NCBI GenBank assembly: GCA_012970285.1
Contig: JIBW01000003.1
Coordinates: 248,001-312,000, forward strand
Origin: Bacillaceae bacterium JMAK1
GTDB taxonomy: Bacteria > Bacillota > Bacilli > Bacillales > Marinococcaceae
Reading direction: 5' to 3'
Length of the DNA: 64,000 nt
Notes under the pieces: generated by a model
Told to the model about the DNA's origin: nothing
The model's input: only the letters and a program-made list of their open reading frames with translations
Database searches by the model: none
Made by a program: the position numbers and the translations under genes
In this document: positions 1 through 64,000 of the stretch, piece after piece
Layout: every line of letters begins with the position of its first letter
Position numbering within the stretch: position 1 is the first letter of the stretch

Positions 1-91
1 GTGCAATTGTCTATTTTATGGAAGATGAGCGAGAGTGAACGTTTTGTGCTAAACTAGCATGCAGAACGATGAATGATGGAGGAAGAGAAAA

Positions 92-409
92 GTGAGTCGA
101 GCAACAGAGAATACACAATTTACGTGTGAGCATTGTGGAATGCGAGTTGAACCTCTGGAAAACGGCAGTTATCGTAATCACTGTCCAAACTGTTTATACT
201 CCAAACACGTGGACGTCATTCCAGGCGATCGCGCATCAACATGCCACAGTTTAATGGAGCCTATAGACCTAAAATCTCATTCGAAAAAAGGCTTTCAATT
301 GCTTCATCGATGCCTTCAATGTGGTCATGAACAATATAACAAAATTGCCGAGGATACAGCACAAAGCGACGATATCATCGCTTTTATGCGAACACGAAGT
401 CGTGACTAA
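92..409 (+). CDS. RNHCP domain protein
   Basis: Small 105-residue protein with four CxxC/CxxxC-like cysteine pairs, the pattern of a paired zinc ribbon. The first pair is CEHC (about residues 12-15); the family signature RNHCPNC follows at about 28-34, and a second ribbon CLQC lies near 75-78. This matches the RNHCP domain family, whose biochemical role is not known; zinc binding is inferred from the cysteines. It starts at GTG, preceded by GGAGGA at about 76-81. A rho-independent terminator follows directly, so it is probably monocistronic. Family assignment is firm; function is unknown. Confidence 0.85.
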   Translation: MSRATENTQFTCEHCGMRVEPLENGSYRNHCPNCLYSKHVDVIPGDRASTCHSLMEPIDLKSHSKKGFQLLHRCLQCGHEQYNKIAEDTAQSDDIIAFMRTRSRD

Positions 410-410
410 A

Positions 411-447
411 GACCCTTTTTCAGTTTATGAAAAGGGTTATTTTTTTT
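411..447 (+). terminator. Terminator after the RNHCP gene
   Basis: An ACCCTTTT / AAAAGGGT stem with an 8-9 nt loop is followed by a run of eight T. It sits just after the stop codon of the RNHCP gene. Confidence 0.8.
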
Positions 448-523
448 ATGGGCGAATTTCTCGTATACGTCGAGACTGTTTTGCGCAAATCAGTTTATTC
501 AAAATGTAGGGGAGTGCAAAATT

Positions 524-1915
524 TTGAAGAGACTGATCGGTATGAGTATGGTAAGTGTTTTACTATTTGGTATTCACTATTCTTCCTTGTTTGCAACAGA
601 CATGTTTATAAAATCCGATAATGAAGTTTCACTTTTAGACGTCAAGCCGATTGAACATCAGTCGGATTCTTCTCGAACGATTCAGCACCCGGGACAGCTG
701 GAAGTAGAGCAGAATCTAGGAACCGATGAGTCGTTTGAATGGCGAGCCGATCGCGAAGTCGTCGCTGGACAAGTGTTAACAATTAATTTTCTCGTAGAGG
801 CAAATGAACGGGCAAGTGGAACATTGAGATATAACGCTGATCATTTGGAATTGCAAGATGTGGAATTAAGTCGTAACGGGGAAGTTGAACGAAAGAATAA
901 TAGGGTTTCTATAGAGATCAAGGATGAAGGCATTAGTAAAGGGAGTGCAACTTTTCAAGTAAAAGAAGATGTGATTGGCACGACGGATATTTCGATGGAA
1001 GAACTCATGATTGATCACAAGTCTCATGAAAATGAAGTACTTGAAGTGAACGTCGTTCCAGCGTTACATCTTGAGATTGAGGGGCGATCCGTGGGACATG
1101 ATACTGAAGTTTTTGTTACAGATGACAACGGGAATGGCGTAGAGGGTGCCACACTACATGTAGAAACCGATGTTCCTCGTGTTCAGACGAAGGAAGTAAC
1201 GTCGCTTTATCATGAGCTCGATGAACAACAAGAGAGCCATTGGTTCCCGGTTGGACCACATACGCATTATCACGCATATGAAGAAACGACGACAAGTGAT
1301 GGTGACTTTATAGAAATATCCGGAGATGATCAAGCGAAGACTTATTTAAAAAAAATGGACGCAGAGCCTGTTGATTGGAGTGAAATCCCGCTCACTGATA
1401 AAAAGGGGTACGCAGTTACGGACATTTTAACAGCTCTTGAAGGTGAAGTGAGAGTTCAAGCTGTTGCTCCTGACGGTCGTAAGAGCGAAGTGTGGGAAGG
1501 CGAGATTGTCAAAGCACTTGGTGATGATCAACCTGAAAATGTGACGTTAGATTGGTACAATGAACAGCCAAACAGTCAAACCGTTCATTTTGAAGCACAC
1601 CCTAAAGCAGAGACGGGCTTTATAGAAATTGTGGAACAGCGTGATCCAGAGAAATTTTATAGCGCTGCGTTGAAGCGCTACGAGGCTTCAACAGAGTTGG
1701 TCTATGAGGAGCATGGGGAGAAACGGTTGTTCACATCTGTGGTAACAGAACTTGATCCTGGAGTGACGTATACCTATCGTGTCAATGTTGACGGCAATTG
1801 GAGCGAAGAATCGTCGTTTATGGCTACCAATCGCTTTTTTGAAACGAAAGGTGAGCGAATGAATGCGGCTAAAAAACCAAATTCATTTCTTTCGTATCAC
1901 CTAAAAGAAAGATAA
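524..1915 (+). CDS. Secreted protein of unknown function with Ig/FN3-like domains
   Basis: Protein of 463 residues starting at TTG, with GGGGAG about 9 nt upstream. Residues 1-25 form a signal peptide (positive MKR, hydrophobic core, cleavage near FAT). Residues about 70-180 alternate short beta-like strands ending in an EVLEVNVVP segment, as in cohesin- or invasin-like Ig domains. Residues about 340-440 resemble an FN3-type domain like the N-terminal one of purple acid phosphatases (DPGVTYTYRV, then WSEESSF), but no phosphatase catalytic domain follows. No sorting signal or SLH repeat is seen, so it is probably released or loosely held. I do not recognise a specific family and assign no function. 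Confidence 0.6.
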   Translation: MKRLIGMSMVSVLLFGIHYSSLFATDMFIKSDNEVSLLDVKPIEHQSDSSRTIQHPGQLEVEQNLGTDESFEWRADREVVAGQVLTINFLVEANERASGTLRYNADHLELQDVELSRNGEVERKNNRVSIEIKDEGISKGSATFQVKEDVIGTTDISMEELMIDHKSHENEVLEVNVVPALHLEIEGRSVGHDTEVFVTDDNGNGVEGATLHVETDVPRVQTKEVTSLYHELDEQQESHWFPVGPHTHYHAYEETTTSDGDFIEISGDDQAKTYLKKMDAEPVDWSEIPLTDKKGYAVTDILTALEGEVRVQAVAPDGRKSEVWEGEIVKALGDDQPENVTLDWYNEQPNSQTVHFEAHPKAETGFIEIVEQRDPEKFYSAALKRYEASTELVYEEHGEKRLFTSVVTELDPGVTYTYRVNVDGNWSEESSFMATNRFFETKGERMNAAKKPNSFLSYHLKER

Positions 1916-1997
1916 AAATCGAATAAGGATCACTCACATCTCGGTAGCGTACGCATAGGCTGTAGTACGGATTTAAAGAAAGGAAGTGAGACGATCC

Positions 1998-2300
1998 GTG
2001 CAAAATGAAACGTTATATCCTTATGCGGACGTAACCATTGACTCTGATCAATCTCGACAGTTCCATGGAGGCCATGGTCACGGACATGGACACGGACACG
2101 GACACGGTCATGGCCACGGACATGGTCGACCGAGACCGCCACGACCGGGATTCGGTCCAGGGTTTGGGTTTGGTGGAGGCTTTATTCCAGGCTTAGTAAT
2201 TGGAGGATTAGCAGGAGGAGGATACGGTCCTGGATATTATCCATACCCACCGCCACCACCCCCGCCTCCTTACCCGTACCCTCCTTATTATTCATACTGA
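1998..2300 (+). CDS. His-Gly repeat, Pro/Tyr-rich small protein
   Basis: Low-complexity protein of 100 residues. After a normal N-terminal 22 residues comes a (HG)n tract with about ten histidines alternating with glycine, then an RPRPP basic hinge, a GF-rich stretch, a short hydrophobic IPGLVIGGLAGGG segment and a PYP/polyproline-tyrosine tail. I chose GTG at 1998 over the in-frame GTG at 1986, because AAAGGAAGTGAG lies at the right distance only for the former. The His tract could bind Ni, Cu or Zn; the Gly/Tyr/Pro composition is like spore-coat or surface proteins of bacilli. Function is inferred from composition only. Confidence 0.6.
   Translation: MQNETLYPYADVTIDSDQSRQFHGGHGHGHGHGHGHGHGHGHGRPRPPRPGFGPGFGFGGGFIPGLVIGGLAGGGYGPGYYPYPPPPPPPPYPYPPYYSY
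2070..2126 (+). repeat. Tandem GGNCAY (Gly-His codon) repeat
   Basis: About nine head-to-tail copies of a degenerate hexamer (GGACAC, GGTCAT, GGCCAC and so on) encode the His-Gly tract. Such a tract can change length by slippage. Confidence 0.75.
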
Positions 2301-2304
2301 GTGG

Positions 2305-2335
2305 AAACGCGTGCAGATCTGCACGCGTTTTATTT
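2305..2335 (+). terminator. Terminator after the His-Gly gene
   Basis: A perfect 26-bp palindrome (AAACGCGTGCAG and its complement, centred on GATC) is followed by TTTTATTT. Confidence 0.75.
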
Positions 2336-2352
2336 GTCGAAATTTCGACAAA
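2333..2352. repeat. 20-bp perfect palindrome
   Basis: TTTGTCGAAATTTCGACAAA is fully self-complementary and lies directly after the preceding terminator, about 80 bp before a candidate promoter. It could be an operator for the next gene or a second weak hairpin; which is not decidable from sequence. Confidence 0.45.
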
Positions 2353-2429
2353 AGTAGCCAAAATCCTCGCCAATAGTTGGATTAAAAACCCTTTCCTTAG
2401 ATGTTATTTTTTGTATTTAACGAAAAAGT

Positions 2430-2459
2430 TTGAAAATAAGTAACGTTGAATGCTATGAT
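2430..2459 (+). promoter_or_regulatory. Candidate sigma-A promoter for the DprA-like gene
   Basis: TTGAAA (2430-2435), an 18-nt spacer and TATGAT (2454-2459), about 115 nt before the coding start. The leader in between shows no obvious terminator. Confidence 0.5.
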
Positions 2460-2574
2460 GAAGGCAATAGTTAAGAGGTAGAGGTATATATAAAAAGCAA
2501 CCTTAGACTTATCTTAACTAGATGATTGACCTATATAGAGAGAAAAATATCATGTAAAAAGAAGGGTGAATACA

Positions 2575-3753
2575 GTGCAAATGAAGGAGATGGATTCTAG
2601 GTTTTTACGACCGATCATTGAACAGGAGATCTTGTTTGCAAGTGAAGCAGCCGCTTATTTAGGGATTACACCGCAACGCTTGAATCAGCTCGTGCATACT
2701 GGTAAGGTGAAGCCGGTTCGGACAAGCCCAAGTGGAAATTTATATTTAAGAAGTGATATGGAAGAACGTAGAAAACGTATGCACGGAAACCAAATTGCTT
2801 ATATATCAGCACTATTTGAAAAGAATGAAGAGTCGACCGTTTATGAGGCAATGAATTACTTTACAATTCAATCGATTTTTAATGGTTCAGACAAGAAGGC
2901 AACGTCAGAGTTTGAACGGTTAGCGGAGAAGTTTCACTTAACTGAAGAATTGTCAAAAAACTTGCGCTTAATTGCTGATGACTTAGGTGTAGAACTCGAA
3001 GTGATGGAGAAAGCTTACACAGCGGTAGTCGGTGGATTCCAACAACTTGGAGTGGATGATTACATCGTAAAAAAAGGTCAGAGTCATTATCCGAACAAAC
3101 TGTCTGAAATTTCCGATGCTCCTTTGTTCCTATTTATGCGTGGAAACCCTGATCTGTTAACTCAACGGCTTATAACGGTAGTCGGTGGAAGGAAGACGAC
3201 GGAAAACGGAGAAGCCATGGCTTACGAATTGTCGAAAGAGCTCGGACAAGAAGGGTATGTTATTGTTTCTGGATTATCGAAAGGCATTGACTCAGTCGTT
3301 CAACAAGCAACCGTTAATCATCAATTGCCGACGGTGGCTGTTTTAGGTACACCAATCACTCATTTTCACCCACGTGAGCACCAAGTGCTTCAAGGACAAT
3401 TAGAAGATCACGGGTTAGTCATTTCGCAATTTCCACCTTCAGTAAAGGTGCAACGCTGGCATTTTCCAATGCGATACGCACTCATGAGTGGAATTTCAGA
3501 AGCGACGGTCATGATTGAGTCGACGGATAAGAGTGAAGTGCTTGAGCAAGCAGATTATGCTTGTAAGTATAAGCGCCCACTGCTGTTGCCTCAAGTTGCA
3601 TTGGATGATCGCAAATTACAATGGCCAAACCGATATATAGATTACGGCAAAATGTATGCCTATCGCAAACCTATTGACGTGAAGAAGCGTATGGAAATGC
3701 TAGCATCCGAAGGTGTATCGAGTGCGCGTTACGCACAACAAACAATCGGATAG
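2575..3753 (+). CDS. DprA/SMF-like Rossmann protein with N-terminal HTH
   Basis: Protein of about 392 residues. Residues about 10-60 form a MerR/excisionase-like helix-turn-helix (ASEAAAYLGITPQRLNQLV, then a basic wing). Residues about 65-170 are mostly helical and unassigned. Residues about 180-345 match the DNA-processing (DprA/SMF, SLOG-fold) domain: VVGGRKTTENG, SGLSKGID, AVLGTPI, PREHQVL, ISQFPPS, FPMRYALMSG. DprA loads RecA on single-stranded DNA during transformation. This gene lacks the usual C-terminal winged helix and the usual N-terminal SAM-like domain, and is not beside topA or sucD as in B. subtilis, so it looks like a paralogue with another role. GTG 2575 is preferred over GTG 2566, which overlaps the GAAGGG ribosome site. 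Operon partner downstream is 11 nt away. Confidence 0.75.
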   Translation: MQMKEMDSRFLRPIIEQEILFASEAAAYLGITPQRLNQLVHTGKVKPVRTSPSGNLYLRSDMEERRKRMHGNQIAYISALFEKNEESTVYEAMNYFTIQSIFNGSDKKATSEFERLAEKFHLTEELSKNLRLIADDLGVELEVMEKAYTAVVGGFQQLGVDDYIVKKGQSHYPNKLSEISDAPLFLFMRGNPDLLTQRLITVVGGRKTTENGEAMAYELSKELGQEGYVIVSGLSKGIDSVVQQATVNHQLPTVAVLGTPITHFHPREHQVLQGQLEDHGLVISQFPPSVKVQRWHFPMRYALMSGISEATVMIESTDKSEVLEQADYACKYKRPLLLPQVALDDRKLQWPNRYIDYGKMYAYRKPIDVKKRMEMLASEGVSSARYAQQTIG

Positions 3754-3764
3754 AAGGGATCGTT

Positions 3765-4466
3765 ATGACGAAAAAACCGATCATTGGCATTACTTCACAT
3801 ATGGATGAAAACGGTACGCACCTTATGAGTCAGGATAATATTCGACGGATTTCAAATGAAGGTGGAGTTCCGATCATCCTACCGAATGTTCCTAATGAAG
3901 CGTCGATTCCAAGAATGGTTTCATCGATCGATGGCCTTGTTGTTACTGGTGGAGGGGATATTGATCCAACTTTGTTTGGTGAAGAACCCCATCTTAAATT
4001 GGGAACCATTCACCCAGATCGAGATGCCTTTGAAATGATGCTAATTCAAGCCGCTTTAGAAGTTAACCTTCCAATTCTTGCAATTTGTCGAGGGTGCCAA
4101 ATCTTGAATATTGCTTCAGGTGGAGATATGTATCAAGACATCTATAGTCAACACGATGTAGAATTGTTGCAACATCAACAACGGGCACCGAGGAATCATG
4201 TGTCTCATTTTATTCAAGTTGATGACGGTACGTTGCTGCAGCGAATTTCTAAGTCTAGTCGTTATAAGGTCAATAGTTTTCATCATCAAGCGGTACGCCG
4301 TCTGGCTCCTGGTTTTCGGCGATCTGCAACTTCTTCTGATGAGATCATTGAAGCTTTTGAAAGTGAACGTCACTCTTTTGTTATCGGAGTGCAATGGCAC
4401 CCGGAGAACTTATTCGACGATGACTATGCCAATCGTCTATACGAAGCGTTTATTGCGAGCGCGTAA
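3765..4466 (+). CDS. Class I amidotransferase, gamma-glutamyl hydrolase (PuuD/PF07722) type
   Basis: Protein of 233 residues of the peptidase C26 family, which cleaves gamma-glutamyl bonds such as gamma-glutamyl-GABA in putrescine breakdown. Catalytic features are present: nucleophile Cys108 in AICRGCQ, the His212/Glu214 dyad in VQWHPE, and the GGGDIDP turn (about 62-68) typical of this group. Length matches the family (about 230-250). It lies 11 nt after the DprA-like gene on the same strand and is followed by a terminator, so the two may be co-transcribed, but no functional link is evident. The actual substrate cannot be told from sequence. Confidence 0.85.
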   Translation: MTKKPIIGITSHMDENGTHLMSQDNIRRISNEGGVPIILPNVPNEASIPRMVSSIDGLVVTGGGDIDPTLFGEEPHLKLGTIHPDRDAFEMMLIQAALEVNLPILAICRGCQILNIASGGDMYQDIYSQHDVELLQHQQRAPRNHVSHFIQVDDGTLLQRISKSSRYKVNSFHHQAVRRLAPGFRRSATSSDEIIEAFESERHSFVIGVQWHPENLFDDDYANRLYEAFIASA

Positions 4467-4473
4467 CGAATGG

Positions 4474-4520
4474 AACAAACCGTCTTACCCATTTATTTGG
4501 GGCGGTTTGTTTCTCTTTTT
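4474..4520 (+). terminator. Terminator after the amidotransferase
   Basis: An AACAAACCG / CGGTTTGTT stem with a 20-nt loop that carries a further CCC/GGG pairing, followed by TTCTCTTTTT. Confidence 0.75.
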
Positions 4521-4613
4521 ATAGAAACGGGAATAAATAAACAGACAATCAATGATCAGCATAGGTGGTAAATTGGTAAAGAAGACTTTAGCGATGTAGA
4601 AAGGAAAAGAGCA

Positions 4614-5048
4614 ATGAAGATCATTATTGATGCCGATGCATGTCCTGTCCAAGATGTCGTAATCGAGGAATCGGCGAAGCGAGGGAAAGAAGTAATTCTC
4701 GTGAAAAGCTACGCGCACTACTCGAATGTCGAGCAAAAGGCAGAAGTTATTTATGTCGATCCCGGTAACGATTCGGCTGATTACAAGATCGTACAGTTAG
4801 CCGTGCCAGGTGACATCATTATTACTCAAGATTATGGTCTTGCGGCTTTGGCGCTTGAGAAGAATTGTAAAGTGTTGCACCATACCGGTTTTTTATATTC
4901 AAAAGATCGAATTGATGCGATGTTATTTGAACGCCATCAATCAGCGAAGCGTAGAAGGAGCAAGCAAAGAGTTCGTGGACCTAAGCCATTTACAAGTGAA
5001 CAAAAAGAGCAATTCAAAGAGCAATTTATAAAGGAGCTGGAAAAGTGA
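4614..5048 (+). CDS. YaiI/YqxD family protein (UPF0178)
   Basis: Protein of 144 residues matching the DUF188 (YaiI/YqxD) family over its full length, with the N-terminal IDADACPV motif, the DSADYKIVQLA segment and TQDYGLAAL. The acidic residues of these motifs give it a PIN/NYN-like nuclease look, but no activity is established for the family. The C-terminal third is basic (about residues 105-125), which would suit nucleic-acid contact. The ribosome site is AAAGGAAAAG. Its stop codon overlaps the start of the M20 peptidase gene by 4 nt, so translation is probably coupled. In B. subtilis yqxD sits next to dnaG; here the context differs. Confidence 0.9.
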   Translation: MKIIIDADACPVQDVVIEESAKRGKEVILVKSYAHYSNVEQKAEVIYVDPGNDSADYKIVQLAVPGDIIITQDYGLAALALEKNCKVLHHTGFLYSKDRIDAMLFERHQSAKRRRSKQRVRGPKPFTSEQKEQFKEQFIKELEK

Positions 5049-6196
5049 TCAATGACTCGATTGCCATACAAGCATTGAAAGAAGTTTTAGAAATGGATAC
5101 TTCGAATCCACCTGGTAATGAAGAACTTGTAGCAAACAAGCTTCAGTTCATTTTTACAGAGTATGGCATTGAAACGACAGCGATTGCTCATAGTGCTGGA
5201 CGTACGAATTTAATTGCCACGTTACAAGGAGATGGCTCAACGGATGAAGTGATTGGACTATCTGGACACATGGATGTGGTTCCACCTGGAGAGGAGCCGT
5301 GGGATTCCAATCCTTTTGAACCCTTAGAGGTCGATGGGAAGATCTATGCTCGTGGTGCTTGTGATATGAAAAGTGGCTTAATGGCAGCCGTAGCAGTTCT
5401 TTGCCGGATTAAGCGTGAGGGACTTAAGCTTCCATATGATCTTAAGCTCTTTGCTTCAATTGGTGAAGAGCGTGGTGCGGTAGGTGCTAAGCAATTAACC
5501 GAAGAAGGTTACACAGATTGCTTGAGTGCAATGATTATTACGGAACCTACAAACGGAAGGGTGGTCACGTCTCACAAAGGCGCATTATGGCTACGCATCA
5601 CCACACATGGAAAAACTGCACACGGCTCCAAACCTGAACGCGGGGTTAATGCCTTAATGCATCTGATTACCATTATTAATGAGCTACAACGTACCCTTCG
5701 TTTTGATGAGAATGATGATAAGTTAGGGCAACCGTCATTTAGCTTTAATGTGATGAACGGCGGGAAGAATACGAATGTGGTTCCTGACCAAAGTAGCGTA
5801 GAGATGGACATTCGTACCTTGCCGGGTCAAGACCATGCATCGATCGTTCAAGACATTAAAAATCATATCCAAAAGCTAAAAGACCAACACCCAGAACTCA
5901 GTGCAAGTGTAGAAGTCATTAATGATTTACCGCCATTAGAAACAGACGATCGCCACCAGTTTGTTCAATTCACGTGTGATCATTTGAACAGTCGAACATT
6001 CGGAATGTCAGGATATACGGACGGTTCAAGATATCAAATGGGAGCGAGTGATTTCCCGATTATCGTGTGGAGTGGGATTGAAGGAAACACGGCTCATCAA
6101 CCAAATGAACGTGTATATATTGATCACTATACAAAAACAATTGAGCAATTGCAGTCGCTTCTTATGGCATATAAGCCTCACGTGATACATCAATAG
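5045..6196 (+). CDS. M20 family metallopeptidase (ArgE/DapE type)
   Basis: Cytosolic di-zinc amidohydrolase/peptidase of 383 residues. Metal ligands are visible: His75 in SGHMDVVP, Asp107 in ARGACDMKSG, the catalytic and ligand Glu pair at 141-142 in SIGEERG, Glu167 in TEPTNG and a C-terminal His in NTAHQPNE. The dimerisation domain spans about residues 175-290 (GKTAHGSKP). Members remove acyl groups from amino acids such as N-acetylornithine or succinyl-diaminopimelate, or act on dipeptides; the exact substrate is not assignable. It starts at GTG overlapping the stop of the yqxD homologue (GTGA). A terminator follows. Confidence 0.85.
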   Translation: MINDSIAIQALKEVLEMDTSNPPGNEELVANKLQFIFTEYGIETTAIAHSAGRTNLIATLQGDGSTDEVIGLSGHMDVVPPGEEPWDSNPFEPLEVDGKIYARGACDMKSGLMAAVAVLCRIKREGLKLPYDLKLFASIGEERGAVGAKQLTEEGYTDCLSAMIITEPTNGRVVTSHKGALWLRITTHGKTAHGSKPERGVNALMHLITIINELQRTLRFDENDDKLGQPSFSFNVMNGGKNTNVVPDQSSVEMDIRTLPGQDHASIVQDIKNHIQKLKDQHPELSASVEVINDLPPLETDDRHQFVQFTCDHLNSRTFGMSGYTDGSRYQMGASDFPIIVWSGIEGNTAHQPNERVYIDHYTKTIEQLQSLLMAYKPHVIHQ

Positions 6197-6200
6197 CATG

Positions 6201-6245
6201 AAAGAAAGCGTAATTCGAGATAGAGACGAATTGCGTTTCTTTATT
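6201..6245 (+). terminator. Terminator after the M20 peptidase
   Basis: A hairpin of about 12 bp around AATTCG/CGAATT with two G-T pairs, followed by TTTCTTTATTTT. Confidence 0.7.
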
Positions 6246-6314
6246 TTGCTAAAACGATTTAACAGAGTTTGAAAAGGAGAAGGAATCCCGTCTAAATTGA
6301 TCGAATCATTAAAA

Positions 6315-6329
6315 TAGAAAGCGCATTCA
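6315..6329 (+). promoter_or_regulatory. Possible CcpA cre site
   Basis: TAGAAAGCGCATTCA fits the B. subtilis cre consensus WTGNAANCGNWNNCW at all but one defined position. It lies about 22 nt before the start of the SDR gene that heads a catabolic cluster, where roadblock-type catabolite repression would make sense. Short degenerate motif, so weak evidence. Confidence 0.3.
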
Positions 6330-6351
6330 TACATGGAATGGAGGTTACGAG

Positions 6352-7107
6352 ATGAAATTAGAGCAAAAGGTTGCCGTCGTCACAGGTGCAGGATCAGGCA
6401 TTGGACGTGCAACTGCCATTCGTTTTGCAGCAGAAGGTGCGTCTGTCATTGTTGCAGAATTGAATGAAGGTAGTGGCAAAGAGACGGAGGAATTAATTAC
6501 TGAATCAGGGGGAGTAGCAAGTTTTGTACAAACAGATGTTACGAGTTACGATGCCGTCCAAAATGCGGTCAACACTGCAGTAGAGCAGTATGGAAAGTTA
6601 GACATTATGTTTAATAATGCAGGCACTGGGACAAAACCAACGAGCGTTTTGGATATGTCTATTGGAGACTATGATAAAACAATCGCTGTTAATCAATATG
6701 GTGTCTTTTACGGAATTAAGGCAGCTGGAAATGCGATGAAAGATCACGGTGGGGTCATTATTAATACCGCTTCGATCTACGCATTTATCGCCGATCGCAA
6801 TCGGATTTCGTATCATGCGAGCAAAGGTGCAGTAGTATCGATGACAAAGTCGGCTGCATTTGATTTGGCCAAATACAACATTCGAGTAAACGCAATTGCT
6901 CCTGGGTTGATTGAAACAGGAATCGTTACAGACTGGAAGAATCAACCGGAGGTATGGGAGCAAATTGAACGAGCACAAATGCGCCGGAAGGCAGGTCAAC
7001 CTGATGATGTTGCCAAACTTGTTACTTTTTTAGCAAGTGATGACGCATCGTTCCTGAATGCTCATGTTCACTATGTAGACGATGGCGCAGCTGCATTTAA
7101 ACGATAA
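6352..7107 (+). CDS. SDR family NAD(P)-dependent oxidoreductase
   Basis: Classical short-chain dehydrogenase of 251 residues. The cofactor-binding motif TGAGSGIG is at about 11-18, NNAG at about 88-91, the catalytic Ser in NTASIY near 140, and the YHASK pair (YxxxK) near 155-159. Acidic residues after the second strand (AELNE) favour NAD over NADP. It probably oxidises a secondary alcohol. A GGAGGT ribosome site precedes ATG. It is the first gene of a three-gene cluster with a quinone oxidoreductase and an FMN hydroxyacid oxidase, 15 nt apart or overlapping. The C-terminal DDGAAAFKR replaces the usual VDGG ending with a near variant. Confidence 0.88.
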   Translation: MKLEQKVAVVTGAGSGIGRATAIRFAAEGASVIVAELNEGSGKETEELITESGGVASFVQTDVTSYDAVQNAVNTAVEQYGKLDIMFNNAGTGTKPTSVLDMSIGDYDKTIAVNQYGVFYGIKAAGNAMKDHGGVIINTASIYAFIADRNRISYHASKGAVVSMTKSAAFDLAKYNIRVNAIAPGLIETGIVTDWKNQPEVWEQIERAQMRRKAGQPDDVAKLVTFLASDDASFLNAHVHYVDDGAAAFKR

Positions 7108-7122
7108 GGGAGGATATACAAA

Positions 7123-8112
7123 ATGAAAAAATGGATAGTAGAAACGTTGGCAGACCCAACCGAAGCGCTCGTCTTGAAAGAAGATGAACGACCGCTTCGT
7201 GCAAAAGGACAGTTACTTATTGATACGAAGGCAGCTGCTTTAAACTTTTTTGATATCTTGCTTTGCCAAGGGAAGTATCAAGAAAAGCCCCCGCTTCCAT
7301 TTACACCGGGAGCAGAGATTTCGGGGACGATCGTTGAAGCAGACGAAGACAGTAGATGGAACGTAGGACAAAAGGTTTTGGCACGCCCGAAACTTCCTAA
7401 CGGTGGGCTAGCGGAGTTTGTTGTCGTTGGGGAAGATGAAGTATTTGCAGTGCCAGAATCGATGTCCTATGAAGAAGCATCAGCACTGTTTATTACGTAT
7501 CAGACGTCGTATTATGCGCTACATCACCGTGCGAAGCTACAACCAGGAGAAGTACTCCTTGTGCATGCGGGAGCCGGTGGCGTAGGTTCAGCAGCGATTC
7601 AACTTGGCAAAAGCCAAGGCGCAACGGTAATTGCAACCGCAGGTGGCGAAGAAAAAGTAAACCAATGTTTGGAGCAAGGCGCTGATTACGCCATCGATTA
7701 CAAAGAAGACGATTTCGTTCAACGAGTGAAAGATTTAACGAATGGAAAAGGTGCAGACGTCATCTACGATCCTGTCGGTGGTCATGTGTTTGATCGTTCA
7801 AGAAAATGCATTGCCTTTGATGGTCGAATTTTGATCGTTGGGTTTGCAGGTGGAACGATTCCAGAGGCACCGATGAATCATGCACTCGTTAAAAATTATT
7901 CTCTCGTCGGCGTACACTGGGGGTATTATGCACGACTATACCCAGAAGGAGTTCATGACATTCACGAAGAGTTGTGCAGGCTATATGAAAAAGGAGACAT
8001 TAAGCCTCTTCTTTACAACGTTTTTCCTTTCGATGAAGTTCCTAGCGCATTAACGGCATTAGGGAATCGATCGACTTATGGAAAATTGGTCATCGGAGGC
8101 ACGTATTCGTGA
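7123..8112 (+). CDS. NADPH:quinone oxidoreductase family (MDR) protein
   Basis: Protein of 329 residues of the zinc-free medium-chain dehydrogenase/reductase superfamily (QOR type). The GroES-like domain covers about 1-120 (ALNFFDILLCQGKY, FTPGAEISG), and the Rossmann domain has VHAGAGGVGSAAIQLGK near 143-160. The catalytic-zinc cysteine/histidine set of alcohol dehydrogenases is absent. Such enzymes reduce quinones, enones or enoyl-CoA-like substrates with NADPH. The gene follows the SDR by 15 nt behind AAGGGAGG and overlaps the next gene at GTGA, so the three are one operon. Confidence 0.85.
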   Translation: MKKWIVETLADPTEALVLKEDERPLRAKGQLLIDTKAAALNFFDILLCQGKYQEKPPLPFTPGAEISGTIVEADEDSRWNVGQKVLARPKLPNGGLAEFVVVGEDEVFAVPESMSYEEASALFITYQTSYYALHHRAKLQPGEVLLVHAGAGGVGSAAIQLGKSQGATVIATAGGEEKVNQCLEQGADYAIDYKEDDFVQRVKDLTNGKGADVIYDPVGGHVFDRSRKCIAFDGRILIVGFAGGTIPEAPMNHALVKNYSLVGVHWGYYARLYPEGVHDIHEELCRLYEKGDIKPLLYNVFPFDEVPSALTALGNRSTYGKLVIGGTYS

Positions 8113-9290
8113 GAAATATCGGAAACGAAGTTCAGTTTGCGATCTATCAATCACAACAAACCAATCCCTTTCCAGTTCAATATGAGGATTGGGAAAAAAA
8201 CGCCAGTGACAAGCTAACGAGTGAAGCATTTGATTATATCGCAGGCGGTGCAGGTAGTGATTACACCGTGCAAGCAAACGTTGATCGCTTTAGAGCTTAC
8301 AACATCGTGCCGAGAATGTTTCGTAACGTCGAAGAGCGTGATCTTTCGGTAGATCTATTTGGACAAACGTATCCCTTTCCAGTTTTGCAAGCGCCGATCG
8401 GTGTTCAATCCATTATCCATGAAGACAAAGAGCTTGGTTCTGCTCGGGCTTGTGCTAAGCTAGGTGTTCCTTACATTGCTAGTTCAGCAGCATCGACTTC
8501 TTTAGAAGACATTGCTGAGGCGATGGGAGATCAACCGCGCTGGTTCCAACTCTATTGGAGTCGTGATGAGGATATTGCTGCAAGCTTTTTGCAACGAGCC
8601 GAGCGCGCTGGTTACTCTGCAATTGTAATTACATTAGACACCCCGATGATGGCTTGGCGTGAGAAGGATCTGACGAATGCCTATCTACCGTTTTTGAAAG
8701 GTGAAGGTGTGGCAAATTACTTGTCTGATCCTGCCTTTCGCGCAAAGCTAGAAAAGCCGCCTGAAGAGGACCCCCAAGCTGCCATTGAACAATGGTCCAA
8801 AGTGTTTGGGAATGCAACACTTACTTGGGAAGACTTGTCGTTTATAAGGCAGCATACAACGCTTCCAATAATCCTAAAAGGGATTTTACACCCTGAAGAT
8901 GCAAAGCTTGCGGTTGAAGCCCATGTAGACGGAATCATCGTATCAAACCATGGTGGTAGACAAGTCGATGGCTCAATTACGGCGATCGATGCATTGCCAG
9001 AAATTGCGGACGTCGTCCGAGGAAGAGTTCCGATTTTGTTGGACAGTGGGATTCGAAGAGGTGCTGACGTTTTGAAAGCTCTTGCTCTAGGGGCGACTGC
9101 TGTACTTGTCGGTAGGCCGTCTATGTACGCGTTAGCTGTAGGAGGGGAAGAGGGTGTTGAAACGTTGTTTAAACAATTAGTAGCTGATGTTGATTTAACG
9201 TTAGCACTTGCAGGTGGCACGAACGTTCGCCACCTGGACAAGGAGTTTTTACAATCGAGTTATGCTTCTAGTGAGCGCTCAGTCAAATAA
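8109..9290 (+). CDS. FMN-dependent alpha-hydroxy acid oxidase, lactate 2-monooxygenase type
   Basis: TIM-barrel flavoenzyme of 393 residues. FMN and substrate motifs are visible: YIAGGAGSDYT near 43-53, APIGVQ near 97, WFQLYWSRDEDIA near 145-157, ILKGI with the FMN Lys near 255-259, and SNHGGRQ with the active-site His/Arg near 280-286, followed by LLDSGIRRG. The length and the long insert (about 185-240) fit lactate 2-monooxygenase (lactate to acetate plus CO2) better than the shorter lactate oxidases, though related hydroxyacids are possible. GTG start overlaps the previous stop by 4 nt. Its 3' end runs 31 nt into the convergent GntR gene. Confidence 0.82.
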   Translation: MRNIGNEVQFAIYQSQQTNPFPVQYEDWEKNASDKLTSEAFDYIAGGAGSDYTVQANVDRFRAYNIVPRMFRNVEERDLSVDLFGQTYPFPVLQAPIGVQSIIHEDKELGSARACAKLGVPYIASSAASTSLEDIAEAMGDQPRWFQLYWSRDEDIAASFLQRAERAGYSAIVITLDTPMMAWREKDLTNAYLPFLKGEGVANYLSDPAFRAKLEKPPEEDPQAAIEQWSKVFGNATLTWEDLSFIRQHTTLPIILKGILHPEDAKLAVEAHVDGIIVSNHGGRQVDGSITAIDALPEIADVVRGRVPILLDSGIRRGADVLKALALGATAVLVGRPSMYALAVGGEEGVETLFKQLVADVDLTLALAGGTNVRHLDKEFLQSSYASSERSVK

Positions 9291-9922
9291 ACAATTCCTC
9301 GATTTCGTTCGGATTCAATGGTCGCAGTGATCGCTTGAATTGCCTTTGATTGGTCGCGTGACTGCATCGCCAAAAGAAGCTGTTCTTGTTCAGCAATACG
9401 TTCAGTAAATGATTCTCGGATTGTCGGTGCAACGTAAATAAGTAGCAATGAATGAACCGATTGAACGAGCTGAGCAAGGCGCTTGTTCGTACAGGATTCG
9501 ATGAGAATGGAGTAAACGTTCACAAAAAACTCGATGCATTCATCAGGTTGTTCATATGATAATCGTTTGGCATAGTCAATCTGTTGCTCAATGCGTAAAA
9601 GGTTAGCGTCACTAATCGATGCCGTAATATTAGCGATGAACTCTTTTTCAGTAATTTTCCGACAGTCATACAAAGCGTTTAAGTCGTCAAACTCAAGGTC
9701 AATGACGCGCAACACACCATTACGGTCGACGGTAACGAGCTGTTCTTTGAGCAATTGACGAAATGCTTCGCGAAGTGGAGTTCGGCTTATGTTTAAGTCG
9801 TCTGCTAGTTTGGCAACGATTACCTTTTCGCCAGGGGCGATTTTTCCGTAGAGGATCAGTCTTTTCACGAGATCATAAGCTTGTTCATATAAAGGTTTAA
9901 CGTGATTGAAAGTCGTATTCAT
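9260..9922 (-). CDS. GntR family transcriptional regulator (FCD-like)
   Basis: Regulator of about 220 residues. The winged HTH occupies about residues 10-75 (LILYGKIAPGEKVIVAKLA, ISRTPLREAFRQL), and an all-helical FCD-type ligand domain follows (ALYDCRKITEKEFIANI and later helices). FCD regulators bind organic acids and often control neighbouring catabolic genes. ATG 9922 is chosen because GAGGGGG sits 5 nt upstream. The gene is convergent with, and overlaps by 31 nt, the hydroxyacid oxidase gene, so it is a likely regulator of the SDR-QOR-oxidase operon, though this is inference. Confidence 0.85.
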   Translation of the reverse strand: MNTTFNHVKPLYEQAYDLVKRLILYGKIAPGEKVIVAKLADDLNISRTPLREAFRQLLKEQLVTVDRNGVLRVIDLEFDDLNALYDCRKITEKEFIANITASISDANLLRIEQQIDYAKRLSYEQPDECIEFFVNVYSILIESCTNKRLAQLVQSVHSLLLIYVAPTIRESFTERIAEQEQLLLAMQSRDQSKAIQAITATIESERNRGIVYLTERSLEA

Positions 9923-10098
9923 GGAGACCCCCTCATACATTATGAAATAAAATGAAAAAATCTATAATTAATTATTAATCTTAAGTATATTCGCAAGAAC
10001 TGTCAAACATTAGGAAGTTGTTCTGTTAATCGGAATCTTCCCTCATCTCTTGGTCGCTCATGTGGAATCAAGAAGGAAAAGAATTCATAACAAAGCAA

Positions 10099-10126
10099 GA
10101 GCTCAGGCATAAGGTTGCCTGAGCTC
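10099..10126 (-). terminator. Hairpin after the TerC gene
   Basis: An AGAGCTCAGGCA / TGCCTGAGCTCT stem of 12 bp with a 6-nt loop lies 30 nt past the TerC stop. The downstream T stretch on the minus strand is weak (TTGCTTTG), so termination may be inefficient. The rest of 9923-10155 shows nothing else clear. Confidence 0.6.
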
Positions 10127-10155
10127 TAAACGTGTTACTTGTTGATTTATGCACA

Positions 10156-10935
10156 TTATTGTTCTAGATGCTGCTGGGTCTTTTGAAAGCGAGGACCGGA
10201 GAGAACCCAACTTAAGACGATAATCAACCCCATCACTCCCCAGAATATAAGCTTCCAAACAGTGCTTTCTGGAAAATGCTCAGGCAAGACGGCGAGACTC
10301 GGGTGCGCTAACGTAAACACTGCGAGCTTTACACCGACCCATCCGACAATCAAATACGCGCCGTTTTCAAGTCCTGGTCTTGAATGGAGGACTTTGATAA
10401 AGAATCCAGCAGCAAAACGCATAATAATGACACCGGTTAATCCACCGATAAAGACGACGATAAATTGCGCACCGTCTAATGGACCGACAGAGAACCAGCC
10501 TGTTGGTGTAAGTGTCATGGCAAGCGCAACAGCCGCGAGAATACTATCAACAGCAAAAGCGATGTCAGCGAGTTCTACTTTTAGAACAGTCATCCAAAAG
10601 CCTGACTTTTTCGGTTCTTTTTTCGGTTTTTCTTCTGACGTTTTCTTACGTACGAATCGTTTGAAGAAGTGGTTCACCGTTAAGAAGATGAGATATAGTG
10701 CTCCGATCGCTTGAACTTGCCACACATTAATTAATACGGCCACGAAGGCAAGGGCTGCAAGTCGGAAAACAAAGGCACCGGCAAGTCCATAGAACAGTGC
10801 TCTTTTCCGCTGTTTTTCTGGTAAATGTTTGACCATCATTGCAAGTACAACCGCGTTATCTGCTGCCAAGATACCTTCTAGTGCAATTAAGACGATTAAT
10901 ACCCAACCGTATTCAACAAGTAATGCTACATCCAT
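10156..10935 (-). CDS. TerC family integral membrane protein (YkoY-like, Mn2+ efflux)
   Basis: Membrane protein of 259 residues with about seven hydrophobic segments. The TerC family's two acidic intramembrane motifs are present: ALEGILAADNAVVLAMM near 18-34 and ADIAFAVDSILA near 123-134. A charged loop (KKTSEEKPKKEPKK) separates the halves. In B. subtilis the YkoY/YceF TerC proteins are linked to Mn2+ export or metalation of secreted enzymes, and ykoY is under a Mn2+ riboswitch; the same riboswitch precedes this gene, which makes manganese the likely substrate. AAAGGAG precedes the ATG by about 10 nt. Confidence 0.88.
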   Translation of the reverse strand: MDVALLVEYGWVLIVLIALEGILAADNAVVLAMMVKHLPEKQRKRALFYGLAGAFVFRLAALAFVAVLINVWQVQAIGALYLIFLTVNHFFKRFVRKKTSEEKPKKEPKKSGFWMTVLKVELADIAFAVDSILAAVALAMTLTPTGWFSVGPLDGAQFIVVFIGGLTGVIIMRFAAGFFIKVLHSRPGLENGAYLIVGWVGVKLAVFTLAHPSLAVLPEHFPESTVWKLIFWGVMGLIIVLSWVLSGPRFQKTQQHLEQ

Positions 10936-10978
10936 GTGAGTTTTGCTCCTTTTTTGTACGAAGTCTATGAGTCCATGA

Positions 10979-11145
10979 AAAAAGACCCTCGCCGTAACCG
11001 GCGAAGGTCAGTAATTGGTCATTTCATAGACCTCGCCCATAGTGGCAAAGGTCTTGCGACAGTCAGGTACGACTGCACTAAAGCCGGGGCTATTATATGC
11101 CCGTCATGACGACTTTAATGAGGAGCTACTCCCCTTTGATACTGT
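10979..11145 (-). ncRNA. yybP-ykoY manganese riboswitch
   Basis: Read on the minus strand, the leader begins with the AAAGGGGAGTAGCT element typical of the yybP-ykoY class, goes through TCGTCATGACGGGC and GCCCCGGC stems, has TGACCTTCGCC, and ends in a CCTTCGCCGG / CCGGCGAGGG hairpin followed by TTTTTT (10979-11008). The 3' aptamer strand and the terminator overlap, as in Mn2+-on riboswitches: metal binding would release the terminator and allow the TerC gene to be read. Confidence 0.88.
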
Positions 11146-11146
11146 A

Positions 11147-11175
11147 ATCGTAATGGACGGTTAAGGAAAAGTCAA
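11147..11175 (-). promoter_or_regulatory. Promoter of the riboswitch-terC unit
   Basis: On the minus strand TTGACT (11175-11170), a 17-nt spacer and TACGAT (11152-11147) place the transcript start close to the riboswitch 5' end. The rest of the gap up to the hydantoinase gene at 11271 holds only the outward leader of that gene. Confidence 0.65.
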
Positions 11176-11270
11176 TAAAATGTTTCACGAGAAACAAAGT
11201 TTAAAAGGGTATTCGACAACTTTAGCGAAATAGTAGAGTAATCACGGTTATTTAACAAAGGATGTGTCTA

Positions 11271-13385
11271 ATGGTTACTATTCGAGCTGGCGTTGACATT
11301 GGTGGAACATTTACAGACTTTGTGTTCTTAACGAGCGATGGGAAGAGGTTTTTTGGGAAGACGTTAACGACGTATCCTGACCCTTCCGAAGGATTTATTA
11401 ACGGATTACAAGAGAATATAGAAAAGCACGGTTGGCGTTACGACCAACTTGAAAGTATTATTCATGGAACAACGCTCGTCGTAAATGCACTGATTGAACG
11501 TAAAGGTGCAAAAACGGGGTTAATTACGACGAAAGGGTTTCGCGATCAATTGGAAATTGCGACAGAAAGTCGCTATGATTTGTACGATTTAATGGTCGAT
11601 AACCCGAAACCACTCGTACCACGTTCATTAAGAAAGACGGTAACTGAGCGTCTAACGAGTGATGGAAATGTCTTGACGAAGCTGGATGAGCAAGAAGTAG
11701 AAGAAACGTTGCAACAGTTCGTCAACGAAGGTGTTGAAGCGGTTGCTGTCTGTTTCTTACATAGTTATCGCAACGATCTTCACGAAAAGAAAGTAAAAGA
11801 GATTGCAAAACGAGTTGCGCCACAGCTACACGTTTCCATATCGTCTGAAGTGTCTCCAGAGATTCGTGAGTATCAACGGTCTTCTACGACCGTAGCCAAT
11901 GTATTTGTGAAACCACTAGTTGAGCGTTACTTAGGGAGCTTAGAGCGTGCTTTAGTGGAGAAAGGTTTTAAAGGTACATTCCTCATGATGCTCTCCGGTG
12001 GAGGCACGTGTACGCTTGAAACAGCAGCGAAGTTTCCAATTCGCATTTTGGAATCAGGCCCAGTAGGTGGAACCATTTCAGGTGCGCATTATAGTAAGCA
12101 AGCAAAAGAGAACTCTTTGATTGTGTTTGATATGGGAGGTACGACTGCGAAAGCAAGTCTCGTTGATGAAGGGGTACCGCTTACGACGACTGAATTCGAA
12201 GTAGGACGAGCCGATCGCTTTATGAAAGGCAGTGGTATGCCTGTAAAAGTACCTGTTGTTGAAATGATTGAAATTGGTGCGGGGGGCGGAAGCATTGCCC
12301 ACGTAAATCGACTTGGATTACTAAAGGTAGGCCCAGAAAGTGCTAGCAGTAAGCCAGGTCCAGCTAGTTACAATCTTGGTGGATTAGAACCTACAGTTAC
12401 CGATGCAGATCTCGTTCTTGGCTATTTAAACCCTGATTATTTTCTCGGTGGAGAAATGAACCTTAGCGTCGATAAAGCAAAGGAAGCGATCCAGAAAAAA
12501 GTCGCGGAGCCACTCGGGATGTCCGCAATTGAAGCTGCATGGGGGATTCATCAGCTCGTTAATGAGAATATGGCAAGTGCGGCTCGAATTCATGCTGTAG
12601 AAAAGGGTAAAGACGTTCGTAAGTACGGGTTGTTTGCATCAGGTGGTGCAGGTCCTGTTCACGTCGGAAATGTCGCGGAGATTCTCGGTGTCGATACAAT
12701 TGTTCATCCTGTTGGTGCAGGTGTTAACTCTGCATTTGGCTTTTTGACGTCCCCACTTGCGTTTGACTTTGTGCGAAGTTTTTACAGTCGTTTAGATGAT
12801 TTGGATTGGTCACATGTGATGCATCTCTTAGAGGAGATGGAACAAGAAGGGTTTGAGCTTCTTAAGCGTGCGGGTGTTTCAGAGCACATATCCATTGTTC
12901 GAAAGGCAGAAATGAAATACAAAGGGCAAACCCATGAAATTACCGTATCAATTCCGAACGGTACTTTAACGGAAGCTTCCAAAGAACAAATTGTAGATAA
13001 TTTTAAACAGGCTTATCGTGAACTTTATGCAGAAGCAAATGAAGATATGGTCATTGAAACGTTGAACTGGCGTGTTGTTGTGGAAGGTCCAGATCCAGAA
13101 CTTACACTCGAGCAGGCGCAAGGAGGCGACGTTTTCGTTGAACCTAAGTCAACGAGACATGTTTATTTTGATGGTTGGTATGAAACGAATGTGTACGAAC
13201 GTAACGATTTAAATCCAGGTGTGGACATTGATGGTCCAGCCATTATTGAAGAACGTGAATCAACGCTCGTCGTCCCACCGAGTTTCCGAGTATCGGTTGA
13301 TCAATTCTACAATGTGAAGCTACATCGAAAAACTGCCAAAGGAGGCGTTTTTGTTGGCGAACACGAAAAAGCAAGAAGTGTTTGA
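11271..13385 (+). CDS. Hydantoinase/oxoprolinase subunit A (HyuA)
   Basis: Subunit of about 704 residues of an ATP-dependent hydantoinase/5-oxoprolinase. The N-terminal actin-like ATPase fold starts with RAGVDIGGTFTDFV; HGTTLVVNALIERKG and FDMGGTTAKASLVD are further nucleotide-binding segments; the C-terminal half carries GPA(I)IEERESTLVV. These enzymes open the ring of hydantoins, 5-oxoproline or related lactams (also acetone/acetophenone in carboxylase versions). ATG 11271 is preferred over ATG 11262, because AAAGGATG lies correctly only for the former. It overlaps hyuB, which is required for activity in the family. Confidence 0.88.
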   Translation: MVTIRAGVDIGGTFTDFVFLTSDGKRFFGKTLTTYPDPSEGFINGLQENIEKHGWRYDQLESIIHGTTLVVNALIERKGAKTGLITTKGFRDQLEIATESRYDLYDLMVDNPKPLVPRSLRKTVTERLTSDGNVLTKLDEQEVEETLQQFVNEGVEAVAVCFLHSYRNDLHEKKVKEIAKRVAPQLHVSISSEVSPEIREYQRSSTTVANVFVKPLVERYLGSLERALVEKGFKGTFLMMLSGGGTCTLETAAKFPIRILESGPVGGTISGAHYSKQAKENSLIVFDMGGTTAKASLVDEGVPLTTTEFEVGRADRFMKGSGMPVKVPVVEMIEIGAGGGSIAHVNRLGLLKVGPESASSKPGPASYNLGGLEPTVTDADLVLGYLNPDYFLGGEMNLSVDKAKEAIQKKVAEPLGMSAIEAAWGIHQLVNENMASAARIHAVEKGKDVRKYGLFASGGAGPVHVGNVAEILGVDTIVHPVGAGVNSAFGFLTSPLAFDFVRSFYSRLDDLDWSHVMHLLEEMEQEGFELLKRAGVSEHISIVRKAEMKYKGQTHEITVSIPNGTLTEASKEQIVDNFKQAYRELYAEANEDMVIETLNWRVVVEGPDPELTLEQAQGGDVFVEPKSTRHVYFDGWYETNVYERNDLNPGVDIDGPAIIEERESTLVVPPSFRVSVDQFYNVKLHRKTAKGGVFVGEHEKARSV

Positions 13386-14979
13386 TCCTATTCAATTGGA
13401 AGTGATTTGGAATCGGCTTGTCACTTTGTTAGAAGAACAAGCAAAAACGCTCATTCGTACGTCTTTTACAAGCATTCTATCAGATGCAAATGACTTGTCT
13501 GCAGGGTTGTTCAATCAAGCAGGTGATATGATCGCACAAGCGAATACGGGAACGCCAGGCCACATTAACTCAATGGCAACGGGTGTCCGTCATTTCTTGA
13601 AGAATGTTGATACAACAAAGCTTAAAGATGGCGACGTATTAATCGGCAACAATCCGTATGAAATATCAGGTCATTTGCTTGATGTGACGATTGTTACACC
13701 GGTGTTTTACAAAGAATCATTGATTGGATATTTTGCCTCTACGTGTCATGTCTCCGATGTAGGTGGTCGTGGCTTCAGCCCAGAGGGTGAGAGTATTTAC
13801 GAAGAAGGCTTACATTTCCCGTACATGAAAATGTACGAGCAAGGTGTCGTAAATGAGACGTTACTTACGCTTATTCGTGCCAATGTCCGTGCGCCTTATC
13901 AAGTAATAGGTGATCTACGTGCCCAAGTGGTTGCCCAAGAAGTGGCAATTAGCCGTTTACGGGAGACGTTAGAAGAGTTTGGCTTACGTGATGTAGAGGC
14001 AATCGGAGCAGAGATTATTGCGATCTCTGAAAAAGCAATGCGTAAAGCGATTGAAGAGCTTCCCGACGGAACGTATGAAAATGAGTTATATAGCGATGGG
14101 GCTGAAAAGCCAATACTTTTGAAATGCAAACTCATTGTTAAAGGAGATACAGTTCACGTAGATTTCGATGGAACTTCTAAAGGAAGTAAAAAAGCAATCA
14201 ATGTTTGTCTTAACTACACACTTGCGTATGTGAACTACGTTTTAAAAGCGACCATTGCTCCGGATGTTCCAAGTAATGAAGGAAGCTTCCGCCCAGTAAG
14301 TGTATCGGCTCCAGAAGGAAGCGTATTAAATGCGGTCCATCCAATGCCTACAGCTTCAAGACATATTATCGGTCATTTAGCACCTGTATGTGTATTAGGA
14401 GCACTCCAACCCGTGTTACCAGACAAAATCCCTGCTGAAGGTGCTGCAGCGATCTTTGCGATGCAAGTGCACGGCGTTGATCGTTCAGGAGAGTCTTTCT
14501 CAAACGTCGTATTTAATGCTGGAGGTGCAGGTGCTCGTCCAGGGAAAGATGGTCTTAATGCGACAACGTTCCCGTCAGGGGTGAAAGGAACACCGATTGA
14601 GATCATTGAAAACACATCACCAATTCTCGTCTATGAGAAAGAACTCCGAGAAAACTCAGGTGGAGATGGAGAGTTCCGTGGAGGATTAGGTCAAACGATC
14701 ACATTTGGTGTGCGTACAGATCAACCGTTCCATGTACCGTTAATGTTTGAACGTACTCGCTATGCACCGCTCGGTTATGAAGGTGGTTTACAAGGTGAAA
14801 AGGCAAAGGTATTTATAAATGAACAAGAAATTGAAGAAACAAAAAAATTGTATACGCTAAATCCGGACGACACAGTAACCCTTCAATTGCCAGGTGGTGG
14901 GGGCTTTGGAGATCCTGCAAAGCGAAATGAAAAAGCAAAAGCGAGCGATGTAGAAAACGGTTATGTGATACGATCTTAG
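13354..14979 (+). CDS. Hydantoinase subunit B (HyuB)
   Basis: Partner subunit of about 541 residues. Family motifs include DPIQLEVIWNRLV near the N-terminus, NDLSAGLFN, GTPGHINSMATGV, CHVSDVGGR, VDFDGTSKGSKKAINV and the glycine-rich C-terminal LPGGGGFGDP. It forms a complex with HyuA, and carries the hydrolytic metal site in known homologues. A TTG start lies 8 nt after AAAGGAGGC; TTG 13351 is an equal-frame alternative. The 5' end lies inside the last 32 nt of hyuA, which indicates translational coupling. Confidence 0.88.
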   Translation: MANTKKQEVFDPIQLEVIWNRLVTLLEEQAKTLIRTSFTSILSDANDLSAGLFNQAGDMIAQANTGTPGHINSMATGVRHFLKNVDTTKLKDGDVLIGNNPYEISGHLLDVTIVTPVFYKESLIGYFASTCHVSDVGGRGFSPEGESIYEEGLHFPYMKMYEQGVVNETLLTLIRANVRAPYQVIGDLRAQVVAQEVAISRLRETLEEFGLRDVEAIGAEIIAISEKAMRKAIEELPDGTYENELYSDGAEKPILLKCKLIVKGDTVHVDFDGTSKGSKKAINVCLNYTLAYVNYVLKATIAPDVPSNEGSFRPVSVSAPEGSVLNAVHPMPTASRHIIGHLAPVCVLGALQPVLPDKIPAEGAAAIFAMQVHGVDRSGESFSNVVFNAGGAGARPGKDGLNATTFPSGVKGTPIEIIENTSPILVYEKELRENSGGDGEFRGGLGQTITFGVRTDQPFHVPLMFERTRYAPLGYEGGLQGEKAKVFINEQEIEETKKLYTLNPDDTVTLQLPGGGGFGDPAKRNEKAKASDVENGYVIRS

Positions 14980-15003
14980 AAAAGACAGATGGGAGAGATC
15001 ATA

Positions 15004-15789
15004 ATGAGGTTAGAAAACAAAGTAGCGATTGTGACAGGCGGTAGCCAAGGAATCGGTGCTGGAATTGCAAAGCGCTTCGGTCAAGAAGGAGCCAAGGTTG
15101 TTGTAGCAGATGTAAATGAAGAAGCTGGGGAGAACGTCATTAACGAACTAAAACAACAAGAAGTAGAAGCGATTTTTGTACACACGGACGTAAGTAATGA
15201 AGAAAGTGTACAAAACCTCGTTAAGGAAGCGACATCAGCATTTGGTAAGGTCGATATTCTCGTCAATAACGCAGCGATTAACTTTCGCAAAAGCGTGACA
15301 GATACGAGTTTTGAAGAGTGGCAAACGTTGTTAGGCATTAACCTAAACGGTCCATTCTTATGTTCGAAGTACAGCATTCCAGAAATGCAAAAGCTAGGCG
15401 GAGGTTCAATTATTAACATCGCTTCTTGGCACGCTGAGAAAACCATTACACGTTTAGCGGCCTATGCATCGGCAAAAGGTGCGATGACAGCGTTAACGAG
15501 ACAGATGGCGCTCGATTATGGTAAAGATCAAATTCGTGTCAATGCGGTAGGACCAAGCACGGTTGACACACCATTACTTCAGAAGACATTTGAGTCTTTA
15601 GATGATCCAGAACAAGCATTCAAAGATACATTGAAGTTCCAGCCAATGGGAAGAATTGGAACGGTTGAAGACATTGCAAACACATGCCTTTTCCTCGCAT
15701 CAGATGAAGCAACTTACGTAAGTGGACAAACGATTATGGTTGATGGCGGTGCGATCAATAAGATCGCCAGACCAATAGAATTCGATTGA
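15004..15789 (+). CDS. SDR family oxidoreductase (FabG-like)
   Basis: Classical SDR of 261 residues: TGGSQGIG near 12-19, NNAA at about 90, catalytic Ser in INIASWH, YASAKGA (YxxxK) near 155-160, and the C-terminal VDGGAINK. ADVNEE after the second strand again suggests NAD. ATG 15004 is supported by GGGAGAG 6 nt upstream. It lies 24 nt after hyuB and is followed by a terminator, so it is likely the third gene of the hydantoinase operon. Its substrate is probably an alcohol or keto intermediate of that pathway, which is inference. Confidence 0.87.
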   Translation: MRLENKVAIVTGGSQGIGAGIAKRFGQEGAKVVVADVNEEAGENVINELKQQEVEAIFVHTDVSNEESVQNLVKEATSAFGKVDILVNNAAINFRKSVTDTSFEEWQTLLGINLNGPFLCSKYSIPEMQKLGGGSIINIASWHAEKTITRLAAYASAKGAMTALTRQMALDYGKDQIRVNAVGPSTVDTPLLQKTFESLDDPEQAFKDTLKFQPMGRIGTVEDIANTCLFLASDEATYVSGQTIMVDGGAINKIARPIEFD

Positions 15790-15797
15790 TCTGTTAG

Positions 15798-15830
15798 GAC
15801 TCAGTGCGAGATCAAGCGCTGAGTCTTTTC
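15798..15830 (+). terminator. Terminator after the hydantoinase operon
   Basis: A GACTCAG / CTGAGTC stem, with an extra GC pairing inside, is followed by TTTTCGATTT. Confidence 0.7.
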
Positions 15831-15899
15831 GATTTATCATATAATGGCTCTATATTAAAACTAAACTTCATGAGAGATCTTACAGAAAGAAGGATGAAT

Positions 15900-16871
15900 A
15901 TGGGGTCACTGTTGTCTGTGTTTGCGCTCATCCTCTTTGGGTTAGGAATCGGCAGAGGCATTCGACTATATACAGAAAAAGGATATATGCCAGCATGGGT
16001 TCCAGTTGCGAAGTTACTACGTGCATTAACGTTTACTGTTCTACTCGGTCTCATGCCTATTGTGTTAATTGGTGCATTTTGGAACGTTGATTTTAGTCAA
16101 TCAGAGTTTTTACTACTTCCTGTTATTGGTGTGTTCACGATTTTTCTCGGTGGCGGTTTAGCAATTGTTGCTTCGAAGATCCACGGTCTTACGAGGGAGC
16201 AAACCGGTTCGATGTTTCTTGCCGGAGCTTTTATTAATCTTGGAAGCTTTGGGGCGTTGTTCTCCGTCTTTTTTATCGGGATTGAAGCATTGCCGTTTGT
16301 GATTTTGTTTCGTTTGTTCGAAGAAATTGTGTATTATGCGATTTGCTATCCGATTGCGAAATCATTTGGTCCATTGCGACACGCTACTTCTTCTACAGGT
16401 ATTAAGAAAATAATAAAAGACCCCTTTATTATGGTGACCTTTTCTGCGCTTTGTATTGGGGCTTTTCTTAACTTTTCACCACTTGAGTACGGGTCATTTT
16501 ACGATACGCTTAACAGCATTCTCGTCCCGCTTTCAGCTATTCTCTTATTAGTACCTGTTGGATTTTCAATGAAGCTCGGCGCGGTTCGAACGTATATTAA
16601 ACCGAGTGGGTCGATTGCCCTCATTAAGCACATAATCGTTCCGATTACGGTGACGAGTCTTGCTTACTTTATTGGTCTTGGAAACTATGGAAATGGAATT
16701 ATTCTCTACGTCGTACTCATTCTTTCATCCATGCCACCAGCTGTTTCTTCTCTCGTTCCGCCTCAGTTGTTCAAATTAGATGTCGATCTTGCGAATGCTG
16801 CATGGGTTTTAAGCATGTGTTCATTAGTGTTGACTCTCCCCATTTTGTATGTCGTGACGAATGTATTGTGA
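15900..16871 (+). CDS. AEC-like membrane permease
   Basis: Membrane protein of about 323 residues with about ten hydrophobic segments in two similar halves, as in the auxin efflux carrier (AEC)/BART superfamily; the helix-break-helix with FINLGSFGALFSVFF corresponds to the NTGFLG-like crossover of AEC proteins. Family members export or import organic anions. I start it at ATG 15900, for which AGAAGGATG is well placed; upstream in-frame codons would cover a promoter-like TATAAT at 15840. It follows the hydantoinase operon but behind a terminator. Family identity is moderate only. Confidence 0.6.
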   Translation: MGSLLSVFALILFGLGIGRGIRLYTEKGYMPAWVPVAKLLRALTFTVLLGLMPIVLIGAFWNVDFSQSEFLLLPVIGVFTIFLGGGLAIVASKIHGLTREQTGSMFLAGAFINLGSFGALFSVFFIGIEALPFVILFRLFEEIVYYAICYPIAKSFGPLRHATSSTGIKKIIKDPFIMVTFSALCIGAFLNFSPLEYGSFYDTLNSILVPLSAILLLVPVGFSMKLGAVRTYIKPSGSIALIKHIIVPITVTSLAYFIGLGNYGNGIILYVVLILSSMPPAVSSLVPPQLFKLDVDLANAAWVLSMCSLVLTLPILYVVTNVL

Positions 16872-16916
16872 TAGGACAATGACAATGATACATACAGTAT
16901 CATTGAGGTGAGTCGT

Positions 16917-17588
16917 ATGAGCAACGATGCATCGGTGTTTTCTTTTATTTGTTGTGTGAATGATGAAGACATGTATCGTATAAGTGAAAAGCACATTGAT
17001 GCACTTTACGTGCCTGAAGGTTTTACAGTTGAAAAGATCGTTATTAAAGAAGCAAAGAGTATGGTGTCAGGGTATAACGAGGCGATGCGTAAGGCAAAGG
17101 GAAAGTACAAAATCTATCATCACCAAGATGCATGGATTATTGAAAAGCGGTTCCTCTATCATTTGCAATCGCTTTATGAAGCATCTGAGGTCGGGATGAT
17201 TGGTGTGTGCGGAACGAATAATCTCCCGCCTCATGGCGTCTGGTGGGATGCAAACCAACGGGATTTATTTGGGGTTGTCATTGAAGAACGGAATACGATT
17301 GGCGTCTTGTCGTTTCAAAATCCTCGTCAGCGTTATGAGCGGTTAGAAGCCATTGACGGACTCGTAATGGCTACACAGTATGATTTACCGTGGGATGAAC
17401 GTTTTGACGGTTGGCATTTTTATGATGTTAGCCAGTCCTCCTTGTTTCAAAAAGCTGGATTAGAAGTGATTGTGCCTCATCAAGATACACCTTGGGTTTA
17501 TCATAAATGTGGGGTAGAGTTCGATCAAATGGCTTATGAACAGTATCGTAGACAGTTTATTATGTGGAAGTTAGCAGTCCGAAGTTGA
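16917..17588 (+). CDS. StrF-like glycosyltransferase domain protein
   Basis: Protein of about 223 residues with the layout of the StrF/Glyco_tranf_2_5 family (GT-A fold): FSFICCVNDEDMY at the N-terminus, SMVSGYNEAMRKAKGKY, a DxD-like YHHQDAWI segment near 75-82, IGVCGTN, and a catalytic-side DERFDGWHFYDVSQS near 160-175. GAGGTGAG precedes ATG 16917. These proteins occur in surface polysaccharide and antibiotic sugar loci, but no sugar genes are adjacent here. Donor and acceptor are unknown. A strong terminator follows. Confidence 0.75.
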   Translation: MSNDASVFSFICCVNDEDMYRISEKHIDALYVPEGFTVEKIVIKEAKSMVSGYNEAMRKAKGKYKIYHHQDAWIIEKRFLYHLQSLYEASEVGMIGVCGTNNLPPHGVWWDANQRDLFGVVIEERNTIGVLSFQNPRQRYERLEAIDGLVMATQYDLPWDERFDGWHFYDVSQSSLFQKAGLEVIVPHQDTPWVYHKCGVEFDQMAYEQYRRQFIMWKLAVRS

Positions 17589-17590
17589 AG

Positions 17591-17644
17591 AGAGGTTACG
17601 CGGTTAACGAAAACTGAACGTTAACCGCGTAACCTCTTTTTATT
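17591..17644 (+). terminator. Strong terminator after the glycosyltransferase
   Basis: A perfect 19-bp stem starting AGAGGTTACGCGG with a 9-nt loop, followed by TTTTTATT. It lies between convergent genes and may also serve the minus-strand SRPBCC gene. Confidence 0.85.
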
Positions 17645-17656
17645 GAATGTAAAGGG

Positions 17657-18115
17657 TTATGACATGAATGCTTGCGATAATTGTTGCTTTCGAAATTCAA
17701 ATATTTCTTTAAGTCGTTTCTCAACTATTAGACGGTGAGCAAATGTACCGAATGGTCCGAAGGGGAGAACGTAGTGGATGATGTCTTCAATCTCAACACC
17801 TGATGGATGATCGTTAAAGTGGTGTTGGTGATGCCAAAAGCGAAAGGGACCGAGTCGTTGCTCATCAACAAATAATTGTTCTTCGATCATGTGAGTAATT
17901 TCGGTTACCCATTGGACAGGGAATGCAGGTAGCGGTTTAAGGTCATAGTGAATGATCATCCCAGGATGCATCGTCCGTGACATGGGAGATCGCATATCAA
18001 ATTTCATATCACCAGGTGTTATGGATGATAATTTACTAGGATCAGAGAAAAATGCCCAAGCCTCTTGCTTGGAAAGTGGTAACACTTGTTTTTTGTGCAA
18101 TGTATATAAACGCAT
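17657..18115 (-). CDS. SRPBCC family protein
   Basis: Protein of about 152 residues of the START/Bet v 1-like (SRPBCC) superfamily: an N-terminal strand, then LSKQEAWAFFSDPSKLSSITP, then a long beta-sheet stretch (IHYDLKPLPAFPVQWVTEI, FRFWHHQHHF) and a long C-terminal helix. Such small proteins bind hydrophobic ligands. It resembles the stand-alone SRPBCC proteins often found near epimerases or in bacilli genomes. ATG 18115 is chosen because GAGGAGGCG lies 7 nt upstream. No partner gene is adjacent and the ligand is unknown. Confidence 0.8.
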   Translation of the reverse strand: MRLYTLHKKQVLPLSKQEAWAFFSDPSKLSSITPGDMKFDMRSPMSRTMHPGMIIHYDLKPLPAFPVQWVTEITHMIEEQLFVDEQRLGPFRFWHHQHHFNDHPSGVEIEDIIHYVLPFGPFGTFAHRLIVEKRLKEIFEFRKQQLSQAFMS

Positions 18116-18202
18116 GCAAACGCCTCCTCGTCTTTTATTACCCGTTTGTCCAATCCTAAACACAGCTTCTTTGTAAGATTATGAAAATCTAGTTCTCCTA
18201 CT

Positions 18203-18231
18203 TTGTTTTTGCTACTTTTGTCCGATATAAT
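18203..18231 (+). promoter_or_regulatory. Candidate promoter of the acidic lipoprotein gene
   Basis: TTGTTT (18203-18208), a 17-nt spacer and a perfect TATAAT (18226-18231), followed 18 nt later by the ribosome site AAGGAGAG. Confidence 0.55.
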
Positions 18232-18261
18232 TTGGATAGTTTGATAAGGAGAGTGGACAAC

Positions 18262-18678
18262 ATGTTAAAACCGTTAAAATGGACAATGACTGTAGGGTTA
18301 CTATCAATCGCACTCGTTGCATGTGGAAATGACGAAGTTGATGAGACAGAAGATGTAGACACTGAAACCGAAGAAACGGATGCTGAGGAAGGTACGACAG
18401 AAGACGCTGATGATGTTAGCGTAGGTGGCAATGAAACGGATGCTGATGTGGCTGAAGCATTAGAACAATTAGATGAAGTTGAAGAAGCGTTAGTCGTATA
18501 TGAAGGTGAAGAATTTGTTAATGTTGACCTTACATTATCTGTATCAGAAGACGAGGCGAACGATGATTTATTCGAACGACTTGAGTCAGATGTAACAGAA
18601 GCGATCGATGAGCGTCCAATTGATTTAATCGTTATTGTAGATGGCACAGCTGTTCACCAGTCAATGATTGAAGACTAA
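18262..18678 (+). CDS. Acidic lipoprotein, possibly YhcN/YlaJ-like
   Basis: Lipoprotein of about 138 residues. The signal peptide ends in a lipobox LVAC (Cys at about 21). Residues 22-60 are almost all Asp, Glu and Thr, a flexible acidic spacer. The C-terminal 80 residues (ADVAEALEQLDEVEEALVV, then FVNVDLTLSVSEDE, then LIVIVDGTAVHQ) have the strand-helix pattern of YhcN/YlaJ sporulation lipoproteins, but similarity is at pattern level. It would be anchored on the outer membrane face. ATG 18262 follows AAGGAGAG. Confidence 0.65.
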   Translation: MLKPLKWTMTVGLLSIALVACGNDEVDETEDVDTETEETDAEEGTTEDADDVSVGGNETDADVAEALEQLDEVEEALVVYEGEEFVNVDLTLSVSEDEANDDLFERLESDVTEAIDERPIDLIVIVDGTAVHQSMIED

Positions 18679-18734
18679 GGATTTGATTGAAGAGAGTCAG
18701 TACGCTATGATTCTGTACAAGGAGTGATACATTC

Positions 18735-19211
18735 ATGTACCGAACTGTAGAAGATTTTATCCAAGATTGGACGCTTGAATCTCGTGGGACAGCAGCAGTC
18801 ATTGCGGCAATCACAGATGAGAAACTTGACGTATCAATCGTTGAAGGCCATAGTTCACTAGGCTGGTTAGGTTGGCACTTGGCAACATCACCGGCGTTCT
18901 TTTTAAGTCTCATTGGTGTTCAAGTGAATTCTGTTGGCGATGGTAATGACGTGCCTTCACAAGTTGCGTCTATTCGTGACGGTTATCAACAGATTGTAGA
19001 TAATACAGTTGAGGCTGTGAAGCATGAGCTAACTGATGAGGCGATGTTAGAAACGGTCGAAGCGATGGGACAAGAAGTTCCACGTGGAGCATTGTTACGT
19101 ACACTCGTGAATCATCAGACGCACCATCGCGGTCAAATGACCGTATTATTACGTCAAGCAGGCTTACAAGTGCCAGGCGTTATGGGACCTACAAAAGAGG
19201 ATCAAATGTAG
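18735..19211 (+). CDS. DinB family protein
   Basis: Four-helix-bundle protein of 158 residues of the DinB/YfiT superfamily. The three metal-binding histidines are visible: His in LGWLGWHLATS near 48 and two in NHQTHHRGQMTVLL near 132-137. Such proteins act as metal-dependent thiol transferases (bacillithiol/mycothiol S-transferases in some branches) or are of unknown role. It has a ribosome site AAGGAGTGAT and its own terminator. Which thiol or substrate is used cannot be read from sequence. Confidence 0.87.
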   Translation: MYRTVEDFIQDWTLESRGTAAVIAAITDEKLDVSIVEGHSSLGWLGWHLATSPAFFLSLIGVQVNSVGDGNDVPSQVASIRDGYQQIVDNTVEAVKHELTDEAMLETVEAMGQEVPRGALLRTLVNHQTHHRGQMTVLLRQAGLQVPGVMGPTKEDQM

Positions 19212-19216
19212 ATGTG

Positions 19217-19248
19217 ACAGGTTAGACCGTTCGGTCTAGCCTGTTTTT
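19217..19248 (+). terminator. Terminator after the DinB gene
   Basis: An ACAGGTTAGACCG / CGGTCTAGCCTGT stem (one G-T pair) with a tight loop, followed by TTTTTTA. Confidence 0.82.
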
Positions 19249-19275
19249 TATGACCAGGTATTAGAAGGTACTACG

Positions 19276-19304
19276 TTGGAGACGTTCACTTATTATGCTA
19301 ATAT
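19276..19304 (+). promoter_or_regulatory. Candidate promoter of the pxp operon
   Basis: TTGGAG (19276-19281), a 17-nt spacer and TAATAT (19299-19304) with an extended TGC before it. It lies 40 nt before the pxpB start. Confidence 0.5.
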
Positions 19305-19343
19305 AGTGATAATTTCTTACTGGAAACGTGAAGGAGGTCCTTA

Positions 19344-20087
19344 ATGGCAGTATTTAAAGAGGCTGAGTTTTACGAATTAAGTGAACGGGCAGTAACAGTA
19401 AAATTCGGTGAAGGTATTGATCCTGTACTACATGCACGTGTTAGTCAGTTTATGCAATTAGTCAATGAACAGCCGTTTCATGGATATGTCGAAGCGGTTC
19501 CAAGCTATACTGGCATTACGTTTTTCTATAATCCTTTGAAAGTTATAAAAACGAATAATGAAATTACGATTCAACAAGGTGTTATTGCTGAAATCAAGGA
19601 GCGAATTGCTCAGTTAGATTACACAGCGAAAAGTGGATTAGAGGCAAACAAGATTGAAATTCCTGTTCTATACGGTGGAGAATTTGGTCCTGATTTGCAC
19701 GAAGTTGCACACACAAACGGGTTATCGACAGATGAAGTCATTCACCTTCACTCAGAGCGTACGTATCTCGTCTATATGATTGGTTTTGCGCCTGGATTTC
19801 CTTTTATCGGTGGGATGAATGAACGTATTGCCACACCGAGAAAGTCGAAGCCTCGAGAAAAGGTTCCTGCTGGATCCGTAGGAATTGCCGGGCACCAGAC
19901 GGGCGTGTACCCAATGGCAACACCGGGGGGATGGCAATTAATTGGTCAAACACCGTTGAAGTTGTTTGATGTAAATAGAGACGTGCCAAGCTTATTGCAA
20001 TCGGGTGATCAAGTTACGTTTAAACCAATTTCAAACGAAACGTTTCTCGAACTTAAAGAAAGGAGTGAAAAGAGCCATGACAGTTGA
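19344..20087 (+). CDS. pxpB: 5-oxoprolinase subunit PxpB (KipI)
   Basis: Protein of 247 residues, cyclophilin-like fold of the allophanate hydrolase subunit 1/KipI family. Visible motifs: SERAVTVKFG, EAVPSYTGITFFYNP, YMIGFAPGFPFIGGM and PRKSKPREKVPAGSVGIAG, then TGVYPMATPGGWQLIG. With PxpA and PxpC it hydrolyses 5-oxo-L-proline to glutamate using ATP. B. subtilis KipI also inhibits the sporulation kinase KinA. GGAGGT precedes ATG. It overlaps pxpC by 11 nt; it heads a five-gene operon. Confidence 0.93.
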   Translation: MAVFKEAEFYELSERAVTVKFGEGIDPVLHARVSQFMQLVNEQPFHGYVEAVPSYTGITFFYNPLKVIKTNNEITIQQGVIAEIKERIAQLDYTAKSGLEANKIEIPVLYGGEFGPDLHEVAHTNGLSTDEVIHLHSERTYLVYMIGFAPGFPFIGGMNERIATPRKSKPREKVPAGSVGIAGHQTGVYPMATPGGWQLIGQTPLKLFDVNRDVPSLLQSGDQVTFKPISNETFLELKERSEKSHDS

Positions 20088-21096
20088 AGTCGTAAAGCCC
20101 GGAGTGCAGACGACTATACAAGATATCGGTCGATTCGGTTATTTGCGTCAAGGTGTGTTGCAAAGCGGCGCGATGGACACGATTTCATTGCGCACTGCCA
20201 ATCAACTCGTCGGTAACGATGAAAATGCTGCTGTTCTCGAGCTAACGATTGCGGGACCATCATTAAAGTTTGAAACCGATGCTTTACTCGCAGTTACAGG
20301 TGCTGGCATGCAACCTGTCATTGATGGAAAAGAATACAGCTTAGGTGTTCCTCTTTTCATTCCAAAAGGTCAAATGCTTTCATTTAAACCAATCAAACAT
20401 GGGATTCGTGCGTATGTTGCAGTAGCCGGTGGATTCGATGTCCCTCAAGTGATGGAAAGTCATAGTACATATTTGCGAGCCGGTTTTGGTGGCTTTGAAG
20501 GCCGTGCTTTGCAAAAGGGTGACGTATTGGCGATTCAAGAAACGAACAATCCTTACTTTAACTGGATGAAGGAACAAGCGCGTGGAGTCGTGAAGACCCT
20601 AAACTGGGGAGCGAATTCATTGCGATTGGATGAAGACCCTCACCAAGGCATTCGTGTCTTTAAGGGGACGCATTGGGACCGTTTTACTGAGGATAGTCAA
20701 ACGAAGCTAATTCATACGGAGTATTTCTTAACGACACAATCAGACCGAATGGGGTATCGTTTTGAAGCAGAAGAAACGCTCGAATTAAAAGAAGCTTTTA
20801 ACGTACTTTCAGAAGCGGTTGATTTCGGAACCGTACAAGTTCCGAGTGAAGGGAAACCGATGATTTTAATGGCGGATCGTCAAACGACGGGAGGTTATCC
20901 GCGCATGGCTCAAGTGATTGCGGCAGATCTTTCTCGTTTAGCACAATTGAGACCAACAGAAACGATGCGTTTTGAACTTGTCTCATTTAAAGAAGCAGAA
21001 GATTTGTATGTCCAACAAGAGCGATCGATGAATGAACGAAGAGCCGGAATACGCTTGCGTTGGAATGAATGCTTAAAAGGAGTGGGTGAGTCGTGA
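20077..21096 (+). CDS. pxpC: 5-oxoprolinase subunit PxpC (KipA)
   Basis: Protein of about 339 residues of the allophanate hydrolase subunit 2/KipA family: VEVVKPGVQTTIQDIGRFGYL at the start (about 3-23), SGAMDTISLRTANQLVGN, TGAGMQPVIDG, YVAVAGGFDVP, and the C-terminal GGYPRMAQVIAADLSRLAQL. It pairs with PxpB to form the ATP-dependent 5-oxoprolinase together with PxpA. In B. subtilis KipA counters KipI. ATG 20077 is backed by AAAGGAGTGA; it lies inside the 3' end of pxpB. Confidence 0.93.
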   Translation: MTVEVVKPGVQTTIQDIGRFGYLRQGVLQSGAMDTISLRTANQLVGNDENAAVLELTIAGPSLKFETDALLAVTGAGMQPVIDGKEYSLGVPLFIPKGQMLSFKPIKHGIRAYVAVAGGFDVPQVMESHSTYLRAGFGGFEGRALQKGDVLAIQETNNPYFNWMKEQARGVVKTLNWGANSLRLDEDPHQGIRVFKGTHWDRFTEDSQTKLIHTEYFLTTQSDRMGYRFEAEETLELKEAFNVLSEAVDFGTVQVPSEGKPMILMADRQTTGGYPRMAQVIAADLSRLAQLRPTETMRFELVSFKEAEDLYVQQERSMNERRAGIRLRWNECLKGVGES

Positions 21097-21866
21097 AAGA
21101 ACGAGAAACGGTCATTGAAGAGATAAGGAGTGCTTCATTTACAACACCAACATCTGGGGTGGCTGACGGTTATGCTCAGGCAAATCTGGTTGTTCTTGAT
21201 AAAGCGTATGCGTTTGATTTTCTCGTCTATTGTGAACGGAATAAGAAAGCATGTCCGATTCTTGATGTTACAGACGTTGGTTCACCGGTACCAGTTTTAA
21301 CGGGACATCATAATGATCTACGTACCGATCTTCCGAAGTATCAAGTGTATGAAGCGGGGAACCTCGTGAAGTCTGTCAACGATGTGATGGAGTATTGGAC
21401 CGATGACTCGGTTGCCTTTCTACTCGGGTGTAGTTTTACATTTGAAGAAGCACTTAGGCAAAATGGGATTCAGATTCGCCATAATGAAGAGAATTGCAAT
21501 GTACCGATGTTCGAAACGAATATCGATACTATTCCTGCAGGTCCGTTTAGTGGTCCAATGGTCGTTAGCATGCGTCCGATGTCGCAGCAAGACGCGGTAC
21601 GAGCAGTCCAAGTGACGTCACGTTTTCCAGATGTCCACGGGGCACCAGTTCATATTGGCGATCCTAAAGCGATTGGTATTGATGACATCACAACGCCTGA
21701 TTATGGGGATGCCGTAACGATTAAAGAAGGCGAAGTTCCGGTGTTTTGGGCATGTGGTGTTACTCCTCAGGCGGCAGCGAAGGCAAATGGGTTAAGTATG
21801 ATCACTCATGCTCCAGGGCATATGTATATTACGAATGTAAAAAATGAAACGCTAGGTGTTTTGTAG
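21093..21866 (+). CDS. YcsI family putative hydro-lyase (DUF1445)
   Basis: Protein of 257 residues matching the YcsI/DUF1445 family along its length: TSGVADGYAQANLVVL near 20-35, DVTDVGSPVP, FLLGCSFTFEEAL near 109-121, SGPMVVSMRP, IHIGDP-like HIGDPKAIGI, and FWACGVTPQAA. The family is annotated as putative hydro-lyases, and a mammalian relative is a D-glutamate cyclase producing 5-oxo-D-proline, which fits this 5-oxoproline operon. It starts at GTG overlapping the pxpC stop by 4 nt. Confidence 0.88.
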   Translation: MKERETVIEEIRSASFTTPTSGVADGYAQANLVVLDKAYAFDFLVYCERNKKACPILDVTDVGSPVPVLTGHHNDLRTDLPKYQVYEAGNLVKSVNDVMEYWTDDSVAFLLGCSFTFEEALRQNGIQIRHNEENCNVPMFETNIDTIPAGPFSGPMVVSMRPMSQQDAVRAVQVTSRFPDVHGAPVHIGDPKAIGIDDITTPDYGDAVTIKEGEVPVFWACGVTPQAAAKANGLSMITHAPGHMYITNVKNETLGVL

Positions 21867-21886
21867 CGCTAGGAGGAAACAAGCTC

Positions 21887-23101
21887 ATGGGGGCAAATTT
21901 ACAACGACAATTGACAGATAAGGAACGGAACCGCTTTTTGCGTGGTGCGGTCTTTTTAATGGCGACTTCTGCCATCGGTCCAGCATTTCTTACGCAAACG
22001 GCGACATTTACAGAGCAATTTATGGCGAGCTTTGCATTTGCGATTGTCGTTTCGTTAATTATTGATATCGGTGTGCAGCTAAACATCTGGCGTGTCATTT
22101 CGGTTTCGGGAATGCGGGGACAAGAAATTGCGAACAAGGTTTTACCTGGTTTAGGGTTTGTGATTGCCGGTTTGATTATTTTTGGAGGCTTTGCATTTAA
22201 TATCGCGAACCTTGGTGGTGCCGGTCTTGCACTCAACGTGCTTTTTGATTTTCCACCTGCTTTAGGAGCTGGAATTACAGCAGTCATTACAATTATTATT
22301 TTCTCAATAAAGAACTATGGTAAAGTGATGGACAGACTTATGCAGGCTTTTGGTATCATTATGATTATTATGACGGGTTATGTGATGTTTTCTACAGACC
22401 CACCGTATCAAGAAGCTTTAATTCGGACATTTGTTCCTGAAGATTGGATGATTTTACTTTTACCAATTGTCACGATCGTAGGGGGAACCGTAGGTGGGTA
22501 CATCTCATTTGCTGGTGGTCATCGACTTGTTGATGCGGGTGTAACAGGGAAAGAGAATGTTGGTTTTGTAAGCCGTGCAGCGTCATATGGAATCTTAACG
22601 ACAGGGGTTATGCGAATCTTTTTATTCCTCGCTTTCCTTGGTGTCGTTAGTGCAGGTTTCACGTTGGATGAGAACAACCCGGCTTCTACGGCTTTTCTTG
22701 TAGGGCTTGGTGATATCGGGTATTACATGTTTGGTGTTGTGTTGTTCGTAGCAGCCATTAGCTCAGTAATTGGAGTAGGGTATACGAGTATGTCCTTCCT
22801 CCGCTCATTCCATCCCGTATTTGAAAAGTACAATAGCTGGTTTATTGCAGGATTTATTACGATTTCAGCTACAATTTTCATACTCATTGGTCAGCCGGTA
22901 CAGCTACTCATTATTGCTGGTGCACTAAATGGGATGATCTTACCGATTATCTTAGTGACGATTCTCGTTGCATCGCGTAAAAAGAGCATTGTTGGAGATT
23001 ATAAGCATCCGATGTGGCTCATTATCTTTGGAGCGATCACAGCGGTTGTTACTGTAGGTGCAAGTATTATTGCATTCAGAGGACTATTGGACTTATTCTA
23101 G
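21887..23101 (+). CDS. NRAMP family transporter (YcsG-like)
   Basis: Membrane protein of 404 residues with eleven or so hydrophobic segments, an NRAMP-fold protein like B. subtilis YcsG. The first helix region (ATSAIGPAFLTQTATFTEQF) replaces the metal-binding DPGN motif of true manganese transporters, as in other members from oxoproline operons. That and the gene context suggest transport of 5-oxoproline or another amino-acid-like solute rather than a divalent metal; this is inference. AGGAGG precedes the ATG, 20 nt after ycsI. Confidence 0.85.
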   Translation: MGANLQRQLTDKERNRFLRGAVFLMATSAIGPAFLTQTATFTEQFMASFAFAIVVSLIIDIGVQLNIWRVISVSGMRGQEIANKVLPGLGFVIAGLIIFGGFAFNIANLGGAGLALNVLFDFPPALGAGITAVITIIIFSIKNYGKVMDRLMQAFGIIMIIMTGYVMFSTDPPYQEALIRTFVPEDWMILLLPIVTIVGGTVGGYISFAGGHRLVDAGVTGKENVGFVSRAASYGILTTGVMRIFLFLAFLGVVSAGFTLDENNPASTAFLVGLGDIGYYMFGVVLFVAAISSVIGVGYTSMSFLRSFHPVFEKYNSWFIAGFITISATIFILIGQPVQLLIIAGALNGMILPIILVTILVASRKKSIVGDYKHPMWLIIFGAITAVVTVGASIIAFRGLLDLF

Positions 23102-23121
23102 TTTGAACAGGAGGAGAAACA

Positions 23122-23880
23122 ATGGTTAAGGTTGATTTAAACTGTGATATGGGAGAAAGCTTCGGTACGTATATCAAAGGAACAGATGAGCAAATCTTAC
23201 CTTACGTAACCTCTGCAAATATTGCTTGTGGTTTCCATGCTGGAGATGCAAGTACGATGCGGAAAACGGTGAAGCTCGCCTTGGAGCACAACGTTCGTTT
23301 AGGCGCCCACCCTGGCTTGCAAGACTTGATTGGCTTTGGTCGTAGATCGATGGATATTTCTTTTGATGAAGCGTATGACTTGGTTCAGTACCAAGTTGGT
23401 GCATTGATGGGAATCGCGAAAGCTGAAGGTGGTCATCTTCAGCATGTTAAAGCACATGGCGCGCTCTACAATATGGCAGCAGGTAACGAAGAGATTGCGA
23501 ACGGAATTGCTAAGGCTGTGTATGACATCGACAACCAACTTATCTTGTTTGGGCTTGCTGGAAGTAAGCTCATTGAGGCTGGAGAAGCAGTAGGACTTCA
23601 AACGGCAAGTGAAGTATTTGCCGATCGTACGTATCAAGACAACGGTATGCTTACATCACGTCGTGAAGCAAATGCACTCATTGAAGATGTAGACATAGCG
23701 AGTGAACAAGTCATTCGTATGGTTACCGAGCGTACAGTGAAAACGGCACAATTAAAAGACATTGCCATTCAAGCCGATACGGTCTGTATTCATGGTGATG
23801 GTGCACATGCTTTAGCTTTTGCAAAGCAAGTACGTGAGCAAGTTGAAGCAGCAGGAATTACAGTACAAGCATTTAACTAA
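23122..23880 (+). CDS. pxpA: 5-oxoprolinase subunit PxpA (LamB/YcsF family)
   Basis: Protein of 252 residues of the LamB/YcsF family, a deacetylase-like seven-stranded barrel. Motifs: [11 protein letters not shown] at about 4-14, [11 protein letters not shown] near 33-43, [21 protein letters not shown] near 108-117, SEVFADRTY and CIHGDGAHA near 220-228, with the conserved Asp, His and Glu residues. It supplies the hydrolytic part of the PxpABC 5-oxoprolinase. It has a GGAGGAG ribosome site and ends the operon before a terminator. Confidence 0.94.
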
Positions 23881-23887
23881 TTTTGTG

Positions 23888-23927
23888 AAACGGCCATTCG
23901 TTATTGGAATGGCCGTTTGTTGTTTTT
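23888..23927 (+). terminator. Terminator of the pxp operon
   Basis: An AAACGGCCATTC / GAATGGCCGTTT stem with a 7-nt loop, then TGTTGTTTTT. The short space to the convergent argS suggests use from both sides. Confidence 0.8.
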
Positions 23928-23939
23928 AAAGTGTAGAAA

Positions 23940-25577
23940 TTACATCTTCTTTGGAGCCTCAATAACGAGAAGGTATAAGCATTCTTTGATCGCTACGTTA
24001 ATCGCGTCAACGATGCTTAATCGGTTTTGTAGATTGTCGTCGTCTTTTAGAATGTGCGATTGACTGTAGTAACGGTTAAAGGCTTGGGCGAGTAACAAGA
24101 CGTATCTGGCAACAAGCGAAGGGTCATGGGAATCGAGTGCTCGTGCAATTGTTTCCTCGAATTTAGAGAGGATAATGAGGCATTCCCAAGCTCCATCTTC
24201 AACAGCTTGACCGTCTTGCCACATGAATGTCTGTTCACGTATTAACGAATACGTACGAACGTGAGTATATTGTACGTAAGGGCCTGTTTCGCCTTCAAAA
24301 CGAAGCGTATCTTCTAATGAAAAATCAATGTCGTTTCTACGGTCATTTTTCAAGTCATTAAAAATAATCGCACCTACACCGACTTGACGGGCGACTTCTT
24401 TACGGTTCGGGAGGCTAGGGTTCTTTTCTTGCATATACTCCTCAGCGAGAGCAGTTGCTTCGGATAACACGTTCTCAAGATAAACAACACTGCCTTTACG
24501 TGTGCTCATCTTTTTCCCTTCTAGACGCATCATGCCAAAGCTGATATGCTCCATGTGCTCAGACCAATCATAGCCAAGTTTACGTAAGACCGCTTTGAGT
24601 TGTTTGAAATGAAGCGCTTGTTCATTACCGACGACATAGAGTGAACGTGTGAAATCATACGTTTGTTTACGGTACATCGCTGCAGCAAGATCTCGTGTGG
24701 CATAAAGTGTTGCTCCGTCTGATTTTCTGATCAGACATGGTGACAGATTCTCATGATCAAGTGAGACGACTTGAGCGCCATCGGACTGTTCAAGCAGGTT
24801 GTGGCTTTCAAGTTCTTCAATAACGGCGTGCATTTTATCGTTATAAAACGATTCACCGTCATACGAATCGAAGGTAACACCAAGCTTTGAATAGATGTCT
24901 TGAAAGGATGAGAGAGAGACAGTTTTGAACCATTTCCAGAGGTTGAGTGCTTCAGCGTTTCCTTGCTCGAGTTCGTAAAACCATCGTCTGCCTTTAGCTT
25001 CGTCCCCTTCTTTATGGAATCGTACATATAGCTTTAACAATTCTTGGATTGGAGCCGTTTCAACCTCTTCTTTTACTCCCCACTGTTTGTACGCGGCAAT
25101 TAACTTTCCGAATTGAGTGCCCCAATCACCTATATGATTAATACGAACAACAGTGTACCCATGCTGTTCGTACAAACGAGCGATTGATTCACCGATCACA
25201 GTTGATCGCAGGTGTCCCATCGAGAATGGTTTGGCAATGTTCGGTGACGACATATCAATCGTAACGGTGCCTTGATTTGTGACCTTCTCGTTCGTCTTAG
25301 AAAATAGTAAATCAGCAAACGTTGTACGGTTGAAATGCAAGTTAGCGTAGCCTCCTACGACATCAACATGGTCGATACTAGTAACCGCAGTAAGTATCGT
25401 TTGGACACGTAATGCAATGTCATGGGGCGATATTTTCAGTTCTTTTGCTAATGTAAAACAAGGGATTGAAAGATCGCCATGGATCGGTTGTTTAGGGTAT
25501 TCAAACAATTGAGACGGAATAGGAACGGATAGTTCTGACGATAAGACGTTCGCAATTTCTTCTTTAAGCAAATTCAT
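23940..25577 (-). CDS. argS: Arginine--tRNA ligase
   Basis: Class I aminoacyl-tRNA synthetase of about 545 residues. The N-terminal Add-1 domain covers about 1-100; the HIGH-type motif is in SPNIAKPFSMGHLRST near 108-123; the KMSK loop is GKKMSTRKGS near 350; the C-terminal DALR anticodon-binding domain is about 430-545. The HIGH motif's first His is replaced (SMGH instead of HIGH), a variant known among ArgRS. It charges tRNA-Arg. ATG 25577 is supported by AAGGAG 7 nt upstream. Expression is governed by the T-box leader next to it. Confidence 0.93.
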   Translation of the reverse strand: MNLLKEEIANVLSSELSVPIPSQLFEYPKQPIHGDLSIPCFTLAKELKISPHDIALRVQTILTAVTSIDHVDVVGGYANLHFNRTTFADLLFSKTNEKVTNQGTVTIDMSSPNIAKPFSMGHLRSTVIGESIARLYEQHGYTVVRINHIGDWGTQFGKLIAAYKQWGVKEEVETAPIQELLKLYVRFHKEGDEAKGRRWFYELEQGNAEALNLWKWFKTVSLSSFQDIYSKLGVTFDSYDGESFYNDKMHAVIEELESHNLLEQSDGAQVVSLDHENLSPCLIRKSDGATLYATRDLAAAMYRKQTYDFTRSLYVVGNEQALHFKQLKAVLRKLGYDWSEHMEHISFGMMRLEGKKMSTRKGSVVYLENVLSEATALAEEYMQEKNPSLPNRKEVARQVGVGAIIFNDLKNDRRNDIDFSLEDTLRFEGETGPYVQYTHVRTYSLIREQTFMWQDGQAVEDGAWECLIILSKFEETIARALDSHDPSLVARYVLLLAQAFNRYYSQSHILKDDDNLQNRLSIVDAINVAIKECLYLLVIEAPKKM

Positions 25578-25601
25578 AGACACGCTCCTTTTTACGACGA
25601 A

Positions 25602-25815
25602 AAGACCCCCACCTCAAAAAAGAGGCGGGGGTCCCGCGGTACCACTCTCGTTAACGTTATAAACGTTCACTTTCGCATAACGGTACGATTGCCGGCTGTT
25701 CGTACTCAGTGTTCAGAACAACATCTTAGAAGTCCGCTTCACGATTCTGTTCCTACCGGCTTGCACCAAACCCGGCTCGCTATGAGTGAACACCATCGCT
25801 ACTCTCTTCATCGTC
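25602..25815 (-). ncRNA. T-box leader of argS
   Basis: Read on the minus strand: stem I starts at GACGATGAAGAGAGTAG; the AG-bulge/platform region is GCGAGCCGGGTTTGGTGCAAGCCGG (25 nt at about 25755-25780); the antiterminator has the invariant AGTGGTACCGCGG (near 25635-25648); a GACCCCCGCCTC/GAGGTGGGGGTC terminator with TTTT follows (25602-25634). The presumed specifier, 5' of ACTTC in GTGAAGCGGACTTC, reads CGG, an Arg codon, in agreement with the downstream gene. Uncharged tRNA-Arg would favour the antiterminator. Confidence 0.9.
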
Positions 25816-25833
25816 GATTGTATATTGAGATTT

Positions 25834-25861
25834 ATTGTATCGGAATATTCTCGTTTGTCAA
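25834..25861 (-). promoter_or_regulatory. Promoter of the argS T-box transcript
   Basis: TTGACA (25861-25856), a 16-nt spacer and TACAAT (25839-25834) on the minus strand, about 20 nt before stem I. The remaining gap up to 25914 carries only the start region of the ASCH gene. Confidence 0.72.
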
Positions 25862-25914
25862 GATCTGAATGAGAAGAAGGTACAAGCTATAATGAACCTG
25901 AAGGGGTGAACGTT

Positions 25915-26310
25915 ATGAATTTTTACGAACGAACAATGGTCTTTGGTTGGGAGAATGATGGAGGAATTGGAGAGAAGTTAATTCAAGCGATTATCGATGG
26001 TACAAAAACAACTACATGTGCTTTAAAAGCAGAATACACGGTAGATCAAATAAAAGAAGTGTACCGTCAAGTTCATGAGCGAGTAACGGTTTTGAACATA
26101 CACGGGGTTCCAAAAGTTAATGTCGTAGTTGTAGACGTCTATGAGACAACGTTTGGTCAACCAGATTCCAGGCTCATTGAAGGGGAAGGCTATGGGAGGG
26201 ACATTCATAGATTTCAAGAAGCACACCGATTAGCATGGGGAGGTTTAGGTGTGCCTTTGAAAGAGGATACAATTTTAATTGTGGAACAGTTTAAGAAAAT
26301 TGATCACTAA
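25915..26310 (+). CDS. ASCH domain-containing protein
   Basis: Small protein of about 131 residues with an ASCH domain (PUA-like beta barrel). It shows the GxKxxT signature as DGTKTTTCALK near 28-38, VNVVVVDVYET in the barrel, and the C-terminal AHRLAWGGLG. ASCH proteins are thought to bind RNA or modified nucleosides; some hydrolyse N4-acetylcytidine, which is not shown for this branch. ATG 25915 follows AAGGGGTGA. Single gene ending in a bidirectional terminator. Confidence 0.85.
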   Translation: MNFYERTMVFGWENDGGIGEKLIQAIIDGTKTTTCALKAEYTVDQIKEVYRQVHERVTVLNIHGVPKVNVVVVDVYETTFGQPDSRLIEGEGYGRDIHRFQEAHRLAWGGLGVPLKEDTILIVEQFKKIDH

Positions 26311-26342
26311 AACGAGCGCCCTCTTATGAGCGCTCGTTTTTT
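26309..26342. terminator. Bidirectional terminator between ASCH and HMG-CoA lyase genes
   Basis: A perfect AAAACGAGCGC / GCGCTCGTTTT stem with a 10-nt loop between convergent genes, with A/T tails on both sides. Confidence 0.85.
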
Positions 26343-26345
26343 AGT

Positions 26346-27251
26346 TTAGGCTTTTGTCGTTTCATATGCAGGGCCTGCCTTCATAACCATGCCAGGGAGA
26401 GTTTTGCCCATAACGCGTTCTAGCCAGTTCGCGGTTTTGAGTAGTTTCTCTAAATCAACATCTGTCGCAATGCCCATTTCATGCAACATGTGAATGAGGT
26501 CTTCACTTGCGACATTGCCAACGGCATTAGGGGCAAATGGACAGCCACCGAGTCCACCTAAAGCTGCATCGAACGTTGTGACGCCTTCTTCGTAACCGGC
26601 AATCACGTTGGCTAAACCGAGTCCGCGTGTGTTGTGAAAGTGCAATCCAAGGGGCGTGTCAGCACCAAAATTCTCTTTAAACAATCGAACCATTTGCCTT
26701 ACTTTTGTAGGGTTCGCCATTCCAGTCGTATCAGCAAGTACAATTTCAGTCGCACCAGCGTTTAAGAAGCGCTCTACGACGTGTAACACTTTCGTTTCAT
26801 CAACATGACCTTCATAAGGGCATCCGAAGCTCGTAGCTAGAACAGCTGCAGACGGCCGTCCGGCGTTTTTCGCATCACGGATGACGGCACTGTTCTCCTC
26901 AACGCCTTTTTCAACGGTTCTCCTCGCATTTTTTTGATTAAACGTGTCACTCGTTGCGACGACGACGTGTAATAAATCAACGCTTGTCTGGATCGCACGC
27001 TCAAGCCCTGAACGGCTTAATACGAGTCCGGCATACGTGACACCGTCCCGTTTGTTGATTGATTTCATCACGTCTTCAGCATCAGCCATTTGTGGAACAA
27101 CTTTAGGGTTCACAAACGATACGGCTTCAACTTTTTTAACCCCAGCATCAACCACTTGTTCTATGAAACTTACTTTGTCCTCTGTAGAAACATGTTTCGG
27201 TTCATTTTGTAATCCGTCTCTTGGTCCAACCTCACAAAGTGTAATCATCAT
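26346..27251 (-). CDS. Hydroxymethylglutaryl-CoA lyase family protein
   Basis: TIM-barrel DRE-TIM metallolyase of 301 residues. EVGPRDGLQNE near 7-17 holds the catalytic Arg-Asp; FVNPKVVPQMADAEDV, DTTGMANP and LHFHNTRGLGLAN (metal His pair) follow; the HMG-CoA lyase signature with catalytic Cys is GGLGGCPFAPNAVGN near 230-244. It splits HMG-CoA to acetoacetate and acetyl-CoA, or a related 3-hydroxyacyl-CoA. It overlaps by 4 nt the upstream GntR gene, so the two are co-transcribed. The divergent CoA-transferase could supply its CoA ester. Confidence 0.9.
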   Translation of the reverse strand: MMITLCEVGPRDGLQNEPKHVSTEDKVSFIEQVVDAGVKKVEAVSFVNPKVVPQMADAEDVMKSINKRDGVTYAGLVLSRSGLERAIQTSVDLLHVVVATSDTFNQKNARRTVEKGVEENSAVIRDAKNAGRPSAAVLATSFGCPYEGHVDETKVLHVVERFLNAGATEIVLADTTGMANPTKVRQMVRLFKENFGADTPLGLHFHNTRGLGLANVIAGYEEGVTTFDAALGGLGGCPFAPNAVGNVASEDLIHMLHEMGIATDVDLEKLLKTANWLERVMGKTLPGMVMKAGPAYETTKA

Positions 27252-27892
27252 AAATCACTCCTTTTTAGTTGTTCAAGGACACGATCTCTGCCTTGATAAA
27301 TATGTTCGTGCATTGCACTTCTTGCGCGAGCGCTATCTTGGTCTTTAATCGCACGTATAATGACTTCATGTAGCTCAAACGACTGTTCTAGCTCCCGTTG
27401 TTGGAACCAATAGAATGAATGAAATACGAGGGGCAAAACAACGACCTTACGTATCAGATCCTCAGTATGCGGGTCTTTGCTAGCTCGCATCACGGCGTCG
27501 TGGAACTTGTGGTTTTTCTTTAATACTTCTTGAATATGTTCTGTTTTATTCGTTCCTTGACTCGTGATGATCGTTTGGAATTCTGCGTTTGCTTTGTACA
27601 TGTCGGACAGATCTTGTTCTGTACGATGAATGGCACTCAAACTGGCTGCGTACCCTTCGAGTAAAGACCGAACATCATAAATTTGACGTATATCGTTTTG
27701 GGAAAAGGAACGAACGACGTACCCACGTTTTAACGGGGTGATGAGTCCGTCAAATTCTAATTGCTTTAATGCGCTACGAATCGGTGTACGGCTTACCTTC
27801 CATTCTCCAGTTAACGCTTCTTCGGTTAAGCGATCTTCTGGTTTGTACTTTCCCGTAATTAGCGCTTGTTTCATACGTTCATAAACATTCAA
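27248..27892 (-). CDS. GntR/FCD regulator of the lyase-CoA-transferase locus
   Basis: FadR-type regulator of about 214 residues: wHTH with YERMKQALITGKYKPEDRL and SRTPIRSALKQLEFDGLI in the first 75, then a helical FCD domain (IYDVRSLLEGYAASL, HKFHDAVMRAS, and a later HEVIIRAIKDQD with metal-type His). I start it at TTG 27892, 8 nt after GAGG of GAAGAGGTG, since the longer reading frame has no ribosome site. Two identical palindromes in the divergent promoter region are its likely operators. Confidence 0.87.
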   Translation of the reverse strand: MNVYERMKQALITGKYKPEDRLTEEALTGEWKVSRTPIRSALKQLEFDGLITPLKRGYVVRSFSQNDIRQIYDVRSLLEGYAASLSAIHRTEQDLSDMYKANAEFQTIITSQGTNKTEHIQEVLKKNHKFHDAVMRASKDPHTEDLIRKVVVLPLVFHSFYWFQQRELEQSFELHEVIIRAIKDQDSARARSAMHEHIYQGRDRVLEQLKRSDL

Positions 27893-27940
27893 AGCCAACA
27901 CCTCTTCATTTATTGTAGCTGAATGTTGAGAAAACAACAA

Positions 27941-27969
27941 AATATAATTCTTCAATTGTATACAATGAA
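27941..27969 (-). promoter_or_regulatory. Candidate promoter for GntR-lyase
   Basis: On the minus strand TTCATT (27969-27964), a 17-nt spacer and TATATT (27946-27941). The spacer contains one copy of the TTGTATACAA palindrome, so bound repressor would block RNA polymerase. Confidence 0.45.
27955..27966. promoter_or_regulatory. GntR operator copy 1
   Basis: ATTGTATACAAT, a perfect 12-bp palindrome. FadR-branch GntR sites follow the form TNGTNNNACNA, which it fits. Its centre is 52 bp, about five helical turns, from the second copy. Confidence 0.65.
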
Positions 27970-27978
27970 GCGTTTACA
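27965..27978 (+). promoter_or_regulatory. Possible cre-like site
   Basis: ATGAAGCGTTTACA resembles the CcpA cre consensus TGNAANCGNTNNCA with two mismatches at the left end. It lies between the two operators. Weak evidence. Confidence 0.22.
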
Positions 27979-27999
27979 TAATGTTATTTTAAATTAATG

Positions 28000-28029
28000 T
28001 TGACCTTTTGTATACAATGGTGATATTGT
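28000..28029 (+). promoter_or_regulatory. Candidate promoter for the CoA-transferase operon
   Basis: TTGACC (28000-28005), an 18-nt spacer and TATTGT (28024-28029). The second TTGTATACAA palindrome sits in the spacer. Confidence 0.5.
28008..28017. promoter_or_regulatory. GntR operator copy 2
   Basis: TTGTATACAA, same 10-bp palindrome as the first copy, followed by TGG instead of TGA. Confidence 0.65.
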
Positions 28030-28059
28030 TTTCGTAATATTCAATCAGGAGTGATGGGA

Positions 28060-29262
28060 ATGAATAAGACATCTATGCCCCTTAGAGGGATTCGTGTACT
28101 AGAGCTTGGGACGTTGTTAGCTGGCCCATTCGCTGGACGTTTGCTTGCAGATTTTGGTGCAGAAGTAATTAAGATTGAACCACCAGATAAGCCAGACCCG
28201 ATGCGACAGTGGGGAAAAGAAAAAGACGGGGTTGGATTGTGGTGGCCGGTGCAATCACGAAATAAAAAGTCGATTACGTTGAACTTACGGACGGAAGAAG
28301 GCCAAACTGTATTCAAAGAATTGGCAGAGAATTCAGATGTTGTAATTGAGAACTTTCGAACAGGAACGATGGAAAAGTGGGGACTCGGATACGAAGAGCT
28401 TCGTAAGGTTAACCCTCGTCTAATTATGATGAGAACGACGGGTTACGGACAGACAGGTCCTTATAAAGATCGAGCAGGCTTTGGAAGCATTGGTGAGGCG
28501 ATGGGGGGGATTCGTTACGTAACCGGCTTCCAAGATCGCCCACCAGCTCGAGTGGGAATATCAATCGGGGACACATTAGCGGCACTGTACTCAACAATTG
28601 GTTGTTTAACAGCGATTGAAGAGCGCCATAAATCAGGGCAAGGGCAAATGATAGATACGGCAATTTATGAGTCTGTGTTCTCCGTTATGGAAAGTATGAT
28701 TCCGGATTACTTGCTTGCTGATTATGTACGAGAGCGAACTGGTAATATTCTTCCAGGTGTAGCGCCTTCAAGCATTTATCGTACGAAGGACGATACGTAC
28801 GTCGTGATTGGGGCAAATGCAGATGCAGTGTTTTCAAGACTTACGAAAGCGATGGGACAACCAGAACTTGCTGAGCATGATGACTATAAAACACACCTTG
28901 CTCGCGGAAAGAATCAAAAGGAATTAGATGCTCTTATTGAACGCTGGACAAAAACGCTCGACGCGGAGCAAGTGCTTGAAGCGTTGGAGGAGCAAGGTGT
29001 TCCTTCGGGGCTGATCTATAGTGCAGCAGATATAGTTAAAGATCCGCATTATGCTGATCGAGACATGATCGTGAATACAGAGCATCCGCAGCTAGGGGAG
29101 TTTCCGATGCCTGGAATCGTGCCAAAGTTAAGTCGTACACCAGGGCGAATCGATCATGCGGGAAGTGTAAAACCAGGTGAAGCAAATGAAGCAATCTATC
29201 AATCAATGTTAGGTATGACGAGTGAGAAGGTAGAACAATTGCAAGCGCGTGGCATCATTTAA
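28060..29262 (+). CDS. CaiB/BaiF family CoA-transferase
   Basis: Class III CoA-transferase of about 400 residues. Family landmarks: LRGIRVLELGTLLAGPFAG near 8-26, LADFGAEVIKIEPP, SRNKKSITLNLRT, VVIENFRTGTMEKWGL, the catalytic Asp in DTAIYESVFSVM near 195, and GVAPSSIYRTKDDTYVVIG. It moves CoA between carboxylic acids, activating one. ATG 28060 follows AGGAG by 8 nt; upstream GTG/ATG codons overlap the ribosome site. It heads an operon with a DUF3311 protein and a symporter, opposite an HMG-CoA lyase. Confidence 0.9.
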   Translation: MNKTSMPLRGIRVLELGTLLAGPFAGRLLADFGAEVIKIEPPDKPDPMRQWGKEKDGVGLWWPVQSRNKKSITLNLRTEEGQTVFKELAENSDVVIENFRTGTMEKWGLGYEELRKVNPRLIMMRTTGYGQTGPYKDRAGFGSIGEAMGGIRYVTGFQDRPPARVGISIGDTLAALYSTIGCLTAIEERHKSGQGQMIDTAIYESVFSVMESMIPDYLLADYVRERTGNILPGVAPSSIYRTKDDTYVVIGANADAVFSRLTKAMGQPELAEHDDYKTHLARGKNQKELDALIERWTKTLDAEQVLEALEEQGVPSGLIYSAADIVKDPHYADRDMIVNTEHPQLGEFPMPGIVPKLSRTPGRIDHAGSVKPGEANEAIYQSMLGMTSEKVEQLQARGII

Positions 29263-29286
29263 ATTAGCCATAAAGGAGGGGTTTGA

Positions 29287-29535
29287 ATGAAAGAACCCAT
29301 TCAGAAGAAATGGATATGGGTAGGATTTGTGTTGTTGATTCTATTTAATGCTCCGTGGTATTTACCAGAAGGGATGATTGAACCGTATATTCTTGGGATT
29401 CCTTTGTGGGCGCTGATTAGCGTTGGATTGTCACTGATCCTCTGCGCTTATTTGAGTTGGCTTTGTATGACGCAGTGGAATCTTATTGAAGATGAAGAGG
29501 AAGAAGAATTTGAAAAAGAGAGGAGACAATCATAA
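29287..29535 (+). CDS. DUF3311 small membrane protein
   Basis: Protein of 82 residues with two membrane segments (about 10-30 and 36-60) and an acidic, then basic tail (EDEEEEEFEKERR). It matches the small DUF3311 subunit that precedes sodium:solute symporters in many bacteria, comparable to the DUF485/YjcH partner of ActP. It has AAGGAGGGG before ATG and overlaps the next gene at TAATG. Probably needed for assembly or function of the symporter, which is inference. Confidence 0.85.
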   Translation: MKEPIQKKWIWVGFVLLILFNAPWYLPEGMIEPYILGIPLWALISVGLSLILCAYLSWLCMTQWNLIEDEEEEEFEKERRQS

Positions 29536-31046
29536 TGGAGTTGCAATTTGGCGGTACTGATGCACTGATCATACTAGGTGCATACGCCGTACTCATGATT
29601 GTCATCGGTTGGATTGCTGGAAGAGGGAAGAAGTTAGGGAAAAGCGTTGGAGAGTATTATCTTGCTGGAAGGAATTTAGGGTTTATTACGTTATTTTTCA
29701 CCCTTTATGCGACACAGTATAGCGGGAACACAATTGTCGGTTACGCACCAACAGCCTACCGGGAAGGTTTCTCATGGTTGCAATCGATTCCGTTTATGAC
29801 AGCAATTATTGGTGTATACCTCATCTTTGCACCCAGGTTATACGTGATTGCAAAGCGAGCGAAGTTCATCACACCAACGGATTGGATTAGTTATCGTTTT
29901 GAATCGAAGCGTGTAACGATCGTTGCGATCTTGCTCATGCTCTGGGGATTGGGGAATTACTTACTTGAACAACTCGTTGCGATTGGTCATGCCGTTTCAG
30001 GGCTAACAGCTGGGGCAATTCCATACGGATATGCGGTAATTGGATTTATTGTCGTTATGCTCATTTATGAATGGCTCGGAGGAATGAGAGCGGTTGCAGT
30101 CACGGATGTGCTTCAAGGCATTATCTTACTCATTGGTATTGTTGTTGTATTAATCGGTGCTTTAGCGCTAGCAGGAGGCAGTCTTAGTGGAGTCTCAGAA
30201 ACGATCGCTTCCACAGAACCTCAGAAGATCGGTGTTCCGGATTTACAAACGAATATAAACTGGATTAGTATGATTCTTCTAGCAGGTATTGGTGCTGCTG
30301 TGTATCCACATGCTGTGCAACGGATTTATTCGGCAAGAAGCGAACGTACGTTAAAACGGTCATTTGCACGTATGGCATGGATGCCTCCAATTACAACGGG
30401 TCTTGTCTTTGTTGTCGGTATTATTTGTATCGTTCTATACCCTGGAATGGACACAGGACAATCAGAGCAAGTCATTGGCATACTGGCGAATGATATTGCC
30501 GCGATGCACCCATTCTATTATTGGATGATGATTATTTTCTTCGGTGGAATTGTAGGTGCGATTGTTTCTACCGCCGATTCCGTATTACTTAGTTTCTCAT
30601 CAATGGTGTCTCATGATATTTATGGGAAGTACATTAACCCTAATGCAACAGATGAGCGTAAAGTAAAAGTAGGAAAGTTCGTAGGAATCATCGTCGTTTT
30701 CTTATTGTTATGGATTGCTTGGAATCCACCGGGAACACTTTACCAAATCTTCGTTTTGAAATTTGAGTTATTAATTCAAGTTGCACCTTGTTTTTTATTA
30801 GGATTGTATTGGAAGCGTTTACGTGCAACGCCAGTGTTCTGGGGTATGGTCATAGGTGCAACCATTGCAGGGGTGATGACACTTACAGGAAACAATACAC
30901 TCTATGGTATTCACGGTGGAATTGTTGGTCTGATCGCCAACTTTGCCGTTTGCGTCATTGGCTCACTTCTCATGCCAGTGTCTGAGGATTACAAAAAGCA
31001 TATCCACTCAAAAACATCACTTCATGACAACGGTGTACAAATGTAG
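29535..31046 (+). CDS. Sodium:solute symporter family protein
   Basis: Transporter of 503 residues with about 13 membrane helices of the LeuT-fold SSS family. Typical motifs are AGRNLGFITLFFTLYATQYSGNTIVG (a 26-residue segment near 44-69) and the SSS signature near GGMRAVAVTDVLQG about 185-198, with the late sodium-site helix STADSVLLSFSSM near 345-357. It should import an organic acid or a similar solute with Na+. Its operon with a CoA-transferase suggests a carboxylic acid. No terminator is visible after it. Confidence 0.9.
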   Translation: MELQFGGTDALIILGAYAVLMIVIGWIAGRGKKLGKSVGEYYLAGRNLGFITLFFTLYATQYSGNTIVGYAPTAYREGFSWLQSIPFMTAIIGVYLIFAPRLYVIAKRAKFITPTDWISYRFESKRVTIVAILLMLWGLGNYLLEQLVAIGHAVSGLTAGAIPYGYAVIGFIVVMLIYEWLGGMRAVAVTDVLQGIILLIGIVVVLIGALALAGGSLSGVSETIASTEPQKIGVPDLQTNINWISMILLAGIGAAVYPHAVQRIYSARSERTLKRSFARMAWMPPITTGLVFVVGIICIVLYPGMDTGQSEQVIGILANDIAAMHPFYYWMMIIFFGGIVGAIVSTADSVLLSFSSMVSHDIYGKYINPNATDERKVKVGKFVGIIVVFLLLWIAWNPPGTLYQIFVLKFELLIQVAPCFLLGLYWKRLRATPVFWGMVIGATIAGVMTLTGNNTLYGIHGGIVGLIANFAVCVIGSLLMPVSEDYKKHIHSKTSLHDNGVQM

Positions 31047-31218
31047 TTCTGAAAAGTTGAAATTCTGCATAGTTGTTGTTAATCAAACGTTTAATTAAGG
31101 AACTAGGAACATCTTCTTTCCTTTCTGACATCAATGTTGTATGTTTAAAACATAAAAATATGAAACCATGGCTCATTTCAAACGTATTTAAGATTAACAA
31201 TGGAAAGGAGATGTTGGT

Positions 31219-31542
31219 ATGACAGAAGTTCAACGAACACCGGACCGAGATGCGGAAGAAAATATGGGTTTAGGAATTGTTGCATATATTTTGTTCTTTA
31301 TTCCGTTACTTGCTGGTAAAGATTCTCCATTTGCGAGGTATCATGCGAATCAAGGATTGTTGCTGTTAATCTTAGGGATAATTGTGGCGATACTCGGATC
31401 GATCCCGATCATAGGGACATTTATTATTGGCCCAATCGGATCACTGTTTGTCCTTGCTTTATTCATCTTAGGCATTGTAAACGCTGTGCAGAAGAAAAGA
31501 AAGCCTCTTCCAGTCATTGGAGGAATACAAATCATTAAGTAA
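31219..31542 (+). CDS. DUF4870-like membrane protein
   Basis: Protein of 107 residues with three hydrophobic segments (about 20-36, 45-65, 70-90) and the motif FARYHANQGLLLLI near 36-49, typical of DUF4870 (YtzE/TM2-like small membrane proteins). GAAAGGAGATG precedes ATG. Role unknown. The 172-bp gap before it is AT-rich and shows no promoter I would trust. Confidence 0.82.
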   Translation: MTEVQRTPDRDAEENMGLGIVAYILFFIPLLAGKDSPFARYHANQGLLLLILGIIVAILGSIPIIGTFIIGPIGSLFVLALFILGIVNAVQKKRKPLPVIGGIQIIK

Positions 31543-31547
31543 ATGGG

Positions 31548-31590
31548 AACGGTTGTTTTGAGGTAGTCACCTTAAGGCAACCGTTTTTTT
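31548..31590 (+). terminator. Terminator after the DUF4870-like gene
   Basis: An AACGGTTG / CAACCGTT stem, with extra GAGGTA/CACCTTA-type pairing inside, followed by seven T. Confidence 0.78.
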
Positions 31591-31599
31591 GTGGTTGAA

Positions 31600-31803
31600 G
31601 AAAGAAGGGTGCGCAATGAATAGAGGCGTGCAATGTTCTCTTGGCCATACATCAAAAAAGTAGAATATTTGTAGGCATTGGTTTCGTTAGTTAGCATGGA
31701 TGTCATACTGATGGATGGCTGCTTATATGTTCTAGAAGCGTTCATTGCGAAGTGTTCGCATGCGATGGAGTAGTTGCGGGGAGATAGAAGGCACCCTTCT
31801 TTC
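31600..31803. repeat. 204-bp nested inverted-repeat element, no gene
   Basis: Bounded by a perfect 13-bp inverted repeat GAAAGAAGGGTGC (31600-31612) / GCACCCTTCTTTC (31791-31803). Directly inside are CGCAATGAA (31612-31620) / TTCATTGCG (31741-31749) and then GCCATACATC (31644-31653) / GATGGATGGC (31710-31719, one mismatch). All three stems are nested and can form at once, leaving a 3'-side arm (31750-31790) with CGCATGCG. No reading frame with a ribosome site, no terminator T-run on either strand. It is either a structured RNA or a non-autonomous mobile repeat. The remaining 31804-32021 is AT-rich with only weak promoter-like boxes. Confidence 0.6.
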
Positions 31804-32021
31804 AACTAATGCTAACATTATTCTGATAAATTGCAATACTTTTATCATAGTTTTTCATAATTTGAACGATAATATTTCTATTGGAAGAAGAATGACGTAA
31901 GTCTTAAGTCTGTTTTCTACTGATGATTCATTTTTCTTATAGGTAGCCATTCAATATCCATAGTAGTGCTTCTCGTTCTAGTACCATAAACTATGTGTAT
32001 AAAGGTAAAGAGGTGGTTATC

Positions 32022-32798
32022 TTGTACAACCAAAAAAACGCGGTGCAACAAACTTTCTCATCATCATCTCATAACTACGTTACAAGTGAACTACACGCGA
32101 AAGGAAAAGATTTAGCATCACTCGTTACTGAAATCTCAACGCTCAAACCGAAATCATTGCTTGATATTGCAGTGGGTGCTGGTCATGTTAGCAATGCGGT
32201 TGCTCCTTACGTAGAAGACGTAACTGCAATGGACTTAACCGATGAAATGCTTTCAACAGCAGAAGCCTTTGTCACGAGTAACGGGCATCGAAACGTTAAG
32301 TTTGAGCGAGGAGATGCGGAATCGTTGTCCTATGAAAGCGATACTTTTGATGTGTCGGTTTGTAGAATTGCTGCGCATCATTTTGAACATCCGATTCAGT
32401 TTTTGGAAAGTGTTCAGCGAGTAACGAAATCAGGTGGACTATTTTATTTGTTAGACAATACCGCACCAGAAGTTGATGAGTATGATCAATTTTACAATGA
32501 AATCGAAAAAATGCGTGATCCGAGTCATTATCGAGCCTGGAAAAAAAGCGAATGGATCGCTATGATTGAACGAGCGGGCCTCGTCGTCGAGCATTTAGAA
32601 CGATATCCGAAAGTTTTTCAATTTGACGATTGGTGTGAGCGTTTGAATCTTTCAAATGAACGCCGTCATGAACTTACGGAACGATTGAAGAGTACAAATG
32701 GTGAGCAGAAGCAGAAATTTACCATTGAAATTGACCAGAACGGAGATGTTCAATCATTTTCAGGGGAGTCTGTCTTAATTCGAGCAAGGAAGTTGTAA
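32022..32798 (+). CDS. Class I SAM-dependent methyltransferase
   Basis: Methyltransferase of about 258 residues of the UbiE/COQ5-like type (Methyltransf_11). Motif I is LLDIAVGAGHVSNAV near 47-61, the acidic end of strand 2 is AMDLTDEML, motif II ERGDAESLSYESDTFDVSV and CRIAAHHFEHP near 113-123, and post-III LLDNTAPEVDEYDQF. TTG 32022 is preferred since AAAGAGGTGG is 7 nt upstream; the in-frame GTG 31995 has none. Substrate unknown; no pathway genes adjoin. A terminator follows. Confidence 0.85.
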   Translation: MYNQKNAVQQTFSSSSHNYVTSELHAKGKDLASLVTEISTLKPKSLLDIAVGAGHVSNAVAPYVEDVTAMDLTDEMLSTAEAFVTSNGHRNVKFERGDAESLSYESDTFDVSVCRIAAHHFEHPIQFLESVQRVTKSGGLFYLLDNTAPEVDEYDQFYNEIEKMRDPSHYRAWKKSEWIAMIERAGLVVEHLERYPKVFQFDDWCERLNLSNERRHELTERLKSTNGEQKQKFTIEIDQNGDVQSFSGESVLIRARKL

Positions 32799-32823
32799 TC
32801 TAACTTGATCAAAGTGTTCGAAG

Positions 32824-32855
32824 CGACGTCAATCACATGATTGACGTCGTTTTTA
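32824..32855 (+). terminator. Terminator after the methyltransferase
   Basis: A CGACGTCAAT / ATTGACGTCG stem (10-12 bp, small loop) followed by TTTTT. Confidence 0.8.
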
Positions 32856-32931
32856 AATGATTGGATGTTCACCGTTTAGGAGAAATAAGTATATTCGGTT
32901 ACAATAAAAGCAATTCTTGAGGTTAGAAAGG

Positions 32932-34005
32932 ATGTTTAATGTGAGTTATAATCATCAGTTTTTATATGAATTAGTCAACACACCTTCTCCATCAGGGTAT
33001 GAAGAGCTCGTGCAATCAAAGTGGTTAAATTATGTGCAGTCGTTTGCGGATGAACTAAGAACAGATAATGCCGGGAACGCCTATGCAATCTTAAATCCGA
33101 ATGCGCCGTTTAAAGTTCTGATTGCAGGACATGCAGATGAGATTGGATTCTTAGTAAAGTCAATTGATGAACAAGGGTTTATTTATGTTGAGAAACTTGG
33201 AGGTATTTCTCCTGCAAATGCATTAGGGATGGAAGTGACCATTCATGGTGAAGATGGAGAGGTTACCGGAACGTTTGGAACAAATGCGGAGCATCATGGA
33301 GGGGCAAAAGATAAAATTACAGTCGATGATCTTTACATTGATATTGGTGCAACATCAAAAGAAGAGGCGAAGAAATACGCTCGTGTAGGAGATACGGCGA
33401 CATACCATGTAACACCTAAGACATTACTTAACCAAAGGGTCAGCGCACGTGGCCTTGATAATCGTAGTGGTGCCTACATCGTAGCGGAAGTGATTCGTCG
33501 CTTGCAAGGTGAGAAGGTCCAAGTTGGAGTTTACGGTGTGAGTACGGTGAATGAAGAGACGAATATGGGTGGCGCTTATTTTGCAGGTGCACAAGTAGAG
33601 CCGACGATGGCGATTGCTCTTGATGTAACATTTGCCACCGATTACCCGAGTGCAGATCCTAAGAAAAACGGAGATGTACAACTAGGGAAGGGACCGGTTC
33701 TTGCAATCGGTGCACCGATTAATCGTAAAATCAATGCATTATTTGAACGTGTAGCAAGTGAAAACGGGATTGGCTTACAATACGAGTTAACGCCAAGAAC
33801 AACAGGAACGGATGCGGACCGCCTTCGTGTTACTGGTCGTGGGGTACCTGTTGCGGTTGTATCGCTACCTCTTCGATATATGCACGCACCTAGGGAGGTT
33901 GTGTCTCTTGAGGATATTGAACTAGAGATTGAGCTTCTCGTACGTTTTATTTTGAGCTTAGAGGGGAAAGAAGGACTAAAGCCAATCGAAGTTCCTTCAA
34001 ATTGA
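32932..34005 (+). CDS. M42 family metallopeptidase (aminopeptidase)
   Basis: Protein of about 357 residues of the M42 (glutamyl aminopeptidase/TET) family. Metal ligands and motifs: NTPSPSGYEE at the N-terminus, IAGHADEIGFLV with His near 68, SARGLDNRSGAYI with Asp near 180, VNEETNMGGA with catalytic and ligand Glu near 213-214, LDVTFATDYP with Asp near 235, and a late MHAPREVV with His near 320. It degrades peptides in the cytosol as a dodecameric shell in known relatives. ATG 32932 (GAGGT upstream) and GTG 32941 (AAAGGA upstream) are both possible starts. Confidence 0.88.
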   Translation: MFNVSYNHQFLYELVNTPSPSGYEELVQSKWLNYVQSFADELRTDNAGNAYAILNPNAPFKVLIAGHADEIGFLVKSIDEQGFIYVEKLGGISPANALGMEVTIHGEDGEVTGTFGTNAEHHGGAKDKITVDDLYIDIGATSKEEAKKYARVGDTATYHVTPKTLLNQRVSARGLDNRSGAYIVAEVIRRLQGEKVQVGVYGVSTVNEETNMGGAYFAGAQVEPTMAIALDVTFATDYPSADPKKNGDVQLGKGPVLAIGAPINRKINALFERVASENGIGLQYELTPRTTGTDADRLRVTGRGVPVAVVSLPLRYMHAPREVVSLEDIELEIELLVRFILSLEGKEGLKPIEVPSN

Positions 34006-34078
34006 TGAACTAAAGAAACGCCATTCCATGCTTCATGTAGAGAATTGTTTAGACGAATTTAAACAGCCCAAAGCACGT

Positions 34079-34154
34079 CTATCGAATGGAATACGTATTC
34101 GGAATCAATTTTTGAAGGTTACTCTTTTTATTCAGAAGTACGTACATTCGATAG
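34079..34154 (+). other. Long-range stem in the 5' region of the DUF4190 gene
   Basis: CTATCGAATG (34079-34088) pairs with CATTCGATAG (34145-34154) across 56 nt; the 3' arm touches the ribosome site AGGAGG (34153-34158) of the next gene. Could affect translation or merely be chance. Confidence 0.35.
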
Positions 34155-34164
34155 GAGGAATCTA

Positions 34165-34392
34165 ATGAACGGGAAAGCAATTGCTTCAGTGATATTAGGT
34201 CTCGTCTCATTTTTTGTTTCATGGATTGGATTTTTAACTGGCGTGGTAGGACTCGTATTAGGAATAATGGCAGTGCGGGAACCAAACGGTGGCGGATTAG
34301 CGATCACAGGAATTGTGATTAGTGGGTTATCTGTTTTCTTAAACATTTTACTCATCATTTTTGGTGTCGCATTCCTCGGGTTCTTACTCTAG
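34165..34392 (+). CDS. DUF4190-type small membrane protein
   Basis: Protein of 75 residues with two long hydrophobic helices: about 5-35 (ASVILGLVSFFVSWIGFLTG) and about 45-75, separated by the polar turn AVREPNGGGLAITG that marks DUF4190 proteins. The N-terminal NGKAIASVILG motif also fits. Function is unknown. AGGAGG lies 6 nt before ATG; a strong terminator follows. Confidence 0.8.
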   Translation: MNGKAIASVILGLVSFFVSWIGFLTGVVGLVLGIMAVREPNGGGLAITGIVISGLSVFLNILLIIFGVAFLGFLL

Positions 34393-34393
34393 T

Positions 34394-34435
34394 AAACAGA
34401 GCGATCGATGTTACAATCGATCGCTCTGTTTTTTC
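34394..34435. terminator. Bidirectional terminator
   Basis: An AAACAGAGCGATCGAT stem of 15-16 bp with a 6-nt loop and TTTTTT tail; it ends right at the stop of the minus-strand chemoreceptor gene, so it may serve both. Confidence 0.85.
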
Positions 34436-35707
34436 TTAAAGCTGTTCGGTGAGTTGTAGGTCGGTTAATTCATTCGATAATGTTGTTAAGGAATTAAATT
34501 CTCGCAATAATTCTTCGAAATGGTTTTGATAATCTGAAACGAACATAGAGAAGCTCTCAATTGCTTCATAATTAACAGCAACGCGTTTTGAAGTTTCATT
34601 TAAACGCTCATTCATAGCAGCAGTTAACGTGTTCATTGCAAGAGCCCGCTCACTTAGAGCTGTAATATCTTCGTTTACATTTGATACGAGTAATTGTGTG
34701 TCCGTAATTTGTGTTCGTATGTTTTCCAATGCTGATTGCGTATCAGCGGCAAGGTTCCCAACTTCTTTAGCAACAACCGCAAACCCTCTTCCGTACTCCC
34801 CAGCGCGTGATGACTCAATGGATGCATTTAACGATAAAACTTTTGTTTTTTTCGAGATCTCCCAGATCGTTTGTGTGATTTTACCGATATTTACTGAGCT
34901 TTCTTGAAGGTGCCCAAGCTGGTTTTTTGATTCTTCTACTTCAGCGACCATTTCATGGAGGCGTTTAATGGACGTTGTTGTTTCGTCTTGAGTCAGCTTC
35001 ATTTCTGAACTCATTGCAAGCGAGTCTTTGAGTAATTGTTGAAGGGATGCAGTCATGCGTTCGGTTTCTCGCTTTTGTGTTGATACTTTATCTTTCATTA
35101 AGTCAGATTGCGCTTTCAAACTCTCAGCGGTATCAGAAAGCTTTAAGTTTTGCGCTTTTCGTGCTTCATTAAAGTGTAGTAAGGATGTTGAGTACGATTC
35201 AATATAGGTTGTAATGGCAAGTTGCATATCGATTGAACAGAGGCGTTTAAATGCGTGATAGGTTTCAACGGCTTCAGTTGTTTCCATCTCACGTAAAAGA
35301 ATCGTTAACATTTCAGTTTGTAAGTGATTGTATGCGGCCAAATACCATCGTTCGTTAAGGCCAATCTGATGATGGATTTGGCCGATTCGAATGCGGCGAT
35401 TTACATAGTCATGTCCAACTTCACCTTGAAACATATCGAGAATGTATTCTGAGAACGTTTGCTTTAATCGCTCAGTGGATGAATATTGATCTATAATGTC
35501 GCGCAATTGTTCTTGTGCCAATATAGGTTCGTAAAATGTATCAACGAGTGAAGAGATGTGAGGTTCAATGATTGAACGAACATCTGTTAATTGTTCAATG
35601 TCTTCAAAGGAAAGACCTGTAAAAAGAATCATGTCACGGTAATCACTTTGTATAAGATCTTCGAACTCTTCTTTTAATTGTGGCGCTTCTTTCACAAGAT
35701 TAGTCAT
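34436..35707 (-). CDS. Globin-coupled chemoreceptor (HemAT-like)
   Basis: Soluble sensor of about 423 residues. The N-terminal globin sensor covers about 25-175, with the likely haem proximal His112 in GQIHHQIGL and the distal Tyr59 in DTFYEPIL, both matching B. subtilis HemAT positions. A coiled linker leads to the MCP signalling domain (about 220-423), whose hairpin tip contains SLNASIESSRAGEYGRGFAVVA-like sequence (22 residues near 295-316) that contacts CheA/CheW. There are no membrane segments. It should sense oxygen for aerotaxis. ATG 35707 follows GGGAGG. Confidence 0.92.
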   Translation of the reverse strand: MTNLVKEAPQLKEEFEDLIQSDYRDMILFTGLSFEDIEQLTDVRSIIEPHISSLVDTFYEPILAQEQLRDIIDQYSSTERLKQTFSEYILDMFQGEVGHDYVNRRIRIGQIHHQIGLNERWYLAAYNHLQTEMLTILLREMETTEAVETYHAFKRLCSIDMQLAITTYIESYSTSLLHFNEARKAQNLKLSDTAESLKAQSDLMKDKVSTQKRETERMTASLQQLLKDSLAMSSEMKLTQDETTTSIKRLHEMVAEVEESKNQLGHLQESSVNIGKITQTIWEISKKTKVLSLNASIESSRAGEYGRGFAVVAKEVGNLAADTQSALENIRTQITDTQLLVSNVNEDITALSERALAMNTLTAAMNERLNETSKRVAVNYEAIESFSMFVSDYQNHFEELLREFNSLTTLSNELTDLQLTEQL

Positions 35708-35751
35708 AGTAAGCCTCCCTACTCTATTCATCGGTTAACCATTTGCTTTTT

Positions 35752-37314
35752 TTAAGACTTCAATTCGTAGGCGCATAACGCAACTTCAATGGATAATCGC
35801 TGAAAGGAGTCTACATTCAGCTTACAACCGAGTAGTTGTTCAATTTTGGAAAGTCTATGGTAGAGCGTTTGTCGCGCTATGTTCAGTGTTTCTGCTGTCT
35901 TTTGTTTGGAGCAATTGTTTTGCAAATACACTTTTAATGTACACAACAGTTCATTTCGATTCCGAACATTATCAAGATAGAGGTTCTTAAGTTGTTGTCG
36001 AATAAAACGGTCCAATTCATCGTTGCTATTCGTTAGTAACAGTTGATAAATCCCTAGTTCGTCATAAAAGTAAGGCGTATCAAATGACGTATGATGGAGT
36101 TGAATAACCAGTTCGGCTTCACTAGAAGCTTCTTTTACTTGATGTAATTTGCTCTTTTGGCTACTAAAAGATAGATGGAAGTTGTTCAATGATTCCGTTG
36201 AAGACATTTTAGCTAGAAAAAAATCATAAAAGCTTCTGTTGCATGTCTTTGATTCGATAATAAAAAGAAGGATGGTATCATGATGGATTGTTATAAATAC
36301 AGGAATGGCTTTTTGTTCAAACAGAGCACGAATTCGTTGGATTACATAATATTGATCACTGTTTTCAACAATCGAATGACCGTGTTGTACCTTACAAATT
36401 CGATAATAAAAAGGCGCTTGAACAGACGGATAACGACGTTCAATTGTCGTTAGAATTTCTCGCTCATTACATGAACGATCGCTCATTAAATCCAAAATCC
36501 AACGATTATTTTGGAGAAGAGATTTTTCTTCGTTATATGTACGACGCAATATCATTTGTGCAAGGGCAATCGAGGCTCGATCGAGGATGAGCTTTTCGAA
36601 TGAAGTGACTTCTGAATGCTCAATCAACAAATAGCCCCATATTTGACCCATTGCTTCAATCGTTTGAACGTAATAGGTCACACAATCGATCGTCCAATAC
36701 GATAACTCTGAATACTGATCACGGTGTTGCTCGACTTGTTTTTGAAGAAATTGAATGTCTTCTTTAGGTTTTACTGGCACACAATAAGGCGTTTCGTTTT
36801 GAAGAGGTAGATACATTAATGGATACGGAATCACTTCTTTAATTTTTTTTATGAGCTTAAGTGTTCCTTGTTTGTGTAGCGTAAGCTTTTGAAATGATTT
36901 TGATAGATCATCGAGTTCAAGCAATTGATGGTGATGGCGGTCAATGAGGAACGCGTGAATATCTTGAGTCAGATCAACAAATCGAACGACCTTATCAAAG
37001 ACAATGATCGGAAACTGGTGTTCATTTGCATACTCAATGACAGATGTCGGTACAGAGTGAATGTGTGTACCAAGTTCAAAACAAAGCGCTGTTGCTCCTT
37101 GATCAATTAAACCTTTCACATAATGGAGAACATTATCGTTTTGAATGCCCGCACCAGTACTTAAAATTAATTCGTTTCCGTGAATTAGTGCTTCAAAGTT
37201 CGGTACATCAAGAATATGGACCCAACGAATCGAGCGGTCGAGGCCCTGTTCACCACTAACAATTCGTGCTGTGTTGAACAGGGGCCGAGTAAGAACTTCC
37301 TGAACAGAGATCAT
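35752..37314 (-). CDS. PucR family transcriptional regulator
   Basis: Regulator of about 520 residues. The N-terminal PucR purine catabolism domain is about 5-125 (SVQEVLTRPLFNTARIVSG, HGNELILSTGAG). A middle GAF/GGDEF-like region follows, and the C-terminal HTH_30 domain is about 455-515 (TLKVYLQNNCSKQKTAETLN, then ARQTLYHRLSKIEQLLG). Such proteins control use of purines, proline, GABA or similar nitrogen sources. It is divergent from the omega-aminotransferase gene, its probable target. ATG 37314 follows AGGAGG by 6 nt. Confidence 0.9.
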   Translation of the reverse strand: MISVQEVLTRPLFNTARIVSGEQGLDRSIRWVHILDVPNFEALIHGNELILSTGAGIQNDNVLHYVKGLIDQGATALCFELGTHIHSVPTSVIEYANEHQFPIIVFDKVVRFVDLTQDIHAFLIDRHHHQLLELDDLSKSFQKLTLHKQGTLKLIKKIKEVIPYPLMYLPLQNETPYCVPVKPKEDIQFLQKQVEQHRDQYSELSYWTIDCVTYYVQTIEAMGQIWGYLLIEHSEVTSFEKLILDRASIALAQMILRRTYNEEKSLLQNNRWILDLMSDRSCNEREILTTIERRYPSVQAPFYYRICKVQHGHSIVENSDQYYVIQRIRALFEQKAIPVFITIHHDTILLFIIESKTCNRSFYDFFLAKMSSTESLNNFHLSFSSQKSKLHQVKEASSEAELVIQLHHTSFDTPYFYDELGIYQLLLTNSNDELDRFIRQQLKNLYLDNVRNRNELLCTLKVYLQNNCSKQKTAETLNIARQTLYHRLSKIEQLLGCKLNVDSFQRLSIEVALCAYELKS

Positions 37315-37427
37315 GGGCAACCTCCTAAAGTGTCAAGTCTTTAGTTATAAGATTAGACAACATGTAAAAGGAAATCAATCAGAATATTTGGTATAGTTTG
37401 TGTAAAATAACGGATGGAGGCTTGAGC

Positions 37428-38786
37428 ATGGGTGACAAAACAGTCGTGTCAAATGAGGAAATGGTCGAGAAAGATCGTCGTTTGCTTTGGCATCATATGA
37501 CTCCTTATCAAGAAAATAGTGGAGCGATGATTGTTGATAAAGCAAAAGGAGCATGGATTGAAGATCTTGATGGAAACCGTTTTTTAGATGCGATGGCTGG
37601 GTTATGGTGTGTAAATGCGGGCTATGGAAGAGAAGAGTTGGCTGAGGCGGCCTTCGAGCAATTAAAGAAAATGCCTTTTTACCCGTTAACACAAAGTCAT
37701 TTGCCGGCAATCCGTCTTGCGGATAAGTTAAATGAATGGCTTGGAGAAGAGTATCGCTTTTCGTTCTCTAATAGCGGCTCAGAAGCGAATGAAACTGCCT
37801 TTAAGATCGCTCGTCAATATCATTACCAAAATGGCGATCAAGGACGATATAAAGTCATTTCAAGATACCGCGCCTATCACGGGACGACGCTTGGGGCATT
37901 ATCAGCTACCGGTCAACCACAACGGAAGTATCGGTATGAGCCACTTGTTCCAGGATTTACTCATGTTACGGCACCCGATTCATACCGTGTACCTGAGGAG
38001 CATACAGAAGAAAGCTGGAGTAAACATTGTGCACATGAAATTGAACAGACCATTCGGTGGGAAAGACCGGAAACGGTTGCAGCTGTCATTATGGAACCGA
38101 TTATTACAGGTGGTGGCGTACTCATGCCACATCCGTCGTATCTAAAGGAAGTTGAATCCATATGTAAGAAGTATGGTGTATTGCTCATAATTGATGAAGT
38201 CATTTGCGGTTTTGGACGTACGGGTAAGCCGTTTACATTTCAACACTATGACATTTCTCCAGACATCGTGACAATGGCAAAAGGGATTACGAGTGCGTAT
38301 TTACCCTTATCCGCAACTGCGATGAAACCTTATTTGTTTGAAGTATTTAAAGAAACTGGAGAGAATGATCATTTTAGACATGTGAATACATTTGGCGGAC
38401 ATCCGGCTGCTTGTGAGGTTGCGGTTAAAAACCTTGAAATTATGGAAGAAGAGTCGCTCGTCGAACAATCAAGCGTACAAGGAAAGAAGCTACGGAGCCA
38501 ATTAGAGCCGCTCTTACGTCACCCCCTCGTCGGCGACATCCGGCAGAAAGGCTTGTTGCTTGGTATTGAACTTGTCGAAGATAAGAAAACGAAAGTGCCA
38601 GCTGCACCTGAGGTGATCGCTGATCTAATGAAACGATGTAAACAAAAAGGGTTGATTGTCGGAAAGAATTCCGACACGGTCAGTGGCTATCAGAACGTTA
38701 TTGCGCTTTCGCCGCCACTATCGATTACAGATGAAGATGTAACGTTCATCGCCTCCACATTAAAACAAGTCTTTTCAATTCAATAG
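37428..38786 (+). CDS. Class III aminotransferase (omega-amino acid:pyruvate type)
   Basis: PLP enzyme of about 452 residues. Motifs: LDAMAGLWCVNAGYGR near 52-67, NSGSEANETAFK near 112-123, AYHGTTLGALSATG, the PLP-Asp in IIDEVICGFGRTG near 247-259, the Schiff-base Lys in TMAKGITSAYLP near 279-290, and HVNTFGGHPAAC. It transfers an amino group from an omega-amino acid (beta-alanine, GABA, polyamine derivative) or taurine-like donor to pyruvate or a similar keto acid. GGAGG lies 7 nt before ATG 37428. Divergent PucR regulator suggests nitrogen-source control. Confidence 0.9.
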   Translation: MGDKTVVSNEEMVEKDRRLLWHHMTPYQENSGAMIVDKAKGAWIEDLDGNRFLDAMAGLWCVNAGYGREELAEAAFEQLKKMPFYPLTQSHLPAIRLADKLNEWLGEEYRFSFSNSGSEANETAFKIARQYHYQNGDQGRYKVISRYRAYHGTTLGALSATGQPQRKYRYEPLVPGFTHVTAPDSYRVPEEHTEESWSKHCAHEIEQTIRWERPETVAAVIMEPIITGGGVLMPHPSYLKEVESICKKYGVLLIIDEVICGFGRTGKPFTFQHYDISPDIVTMAKGITSAYLPLSATAMKPYLFEVFKETGENDHFRHVNTFGGHPAACEVAVKNLEIMEEESLVEQSSVQGKKLRSQLEPLLRHPLVGDIRQKGLLLGIELVEDKKTKVPAAPEVIADLMKRCKQKGLIVGKNSDTVSGYQNVIALSPPLSITDEDVTFIASTLKQVFSIQ

Positions 38787-38793
38787 AGTAGGG

Positions 38794-38831
38794 AAAAGAA
38801 TGCTGTGATGATGTTCACAGCATTCTTTTTT
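38794..38831 (+). terminator. Terminator after the aminotransferase
   Basis: An AAAGAATGCTGTGA / TCACAGCATTCTTT stem of 14 bp with a 6-nt loop, followed by TTTT. Confidence 0.85.
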
Positions 38832-38922
38832 GTGTATTCACGAACGTAATACAAATAATGATAGATTTTTTATCAAAGAAAATTTAGAATATTAAGTATA
38901 AACTACGTAAGGAGTGATTGCG

Positions 38923-39870
38923 ATGGCATTAGATCCTACTGTGAAAGCGATTTTGGAGGAGATGGAGAACCAAGGTTTACCAGGACTTGAAACGTTAAGT
39001 CCAGAAGAGGCAAGAGCGAACCGTAGGATAGGTACTGATGATGGCCAAGTCGTTGAAGAGGTAAAGCGAGTAGAAAACTTGTCTTTCGAGAGTGAAGGAT
39101 ACACGATTCCAGTGCGAGTTTATCAGCCAGAAGGTACAACCCCTCAACCGGTACTCGTTTACTTTCATGGTGGAGGCTGGGTGCTTGGCGATTTAGATTC
39201 CCATGACCCAGTGTGTCGTCGAATTGCGAACGCAAGTCAATCGACCGTCATTTCAGTCGAGTACCGGCTTGCTCCAGAATACCCGTTTCCAGCTGCTGTT
39301 TATGATTGTTACAATGCCGTCCATTGGGTACGAGAGCAAGCAGAGGCTCTTGGCATTGACCATGAAAGAGTCGCCGTCGGTGGAGATAGTGCTGGAGGCA
39401 ATCTAGCAACAGTTGTCACACATCTGTTAAAAGAAAGAAACGAACCGCTTCCTGTTTATCAGTTACTCATCTATCCTTCGGTTGATTTTACGAAGAAGTA
39501 TCCATCTGATGAGAAGAACAAGGAAGGCTTGTTCTTAACGGGGGAGGCGATGAGCTATTTCCGTAAGCACTATTTGAGTCAGAAAGAGGATAAATTCAAT
39601 CCACTTGCTTCTCCAATGGTACGTGAAGATGTGACGGGATTACCTCCAGCGCTTATTATTACAGCTGAATATGATCCACTACGAGATCAAGGCGAGGCGT
39701 ATGCCACTCGATTGAAAGAAGCGGGGAATGATGTGACGTATATAGATTATAAAGGAATGGTTCATGGGTTCATCAGTATGGCGAATCTTGTCCCTCAAGG
39801 TGCTGAGGCTTTGACAGAAGCAGGACGTGCACTTCAATCCCGTTACAATGAGGTAAAAGCAGGGAAGTAA
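38923..39870 (+). CDS. Alpha/beta hydrolase (HSL family esterase)
   Basis: Esterase of about 315 residues of the hormone-sensitive lipase group. The oxyanion motif is YFHGGGWVLGDLDSHD near 80-95, the nucleophile Ser in GGDSAGGNLA near 155-164, the catalytic Asp in TAEYDPLRDQ near 250, and His in MVHGFISM near 280. Length (about 310) matches the family. It hydrolyses short-chain esters; substrate not predictable. ATG 38923 follows AAGGAGTGAT. Confidence 0.88.
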   Translation: MALDPTVKAILEEMENQGLPGLETLSPEEARANRRIGTDDGQVVEEVKRVENLSFESEGYTIPVRVYQPEGTTPQPVLVYFHGGGWVLGDLDSHDPVCRRIANASQSTVISVEYRLAPEYPFPAAVYDCYNAVHWVREQAEALGIDHERVAVGGDSAGGNLATVVTHLLKERNEPLPVYQLLIYPSVDFTKKYPSDEKNKEGLFLTGEAMSYFRKHYLSQKEDKFNPLASPMVREDVTGLPPALIITAEYDPLRDQGEAYATRLKEAGNDVTYIDYKGMVHGFISMANLVPQGAEALTEAGRALQSRYNEVKAGK

Positions 39871-39874
39871 AAGC

Positions 39875-39920
39875 AAACAAGCAAGGGTAGGAGTGTTCAT
39901 CTTACCCTTGCTTGTTTAAT
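39875..39920. terminator. Bidirectional terminator
   Basis: A perfect AAACAAGCAAGGGTA stem of 15 bp, 13-nt loop, between convergent genes. Its right arm overlaps the stop region of the DUF3021 gene. Confidence 0.82.
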
Positions 39921-40312
39921 GATTGATTCAATTTGTTTTCCATTCGCTTGTAGTACAAGTAGAAACAAATCCAATGGATGCAATAGAGGATTGTAAAGGT
40001 ACTAATTGCAATAGCAGCGGCTGTCGAGCTAAATGGAAACCAACCTACAGCATAAGCAATGGTAAACCATACGACAATGGACAAAGCATAGTGAATCGCT
40101 GTTGCAGAAAGTAGGCTCAACGATTCATTTTCAAAGATGAGCGCAGAGATCGCAAAGTAAATGCCCATTGATATACTACCTAGCATTTGTGTCCAAAGGT
40201 AATAAGAGCTTGGGTTAATATCGTTTATCATGAGAATCGTTAGGGCAATAAACATAATAAATCCACCAGCTGCAATACCAGCTAATACACGAAAAAATAA
40301 TTCTCGAATCAT
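39902..40312 (-). CDS. DUF3021 membrane protein
   Basis: Protein of 136 residues with four hydrophobic helices (about 10-30, 40-60, 68-90, 98-120). The pattern and the C-terminal basic YYKRMENKLN fit DUF3021. In Firmicutes this protein is nearly always encoded next to a LytTR-domain regulator and is thought to hold the regulator at the membrane or to inhibit it; the same pairing is seen here, 4 nt apart. GGAAGGATGA precedes ATG. Confidence 0.85.
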   Translation of the reverse strand: MIRELFFRVLAGIAAGGFIMFIALTILMINDINPSSYYLWTQMLGSISMGIYFAISALIFENESLSLLSATAIHYALSIVVWFTIAYAVGWFPFSSTAAAIAISTFTILYCIHWICFYLYYKRMENKLNQSLNKQG

Positions 40313-40316
40313 AGGG

Positions 40317-40772
40317 TCATCCTTCCAGCAATTTTTGACGAAGCGGTTTTACATATTTACGTGATACATACTCTTTTTCCCCTGATTTAAAAAACACACA
40401 GAGATTTCCGTTAAAAGAAACTTCGAAACGTTCAATTTGATTTAAGTTTCCAAGAACGGACTTTGAAAAGCGTATGAACTGATGAGAAACGAGTTGCTCT
40501 TCGAGTTCATAAAGTTTTTGTTTAATTTCTGCGCGTTCCCCTGCAAATACCGCAAATACTTTCCGTTCTTCTGCAACAATATAATCGATTGTTTTCGGTT
40601 CAAGAACGATGGATGAATCGTCTGTTTCTGCAATGATTCTTCGTTGTGTCGTTGGTTCTTGATAGGCATGTACATGCTTAATAAATGATTCGACTTGATT
40701 GGACCATTCTTTCGCATGAATCGTCACACTCGTATCATTGTGTTTTGAATCCAAGTCTAGCTCGATGCGCAT
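40317..40772 (-). CDS. LytTR DNA-binding domain regulator
   Basis: Stand-alone LytTR protein of about 151 residues. The N-terminal 50 residues are not a receiver domain; the LytTR beta-fold covers about 50-150: IVLEPKTIDYIVAEERKVFA, the KLYELEEQL helix, FIRFSKSVLGNLNQIERF (the typical FxRxHRSxLVNL segment), and FKSGEKEYVSRKYVKPLRQ. It is paired with a DUF3021 membrane protein, the known layout of a two-gene membrane-controlled switch. ATG 40772 is chosen. Confidence 0.87.
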   Translation of the reverse strand: MRIELDLDSKHNDTSVTIHAKEWSNQVESFIKHVHAYQEPTTQRRIIAETDDSSIVLEPKTIDYIVAEERKVFAVFAGERAEIKQKLYELEEQLVSHQFIRFSKSVLGNLNQIERFEVSFNGNLCVFFKSGEKEYVSRKYVKPLRQKLLEG

Positions 40773-40787
40773 ATGATCGATCACCTC

Positions 40788-40816
40788 TTAATATTTTCGC
40801 ATCTACCTTATGTCAA
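40788..40816 (-). promoter_or_regulatory. Promoter-like sequence before the LytTR gene
   Basis: On the minus strand TTGACA (40816-40811), a 17-nt spacer and TATTAA (40793-40788). The transcript would begin within about 10 nt of the start codon and omit GAGG, so this implies a nearly leaderless message or is not the real promoter. The remaining gap to 41050 is AT-rich without a gene. Confidence 0.35.
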
Positions 40817-41049
40817 ATATTATGTACATGAATGAAAGCTCATCTAGAAGACATAAGTGGTCGAAATCGATGTATTAGATGTCTATACATAGTGTAAGGA
40901 ATATTCATAAGTAGTGGAAGAGAATTTTGAATTCCAAGAAATAGGACTTTAATCTATTTATGAGCTATGTTTATTTGTATTACCAGCATTTTTCTGGATG
41001 TTTTAATGATAAAATCTAAAATATAGAGCTATGACCTGCATCAAATCTA

Positions 41050-41078
41050 TTGAACTAGTTAGATAATAATGGTAAATT
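41050..41078 (+). promoter_or_regulatory. Promoter of the AraC-type response regulator
   Basis: TTGAAC (41050-41055), a 17-nt spacer and TAAATT (41073-41078), about 50 nt before the GTG start. Confidence 0.5.
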
Positions 41079-41131
41079 AGTATCAATAAAAGTATAAGTA
41101 AACACACATGGTAGAAAAGGAATTGATAATT

Positions 41132-42625
41132 GTGAGCACCCAGTTTGTCGTTGCGGATCGAGATCAAAATGACCGAATTGGAATGAAATGGGTCATTGAA
41201 ACTATGGATGACCAACATTTTGTGCGCAATTTTACGACGACTTATGATGAGACCGTTGTGATGTTAGCTCAAAATGAAGCGGATATTGTAATTATAGAAC
41301 TAGATATGATTGCAAGTGAAGATCATGAAGCTTTCGAAAGTACGATTGCACGTTTCCAAGGAACAATTATTGCAGTAGCTACGAAGGCTAATTTTGAGGC
41401 TGGGAAGCGTGCGGTTGAGATCGGAGCTAAGGCGCTACTTCATAAGCCTGTACAAGCGGAAGATTTAAAGCGTGCTGTGTACTCTGTGACGAAGCATGAA
41501 TCTCATTGGCTACAGACGGGCTCACAACTGCCTTCGCTTTCAAAACGAGAGCGACTATTACAACAAATTTATGGCAAAGAGATGCAAAGTGAACTCGAAT
41601 TTAGCATGTTGATGTTCCGAACACGTAATCGAGAGACCGCATTGCTCGTTGATTATTTGTTGCAATTGAGTGCTTTACAGCCGTTCACTCACACGATTAC
41701 GTGTACGGAAGATAGCGTGGTCGTCATTATTGAACAGCAATCAACGAAAACATACAATCTACCAAATGAATGTCTAAACGTATGGCCTTATTATGATCAG
41801 AACCCACTTGTCATCACGTATTTCGTTTCAACGGGTAAAAACACTTATCATCAGGGGTATGTATCATGCCAACGTGTGAATTTACAAACATACTTTAGCG
41901 GTGAAGGAAAAGTGCTATTTGCAAATCAATCAAAAAACGATCGGCACTTTAAATTTCCTTTTCTAACTGTTGAAGATCATCGTCTTCTTCTTTCATTCAT
42001 TCAACATCGAGATGAGTTTAGCTTTAAAGAGTGGTGTAAAGAGTGGCTTCATACGTATGAAGTGGAAGGCCGCAGCTTACTATTTACGAAAAAACGTACT
42101 GCGGTTTGTATCGAATTTTTATACTACGAATTAGATTCATCGATCACAAAGGACGGGAAAGCTGACGTTCAATTAGCTGCAAAAGTTCAAGACATAGGTA
42201 ACGTAGATCATGCTGAGCAAATTTTATCAATACTCACAGAAGCATTTCGAATGATTGTACAGTTACAAGCAAACGAAAAAACGACCATTAGTGTTGAAAT
42301 TGTGAAAACCGCGCTTCACTATATGAAATCAGAATATAACAATCCATTGCTCACTTTAAAAGATGTTGCTGATTATGTTGATCGGAATCCATCGTATTTA
42401 GGACAGTTGTTCGTTCAACATGAGTATGGGACCTTCCGCCAAGTGCTGAGAGATCTTCGGTTAGATGCTGCTAAGAAGAAGCTAACGATGACCAGGCAAT
42501 CTGTAAAACAACTTGCGTATGATGTAGGCTATCGTGATCCAAATTACTTTAGTAGACAATTTAAGGACAAGACAGGTCTATCTCCAAGAGCGTATCGAGA
42601 TGAACATAAAGAGCCCCGCTCCTGA
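41132..42625 (+). CDS. YesN-type response regulator with AraC HTH and Glu-substituted receiver
   Basis: Protein of about 497 residues. Receiver-like domain 1-120: acidic pair D9/D11 in VVADRDQND and Lys105 in LLHKPV are kept, but the phospho-acceptor position in DIVIIELDM is Glu56, not Asp. A long middle region (about 130-390) is unassigned. The C-terminal AraC domain (about 398-492) has two HTHs: LTLKDVADYVDRNPSYLGQL and VKQLAYDVGYRDPNYFSRQF. No histidine kinase gene adjoins. GTG 41132 is preferred, with AAAAGGA about 9 nt upstream; the ATG 24 nt earlier lacks a ribosome site. Likely a phosphorylation-independent regulator. Confidence 0.82.
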   Translation: MSTQFVVADRDQNDRIGMKWVIETMDDQHFVRNFTTTYDETVVMLAQNEADIVIIELDMIASEDHEAFESTIARFQGTIIAVATKANFEAGKRAVEIGAKALLHKPVQAEDLKRAVYSVTKHESHWLQTGSQLPSLSKRERLLQQIYGKEMQSELEFSMLMFRTRNRETALLVDYLLQLSALQPFTHTITCTEDSVVVIIEQQSTKTYNLPNECLNVWPYYDQNPLVITYFVSTGKNTYHQGYVSCQRVNLQTYFSGEGKVLFANQSKNDRHFKFPFLTVEDHRLLLSFIQHRDEFSFKEWCKEWLHTYEVEGRSLLFTKKRTAVCIEFLYYELDSSITKDGKADVQLAAKVQDIGNVDHAEQILSILTEAFRMIVQLQANEKTTISVEIVKTALHYMKSEYNNPLLTLKDVADYVDRNPSYLGQLFVQHEYGTFRQVLRDLRLDAAKKKLTMTRQSVKQLAYDVGYRDPNYFSRQFKDKTGLSPRAYRDEHKEPRS

Positions 42626-42650
42626 ATTTAAATGGAGCGGGGATTTTCAT
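42612..42650 (+). terminator. Terminator after the response regulator
   Basis: A CCCCGCTCC / GGAGCGGGG stem followed by ATTTTCATTT; it overlaps the last codons. Confidence 0.75.
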
Positions 42651-42756
42651 TTGGGTGTATAGTTAGAGGGAAAAAACAACGACTGAGAGAGTCGACTAGG
42701 AAATAGGTTGTTTCAGAAATGGTAGTAGTGGTGTACACATGAAAAGGCAAGAAAAG

Positions 42757-43134
42757 CTAAGTCGAGGTAATCGTTTCTGAAGATTCGGCTGGTTTGGTGT
42801 GTCCAGTAGGATCATCGTACTTTAACTTAAGGAATCTTACGTCATCTCCGATAATCTCTGTAATAAACACTCGTTCACCATCTTCATTGACATAATTGCG
42901 AGTCTGTATTCTACCGATGACTGCTATGAGCGCTCCTTTATGGCAATAATGTGCCGTTGACTCTGCTTGCTTTCGCCAAACTGTACAAGGGACAAAATCA
43001 ACATCAAACTCACCTTTCGCATTTCGGTAGCGTCTTTGAATTGCTAAAGAAAGTTTTACATAAGGCACGCCTGCATGTGTGACTTGTAAATTAGGATCCT
43101 TTGTCATCCTGCCAATGAGAGATACTTGATTCAA
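42757..43134 (-). CDS. ssb: Single-stranded DNA-binding protein (SsbB/YwpH-like)
   Basis: Short SSB of 125 residues with one OB fold: MNQVSLIGRMTKDP at the start, VPYVKLSLAIQRRYRNAKGE, FVPCTVWRKQAESTAHYCHKG near 47-67 and RIQTRNYVNEDGERV near 76-90. The acidic DDDIPF tail of replicative SSB is absent, as in B. subtilis SsbB (YwpH), which coats incoming DNA during transformation. It is a single gene on the minus strand. The 213-bp gap to galU contains AT-rich promoter material for both genes. Confidence 0.9.
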   Translation of the reverse strand: MNQVSLIGRMTKDPNLQVTHAGVPYVKLSLAIQRRYRNAKGEFDVDFVPCTVWRKQAESTAHYCHKGALIAVIGRIQTRNYVNEDGERVFITEIIGDDVRFLKLKYDDPTGHTKPAESSETITST

Positions 43135-43303
43135 TATGGCATACCTCCTATTTAATTGTTGATACGATCCACGAGCCTCCTTTCTGCTGTAGTCTTAATG
43201 TAGCATAAGACATGTAGTTATACTATCACTATTATTTTAAATAGTATAAAATATTTCGACAAAAATATTTCTCTACTCCTTAATTTTGCTAGTAAGTACG
43301 CTG

Positions 43304-43312
43304 TGCTATACT
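43304..43312 (+). promoter_or_regulatory. Extended -10 promoter of galU
   Basis: TGCTATACT is an extended -10 box; a -35 is only weak (TTTTGC region near 43284). It lies about 37 nt before the coding start. Confidence 0.5.
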
Positions 43313-43348
43313 GTTCATACATGCTTCACGTGTGGAAGGAGAATATTA

Positions 43349-44209
43349 ATGAAAGTTAAAAAAGCAGTTATTCCTGCAGCCGGGCTTGGTACTCGATTTT
43401 TACCAGCTACGAAAGCCTTACCGAAAGAAATGCTTCCTGTTGTTGACAAACCAACGATTCAGTACATAGTAGAAGAAGCGATTGAATCTGGCATAGAGGA
43501 TATCTTAATTATTAGTGGACGTGGAAAACGAGCGATAGAAGATCACTTTGACGTTTCTTATGAATTAGAACAAACGTTAGAACGTACAGGGAAGTACGAT
43601 CGTCTAGAAGAAGTGAAGAAGATCTCGAATATGGCTTCGATTCATTACGTTCGACAAAAGGAGCCCCGAGGGCTTGGACATGCCATTGCTTGTGCCCGAA
43701 CGTTTATTGGGGATGAACCATTTGCAGTCATGCTTGGAGATGACATTGTACGTTCCAATACACCTTGTTTGCAGCAATTGATGGAGATTTACGAAGAACA
43801 GGAGCGCTCTGTCCTAGGGGTTCAACAAGTTCCAGATCATAAAGTTTCCAGTTACGGGATCGTGTCTTCAGAAGAATCAGGGGACGTTGTGAGTGTTACA
43901 GATCTTGTGGAAAAGCCTAAAGTGGAAGAAGCGCCATCAAACATGGCGATTATGGGGCGTTACGTATTAACACCAGAAATCATGCCTATTTTAGAAACAA
44001 TTGCTCCTGGTGCAGGAAACGAAATTCAATTAACAGATGCCATTCGAGAGCTCGTGAAATCTCAAGAAGTTCTTGCATACCAATTCGATGGTAAACGCTA
44101 TGATGTTGGTGATAAATTCGGATTTTTACAAGCGACGATTGACTTTGCTTTAGAACGAGAGGACTATCGAGACGATCTCAAGGACTACTTACGTAGTCTA
44201 AAACTATAG
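43349..44209 (+). CDS. galU: UTP--glucose-1-phosphate uridylyltransferase (GalU/GtaB)
   Basis: Nucleotidyltransferase of about 286 residues making UDP-glucose from UTP and glucose-1-phosphate. Motifs: KKAVIPAAGLGTRFLPATKALPKEMLPVVDKP (long conserved N-terminal block, residues 3-34), QYIVEEAI, RQKEPRGLGHAI near 103-114, MLGDDIV near 130, and the VEKP loop near 185. ATG 43349 follows GGAAGGAG. UDP-glucose feeds Ugd (49808-51118) and wall polymers encoded in the same region. Confidence 0.95.
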   Translation: MKVKKAVIPAAGLGTRFLPATKALPKEMLPVVDKPTIQYIVEEAIESGIEDILIISGRGKRAIEDHFDVSYELEQTLERTGKYDRLEEVKKISNMASIHYVRQKEPRGLGHAIACARTFIGDEPFAVMLGDDIVRSNTPCLQQLMEIYEEQERSVLGVQQVPDHKVSSYGIVSSEESGDVVSVTDLVEKPKVEEAPSNMAIMGRYVLTPEIMPILETIAPGAGNEIQLTDAIRELVKSQEVLAYQFDGKRYDVGDKFGFLQATIDFALEREDYRDDLKDYLRSLKL

Positions 44210-44250
44210 AAAAAAACCGAAGCCACAAATGTGGGCTTCGGTTTTTTTTA
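44210..44250. terminator. Bidirectional terminator after galU
   Basis: AAAAAAACCGAAGCC pairs with GGCTTCGGTTTTTTT around ACAAATGT between convergent genes. Confidence 0.87.
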
Positions 44251-44937
44251 ATAATCAGGGTTTGCCATACCGATGGATACTTTTAGGTTAGCGTTTAACT
44301 GGCGTATAGAATCAATGATATCTTTATCGGATGTGTCGTCTTTTGGAGTAATCATATACGTGAGCTGATACATAGTTCCTAAGTTTGTCGTTTCTACGGT
44401 CATCAGCTTATGATCATGCAAATACGTATTAAATGTCTCATCAAACACATTCTCATAGTGCATATTCTCTGGAATTGTAATTCTCATTCGTTTCTGTACA
44501 GATTGTCCGCCACCGTAATCAATGACATACAAGAAGTAAATAATGATTGATAAAGTAATTGTAAAGAGTACTGCAAGTAAGTAAAAACCAAGACCTGAAG
44601 CAATACCTGTAGCCATACCGAAGAATATAAAAGCAATGTCTTTCGGATCATTCATTGCTGAGCGGAAACGAATGATTGAAAATGCCCCAACTAAACCGAA
44701 GGCAACAGCAATGTTATTGCCGATTACAATCATTATAACTGAAACAACGATAGACATAATTACGATCGTATGTATAAATGATTGAGCATAACGAGAGCCT
44801 TTATGTGTTTTCTGATATAAGAAGGTAATGATCATTGAAAGAACAAAAGTAAGTGCGATGGCCATAAACCCATCAATGATTGATGACTGGGTTGTCATGT
44901 CGGTTAAGTTACGTAGTTCTTGTAGAAAACTATCCAT
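44248..44937 (-). CDS. DUF4956 domain membrane protein
   Basis: Protein of 229 residues with about four membrane helices in the first 145 (AIALTFVLSMIITFLYQ, IVIMSIVVSVIMIVIGNNIAVAFGL), the motif GAFSIIRFRSAMNDPKD near 79-95 that identifies DUF4956, and a soluble ferredoxin-like C-terminus. In many bacteria it sits with a VTC-domain protein and a CotH kinase, as it does here. Function not known. AAGGAG precedes ATG. It follows the VTC gene by 56 nt on the same strand. Confidence 0.88.
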   Translation of the reverse strand: MDSFLQELRNLTDMTTQSSIIDGFMAIALTFVLSMIITFLYQKTHKGSRYAQSFIHTIVIMSIVVSVIMIVIGNNIAVAFGLVGAFSIIRFRSAMNDPKDIAFIFFGMATGIASGLGFYLLAVLFTITLSIIIYFLYVIDYGGGQSVQKRMRITIPENMHYENVFDETFNTYLHDHKLMTVETTNLGTMYQLTYMITPKDDTSDKDIIDSIRQLNANLKVSIGMANPDY

Positions 44938-44993
44938 TCAAATTCTCCTTGATCAGTGTGAAAATTTTCATTCTTAGAACCTACGGCTCCAGG

Positions 44994-45761
44994 CTATAGC
45001 AGGGTACCCGCAGGTTCAACAATTGGATGATGAGTGTACGGTTTCATGACGCCGTTCGAAATATCAATGCATGTGCAAAACTTCGACACGGATTTACGCT
45101 CACATTCGTAATCACTTAACATACGTGATAACCAAAACGGAACACTATTAGAAACTTTAACTTCCATAATGACCATATTAGGATCTACAAACAAATCGCC
45201 ATCAGGACCATCTTCAATTTGAAGATTATCGCTGCGCGTCATTAAATTAAAGTCAAACGTTACACGTAGATCAGGTTCATCTATGCCTGCTAATGCTTGA
45301 CGATCGTAACTGACGACAACAGAAGGTTTCAGTTCATACAATGAGCTAAATGCTGAAACCTCACCTAATATTTGAGGATTAGAAACATTGTAGTTTTCGC
45401 GATTGTAAGCGTTGTTGTAAAGATAATCATACGCATCTTTAAGTGTAATTAACGTACGTCGTTTGTTTACCACTCGATTATACTTTTGTTTAATTTCTAA
45501 GAATGAAGTGCTGTTTAAATTAGATTCCCCATAAACCCTTAAACGAAGTTTCTGTCTGAAGTTCAAGTTATTGCGCGTTTCATTGTATATTTTGTCATCG
45601 TCAGAATCAAAATAAAGGCTAACGATGTTATAACAACCTTGTTCATCCCCATATGGGTCGAACTTCATACGTTTTTGTAGCAGGGAAGTAATTTCCTCGT
45701 AAGTGGAGTAGGGGATCAAATATTTCAGTTCATAGCGCTGGAATATTTCTAGTGCTTCCAA
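44994..45761 (-). CDS. VTC domain polyphosphate-polymerase-like protein
   Basis: Triphosphate-tunnel protein of 255 residues of the VTC family. Tunnel motifs: RYELKYLIP near 9-17, VSLYFDSDDDKIYNE near 47-61, RQKLRLRVYG near 69-78 (basic strand), FLEIKQKYNRVVNKRR near 88-103, VVSYDRQAL, RVTFDFNL and IMEVKVSNSVPFWL near 205. Yeast Vtc4 makes polyphosphate from ATP with this fold; whether this protein does so is unproven. TTG start is supported by GAGGTGG 8 nt upstream. It is transcribed with the DUF4956 gene. Confidence 0.9.
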   Translation of the reverse strand: MEALEIFQRYELKYLIPYSTYEEITSLLQKRMKFDPYGDEQGCYNIVSLYFDSDDDKIYNETRNNLNFRQKLRLRVYGESNLNSTSFLEIKQKYNRVVNKRRTLITLKDAYDYLYNNAYNRENYNVSNPQILGEVSAFSSLYELKPSVVVSYDRQALAGIDEPDLRVTFDFNLMTRSDNLQIEDGPDGDLFVDPNMVIMEVKVSNSVPFWLSRMLSDYECERKSVSKFCTCIDISNGVMKPYTHHPIVEPAGTLL

Positions 45762-45888
45762 CCTGTGTTCACCACCTCAAAATAACGTTTCAACCGCTAT
45801 TATATCATGTGTAAAAGCGGTTGTCCTTTGCAATGTCTAATTCTGAAAAAATCCCCTTCACTCATGAGCAAAGGGGGGAATTTGCTTG

Positions 45889-46950
45889 TTAGCGTCTCGT
45901 TATATTATCACCGATACGCGTAAAGAACTTCATAAACGGTCTGAACTCTTTACCTACAAGGCCCACTTTCTCAGCGAAAAGCTCGATTAAGATCAGCAAT
46001 GCCAAAACAATCAATACGGTTACCCATAAGGTGGACATCGTGAGTACGATTGCAGCAATACCGAACAATGCGCTCATTGCGTAAATGATCAATACGGTCT
46101 GCTTATGGCTGTATCCAAGATTGAGAAGACAATGATGTAAGTGAGACTTATCAGCGATTGAAATTGGCTTCTTATTAACGATCCGTCTAATAATCGCGAA
46201 CAGTGTATCCGAAATCGGTACGGCAAGCATAACGACTGGGATGAGAAGTGAAAATACGGTAATGTTCTTAAATCCAAGTAAGGCAATAACGCTAATCATA
46301 AACCCTAAAAATAACGCACCCGTATCTCCCATAAAGATCTTAGCTGGGTTAAAGTTATGAACGAGAAAGCCAAGTGTGCTTCCGAGCATGACTGCTCCTA
46401 AAGCCATAACGAATACATTCGAATCAATAATTGCAACGACAGTAATTGTAGCAAGAACAATTGATGATACCCCGGCGGCTAGGCCATCTAGACCATCAAT
46501 TAAGTTGATCGCATTTGTTACACCGATAATCCAAATCATTGTAAGGGGAATGCTTAGCCATCCAAGTTCCCACTGCATATCAAAAGGTAAGTTAATAAAT
46601 TCAACATGAACCCCGCCAATCACAACTGCTGAAGCGGCGGCAATTTGTCCTAGTAACTTCCATTTTGCAGAAAGTTCAAAGAGGTCGTCAAGAAACCCTG
46701 TCAATGTAATAATAAACGCACCGATTAAAATCGGATAAAAGAATTCATGCGTATGTGCTTGCGTAATAAAGATCCCTGCAATAAATGCAATGAAAATTGC
46801 AAGACCACCGATTCGAGCCATCACCTTTTGGTGCACTTTGCGATCGTTCGGTTGATCTGTTGCACCAATTTTAATAGCAAATCGCTTAATGATCGGCGTT
46901 ACGGCAAGCGCTATAATAAAACATACAATTAAGGAAATTGCAGTGATCAT
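45889..46950 (-). CDS. MraY/WecA/TagO-type polyprenyl-phosphate glycosyl-1-phosphate transferase
   Basis: Integral membrane enzyme of about 353 residues with ten or so helices. Motifs: AIKIGATDQPNDRKVHQ near 28-44, ISGGxAI-like MARIGGLAIFIAF, the Asp cluster in GFLDDLFELSAKWK near 88-101, NAINLIDGLDGLAAGVSS near 145-162, FMGDTGALFLGF near 200-211, and HLHHCLLNLGYSHKQ near 272-286. It attaches GlcNAc-1-phosphate to undecaprenyl phosphate, the first step of teichoic-acid or secondary wall polymer synthesis. ATG 46950 follows AGGGAGG. Confidence 0.9.
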   Translation of the reverse strand: MITAISLIVCFIIALAVTPIIKRFAIKIGATDQPNDRKVHQKVMARIGGLAIFIAFIAGIFITQAHTHEFFYPILIGAFIITLTGFLDDLFELSAKWKLLGQIAAASAVVIGGVHVEFINLPFDMQWELGWLSIPLTMIWIIGVTNAINLIDGLDGLAAGVSSIVLATITVVAIIDSNVFVMALGAVMLGSTLGFLVHNFNPAKIFMGDTGALFLGFMISVIALLGFKNITVFSLLIPVVMLAVPISDTLFAIIRRIVNKKPISIADKSHLHHCLLNLGYSHKQTVLIIYAMSALFGIAAIVLTMSTLWVTVLIVLALLILIELFAEKVGLVGKEFRPFMKFFTRIGDNITRR

Positions 46951-47084
46951 AACGAAACCTCCCTTAGTACCTTCTGCAAAATTAGCGAACATCATTTATA
47001 GTAAATATCGGAATTTCTTTCACATTATAGTGCACATTAAACCTCATAAGATTATAGCATAGTTTTTTGAGGGAACACGACTTT

Positions 47085-47112
47085 TTTATACATTTACATA
47101 ATCCATTGTCAA
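47085..47112 (-). promoter_or_regulatory. Candidate promoter of the TagO-like gene
   Basis: On the minus strand TTGACA (47112-47107), a 16-nt spacer and TATAAA (47090-47085), about 135 nt before the ATG; further TATAAT-like boxes lie closer to the gene. Confidence 0.5.
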
Positions 47113-47184
47113 ATTATATTCGTGCATTTTGTATAAGTTTGTAGAAACAATGCAGAAGTCCTATCGCTGTTTGTTTGAATTTGG

Positions 47185-47190
47185 TATAAT
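47185..47190 (+). promoter_or_regulatory. -10 box of the 72-aa surface protein gene
   Basis: TATAAT with an extended TGG before it, 33 nt upstream of the GTG start. No clear -35 box is visible. Confidence 0.4.
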
Positions 47191-47223
47191 TTTCACATCT
47201 TAGTATATGTGGGGGTCTTTTAC

Positions 47224-47442
47224 GTGAAGAAGAAATTATTCATCACTAGTGCAATCGTTGTTGTGATGGTTAGTTCTAGTAGTTTGTTACTAAAAAATGA
47301 CGCAATTGCAAATTCTCGACCGGTAGTGGCGAGTGTTGATTGGGTATTAGAGCAACTCGCACCGTATAGTGAGCGAATGACGAATTTGGAGTCAGAAATC
47401 GACCGTTTGGAATCAGAAGTAGAAGCGTTAAAAAACCGTTAG
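47224..47442 (+). CDS. Small exported/anchored coiled-coil protein
   Basis: Protein of about 72 residues: positively charged start (MKKK), hydrophobic segment about 4-22 with a possible cleavage after NAIA, then a heptad-patterned acidic helix (MTNLESEIDRLESEVEALK) likely to form a coiled coil. GTG 47224 follows the ribosome site GTGGGGGT by 7 nt, the same layout as for the SLH glycosidase gene at 57550. It is 18 nt upstream of the SpoIID/LytB gene and probably in one operon with it. I do not recognise a family. Confidence 0.6.
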   Translation: MKKKLFITSAIVVVMVSSSSLLLKNDAIANSRPVVASVDWVLEQLAPYSERMTNLESEIDRLESEVEALKNR

Positions 47443-47460
47443 AAAGAGTGAATAAAATCT

Positions 47461-48837
47461 ATGAAACTAAGAAAAGTTACTAAAGGGATCCTCGCTTTTC
47501 TTTTCGTCCTGACTGGCTTCTTCACTTTCTCTGATTTTAAGGCAAGTGCAGCGTCTTACGATGATCAAGTCAACGTACGACTCGTCGTACCTGAAACGTT
47601 CAAATTAACGCCAACCGGATCATATCGGCTCGTTAATGTCGATAATGGTAGGTCGGTTGATTATCGTGGATCGTTAGAATTTCGCTATTCTAGGACGAGC
47701 AATGCGATTGGTGTAAGGTCTGATCTGAATAACTCATACATCTATTCAGGTCGTGGTTTCCGACTTGAAGAGCGTACACCAAGTTCTGGGAATTCAGTTG
47801 TCGTTAATCAAGTGAGAGTTGCTGGAGCTACGAGTTATACGAGCAATACGTATCGTGGTTCGATGTCTGTGAGAGTCAATGAGAATGATCGTCGTCCAAG
47901 GTTACATAATGAATTAGACATTGAGGATTATCTTAAAGGGGTTGTCCCGAGAGAGGCCATCGCGAGTTGGCCAATTGAAGCTTTAAAGGCTCAATCAGTC
48001 GCAGCGCGAAACTATGCGAAGCTGAACATGTCAAAAGGGTACTTAGTCGATACAACGACGGATCAAGTGTATGCAGGAAAAACGGCGGAACATCCGAACA
48101 CGAACCGTGCTATCGATCAAACAAAAGGACGTTATGCGACACATAATGGCAATTTAATTACTGCGTTCTACCATTCAAGTTCTGGTGGTTATACTGACGA
48201 TAGTGAGAATGTCTGGTTAAATGCTGTACCGTACATTCGTGCCGTTGAAGACCCGTACGATAACAATCCAGGTAATAGTCGCCATTCGTGGACAACAACA
48301 ATGACACGTTCTCAGATTGGTGAGGCGGTTTTTGAAAGAGGATGGACCGCAACGGATATAACGATTGAAAGTAAAAGTCAGGCAGGTCGTGTGCAAAGCA
48401 TGACCGTGACCGGAATGAGTCCGAGTGGACGTGTGGATACCGTTCGTATTCCTAGCGGAAACGGATCAGCAGATTCGATTCGTTGGTCGCTTGGTCAGAC
48501 ATTAAACAGCACAAAGTTCGATGTTGAATTTCCAGATCAAGATGCGAGAGTTCGTCTGCCTGGCGGGGGGACAAGCGCGGTTGAATTAAATGGGGCACAG
48601 ATGGCACTCGCTGGAGAAGAAACGGTTACGCTTCGAAGTAACCAACTGCAAGTTCGAACAGCAAATGGCGTCGAAGTAATTAGACCTAGCAGTGATACTG
48701 TCGTGTTTAATGGCAATGGATGGGGACACGGACTTGGAATGAGTCAATGGGGTGCAGCAACGATGGCACAGCAAGGCTATTCCTACACAGAGATTTTGCA
48801 ACATTACTATACAGATATCCGGATTGAACGAAGATAA
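47461..48837 (+). CDS. SpoIID/LytB domain protein (exported)
   Basis: Exported protein of 458 residues. The signal peptide is about 1-31 (KASAAS cleavage). Residues about 140-360 form the SpoIID/LytB lytic-transglycosylase-related domain: IEDYLKGVVPREAIASWPIEALKAQSVAARNYA (33-residue block near 159-191, catalytic-type Glu in VPREA), YHSSSGGYTDDSENVW near 233-248, and the C-terminal WGHGLGMSQWGAATMAQQG with its GxGxGMSQxGA motif near 423-441. SpoIID cleaves denuded glycan strands; LytB is an amidase enhancer. Operon mate is the small coiled-coil protein. A strong terminator follows. Confidence 0.9.
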   Translation: MKLRKVTKGILAFLFVLTGFFTFSDFKASAASYDDQVNVRLVVPETFKLTPTGSYRLVNVDNGRSVDYRGSLEFRYSRTSNAIGVRSDLNNSYIYSGRGFRLEERTPSSGNSVVVNQVRVAGATSYTSNTYRGSMSVRVNENDRRPRLHNELDIEDYLKGVVPREAIASWPIEALKAQSVAARNYAKLNMSKGYLVDTTTDQVYAGKTAEHPNTNRAIDQTKGRYATHNGNLITAFYHSSSGGYTDDSENVWLNAVPYIRAVEDPYDNNPGNSRHSWTTTMTRSQIGEAVFERGWTATDITIESKSQAGRVQSMTVTGMSPSGRVDTVRIPSGNGSADSIRWSLGQTLNSTKFDVEFPDQDARVRLPGGGTSAVELNGAQMALAGEETVTLRSNQLQVRTANGVEVIRPSSDTVVFNGNGWGHGLGMSQWGAATMAQQGYSYTEILQHYYTDIRIERR

Positions 48838-48861
48838 GAAAGCATTTTAGATAAGTTATAT

Positions 48862-48906
48862 AAGGAAGAAGCACTTTCCAATTTAATTGGAAAGTGCTTC
48901 TTCCTT
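48862..48906 (+). terminator. Terminator after the SpoIID/LytB gene
   Basis: A perfect stem of about 21 bp starting AAGGAAGAAGCACTTTCC with a small TTA loop, followed by TTTA. Confidence 0.82.
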
Positions 48907-48927
48907 TATGAATTTTAAATGAGGTAA

Positions 48928-48978
48928 ACGAAAAAATGATTTGATTATTGTGATTGTGTCACAATAATCAAATCATTT
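48928..48978 (-). terminator. Terminator of the SLH lipoprotein gene
   Basis: AAATGATTTGATTATTGTGA (48934-48953) pairs perfectly with 48959-48978, loop of 5 nt; read on the minus strand it ends in a TTTTTT run, as expected for the gene ending at 49035. Confidence 0.8.
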
Positions 48979-49034
48979 ATTGGATATATCGAAATAATTG
49001 ATCATAAAATGAGCAAACGAAATCTTGTGAACTC

Positions 49035-49781
49035 TTATCGGTAATCCTCGTTGATCGTTCGGGACATAAATAAAGCAAAATGGGATCGTGTCGTGTGCTC
49101 TGATGGTCTAAAAGCAGTGCCTACTCGATTTGTTATACCTGCGTCAGCTAATTGATTCACTTCATCATAGCTAAAAGAACCTTCTCTTAGATCTGTATAA
49201 GTATATTGGTTAGAGGTTTCAGGAATTTCATCTGGGAAAGCTCGTACGAGTACGACAGCCATTTGAGAACGAGTCAATGGGTTTGATGGGTTCATATGAC
49301 CATCATTATTACCGGTCATAACACCGTGATATTCTACTTTCCGCAAGTCATCATAATTTTGATGATTTTTGCTTACATCAGGTGCTTGAAGAACATAATC
49401 ATCTGGGACCGTCAAAGCGAGATGTCTTGCAATCATTGCAGCGGTCTGTCCTCGATTTATACTATTCGAAGGTCTGAATGTTTGATCAGAATACCCGTTA
49501 ATAATTCCTAAAGAAGTTAAGTATTCAATTTCATGAAAAGCATTATGTTTTGTGTTAACATCGGTAAAACTGCGTCCTTCAGAGATCATTTCAATGTCTT
49601 GAGATAATTGCTCGGTGCGCGCCTCTGCTTCGGTTACTTTTGAGTCAAGCTCACGTATTTCACTGTTGACCCAGCTATCACCAGCTGCCTCAGGTTGTTC
49701 ATCCGCTTTTGCAGAAGATGAACAACCGTAAAGCATAAGCAGGGAACCTGTAAGCGCAATAAGTTTGTAATGTGCTTTCAT
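49035..49781 (-). CDS. Lipoprotein with three SLH domains
   Basis: Protein of about 248 residues. Signal peptide with lipobox LYGC (Cys about 20), a short coiled-coil (EIRELDSKVTEAEARTEQL, about 40-60), then three SLH repeats: about 70-115 (FTDVNTKHNAFHEIEYL, INGYSDQTFRPSNSINRGQ), about 130-178 and about 185-235 (RVGTAFRPSEHTTRSHFALF). SLH domains bind pyruvylated secondary wall polymer, made by CsaB, encoded in the neighbouring operon. A lipid anchor plus SLH repeats would tie the membrane to the wall. ATG 49781 follows AGGAGGG. Confidence 0.88.
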   Translation of the reverse strand: MKAHYKLIALTGSLLMLYGCSSSAKADEQPEAAGDSWVNSEIRELDSKVTEAEARTEQLSQDIEMISEGRSFTDVNTKHNAFHEIEYLTSLGIINGYSDQTFRPSNSINRGQTAAMIARHLALTVPDDYVLQAPDVSKNHQNYDDLRKVEYHGVMTGNNDGHMNPSNPLTRSQMAVVLVRAFPDEIPETSNQYTYTDLREGSFSYDEVNQLADAGITNRVGTAFRPSEHTTRSHFALFMSRTINEDYR

Positions 49782-49807
49782 GATTTCCCTCCTAAATGGC
49801 ACTAGTA

Positions 49808-51118
49808 TTATGAATTACGTCCGATTCCGTAATAGTCAATACCAGCATTTTTGTATGCATCAGCATCAAAAGCATTTCGACCGTCAATGACAAAGTTTCC
49901 TCGCATGTGTGAAATAAGGTCTGTAGGGTTAATTGCTTTATACTCTGCCCATTCGGTAATCAAAATGACTGCATCAGCATCTGCATACGTTTCTTCCATC
50001 GTTTCTACTAGTGTAACATTATTTGGTAAAAAAGGCTTGGCTGCTTTTTGGGCAATTGGGTCGTGAGCACGTACTATAGCACCAGCTTTAACGAGTTCAT
50101 GAATGATATCAATAGAAGGTGCATAGCGCATATCGTCTGTATTTGGTTTAAAAGCAAGACCTAAAATGGCGATTTGCTTCCCTTTGATATTGTTATTGAA
50201 CTTCGTGAGTAAACGATCTAGCGGTTTGAATCGTTGCTTTTCGTTAATCCGATCTGCTGCGTGAAGCATTTGAGGCTCGTAATCATGAGTTTCTGCCATA
50301 TTAACGAGTGCTTTGACATCCTTAGGGAAGCAAGAACCTCCATAACCAAGACCAGCATTTAAAAAGTGTGGACTGATTCGTCGGTCTGAACCAATGCCTC
50401 GAACGACATCATCAATATTCGCTCCCACATGTTCACTAATGTTTGCCATCTCATTAATAAATGAGATTTTCGTTGCTAAAAATGAATTTGCCGCGTACTT
50501 AATCATTTCAGCACTTTTCTCGTTCGTGAACACAATTTTATCTCCAGTGGCGAGCTTTTCATGTAATTGTACAAGACGATCTTTTGCCCAAGGTACGCTA
50601 GTACCGATTACGATGCGATCTGGATTCATCGTATCTTGGACAGCAGAACCTTCACGAAGGAACTCTGGGACTGAACAAACCGCAACATCCACATCTGCGT
50701 TCATGCTATGGATGATTTCTTTGACTTGATCTGCTGTTCCTACAGGAACGGTAGATTTATTGACAACTACATATTGACCCGTTGAAGGAAGTGCTTGTCC
50801 GATTTCTTTCGCAACGGTGTGTACGTACGTCATGTCTGCAGAACCGTCTTCTGACTGAGGCGTTCCTACAGCGATCATGATCACGTCACTAGAAGTTGCA
50901 CTTGCGGATAGATCTGTGTCAAACGTTAGGCGACCTGCCTGAATGTTCTTTTGTAAAAGCTCTTCGAGGCCAGGTTCATAAATGGGGCTTACCCCTGAAC
51001 GTAATTGTGTTACTTTATCTTCCATCTTATCTATACATACGACTTCATGTCCGAGTTCAGAAAAACAAACCCCTGAAACGAGGCCGACATAGCCTGTACC
51101 AACGATGGTCAGTTTCAT
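49808..51118 (-). CDS. UDP-glucose 6-dehydrogenase
   Basis: Protein of 436 residues that oxidises UDP-glucose to UDP-glucuronate with NAD+. The Rossmann motif is IVGTGYVGLVSGVCFSELGH near 4-23, GTPQSEDGSADMTYV near 87-101, the catalytic Cys in GLGYGGSCFPKDVKAL near 250-265, and the C-terminal LGLAFKPNTDDMRYAPS near 315-331. It works with GalU (43349) to supply glucuronate for teichuronic-type polymers. Its ATG overlaps the stop of the flippase gene by 4 nt, so it ends the polysaccharide operon. Confidence 0.93.
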   Translation of the reverse strand: MKLTIVGTGYVGLVSGVCFSELGHEVVCIDKMEDKVTQLRSGVSPIYEPGLEELLQKNIQAGRLTFDTDLSASATSSDVIMIAVGTPQSEDGSADMTYVHTVAKEIGQALPSTGQYVVVNKSTVPVGTADQVKEIIHSMNADVDVAVCSVPEFLREGSAVQDTMNPDRIVIGTSVPWAKDRLVQLHEKLATGDKIVFTNEKSAEMIKYAANSFLATKISFINEMANISEHVGANIDDVVRGIGSDRRISPHFLNAGLGYGGSCFPKDVKALVNMAETHDYEPQMLHAADRINEKQRFKPLDRLLTKFNNNIKGKQIAILGLAFKPNTDDMRYAPSIDIIHELVKAGAIVRAHDPIAQKAAKPFLPNNVTLVETMEETYADADAVILITEWAEYKAINPTDLISHMRGNFVIDGRNAFDADAYKNAGIDYYGIGRNS

Positions 51119-52656
51119 CGGTCATCTCCAACTTTCCGTTTTAATAACTTTTGAATATCTTTTCGCTCTTGAAAACGTAAGGCATACAATAAGCCAATAA
51201 ATAATACTGCAAAAGCAAGCCCGCCGAGCAAGAGATCAACAAGTGGATACATATCTATAAAGTAGTGATTCATGCCAAAAAGAATGAAGCCAATGATGAC
51301 CGACATGACCATTAACTTTAAGAACCCTACAAGTTGTTCTTTCATCTCTACTGGAGCTTTTCTTTGCCATTTTAGCACATTGTTTACACCTACTAAAAGC
51401 AAGACGAAGTTAATCCCAGCACTAATGGTCATTGCCCAGGCTAGCCCTTCTGCTCCTAAGGGACCAAGCAGAACGTAGCTAAGAGAAATGTTAATCGCTA
51501 GTACTGAAATAAGGCTGACAATGAGTGGATACATCGATCGTTCATAAGCATAATAAAATCTCGTTATGTACACATTTGCCGCGTGGAAGAACATACCGAT
51601 TACAAAGATCTGTAGTAAGGGAGTGGCGACGAGCGTATCTTCTCGTGTGAAATCCTGATACTCAAATAGTGTAATGATAATGTCCTTAGCATAGACGACA
51701 ATAAATACTGTAACCGGAATGATGACTAAGGCCATTAACCGTAAACCTTGACCGTGAATCTTTGCAACCGTCTCGTGTTCGTTTGCAGCGACCTTGCGAG
51801 CGAGCATAGGAAAGATGACAGCAGTAACGGCTAACATTAAAACGGTTTGTGGGAGTTGCACGAATTTGGAAGTTAAGTTCAAGGCTGCGATCGTACCTTC
51901 ACCGATATGCGCACCGAAGATTCGGTAGATGAGGAAGTATAACTGTAACGTTGCTCCCCCGAGCATAATCGGAATGGTGAGTCGGAACGTTCGCCAAACT
52001 TCTGGTGTTGATTCTAGACTCGGCCTGAAATTGAAATACCCTTTGTACCAAATAAATCCGACAAGAAAGGCAAACATTAGAAACGCACTGATTGAAGCAC
52101 CGTAAGCATGTGCGTAGGATGATAAGCTTGGATAAAATACAAAGGCAATCGCAACAAAAGCACCGTTCATAATCAATGTAGATAAAGCTGCGATTGAGAA
52201 CTTGTCATTCACATTCAGCAATCCTTGCAACCACATCGAAAGAATTAAGAAGAAAATGGCAGGACCCATTATCATAAACAAATTCACAGATAATGCAATG
52301 GTTTCTGCTTGGTCTTGAAATAAGAATGGGATGAGTAAATCTGACGCTCCTATAAATAATAGAGTAAGTAAGAGCATGCTCAGCGATAGCCACCCAAACA
52401 TACTCCTTAAATATTGTTTTTTCCGTTCTGGATCTTCAATTTTGCTATATACCGAGACGAATGCACTCGTTAAAGCTCCCCCGAGAACAATGTAAAGAAA
52501 GTTAGGGATCGTGTATGCAGTTGCAATACTATCTGCTTGGAAGCTAAAACCGAATTGATACGCAACGAGCATTTCTCGGAAGTAGCCAATTAAGCGCGAG
52601 ACCAAGTTAATGATCGTAACTGCACCAATTATCGCTATAATGTGCTTTCCCTTCAT
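51115..52656 (-). CDS. MurJ/MviN-like lipid flippase (MATE/Wzx superfamily)
   Basis: Membrane protein of 513 residues with 14 hydrophobic helices of the MOP exporter superfamily. MviN/MurJ-type features: RLIGYFREMLVAYQFGFS near 16-33, DSIATAYTIPNFLYIVLGGAL and IMLGGATLQLYFLIYRIFG. It sits between glycosyltransferase genes and Ugd in an overlapping operon, so it may flip the polymer's lipid-linked unit (Wzx role) rather than lipid II. The ribosome site is a modest GAAAGG. Confidence 0.85.
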   Translation of the reverse strand: MKGKHIIAIIGAVTIINLVSRLIGYFREMLVAYQFGFSFQADSIATAYTIPNFLYIVLGGALTSAFVSVYSKIEDPERKKQYLRSMFGWLSLSMLLLTLLFIGASDLLIPFLFQDQAETIALSVNLFMIMGPAIFFLILSMWLQGLLNVNDKFSIAALSTLIMNGAFVAIAFVFYPSLSSYAHAYGASISAFLMFAFLVGFIWYKGYFNFRPSLESTPEVWRTFRLTIPIMLGGATLQLYFLIYRIFGAHIGEGTIAALNLTSKFVQLPQTVLMLAVTAVIFPMLARKVAANEHETVAKIHGQGLRLMALVIIPVTVFIVVYAKDIIITLFEYQDFTREDTLVATPLLQIFVIGMFFHAANVYITRFYYAYERSMYPLIVSLISVLAINISLSYVLLGPLGAEGLAWAMTISAGINFVLLLVGVNNVLKWQRKAPVEMKEQLVGFLKLMVMSVIIGFILFGMNHYFIDMYPLVDLLLGGLAFAVLFIGLLYALRFQERKDIQKLLKRKVGDDR

Positions 52657-52687
52657 AGTTCTCAGGCCTTTCTTTAAGAAATAGTGG

Positions 52688-53164
52688 CTAGATGTTGTTA
52701 ATGTAGTTGCGAATCATTGTAATAATTTGCGCTTGTCCGCTTTCATAAGGTGCTGGTTTAAATCCACCATAGGCGCGTTTTATGTCTTCTTCGAGATTGT
52801 TACTTGCAATAATATGTTCGGTTTCCTTGAACTGAGCAACAATTTCAGTTTGGTGGTTATCGTTATGCTCCCCATGCTCTGAGAGACGTGCGACGGCGAT
52901 CACGGGCTTGTTCTTCTTGATGCCTGTGATTAACGAACCAGTCCCTCCATGAGAGATGATGACACTTGCTTCATCGAAGAGCTCATTCATTTCATCATAG
53001 GAAAAAAACGGTGTTGCGTTTAAATGCTTAAATTGACTTGCTGGAGTATGCCCATTTTGGACGATCACATCTTCTTCAATTATGCCCTTTTCTTTCAAGT
53101 CATTGACTTGTTCTAAAAGTCGTGTGAAAGGGAGTTCTTGTGTACCTAAAACGACGAGTATCAA
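52688..53164 (-). CDS. PssE/Alg13-like glycosyltransferase subunit
   Basis: Protein of about 158 residues homologous to the C-terminal half of GT28 enzymes: ILVVLGTQELPFTRLL at the start, VIVQNGHTP, VISHGGTGSLITGIKKNKPVIAVAR near 76-100 (nucleotide-sugar site), EHGEHNDNHQTEI. PssE/Alg13 binds the donor sugar nucleotide and joins PssD/Alg14 at the membrane. TTG 53164 is preferred: it overlaps the pssD stop (TTGA) and follows a GGGGGG ribosome site. Donor could be UDP-glucuronate or UDP-hexose. Confidence 0.85.
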   Translation of the reverse strand: MILVVLGTQELPFTRLLEQVNDLKEKGIIEEDVIVQNGHTPASQFKHLNATPFFSYDEMNELFDEASVIISHGGTGSLITGIKKNKPVIAVARLSEHGEHNDNHQTEIVAQFKETEHIIASNNLEEDIKRAYGGFKPAPYESGQAQIITMIRNYINNI

Positions 53165-53628
53165 TAGATTGACCCCCCGTATTTTGCTTTTGGATAATGT
53201 TTTAACATCGTTTTCCACTGTACGATGAACAAATCAGCAATCGGATAGATCATTCTTCCTGATAACGTGGGAGAGTCTGTTTTTGCAAAGCTCTCAATGT
53301 AAATGACTTTTTTCCGAAACAACTTAGCAATGTAGCACATCGGTACCGCAGTATGTGTACCGGTTGTTACGACAACTTCCGGCCGTAGTTTCAAAAACAA
53401 AACGAGTGATTTGATGATGTTAAATGAGAATTTGAAGAGATAACGAACAGGATAATTACGAGCACCATACACAAGAAAAGATAAATTCGGATGATCGTTC
53501 TTAAGCGCTTTCGTAACTTCTGTCTTTTCGGTAATCATATGTGATTCATATTCGTTCATTAGCGGCTGTAACTGCATTAGTTGTGTTAGATGTCCGCCAA
53601 CTGATGAGATAAAAAGGACTCTTTTCAT
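53161..53628 (-). CDS. PssD/Alg14-like glycosyltransferase subunit
   Basis: Protein of 155 residues of the Alg14/PssD family: VLFISSVGGHLTQLMQL near 4-20 with the GGH loop, a hydrophobic membrane-associating segment YLFKFSFNIIKSLVLFL near 63-79, VVVTTGTHTAVPMCYIAKLF near 85-104, VIYIESFAKTDSPTLSGRMIYPIAD (25 residues near 108-132), and VQWKTMLKHYP. It recruits the PssE subunit and lipid acceptor. It overlaps both neighbours by 4 nt, so the two subunits are co-translated. Confidence 0.88.
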   Translation of the reverse strand: MKRVLFISSVGGHLTQLMQLQPLMNEYESHMITEKTEVTKALKNDHPNLSFLVYGARNYPVRYLFKFSFNIIKSLVLFLKLRPEVVVTTGTHTAVPMCYIAKLFRKKVIYIESFAKTDSPTLSGRMIYPIADLFIVQWKTMLKHYPKAKYGGSIY

Positions 53629-54713
53629 GAAACATCCCTCTTTGTTGTATCATTGTAGATTGTCAGAATCCGTGCGATGATTTTCTCGGTTTCATTAGCA
53701 TCTGCTTTTTTATATCCTGCTTGGACCAGTTGTTTGCGAAGTGATTCGTCATATAAAACAGCATCAATGCCACGTTTCAAGCTTTCAGGTTGCTCTGGTT
53801 CTATAAGTACACCAGCTTCATCGCTTAAGAGCGAAGGCAGCCCACCAACGTTACTAGCAACGACAGGTGTTCCGCAAGACATAGACTCAAGAACAACGAG
53901 ACCAAATCCTTCAATATGAGAAGGTAGGACAAATACATCAGCATAAGTCATATGAATGGCAAGTTCATCCTGGGTTTTAGGACCATGGAAGAGAACGGCT
54001 TCTTTAGGTAGATGCATTCCCTCAATTTGATTGACAATTTGTTCCTTATAAGCTTCCGATTGAAAAGATCCAACCAGATGCAGCTGCAGTTTTGGATCAT
54101 CTTCATATAACTGGTGAAAGGCTGAGATGAGTTCAGTAATGCCCTTTTGCTTAATGATGTTACCAGCAAACAGAATGTGTTTTTTTTCTTTATCAAACGG
54201 TGAAGGGACATCGGTTCTTTGATGGAAGACGTTGCGGTTCACGCCCATATTTATCAAGGAAACACGATCTTCTGAAACGCCGTACTCTTGAATGATTTCT
54301 TCGTAAAGCGCAGGTCCAACAGCAATGACATGGGCAGCGTTTTTCAAGATGCTTTTCGTTTGTTTCTTGAAAAATGCTCCTTTTTTGGCCATTTTGTTCA
54401 GATCGCCACCGTGTACGGTGACGATATAAGGAACGCGGCGAATTTTCGAGTACAGCTTCGCCAACCAGCCTGAAGGAAATGCATAATGGGCATGAACTAA
54501 GTCATAGCGAGTAGAAAAACGGGTCATCGTCCCAAGTACCCAACGTGCGTATTTCTTTAGTACATTCGCTTTTCCATTTCGAGGATCACGAATTGCGGCA
54601 ACGGTGATGTCAAGTTCATGTGCCTGTAATTGCTCCACTTGGTTCCGGACAAAAATACCAAATGTCGGAGCTTGCGGGGCAGGGTACATATTACTAATGA
54701 CGAGTACACGCAT
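53625..54713 (-). CDS. GT4 family glycosyltransferase
   Basis: GT-B fold enzyme of 362 residues. N-terminal ISNMYPAPQAPTFGIFVRNQ near 6-25, VHAHYAFPSGWLAKL near 95-109, TVHGGDLN, the GT4 domain from about 190 with LFAGNIIKQKGI near 192-203, and the E-x7-E motif PSHIEGFGLVVLESMSCGTP near 288-307. It retains the donor sugar's anomeric configuration. Overlaps the polymerase gene by 1 nt and pssD by 4 nt. Sugar identities are unknown. Confidence 0.9.
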   Translation of the reverse strand: MRVLVISNMYPAPQAPTFGIFVRNQVEQLQAHELDITVAAIRDPRNGKANVLKKYARWVLGTMTRFSTRYDLVHAHYAFPSGWLAKLYSKIRRVPYIVTVHGGDLNKMAKKGAFFKKQTKSILKNAAHVIAVGPALYEEIIQEYGVSEDRVSLINMGVNRNVFHQRTDVPSPFDKEKKHILFAGNIIKQKGITELISAFHQLYEDDPKLQLHLVGSFQSEAYKEQIVNQIEGMHLPKEAVLFHGPKTQDELAIHMTYADVFVLPSHIEGFGLVVLESMSCGTPVVASNVGGLPSLLSDEAGVLIEPEQPESLKRGIDAVLYDESLRKQLVQAGYKKADANETEKIIARILTIYNDTTKRDVS

Positions 54714-56056
54714 TAGACGCTTTCCTCCTTCGTTAAGTGCTTGTTATTCTGGTGCCAATTTAGGACGATTCCTAAGAATAGCCAGAAGAAAATCGACAAC
54801 GGGTGATTTTCCCAAGCTGTTGAAAGTAAGCCCATGAGTAGGAACGCAATTCCGTACGTAATCACGAATACAGATAACCATCGTACGGTCGGGCTAACAC
54901 TATCGGATAACTTAAACATCCATCTGAATATGGACCAGAATAAGAATAGGAAGAGAACCGTACCGATAATTCCGTACTCGACGAACACTGCAAGGGCATT
55001 GTTATCAACCGTCGTCATCAGTACCGGCAACATATCATACATAAATTGATGGAACGGTGAGTCAAAGACAAATGCGGCGTTACTCCCAAACATTCCAGGT
55101 CCAACTCCAATAACTGGGCTGAACATAAACACTTGTAAGCCAGCTAGTGCCATTAACACACGGTAATTCCGCTCAAAGTCAAACGTGTAGAAATTACGCT
55201 GAGCAAACCCTTCTAAGAAGAGCAGAGCAAGCCCATAACCGATGACAAATAGTACACCGAGACTCACAGATGTAATGAGCATAATCCGGAAGGTTTTATT
55301 GTGACGGAATAGAAGTCCAATCAAACCTAAGCAACCAATTAACGCTAAAAATGCTTGTCTTGAAAACGTAAGTGTTAATGCAAGTAACATCACTGCAAGC
55401 ATCGATAAGAGAATAACTTTATGCTTTTTAGGTACTTCCGCTCGATACATAAAGAGATATAAAACGATGAGAAGTACAGCAACGAGTAAGAACCCTGCAA
55501 GGGTGTTACTTGAGTCCATGAAACCGAAGGCACGAATTTCCTCACCAATCGCAACACTTCTTCGTTCTTCCATATTATGTAGTGGCAACGGGATGCCAAG
55601 AATGACTTGGAAAATCCCCACAACGGACTGTACAAAAGCCATTCCGATAATTAAATAGAACAATTTCTTTACCCAAGCAGTTGGTATGTCGAGCATAAGT
55701 AAGATGATGACGAGTAGTACAAATTGGAACAATGCTCTTAGGCCAAATATACCTTGTGCAAAAGGAACATTATTTAAAAACATACTTACAAATGCAAATG
55801 CTATGAACAAAAGAAAAGCAAAATTAATCGGGTTTTTTAACTTCGTCCAAATATGTTTACGTCCGAGTTCAGGGTGAAAAAGTACATACCCGAGCAGGGC
55901 AACGAGTAACGCTTCTCCCAGATAACCAACAACCCCTGGGAAGATTGACCATACTCGAGTAAATAGTAGGTTAATCGTCGTCCAAAAAACGAGTAGCAGG
56001 ACACCTGTCAAAGCGAGTCGATTAGCTTTTTCTTTCGGATAAGCAAAGATGTTCAT
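54713..56056 (-). CDS. O-antigen ligase/polymerase-like membrane protein (Wzy/WaaL)
   Basis: Membrane protein of 447 residues with about 11-12 helices. The large outer loop holds the Wzy_C-type region: LTFSRQAFLALIGCLGLIGLL near 227-247, RVLMALAGLQVFMFSPVIGVGPGMFG near 305-330 (the GxGxG feature), then DNNALAVFVEYGIIGTVLFLFLF. It probably polymerises or ligates lipid-linked repeat units outside. It overlaps the csaB gene by 4 nt and the GT4 gene by 1 nt. Confidence 0.87.
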   Translation of the reverse strand: MNIFAYPKEKANRLALTGVLLLVFWTTINLLFTRVWSIFPGVVGYLGEALLVALLGYVLFHPELGRKHIWTKLKNPINFAFLLFIAFAFVSMFLNNVPFAQGIFGLRALFQFVLLVIILLMLDIPTAWVKKLFYLIIGMAFVQSVVGIFQVILGIPLPLHNMEERRSVAIGEEIRAFGFMDSSNTLAGFLLVAVLLIVLYLFMYRAEVPKKHKVILLSMLAVMLLALTLTFSRQAFLALIGCLGLIGLLFRHNKTFRIMLITSVSLGVLFVIGYGLALLFLEGFAQRNFYTFDFERNYRVLMALAGLQVFMFSPVIGVGPGMFGSNAAFVFDSPFHQFMYDMLPVLMTTVDNNALAVFVEYGIIGTVLFLFLFWSIFRWMFKLSDSVSPTVRWLSVFVITYGIAFLLMGLLSTAWENHPLSIFFWLFLGIVLNWHQNNKHLTKEESV

Positions 56057-57228
56057 GAGGGTTGTCCACCATCACTTTCTTGACGTTTTTGTACGGAATG
56101 GTCATGTAACCATTCGATTTTTTCCAGACTCTTAAATGATTCACGGTGCAATTTGCTGGATTTGTGAGCAACCCTTTGTTGTGTTTCATTCCAATGGTTC
56201 TGTATGTCATTAATGAGTGTCACGATGCCGTTTCCGTGTTTGCCAATTTCTAGACTGTATGAACTCTCATCAATGGATTCCATAAAGTGACGGACTTTAT
56301 GATGATATTCGACCCCAATTACTGGTGTGCCTACGGTCACAGACAAAATTAAAGAGTGAAGCCTCGTCCCAATAATTAAATCTTGCTCAGAGGAAACCCG
56401 CATAATGTCATGTGGAAGTAGTTGTTGATCGATAATAGTTGTCCGTTGTTGATGGGTCATTAACGCTTGTATATCTTTACTTACTTCAATGTCTTGTGGA
56501 TATTTCGTAGAGAAGAAAGTAATGTCTGCTTGATGAGTTTCAATGAGTTGGTCAGCAGCAAAAGCCATTCCTTGAATGTATTGTTGGTACTTGCTCTCAT
56601 CATGTACTGGCCAATACTGTTGACTATAATAAGGAGCTGCGGTCATACCAATTTTAGTGAGGCAATCGGTATGTTTTCGTTTTGGCGGCATTGGAATTGC
56701 AAATGCTGGGTCTGCAACGACATTAATATCTTTTCTGTTTGAAATAGAAGCAATCAGCTGTTGTGAAGGTTCATCACGAACACTAACGTGATCAGCAGCG
56801 TTCACGAGCCTTTTTAGGAAAAACTTCCCGACCATCGTTCGAATGGGTCCTGCACCTACAGAATGAATGATAAGTTTACAACCACATTTTTTGGCAGTCG
56901 TACCGAGCATGCTATACAGAGGTGCGTCTCTTCGGTACATATCCATCAGTAACCCACCGCCGCCGATAATGACGAGTTCTAAATCTTTCATTATATGTTT
57001 TGCAGCTTTAAGCGTAGCAAGTGCTGAACTTGCAGCTGTCCCTTTTTTAATTACAAGCGGAACGGCCTTTACATTATACTGTTTAGTGGTTATGGCTGGA
57101 TGGTTGCTAAATACGACGACTTCTTCTTTCGGTATGCCAATCACTTCAAGTTGTGAAAGTATACCGAGAAGAATCGCTTCATCTCCGTTGTTGTTATGTC
57201 CGTAATTTCCAATAATCCCAACTCTCAT
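56053..57228 (-). CDS. csaB: Polysaccharide pyruvyl transferase (CsaB-type)
   Basis: Protein of about 391 residues of the polysaccharide pyruvyl transferase family. RVGIIGNYGHNNNGDEAILLGIL at the N-terminus, VIIGGGGLLMDMYRRDAPLYS near 88-108, HSVGAGPIRTMVGKFFLKRL, VRDEPSQQL and the C-terminal IGTRLHSLILSVTVGTPVIGVEYHHKV near 300-326 are as in CsaB. CsaB adds ketal-linked pyruvate to the wall polymer, the ligand of SLH domains. I start it at ATG 57228 by homologue N-termini, though a ribosome site is weak there; ATG 57267 with GAGGTG is the alternative. First gene of the overlapping polysaccharide operon. Confidence 0.88.
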   Translation of the reverse strand: MRVGIIGNYGHNNNGDEAILLGILSQLEVIGIPKEEVVVFSNHPAITTKQYNVKAVPLVIKKGTAASSALATLKAAKHIMKDLELVIIGGGGLLMDMYRRDAPLYSMLGTTAKKCGCKLIIHSVGAGPIRTMVGKFFLKRLVNAADHVSVRDEPSQQLIASISNRKDINVVADPAFAIPMPPKRKHTDCLTKIGMTAAPYYSQQYWPVHDESKYQQYIQGMAFAADQLIETHQADITFFSTKYPQDIEVSKDIQALMTHQQRTTIIDQQLLPHDIMRVSSEQDLIIGTRLHSLILSVTVGTPVIGVEYHHKVRHFMESIDESSYSLEIGKHGNGIVTLINDIQNHWNETQQRVAHKSSKLHRESFKSLEKIEWLHDHSVQKRQESDGGQPS

Positions 57229-57239
57229 ATATAGAAGCT

Positions 57240-57260
57240 GCGCCTCTACACGTAGAGCGC
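57240..57260 (-). other. Hairpin at the csaB start
   Basis: GCGCTCTAC and GTAGAGGCGC can pair with one bulged base, between a GTGAGGTGAATG ribosome/start-like stretch and ATG 57228. It may control initiation or decide which start is used. The rest of the 321-bp gap 57229-57549 is AT-rich, with a TATAAT-like box at 57330-57325 (minus strand) and the upstream box of the SLH gene. Confidence 0.4.
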
Positions 57261-57482
57261 ATGCCATTCACCTCACAAAAACAAACTCCTATACTTGTCT
57301 CTTGGAAACAAGCACAATGCTTTCATTATACACCGTGACCTACAAAATCGATAGGTGATTTCGTTTGGTTACGACAAATATTCGTATCTTTCTACTCATA
57401 CCTACGTTATTCCTAATGCAATGTTACACAATCTGTCTAATTTAGCAGGCATTAGACACTTATTTGCATTATTCTCCAAGTA

Positions 57483-57525
57483 TTGACAGTTTAATGACTA
57501 TCACTTAAGCTACACCTATTATACT
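57483..57525 (+). promoter_or_regulatory. Promoter region of the SLH glycosidase gene
   Basis: Perfect TTGACA (57483-57488) is followed 17 nt later by TAAGCT (57506-57511); a better -10 (TATACT, 57520-57525) lies too far for that -35. Either could be used. Confidence 0.4.
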
Positions 57526-57549
57526 ATGAAAAAAGTGGGGGTTTTTGTT

Positions 57550-59745
57550 GTGGGGAAACGGTTGTTGCGGGCACTTGGAGTATGTGCAATTGTAGGGCCA
57601 TTAATGATTGCGGATGCGGGAGCGCAGTCATTGTCAACGGGAGTAAGCCATGAAAGCAGTCAGGGGAATCATCATTTGAAGGTAAATCTGAATGACATTC
57701 ATACGAAGATGGGTGTCTCCTATTCACAACCTTTGAACCAGTTAACATCTACACTTTCACACGCAGAACGTTCATCAAGAGACGGTTTTGCTGTCGTAGG
57801 TGCAGTTAATGCAACGTTTTTTGATATGAATCACCGCGATCAACCTTCATTTAGCTTAATTACTGATCATAACAAAATTATTAATTATGGTAGAAACTCA
57901 CCAGACAGTAGTCATTATCGTCAACACCCCATCGCTTTTGGGATAACGGGTGACGGGACGGCAATGATTGATCGTTTTGATAGTCGTTTACGAGTGAGCA
58001 GTGGAAGTCGAGAATTTTCAATACATAATATGAATGCTGAACGGTCAGCAAACTCTGTAAGTGTATACACGTCCCAATTTGTTCGTGACCGAACGGGTAC
58101 GAATGAATATGGTGTTGAGGTTGTTGTTAGAGGTGTGGGAAGAGATACGGTACAAGATTTCGGATTTGGCGATGTGATTGAAGGTACAGTGGAAACTGTA
58201 GGCTCTTACGGTGAGCCTGGCAATAGTCGGATCCCCAGTTCAGGTTTTGTTTTATCAGGTCACGGAGATGGGGCAGATCACTTACGCCATTTAAGTCCTG
58301 GAGATTCTGTTAAAATCGAAGCGTCCATTGACTCGAAATGGCGCGATGCCGAGTTAATGCTAGGAAGTGGCCCGCAACTTGTTAGAAATGGTCAAGTAGA
58401 TGTGAGCATGGACCTTAATTCTTGGCGTGCACAACAAGTCACAGAACGTGCGGCTGTTGGCGTAAGTCGCGATGGACAAGAAGTGTTTATGGTTACGACA
58501 CGGAACATGAACATGTTGCAGTTAGCAGAACATATGAAGAATTTAGGTGCACATGCAGCACTGAACTTTGATGGTGGCGGTTCTTCTACACTCGTTGGTA
58601 GACAAGACAATGACTTAGGTGTTCTTAATCGTACAGGTTGGTTGCGCTCGGTTCCATCCGCACTACTCGTCGGGTATACAGGTGATCTCTCTGTGCCGGT
58701 GCAAGCGAGCATAAGTATTGGCAGTGGGAATCAGTTTCTCGTAGGTTCAACATTTCCGGTATCTGTTGACGTATTAAATGGAATCGGACAGAAAATTTCC
58801 AGTAACGAATCCAGTGGTGAACTAAGGGTGAGCGCTTCAGTAGGAGAAGTTGCGAACGGACAAGTAAAGGTTCAACACGTTGGATCAGGTGGGATTTCTT
58901 ACTCGGTAGAAGGAAGTCAAATTGCTAGAAGACCGGTTTCTTCAACCGATACGATTCATGATTTTGGATTACCAACAACAATAACAACGTCTGTTGATGG
59001 TCGAACAAATCTAGAAGTGAGTCCGAAAGACTCGAATGGGAATGAAATTCGCTATGATGGGTTACAAGTTGAAAAGGAAGTCGTAGGAAACGTAGGTCGA
59101 ATCGATAGTCGTGGAAGTTTCCATGCTACAAATTCCGGAGAAGGTGAAGTGGTTATAACCATTGGCCCGGCGGAGACTAGAGTACCTGTTACAGTGGCAG
59201 AAGCTTCACCATTCCAGGATGTTTCCACATCTCACCCTTCGTATGAAAGCATACTTTTTGGGGTAGACAGAGGCTTTTTTAGAGGATATTCAGATCAAAC
59301 GTTCCGACCAAGTCAAAACGTTTTAAGACAGCATGTCGCAGCAGTATTAGTTAGGGAGTTTGGATTAGAAGATTCCACTGTTAGTGACCCAGGTTATAAA
59401 GATGTAAGTGAAACTCATGGGATGTATTCAGAGATTGCAATAGCTACTGAAGAAGGTTGGATAAGAGGAAGCACATCGACAGGGAAGTTTAACCCTGGAA
59501 ATAACCTTACTCGTGGTCAAATGGCTCTAATCTTGTATCGGGCTTATGATTTGGGATCTGTTGAAGGTGATATTGAATTTAAAGATGTAACGCCAAATAT
59601 GGAACAGTATGAAGCCATTCGGGCTCTTGCATCAATTGGGGTAACAACTGGTTACTCTGATGGGACGTTCCGACCAAGCGATCCGATTTCCAGAGCGCAC
59701 TTTGCGACGTTTATGCATCGTTTAATTAACCATTTTGAAGAGTGA
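57550..59745 (+). CDS. Phosphodiester glycosidase (NAGPA) domain protein with SLH repeats
   Basis: Exported protein of about 731 residues. Signal peptide about 1-25 (IADAGAQS). Residues about 70-375 form the phosphodiester glycosidase (NAGPA) domain: VVGAVNATFFDMN near 79-91, LGSGPQLVRNGQV near 275-287, NFDGGGSSTLVGRQ near 345-358. Residues about 385-560 look like Ig-type filler. Three SLH repeats end the protein (about 560-730; RGYSDQTFRPSQNVLRQHVA and TGYSDGTFRPSDPISRAHF). It would sit on pyruvylated wall polymer and cleave sugar phosphodiesters, perhaps in wall polymers. GTG 57550 follows GTGGGGGT by 7 nt. Confidence 0.87.
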   Translation: MGKRLLRALGVCAIVGPLMIADAGAQSLSTGVSHESSQGNHHLKVNLNDIHTKMGVSYSQPLNQLTSTLSHAERSSRDGFAVVGAVNATFFDMNHRDQPSFSLITDHNKIINYGRNSPDSSHYRQHPIAFGITGDGTAMIDRFDSRLRVSSGSREFSIHNMNAERSANSVSVYTSQFVRDRTGTNEYGVEVVVRGVGRDTVQDFGFGDVIEGTVETVGSYGEPGNSRIPSSGFVLSGHGDGADHLRHLSPGDSVKIEASIDSKWRDAELMLGSGPQLVRNGQVDVSMDLNSWRAQQVTERAAVGVSRDGQEVFMVTTRNMNMLQLAEHMKNLGAHAALNFDGGGSSTLVGRQDNDLGVLNRTGWLRSVPSALLVGYTGDLSVPVQASISIGSGNQFLVGSTFPVSVDVLNGIGQKISSNESSGELRVSASVGEVANGQVKVQHVGSGGISYSVEGSQIARRPVSSTDTIHDFGLPTTITTSVDGRTNLEVSPKDSNGNEIRYDGLQVEKEVVGNVGRIDSRGSFHATNSGEGEVVITIGPAETRVPVTVAEASPFQDVSTSHPSYESILFGVDRGFFRGYSDQTFRPSQNVLRQHVAAVLVREFGLEDSTVSDPGYKDVSETHGMYSEIAIATEEGWIRGSTSTGKFNPGNNLTRGQMALILYRAYDLGSVEGDIEFKDVTPNMEQYEAIRALASIGVTTGYSDGTFRPSDPISRAHFATFMHRLINHFEE

Positions 59746-59786
59746 ACAAAAAAGCCTAGTCGACTAACGACTAGGCTTTTTTGTTC
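59745..59786. terminator. Bidirectional terminator
   Basis: AACAAAAAAGCCTAGTCG pairs with CGACTAGGCTTTTTTGTT around a 5-nt loop, between convergent genes. Confidence 0.9.
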
Positions 59787-59901
59787 TAGCAAATAGTAGT
59801 ACGTACACACAACACTCATTGCGACATCTGTCTTAACTATACCGCAGTGTCAGTCTTCGCGTCTTACAAAGTCGATACGATTTAATGAATGTGTGGGGTT
59901 A

Positions 59902-62892
59902 TCACTCGAATGAAAAGGAGTTTATATAGACAGATTGCCCTTTAGATGAAGTATTCTTTTCGTCTGTTACTTCAATGACGACTTCATGGACATCATGATT
60001 AAGGTTACTTATTTCATAGAGAAGTTCATGGCTACTCGTTTCACCATACGTATCGACTGTGTCGACGAGCTCATCATTGATATAAACGTTGGCCATGCCA
60101 TGTTCGCCACCTTGCATTCCATACCATTGAAAGCCTGTGCCTTCGAATGTGAACGTAGCTAGATCACCAGAACTAGAAGTTTTATAGGAGAAGCCAGATT
60201 CTCTAGGGGATACGCGTTCCCACTCTCCCTCATAAAAGATGGCACGATCACCAGCTACTATTTCTTCTTCGTCGGTAATGGTATCAATTACTAACACATC
60301 AAATGTTGCGACAAGATCGTTGGCATCATTAAAACCACTGACAGTTACACGACCAGCACGATCAGTTTCGTAATTGCCGTCGGAGTCTACTGTTAGAATC
60401 GTACTGTCTGAAGTACGATAGTTTGTTACATTCTCAAGTTCAAATTGACCAGTATCATTTGCTTCTAGAGTTAAAGAATGCTGGTCAGGCAAATGCTCTA
60501 CGTTAAAAGTAACCGTGAGTAAATGATCACCTTCAGTAGTCGTAAAGGAAACAGTAGCTTCTCCTTGCTCCTGTAAGATTACCTCGTTTTCACTGTTAAT
60601 AGTTGCAACATTTTCATTTGAGGATTGAATTTCTATGTTGCTGTTGTCATGGCCCTCAATTTGCATGTTTAACGGTGTATCAGTGTAATAATGACCACTC
60701 CAGCCTTCATAGGCTTCAAACGTTTGATTTGATATGGTTAGTTGGCTTTCAGAAATGTCTTCTATAGTCATTTCTGCAGTTCCATTAAGGTTAAATTCGT
60801 TTGCATAATGATTTCTTAAATACATAGGGCGATCATTTGCAAAAGTTCTTAGGCTGTTTACTTGTCCTTCCCAATTTTCAATAGAAGCAGGTTCTCCCCA
60901 TCGTTCAATGTGAGCAGGGATTTCAGGTGCAATCGTATCTGCCATATCATCTATTGTAGAGACCACTGTCTCCGGGTTAAAATTGGTATTTAAATATTGA
61001 GCAGAACGTTGAATGAATTCATTTCTGAAGTCTTCGTTTTCAAGTAAAGAGCTAAATAGGAATGTTGACCAAGCTTCTCTAGCTTCTCCTGTAGCCCAAG
61101 CTAATGTGTTGTGTGCAGCGTTTCGACCACTTGCAGGTAATGAGAAGCCAAAATCGGTATCATATAGTAACCAGCGCCATTTTCCATTAGGACGCTCGCG
61201 CCAAAAATCGATGTTATTATGTGGCCAATCTGTATTACCGAAATAGATTTGAGAGATATAATAATCTAAGAAGTTATCGAGGTCCATTTCTTGACTAACA
61301 ACATCTAAGTTCTGATCTGACTCTACCCCGTTTTCACGGATGTAAGCAAGAAGTTGTTTATAATCTTCGTTTGTACCTTCAATAACTTCTCCGTTCTTTT
61401 CAAGATAATCAAGGTGCTCTTGTTGAACGTTATGTGCAAATCTAAAATAATGATGGTCATAACGCTCACGAATGTTATAAATGCCCCAACTTTCTCCATT
61501 TACGTATAGCGTTATAGGTTGATAAAGTTGTGTCTCCATATTTAAATCAGACACAAGTTCCTGCATCATTGCATCTCGAAAGAGAGTTCGATTCCAATCT
61601 TGTCCGGAATTACGAAGAATAAAACGATTAAATATATCCCGTTCATCATCGCCAAATAACGCATGTTCAAAACGTGGTTCACCGTATTCTTGCCTAGCAT
61701 AAAAGCGCAATGATTTTCGATCTACAGTGGAAGACTGTCCACCGTGAATTCGAATTCCTGCATGCTGGGACAAAACAGTTCCTTCATCAGGATCGAACAT
61801 TTGCATAAATACAGGACGTTCCCATTCTTGGCCACTTTGCATATAGTTACCTGTTTGGTTCGGACGATCTTCATCGTAATAGATTCCTGGTACGTATATC
61901 CCGTATTGTTCATCATATAAATTACGTTCATCTGTAGATATCGCTATGATTGGTAGGGTAGAGTCTTCTTGGATGATATAGGAGTTTCCATATTCATTTG
62001 TTGGTTCACCATTTGAAGGGAAAAACTTAGCTCTTAGGTTTGCATTCTCTTCAAGCGTTAGAGGATTACTGTATACAGGTGATTCTTCGGTAACTTCACT
62101 GTTATCAGTGGAGTAGCGAATTATTCCATCAAGGTCACCCGCTGTGGTCAACTCTACTTCAATAGGTTCTGGTTGAACCCCAGGCTCCTCTGAAAACTCG
62201 ATTGTATATTCTGGTCTTGGAATGTCGATATCGTTAACTTCATCGTAGATTGCCGACAAAAGAAGTGCATCGTCTAATGGGTTGCCATCAACATAAATAC
62301 GATCACGTAATAAAGGTAATTCAATAATTGGTTCGATGGATGAAATTTCGTTGTATCTTAAATTTACATCTTCCAATTGGCTTAATGAGCGTAAAGGTTC
62401 CACGTCGACAATGCGATTCTCTCGAACGTTTAATTCTGTTAGATAAATAAGTTCCAAAAGTGGTTCAAGTGAAGAAACGTTATTCTCTCTAATGTTTAAA
62501 CTAGCAAGAGATGAATTGTTCTCAAGTGGTGCAAGATCAGTAACCTGGTTGTTTTCTAGGTTTAAATCCTCGAGTCTCTCTAATGAACCAATGTGAGTGA
62601 TATCAGTAATCTTGTTGTCGGATAGATTTAAAGAGGTGAGGTTTTCAAATTTTTGTAGCCCTTCTAAATTGGTAATTTGCATTGAAGAAAGATTAAGACT
62701 TGAAGCCGCAAATATGTCTTCTTGCTTAATAGGCTCACCTTCTTCAATTTGTAATTCTTCTCGCATCGCTTGTTCTAACATTGGATCTTCAAAGGTTACA
62801 TTTTCACTTTGTGCAACCACGAAGGCGCCTATCCATATAGCAAGAGATAAGCCGACGAGAAGTATAAGTGGTACAATTCGCTTTCTCTTCAA
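59902..62892 (-). CDS. LRR-CotH kinase surface protein
   Basis: Exported protein of 996 residues. Signal anchor about 5-27; internalin-like leucine-rich repeats of 22 residues about 60-215 (LTSLNLSDNKITDITHIGSL type); a chitobiase C-terminal-like domain about 230-310; CotH kinase domain about 310-690 with GIRIHGGQSSTVDRKSLRFY, LRNSGQDWNRTLFRDAMMQ, VNGESWGIYNIRERYD and LLYDTDFGFSLP; Ig-like stretches about 700-880; a jelly-roll-like C-terminal domain about 900-996 (GTGFQWYGMQGGEHG). CotH proteins phosphorylate spore coat proteins with ATP; an extracellular LRR fusion suggests another target. It lies in the same region as VTC and DUF4956 genes. Confidence 0.88.
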   Translation of the reverse strand: MKRKRIVPLILLVGLSLAIWIGAFVVAQSENVTFEDPMLEQAMREELQIEEGEPIKQEDIFAASSLNLSSMQITNLEGLQKFENLTSLNLSDNKITDITHIGSLERLEDLNLENNQVTDLAPLENNSSLASLNIRENNVSSLEPLLELIYLTELNVRENRIVDVEPLRSLSQLEDVNLRYNEISSIEPIIELPLLRDRIYVDGNPLDDALLLSAIYDEVNDIDIPRPEYTIEFSEEPGVQPEPIEVELTTAGDLDGIIRYSTDNSEVTEESPVYSNPLTLEENANLRAKFFPSNGEPTNEYGNSYIIQEDSTLPIIAISTDERNLYDEQYGIYVPGIYYDEDRPNQTGNYMQSGQEWERPVFMQMFDPDEGTVLSQHAGIRIHGGQSSTVDRKSLRFYARQEYGEPRFEHALFGDDERDIFNRFILRNSGQDWNRTLFRDAMMQELVSDLNMETQLYQPITLYVNGESWGIYNIRERYDHHYFRFAHNVQQEHLDYLEKNGEVIEGTNEDYKQLLAYIRENGVESDQNLDVVSQEMDLDNFLDYYISQIYFGNTDWPHNNIDFWRERPNGKWRWLLYDTDFGFSLPASGRNAAHNTLAWATGEAREAWSTFLFSSLLENEDFRNEFIQRSAQYLNTNFNPETVVSTIDDMADTIAPEIPAHIERWGEPASIENWEGQVNSLRTFANDRPMYLRNHYANEFNLNGTAEMTIEDISESQLTISNQTFEAYEGWSGHYYTDTPLNMQIEGHDNSNIEIQSSNENVATINSENEVILQEQGEATVSFTTTEGDHLLTVTFNVEHLPDQHSLTLEANDTGQFELENVTNYRTSDSTILTVDSDGNYETDRAGRVTVSGFNDANDLVATFDVLVIDTITDEEEIVAGDRAIFYEGEWERVSPRESGFSYKTSSSGDLATFTFEGTGFQWYGMQGGEHGMANVYINDELVDTVDTYGETSSHELLYEISNLNHDVHEVVIEVTDEKNTSSKGQSVYINSFSFE

Positions 62893-62956
62893 ATTAGTTA
62901 CCTCCTAAACACTGTGAAGAAGGCTGCGGAATCTTCTTTCCATCAGCCTTCTTTAA

Positions 62957-63874
62957 TTACGATTGCTTTTGTGGCATATAGACTTTCCATTTATCTAAGG
63001 AATAGATATCCTTCTTTAGCATGCTCTTTGGGAAAATAAATACCCATGGTTTGCTCGTATTGGCTTTGACTTTTAAATCTTTAGGCGTAAAAGCAGCTTT
63101 AGCAAGAATATCGCCTTCAGCATCTTCTAATACGAGAGGAACCTTCTCTAAGTTAACGGTCTTCTCAGAGCCGTTGCGAATTAAGATAATGAGTTGAATG
63201 TCGCCACTATCTCTTTTAGCGGCTTTTAATCCTAATAAGTTTACTTCTGTCACTTTTGGACGCTCAAGACGATCTACGAGTGTTTTTAAGTCCTCTATAT
63301 CTTTATCTGGTAAGGTTTTTTGCCATTTTTCATCAAGATCAAGAGAGTGTTTGCGCTGAGATGGTTTTAATTGAAAGACAACTTTCCAACCATTTTCTGG
63401 TTTCTCGACGATGCTTAACTCTTCTTGTGTAAATGTAATAACCCAAGGGCGACTACTATTCGGTGGCAGCTTGCCCACTTCTTTTAAATTAAGTTGCTTA
63501 CGACCAATTACTTGTCCTTGGTGGTCGAGAAGTGCTAGCGTTGTTTCCTTTAACTCGATGGTTTTGTTCATGCTATGGCGTATAAAGACGGTTGCATCAA
63601 GTCCACCAGCCTCATCTTCACGCTCTTCAATCTTAATCCCTGTGATCGATAGTTGATTTGGTAGAAGTGGTGAGCATTCAATGTTTAGGAATTGAAATGA
63701 ATACATATCTTCTGTTGGTAAAGTCCAATCTGGATGAATGGATAGATCCGTTTTAATTTCATCTATGGAATTACTTTGAGTAGACTCATCGTTTAGTAGT
63801 TCCTGTGAAGAAACTGGAGTTTCATGTCCTTCTAACTGCATCTTCGTATCTTTTTTTGAAAAAAAGTTACGCAT
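62957..63874 (-). CDS. Accessory Sec system S-layer assembly protein (SLAP)
   Basis: Protein of 305 residues with a duplicated domain of about 110 residues: the first copy about 65-170 (LSITGIKIEERED, ATVFIRHSMNKTIEL, NSSRPWVITFTQEEL) and the second about 205-300 (VNLLGLKAAKRDSG, LIILIRNGSEKTVNL, NTSKPWVFIFPKSML). This duplicated SLAP layout is that of the S-layer assembly protein that works with SecA2. No signal peptide or membrane segment, so it is cytosolic. Its ATG overlaps the stop of the secA2 gene by 8 nt, so the two are co-expressed. Confidence 0.87.
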   Translation of the reverse strand: MRNFFSKKDTKMQLEGHETPVSSQELLNDESTQSNSIDEIKTDLSIHPDWTLPTEDMYSFQFLNIECSPLLPNQLSITGIKIEEREDEAGGLDATVFIRHSMNKTIELKETTLALLDHQGQVIGRKQLNLKEVGKLPPNSSRPWVITFTQEELSIVEKPENGWKVVFQLKPSQRKHSLDLDEKWQKTLPDKDIEDLKTLVDRLERPKVTEVNLLGLKAAKRDSGDIQLIILIRNGSEKTVNLEKVPLVLEDAEGDILAKAAFTPKDLKVKANTSKPWVFIFPKSMLKKDIYSLDKWKVYMPQKQS

Positions 63875-64000
63875 GATTCTTCACTCCTTTGGTCACTTGT
63901 GTAAGTGGTCGTAATATCCGAGCTAAATACGTTGTGGCATCATGTTCAATTCTGTTATACATTTGAGTGAAAAGCTCATAACCTTCTTTATTGTAAGTTC
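63867..64000 (-). CDS. secA2: C-terminal end of accessory Sec ATPase SecA2 (partial)
   Basis: The last 44 codons of a gene entering from the right edge, ending in TAA at 63867-63869. The peptide contains YNKEGYELFTQMYNRIEHD and then ATTYLARILRP, which matches the C-terminal helix of SecA proteins (EGYxLFxxMxxxIxxD). No zinc-binding C-terminal tail follows, as in SecA2 paralogues. With the overlapping SLAP gene this identifies an accessory Sec locus that exports S-layer proteins. Most of the gene lies outside the window. Confidence 0.82.
   Translation of the reverse strand, partial: TYNKEGYELFTQMYNRIEHDATTYLARILRPLTQVTKGVKNHA

What the first reader, a model, noticed from the sequence alone, without database searches (positions are those of the whole stretch)
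2575..3753. DprA-like Rossmann protein fused to a DNA-binding HTH, outside the competence context
Seen: core DprA motifs are kept (VGGRKTT, SGLSKGID, AVLGTPI, FPMRYALMSG), but an excisionase/MerR-like HTH and a helical block replace the normal N-terminus, and the C-terminal winged helix is missing. Known: standard DprA loads RecA in transformation, and SLOG-fold relatives serve in nucleotide signalling and phage defence. A nucleotide- or ssDNA-sensing regulator is a possible role; that is inference.
Basis: partly seen in the sequence, partly recalled or inferred. Interest (0 to 1): 0.6.

Follow-up and report, generated by a model that had tools for sequence, protein, structure and literature searches.

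The report
Orphan DprA-type antitoxin with DNA-binding domain
This gene looks like the antitoxin half of a phage toxin-antitoxin pair that a salt-loving bacterium kept after the toxin was lost, and that has been preserved as a stand-alone DNA-binding protein whose job is still to be found.

Summary
The gene is real (392 aa, GTG at 2575) and is not the species' DprA. A canonical dprA sits beside topA elsewhere in the same genome. The protein is an excisionase/MerR-like HTH joined to a complete DprA body, so the 'helical block' is DprA's own N-terminal domain. Its nearest full-length relatives, in Geobacillus phage phiOH2 and other Bacillota, are followed by a phosphoribosyltransferase: DprA-PRTase (ShosTA/PsyrTA-like) toxin-antitoxin pairs. 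In 7 of 7 such HTH pairs a palindrome TTGATAATNATCAA overlies the -35 box, which suggests that the HTH represses its own operon. In Geomicrobium (5 of 5 genomes) and an unnamed Bacillota family (6 of 6) the gene is chromosomal. Where examined, both lack the toxin and the operator. They also share loss of pocket residues kept in 44 of 44 other rows, and they form one clade. The gene is not decaying: dN/dS is about 0.04, against 0.10 for canonical dprA, with no amino-acid change in the 70-residue N-terminal (HTH) region across three species. Best reading: a domesticated orphan antitoxin now serving as a DNA-binding protein. Whether it acts in transcription or recombination is unresolved; the second lineage places it directly before addB. 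New variant of a known kind.

The parts
2575..3753 (+). HTH-DprA-like gene, 392 aa, GTG start, GAAGGG ribosome site at 2561-2566
   Evidence: orthologues start at the same place in two close species
2608..2772 (+). excisionase/MerR-like HTH (residues 12-66)
   Evidence: residues 1-70 carry no amino-acid change in three species
2824..3039 (+). helical domain equivalent to the N-terminal domain of DprA/ShosA (about residues 84-155)
   Evidence: structure alignment; model
3055..3669 (+). DprA Rossmann domain (residues 161-365)
3292..3303 (+). pocket change: x-A-A-H of relatives is S-V-V-Q here (residues 240-243)
3475..3477 (+). pocket change: N of R-N is Y here (residue 301)
3532..3540 (+). pocket change: S-G-[SA] is S-E-V here (residues 320-322)
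2430..2459 (+). promoter-like TTGAAA - 18 - TATGAT with TG before the second hexamer, largely kept in JCM 19039
2468..2520 (+). inverted repeat TAGTTAAGA / TCTTAACTA just after the promoter; same in two close species, not in JCM 19039 or G. halophilum; role unknown
92..409 (+). RNHCP-domain gene, the upstream neighbour kept in all five Geomicrobium loci
3765..4466 (+). Peptidase C26 (glutamine amidotransferase-like) gene that stands where a toxin gene would be expected; absent from this place in G. halophilum

Best explanation
The gene is a stand-alone descendant of the antitoxin of a mobile DprA-PRTase (ShosTA/PsyrTA-like) toxin-antitoxin pair. In the paired ancestors the added HTH most likely binds a palindrome over the -35 box and represses the operon, while the DprA body restrains the PRTase toxin (inferred). 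In the Geomicrobium lineage the toxin and the operator are absent and pocket residues are changed (shown). The protein is kept under strong purifying selection as a chromosomal DNA-binding protein (selection shown; DNA binding inferred from the HTH and the retained basic face). My choice for its present job is a dimeric DNA-binding factor, more likely a transcription regulator with new targets than a recombination accessory. Confidence: about 0.85 for the antitoxin origin and orphan state, about 0.45 for a regulatory role.
For: Origin: phiOH2 gene_32 (42% over 93% of the query) is followed by a PRTase; so are relatives in Salibacterium, a Clostridiales MAG, B. haikouensis, B. tequilensis, viral contig L104 and genome G483. 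Those partners hit the PRTase part of PsyrT (E 8.5e-15 to 1.4e-9) and ShosT (5 of 5 tested). Tree: all 27 canonical DprAs lie on one side of a branch (98/98) and the antitoxins on the other; the Geomicrobium rows nest inside the HTH clade (99/94). Orphan state: synteny in Geomicrobium and no full-length PRTase partner in 5 of 5 Geomicrobium genomes, against 1.2e-166 in Salibacterium. Operator: 7 of 7 HTH pairs with 2 mismatches or fewer, 0 of 12 orphans. Selection: dN/dS 0.041 and 0.047, Rossmann 0.022-0.027, N-terminal 70 codons 0 nonsynonymous; canonical dprA 0.10-0.11. The HTH is the best kept part against the second orphan lineage (55-58%, Rossmann 33-36%).
Against: No target site is known. 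The ancestral operator has no exact copy in this genome, and its one-mismatch places are nearly all inside open frames, so no regulon was found. The second orphan lineage sits in an apparent operon with addB, which points to recombination instead. The PADLOC ShosA model does not separate this protein (197.5 bits) from the canonical DprA of the same genome (209.5 bits). Toxicity of the PRTase partners is inferred from homology alone. Reports on ShosA cited in a review describe DNA binding and recombination, not transcription (PMC12593503, passage seen).
Confidence: 0.55

Rival explanations
1. Recombination or repair accessory: the protein binds DNA ends or ssDNA and helps RecA/AddAB-type repair, as ShosA is reported to promote recombination.
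For: In the sister orphan family the gene lies between smpB and addB, addB starting about 10 nt after its stop in 4 of 4 loci examined. Of six ssDNA-contact positions of S. pneumoniae DprA (PMC4066776, passages seen) four remain basic here: R115, K144, K175, K202 as R206, K236, R267, R294. A review says ShosA binds DNA and likely promotes recombination.
Against: The acid equivalent to D243 of the DprA-RecA interface is D/E in 27 of 27 canonical rows and in 0 of 27 antitoxin-side rows, P here. In Geomicrobium the neighbours are not recombination genes. G. halophilum has lost two of the four basic positions.
Confidence: 0.25
2. Immunity function: the orphan antitoxin neutralises PRTase toxins brought in by phages or other mobile elements.
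For: Close paired relatives live in phages and prophage-like loci; E. coli RqlI, another DprA-like antitoxin, also occurs without its partner in 1.2% of strains (PMC4670107, passages seen).
Against: Pocket residues kept in every paired antitoxin compared (13 of 13, 7 with HTH and 6 without) are lost; the gene is fixed in the genus (5 of 5 genomes) with lower dN/dS than canonical dprA, unusual for an arms-race gene.
Confidence: 0.15
3. Ligand-sensing regulator: the Rossmann pocket binds a nucleotide or ssDNA base and controls the HTH.
For: SLOG/DprA fold fused to an HTH.
Against: H243, N301 and G321 are lost in all five Geomicrobium rows; the sister orphan family has lost the first two and S320. 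That these residues line the pocket is recalled, not computed here.
Confidence: 0.07
4. It is the species' working DprA or a decaying paralogue.
For: Pfam DNA_processg_A well above cut-off.
Against: Canonical dprA present beside topA; dN/dS below that of canonical dprA.
Confidence: 0.02

Closest known systems
HTH-DprA + PRTase pair of Geobacillus phage phiOH2 (genes 32 and 31)
   Same: same HTH + DprA architecture over the full length, 42% identity; the window protein matches PHROG_38708, function unknown, over residues 2-363
   Different: paired with a PRTase, operator over the -35 box, pocket residues intact
ShosA of ShosTA (PDB 8zva, E. coli)
   Same: top Foldseek match (E 6.1e-18); DprA-type antitoxin
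   Different: no N-terminal HTH aligned; the E. coli-type ShosA (P2_4C9 row, whose motifs equal those of 8zva in the alignment) lies on a very long branch, so close kinship is unresolved; no ShosT here
RqlI/PsyrA of RqlHI/PsyrTA
   Same: DprA-like antitoxin joined to an HTH, sometimes found without its partner (PMC4670107, passages seen)
   Different: there the HTH is C-terminal and dispensable for antitoxicity, and the toxin is a RecQ-like helicase with a PRTase domain
Canonical DprA (S. pneumoniae 3uqz; own gene at G000:C4)
   Same: same fold, Z 29.4 over 276 residues
   Different: no HTH, keeps the pocket residues and the RecA-facing acid; different branch of the tree

Membership tests
Canonical DprA | the genome's dprA, in the usual locus | tested here: not met
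   another dprA sits between sucCD and topA
Canonical DprA | NCBIfam dprA equivalog cut-off (TIGR00732, 191.15 bits) | tested here: not met
   157.6 bits
Canonical DprA | invariant pocket residues H, N, SG | tested here: not met
   27 of 27 canonical rows keep them, this protein does not
Canonical DprA | acidic RecA interface (E235, D243, E265 of S. pneumoniae) | tested here: not met
   E235 is D327; D243 is P335; E265 not alignable
Canonical DprA | groups with DprA orthologues | tested here: not met
   27 canonical rows on one side of a 98/98 branch, this protein on the other
DprA-PRTase antitoxin (ShosTA/PsyrTA-like) | adjacent PRTase toxin gene | tested here: not met
   next gene is Peptidase C26; no full-length partner in the genome; met by 7 relatives
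DprA-PRTase antitoxin (ShosTA/PsyrTA-like) | descent from that group | tested here: met
   nested in the HTH clade, 99/94; 98/91 and 97/95 for the orphan clade inside it
DprA-PRTase antitoxin (ShosTA/PsyrTA-like) | match to the PADLOC ShosA model | tested here: inconclusive
   197.5 bits, but the own canonical DprA scores 209.5
DprA-PRTase antitoxin (ShosTA/PsyrTA-like) | neutralises the toxin | not testable with these tools
   needs co-expression
Excisionase/MerR-like HTH proteins | HTH fold and sequence of the family | tested here: inconclusive
   PHROG_4691 excisionase E 1.2e-14, but Pfam HTH_17 below cut-off and structure matches weak
Excisionase/MerR-like HTH proteins | binds a defined DNA site | not testable with these tools
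   an operator is predicted only for the paired relatives

The most novel reading that the evidence does not exclude
An antitoxin of phage DprA-PRTase modules became a fixed chromosomal protein in two distant Bacillota lineages. It dropped toxin, operator and ligand pocket together and kept its HTH and most of its basic face, and now controls or assists DNA-end processing or recombination, for example alongside AddAB. That would be a new family of domesticated DNA-transaction proteins, not a DprA and not an antitoxin.
Probability: 0.3. Interest if true: 0.7.

Novelty: new variant of a known kind. Interest (0 to 1): 0.52.

Why it matters
DprA-like proteins outside competence are often annotated simply as DprA (as in the plasmid records). 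This case gives a traceable path from a phage toxin-antitoxin operon to a conserved solitary chromosomal gene, with three coupled losses (toxin, operator, pocket) that can be dated and tested. It also gives a predicted operator (TTGATAATNATCAA over the -35 box) for the HTH-bearing DprA-PRTase modules, which I did not find described in the searches run.

Tried and rejected
Rejected: the species' own DprA; decay; a hidden toxin in trans: in Geomicrobium the PRTase profile matches only short stretches (39-81 profile positions for those with a locus) around the PRPP motif, most of them in frames whose sizes (about 230, 320 and 490 aa) fit housekeeping ComFC, Prs and PurF (the names are my recollection). 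Independent origin of the two orphan lineages: first suspected from the shared pocket loss, but the tree joins them (98/91) even with pocket columns removed (97/95). Both have long branches, so attraction is not excluded.

Led nowhere: a viral-contig scan with the single protein found nothing. A regulon by the ancestral operator: of the 27 loci examined, 24 have the site inside an open frame and 3 between frames; the enrichment over the reversed pattern is not a fair control, since words with CTA/TAG are rare. The inverted repeat at 2468-2520 is shared only by near-identical species, and the leader folds only slightly better than shuffles (z -1.85). Paper searches for the ShosTA mechanism found only a review passage; the primary study it cites (Pu et al. 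2025) was not held or seen. The term ShosTA as a word start was swamped by surnames.

Rows dropped: JCM 19039 from the trees (frame broken in the draft, where its canonical dprA also reads as only a 139-aa frame); L051 (broken pair) from trees and counts; L105 not analysed (38,099 bases, the length of phiOH2); the P2_4C9 row from the second and third trees (branch 3.6), with 17 of 27 canonical rows left out there for speed. Five of the seven operators were used to find the motif; only L104 and L165 are out of sample, each with 2 mismatches (shuffle share 0.035 and 0.01 of 200). Fisher tests (2e-5; 0.003 with orphans collapsed to four lineages) ignore kinship among the paired rows.

Full report
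What is there. The window comes from a Geomicrobium genome: named relatives are G. sediminis at 95% and Geomicrobium sp. JCM 19038 at 94% protein identity. The frame 2575-3753 codes for 392 aa after a GAAGGG ribosome site. Pfam finds DNA_processg_A at residues 165-360 and a weak HTH_17 at 23-64. PHROG_38708 (unknown function) matches residues 2-363 at E 1.6e-87, and an excisionase PHROG matches 6-70 at 1.2e-14. An AlphaFold model (mean pLDDT 86.3) has ShosA 8zva and pneumococcal DprA 3uqz as best Foldseek matches. The second look gives 3uqz Z 29.4, rmsd 3.7, 276 aligned, and 8zva Z 26.6, rmsd 3.7, 276 aligned, both starting at model residue 84-87. The helical block is therefore the usual DprA N-terminal domain, and only the HTH is extra. 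A model of the HTH alone has BldC, excisionases and MerR proteins as its nearest structures, at weak scores.

It is not the species' DprA. The genome has a second match, 284 aa, between sucCD and topA-trmFO-xerC-hslVU (gene names by my reading of the translations). ComK is not found in 3 of 3 close Geomicrobium genomes; in G. halophilum only a stretch with four stops inside matches.

Relatives and context. Among 37 phage records with a match only the two of phage phiOH2 cover 80% of the query, and 0 of 253 plasmid records do. In phiOH2 the gene is followed by a 'predicted amidophosphoribosyltransferase'. The same pair occurs in Salibacterium halotolerans next to a recombinase-like gene (the recombinase is my reading of the translation), in a Clostridiales MAG, B. 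haikouensis and B. tequilensis, and in viral contig L104 and genome G483. Five of five partner proteins tested hit the PRTase part of PsyrT and the ShosT model. These are DprA-PRTase modules of the ShosTA/PsyrTA kind. A paper on P2/P4 hotspots describes such a DprA+PRTase defence pair and names DprA homologues as antitoxins of shosTA and rqlHI (PMC9122126, passages seen). A review states that ShosT is a phosphoribosyltransferase and pyrophosphatase and that ShosA binds DNA and likely promotes recombination (PMC12593503, passage seen).

The orphan lineage. In Geomicrobium the gene is found in 5 of 5 genomes (one frame-broken draft, JCM 19039) in the same place, downstream of an RNHCP gene, with no PRTase next to it. 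A profile of the partner toxin finds no full-length match in those five genomes but 1.2e-166 in Salibacterium. The gene is rare around it: 4 of 397 genomes of the order match at E <= 1e-40. Further toxin-less HTH copies are in Bacillus sp. IITD106 and an Erysipelotrichaceae MAG, and in an unnamed Bacillota family f65, where 6 of 6 genomes held have the gene. For the five f65 genomes examined there is no PRTase within 1.5 kb and no full-length partner in the genome. In f65 it lies between smpB and addB, addB starting about 10 nt after its stop in 4 of 4 loci examined (the Pfam match to AddB, SmpB and RNase R was made for one of the four, the others by similarity to it).

Tree. With 44 rows and 293 columns, the 27 canonical DprAs form one side of a branch (98/98) and the antitoxin-type rows the other. 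The 12 HTH rows form a clade (99/94) with Geomicrobium inside it. The E. coli-type ShosA row (P2_4C9) has a branch of 3.6 and its exact place is unsure. In a second tree of 35 rows Geomicrobium and f65 are sisters (98/91), next to two paired rows. With pocket columns removed they stay sisters (97/95). Long branches on both sides leave some doubt.

Three coupled losses. (i) Toxin, as above. (ii) Operator: TTGATAATNATCAA was seen upstream of the paired genes. It embeds the -35 hexamer, with a -10-like hexamer (4 to 6 of 6) 15-17 bp downstream, in 7 of 7 HTH pairs: five exact, L104 and L165 with two mismatches, L165 and Salibacterium within perfect palindromes of 36 and 40 nt. It is also there, with one mismatch, in a locus whose contig ends too soon to see a toxin. 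It is absent (3 or more mismatches) in 12 of 12 orphans, and in 7 of 7 antitoxin-type genes without the HTH and 3 of 3 canonical dprA genes tested. Two of the seven are out of sample. (iii) Pocket: H243, N301 and S320-G321 (window numbering) are kept in 44 of 44 other rows: 27 canonical, 7 without HTH, 7 HTH pairs and 3 other HTH copies. In Geomicrobium H, N and G are lost in 5 of 5 rows; in f65 H, N and S are lost in 5 of 5. Calling this the ligand pocket is recalled knowledge of the DprA/SLOG fold, not computed here. Two toxin-less copies (IITD106, RUG246) keep the pocket, so its loss does not follow at once from loss of the toxin.

What is kept. Against G. sediminis the gene shows 20 nonsynonymous and 99 synonymous differences, dN/dS 0.041. 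Residues 1-70 show no amino-acid change with 8 and 11 synonymous ones in two comparisons, and the Rossmann part has dN/dS 0.022-0.027. The canonical dprA of the same genomes has 0.10-0.11. Against f65 the HTH is 55-58% identical while the Rossmann part is 33-36%. Of six ssDNA-contact positions of pneumococcal DprA (PMC4066776, passages seen) four stay basic in the window protein; in f65 the four g159 rows keep five and the g202 row three, and G. halophilum keeps two. The acid facing RecA (D243) is D/E in 27 of 27 canonical rows and in 0 of 27 antitoxin-side rows.

How it most likely works. Shown: descent from the paired antitoxins, loss of toxin, operator and pocket residues, and strong selection, strongest on the HTH. 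Inferred: in the ancestor the HTH repressed the operon from the -35 palindrome while the DprA body held the toxin in check. In the orphan the HTH now binds other DNA sites, with the dimeric DprA body as scaffold. Transcription control is my first choice and a recombination role the main rival, since addB adjacency in f65 and the retained basic face speak for it. No target was found: the ancestral operator has no exact copy in this genome and its one-mismatch places are mostly in open frames.

Comparison with the known. It works like neither a standard DprA nor, by present evidence, an antitoxin. It belongs by descent to the DprA-PRTase antitoxins but fails their defining pairing. RqlI shows that such antitoxins can occur alone, in 1.2% of strains (PMC4670107, passages seen). 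The PADLOC ShosA model cannot decide, since it scores the canonical DprA of this genome higher. In the paper library used I found no description of an orphan HTH-DprA or of this operator; preprints and most subscription journals are not held there.

Noticed in passing
window 25618-25823 (-): T-box leader, 116 bits, the only Rfam match in the window at gathering score.
   Followed up: no
window 1986-2300 (+): Small protein with a Gly-His repeat run and a Pro-Tyr tail and no Pfam match; 62-65% identical over about 85 residues in two close Geomicrobium species.
   Followed up: no
window 524-1915 (+): Gene with a purple acid phosphatase N-terminal domain match, faster evolving (dN/dS 0.22) than its neighbours.
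   Followed up: partly
L074 (G003, Geomicrobium sp. JCM 19039): The canonical dprA of this draft also reads as only a 139-aa frame, so the broken HTH-DprA frame there may be an assembly fault rather than a pseudogene.
   Followed up: partly
L197-L200 (unnamed Bacillota family f65): HTH-DprA sits between smpB and addB, an apparent operon link of a DprA-type antitoxin relative with the AddAB nuclease.
   Followed up: partly
L068 2366-3839: Burkholderia phage Mana carries an HTH-less DprA gene overlapping a PRTase gene, another DprA-PRTase pair in a Peduoviridae phage.
   Followed up: partly
L004 2340-7387: Two large secreted proteins with S-layer-homology-like N-termini (my reading) lie upstream of the window; similar-looking genes lie upstream of the locus in JCM 19038 and JCM 19039.
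   Followed up: no

Follow-up and report, generated by a model that had tools for sequence, protein, structure and literature searches.

The question considered here is whether a short, gene-free stretch bounded by inverted repeats encodes a structured RNA, represents a mobile element or is simply part of an ordinary intergenic spacer. It is posed by a 204 bp gene-free element (positions 31600-31803 of the window, that is, of the whole 64 kb stretch of DNA that was analysed) in a 4.12 Mb genome of the haloalkaliphilic Bacillota genus Geomicrobium. A preliminary description of the single sequence had reported three nested inverted repeats, and had proposed either a structured RNA or a MITE-like element. 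The comparison set consisted of G. sediminis DSM 25540, Geomicrobium sp. JCM 19038 and a fourth congener (G003); a search of the literature on Geomicrobium found a genome announcement and, among the titles listed, no work on RNA. The element lies inside a 452 bp intergenic gap, with the following neighbours.

31219-31542, plus strand: upstream gene for a 107-aa membrane-like protein, with one homologue in each of four genomes of the genus
31545-31588, plus strand: strong intrinsic terminator of this upstream gene, from the terminator scan, outside the element
31995-32798, plus strand: downstream gene for a SAM-dependent methyltransferase (Methyltransf_11), to the right of the element

The plus strand terminator ends 11 bases from the left arm of the element, and the earlier statement that there is no terminator is consequently wrong for the neighbourhood; on the minus strand, the terminator scan found none. 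Nor is the element AT-rich relative to its surroundings, as had been supposed, since its GC content of 44% compares with 42% for the window and 28% for the right flank. The parts of the element and its right border are listed below, 'relatives' being G. sediminis and JCM 19038.

31600-31612, minus strand: outer (closing) arm, 3' side, GAAAGAAGGGTGC; 12 of 13 bases invariant in the three species
31613-31620: left middle arm, 8 independent bp; stem interrupted in each relative
31644-31653, minus strand: inner arm, 9 of 10 positions paired; outermost pair G-C, A-U and G-U across the three species
31693-31709, minus strand: apical hairpin AGUAUG-ACAUC-CAUGCU, invariant; its U-G wobble is C.A on the plus strand
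31710-31719, minus strand: inner arm, partner of 31644-31653
31721-31739, minus strand: small hairpin GCUU...AAGC; closing pair G-C here, G-U in the relatives
31741-31748: right middle arm; the central A of its TTCATTGC is T in both relatives
31774-31790, minus strand: 5' loop with a C-rich motif, UCUCCCCG here and UUCCCCCG in the relatives; unpaired in the predicted fold of the element studied
31786-31800, minus strand: local 5' hairpin AGAAGG-GUG-CCUUCU, invariant; cannot form together with the closing stem
31791-31803, minus strand: outer (closing) arm, 5' side, GCACCCTTCTTTC; invariant in the three species
31809-31836, minus strand: promoter-like site, TTGCAA (31831-31836), 16 nt, TG-T-TAGCAT (31809-31814); 8 of 12 matches, hexamers invariant

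The perfect 13 bp outer arms (31600-31612 and 31791-31803) are present as described and exceed chance, a repeat of this length arising in 0/1000 dinucleotide shuffles of the element and in 1/1000 of the whole intergenic region. The nested 9 bp perfect arms are likewise found, at 31612-31620 and 31741-31749, but the middle stem has only 8 independent bp (31613-31620 with 31741-31748) because base 31612 also belongs to the outer arm. The third stem, reported as 10 bp arms with one mismatch, does pair at 9 of 10 positions (31644-31653 with 31710-31719). When only the interior is shuffled and the outer arms are kept in place, an 8 bp stem nested with a 9-of-10 stem occurs in 0.4% of shuffles, whereas singly these stems are common (14% and 21%, respectively). 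Across the three species the outer stem is kept over 12 bp and the inner stem is kept, while neither relative has an intact middle stem. Of the three nested inverted repeats the outer arms are real, but the other two are weaker. Three nested stems in a single sequence can mimic RNA, and here two relatives were enough to reveal that the middle one is not kept.

The sequence conservation proposed as a test of the preliminary description is present, in the form of 87% identical orthologous copies in two Geomicrobium genomes: both G. sediminis (87% identical) and JCM 19038 carry the element as a single copy at the same syntenic site. BLAST did not find it in the fourth congener or in 25 genomes from other genera of the family, and a covariance model recovered no full-length homologue in the family or in approximately 300 genomes of the order, such that the search of related genomes that had been recommended was positive in two congeners but not beyond them. 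Nearly all matches to this model in the family and order span about 44-66 bp, are confined to the closing stem and for the most part read as common intrinsic terminators; the few longer matches are weak, the best scoring 19.5 bits.

The identity of the element to its relatives (87.3-87.7%) is similar to that of the right flank (88-90%), compared with 67-68% at four-fold degenerate sites. However, non-coding DNA as a whole, over the 58 kb that were aligned, has a mean identity of 88%, approximately equal to that of the element (87.5%). On these alignments the element is constrained relative to synonymous sites, but no more so than other local intergenic gaps, and intergenic conservation by itself does not set it apart at this locus. 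The pattern is a general one, as between positions 1400 and 59700 of the window intergenic DNA is 88% identical to the two relatives, versus 67% at four-fold sites, in nearly all gaps.

Folding distinguishes the two strands. The minus strand of the whole element folds better than shuffled sequences in all three species (z = -4.2, -2.2 and -2.7), but the interior alone folds no better than its own shuffles (minus strand z = -1.5, -0.4 and +0.5); the excess derives from the closing stem. When the minus strand fold of the element is imposed on the relatives, four pairs are lost in each, versus about eight expected with random substitutions (P 0.017-0.035), whereas in its plus strand fold the losses equal or exceed expectation (P 0.58-0.91). 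Thirty-two minus strand pairs all remain standard pairs in the three species, the changes among them comprising one G-C/G-U/A-U series, at the outermost pair of the inner stem, together with a G-C to G-U replacement at each of two sites, the outermost closing pair and the small hairpin at 31721-31739; on the plus strand, these changed pairs have A.C intermediates. In an alignment of three sequences, two of them mutually close, with one compensatory pair, the pair counts are not significant, being reached by 352 of 500 column shuffles; there is no statistically supported case of the compensatory changes that had been sought in relatives. Folding of the alignment, scored against column shuffles, gave z = -3.6 for the minus strand versus -1.8 for the plus strand, the strand of a known T-box scoring -3.1 in the same test, and several other intergenic stretches of the window exceed the element in alignment fold score. 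Several weak signs thus concur in making the minus strand the better RNA candidate. The original suggestion of a structured RNA survives in reduced form, on this strand only, with the outer stem conserved but the middle stem not.

The claim that the element has no promoter holds at the scan threshold on this genome, but the right end carries, on the minus strand, an extended -10 site with 8 of 12 matches. The invariant TTGCAA-16-TGTTAGCAT at 31836-31809 predicts a start at about 31802, within approximately 1 nt of the arm. Such a motif is not rare, its extended -10 part having 39 matches in 64 kb versus 43 by chance; naively, the probability that it falls no more than 2 nt from one or other arm end, on the strand that fits, is about 0.3%, for a coincidence that was noticed post hoc.

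Taken together, the reading tentatively preferred, with something close to an even chance of being correct, is that the element is a structured sRNA on the minus strand, restricted to part of Geomicrobium (three related species so far). Transcription would start at about 31802, from the weak right-flank promoter with its extended -10 motif, and run leftwards for approximately 200 nt, to a putative 3' end at which the two ends of the RNA would pair as a 12-13 bp closing stem, shielding both of them. Inside this stem would lie the inner stem with its apical hairpin (31644-31719), as well as a largely unpaired 5' loop containing the C-rich stretch. If transcribed, the element would add another young sRNA of restricted distribution to this haloalkaliphilic genus of Bacillota; it is neither a mobile element nor clearly a new kind of RNA.

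The covariance models of Rfam 15 give no match at gathering score, and at E values of up to 10 only two chance matches are seen near the element, neither to a plausible family. It resembles 6S RNA (RF00013) in its length of about 200 nt, its ends closed by a stem and its large one-sided internal loop, but lacks a central bubble conserved in the three species. As a candidate, 6S RNA was rejected: the element has no RF00013 match even at an E value of 10, and the clear 6S RNA of this genome is at another locus (107 bits). The element is also about twice the length of the C-rich sRNAs RoxS and FsrA. It shares with these the features of a small intergenic candidate with an unpaired C-rich stretch and possible Shine-Dalgarno pairing (PMC10433868), but differs in having no Rfam match and in that its C-rich stretch varies between species. 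The C-rich loops of RoxS and FsrA, which are Gram-positive sRNAs, pair with Shine-Dalgarno sequences (PMC10433868), and by analogy the C-rich 5' loop of the element may pair with those of putative target mRNAs. More speculatively, the invariant hairpin AGAAGG-GUG-CCUUCU, a competitor of the closing stem, might serve as a switch. A previously undescribed, self-gating sRNA, in which the 5' end would alternate between this hairpin and the long-range closing stem and expose the C-rich loop in one state only, is nevertheless a long shot.

The main rival to a minus strand sRNA is nearly as likely, and has a substantial chance of being right. It holds that the element is an ordinary constrained intergenic spacer between the upstream terminator and the promoter region of the methyltransferase gene, containing one real A-stem-T palindrome, either terminator-like or a protein-binding inverted repeat, with the inner stems due to chance. 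This would account for a level of conservation equal to the mean of local intergenic DNA, an interior no better folded than shuffles, a middle stem that is not conserved and covariation that is not significant. The type of closing arm is moreover a common one, because the model matches elsewhere hit mainly the closing stem and are mostly A-stem-T terminators. The arms share the composition of an intrinsic terminator, with an A-rich stem, GC core and T-rich tail, and terminators elsewhere match them, but the loop of the element is 178 bases, versus 3-10 in a terminator, and one of about 180 nt is not normal for this type of signal. Against a plain spacer, furthermore, stand the avoidance by substitutions of breaks in minus strand pairs (P about 0.02-0.04) and the coincidence of the edge of the palindrome with the predicted start site.

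It is very improbable that the element forms the 5' leader of the methyltransferase gene, acting on the plus strand as a cis-regulator. It does lie upstream of this gene on the same strand, in an intergenic region conserved over its entire 452 bp, but a strong terminator is found directly upstream, and the scan finds no promoter between terminator and element. Pairs of the plus strand fold survive no more often than expected by chance, and about 190 nt of AT-rich DNA with no special folding (assessed over 31753-31994) separate the element from the gene.

A MITE-like, non-autonomous mobile element bounded by the 13 bp inverted repeats is very improbable. Like such small transposons, the element has terminal inverted repeats enclosing about 200 bp of gene-free DNA, and its absence from the fourth congener fits as well. 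However, the genome-wide search for the extra copies that a mobile element might have left found a single copy in the 4.12 Mb host genome, as in each relative, always at the same fixed site. No flanking direct repeat of at least 4 bp was found, and the lack of both target-site duplication and second copy disfavours the MITE-like reading first put forward. Nor is there any sign of recent insertion, because the flanking DNA is equally well conserved. Collections of phage and viral sequences contained no relative, and plasmids only a 30-base chance match. Weak BLAST matches elsewhere in the genome were dismissed as chance, the one overlapping an arm being located in a coding-like stretch. No empty site can be read in the fourth congener, because the two flanking genes are not adjacent there. 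The methyltransferase homologue of that genome (G003, L013 1333-2287) apparently consists of two overlapping frames, through a frameshift or a sequencing error, and has a different gene neighbourhood.

A protein gene, whether decayed or very short, is also very improbable. Each strand does contain a short open frame (51 aa on the plus, 77 aa on the minus), but single-base indels between species shift the frames, and substitutions by codon position number 10/6/9 and 13/4/8, with no third-position excess, whereas the neighbouring gene has 5/0/21; searches of Pfam gave no significant match. The element is non-coding because its substitutions have no codon periodicity, in agreement with the original view that it has no plausible reading frame. 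Two protein-like frames spotted by hand, GEVEGTLLSLNANIIQI on the plus strand and IIVEIVKKYDKSIAIYLKNVSIK on the minus strand, were rejected for the same want of third-position excess.

Other intergenic stretches of the window also have features of interest. The region 10936-11160 is 96% conserved and strongly folded on the minus strand (alignment z = -8.5), matches the yybP-ykoY manganese riboswitch below threshold (31.1 bits, against a cut-off of 45) and lies directly upstream of a minus strand gene for a 259-aa membrane protein that by eye resembles the TerC family; it is probably a divergent Mn2+ riboswitch. On the same strand, a T-box leader (RF00230, 116 bits) is present at 25618-25823, upstream of the minus strand gene at 23940-25583. 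Finally, the intergenic stretches 38787-38913 and 34321-34435 exhibit strong conserved folding on both strands (z of about -5 to -6), and are probably bidirectional terminators.
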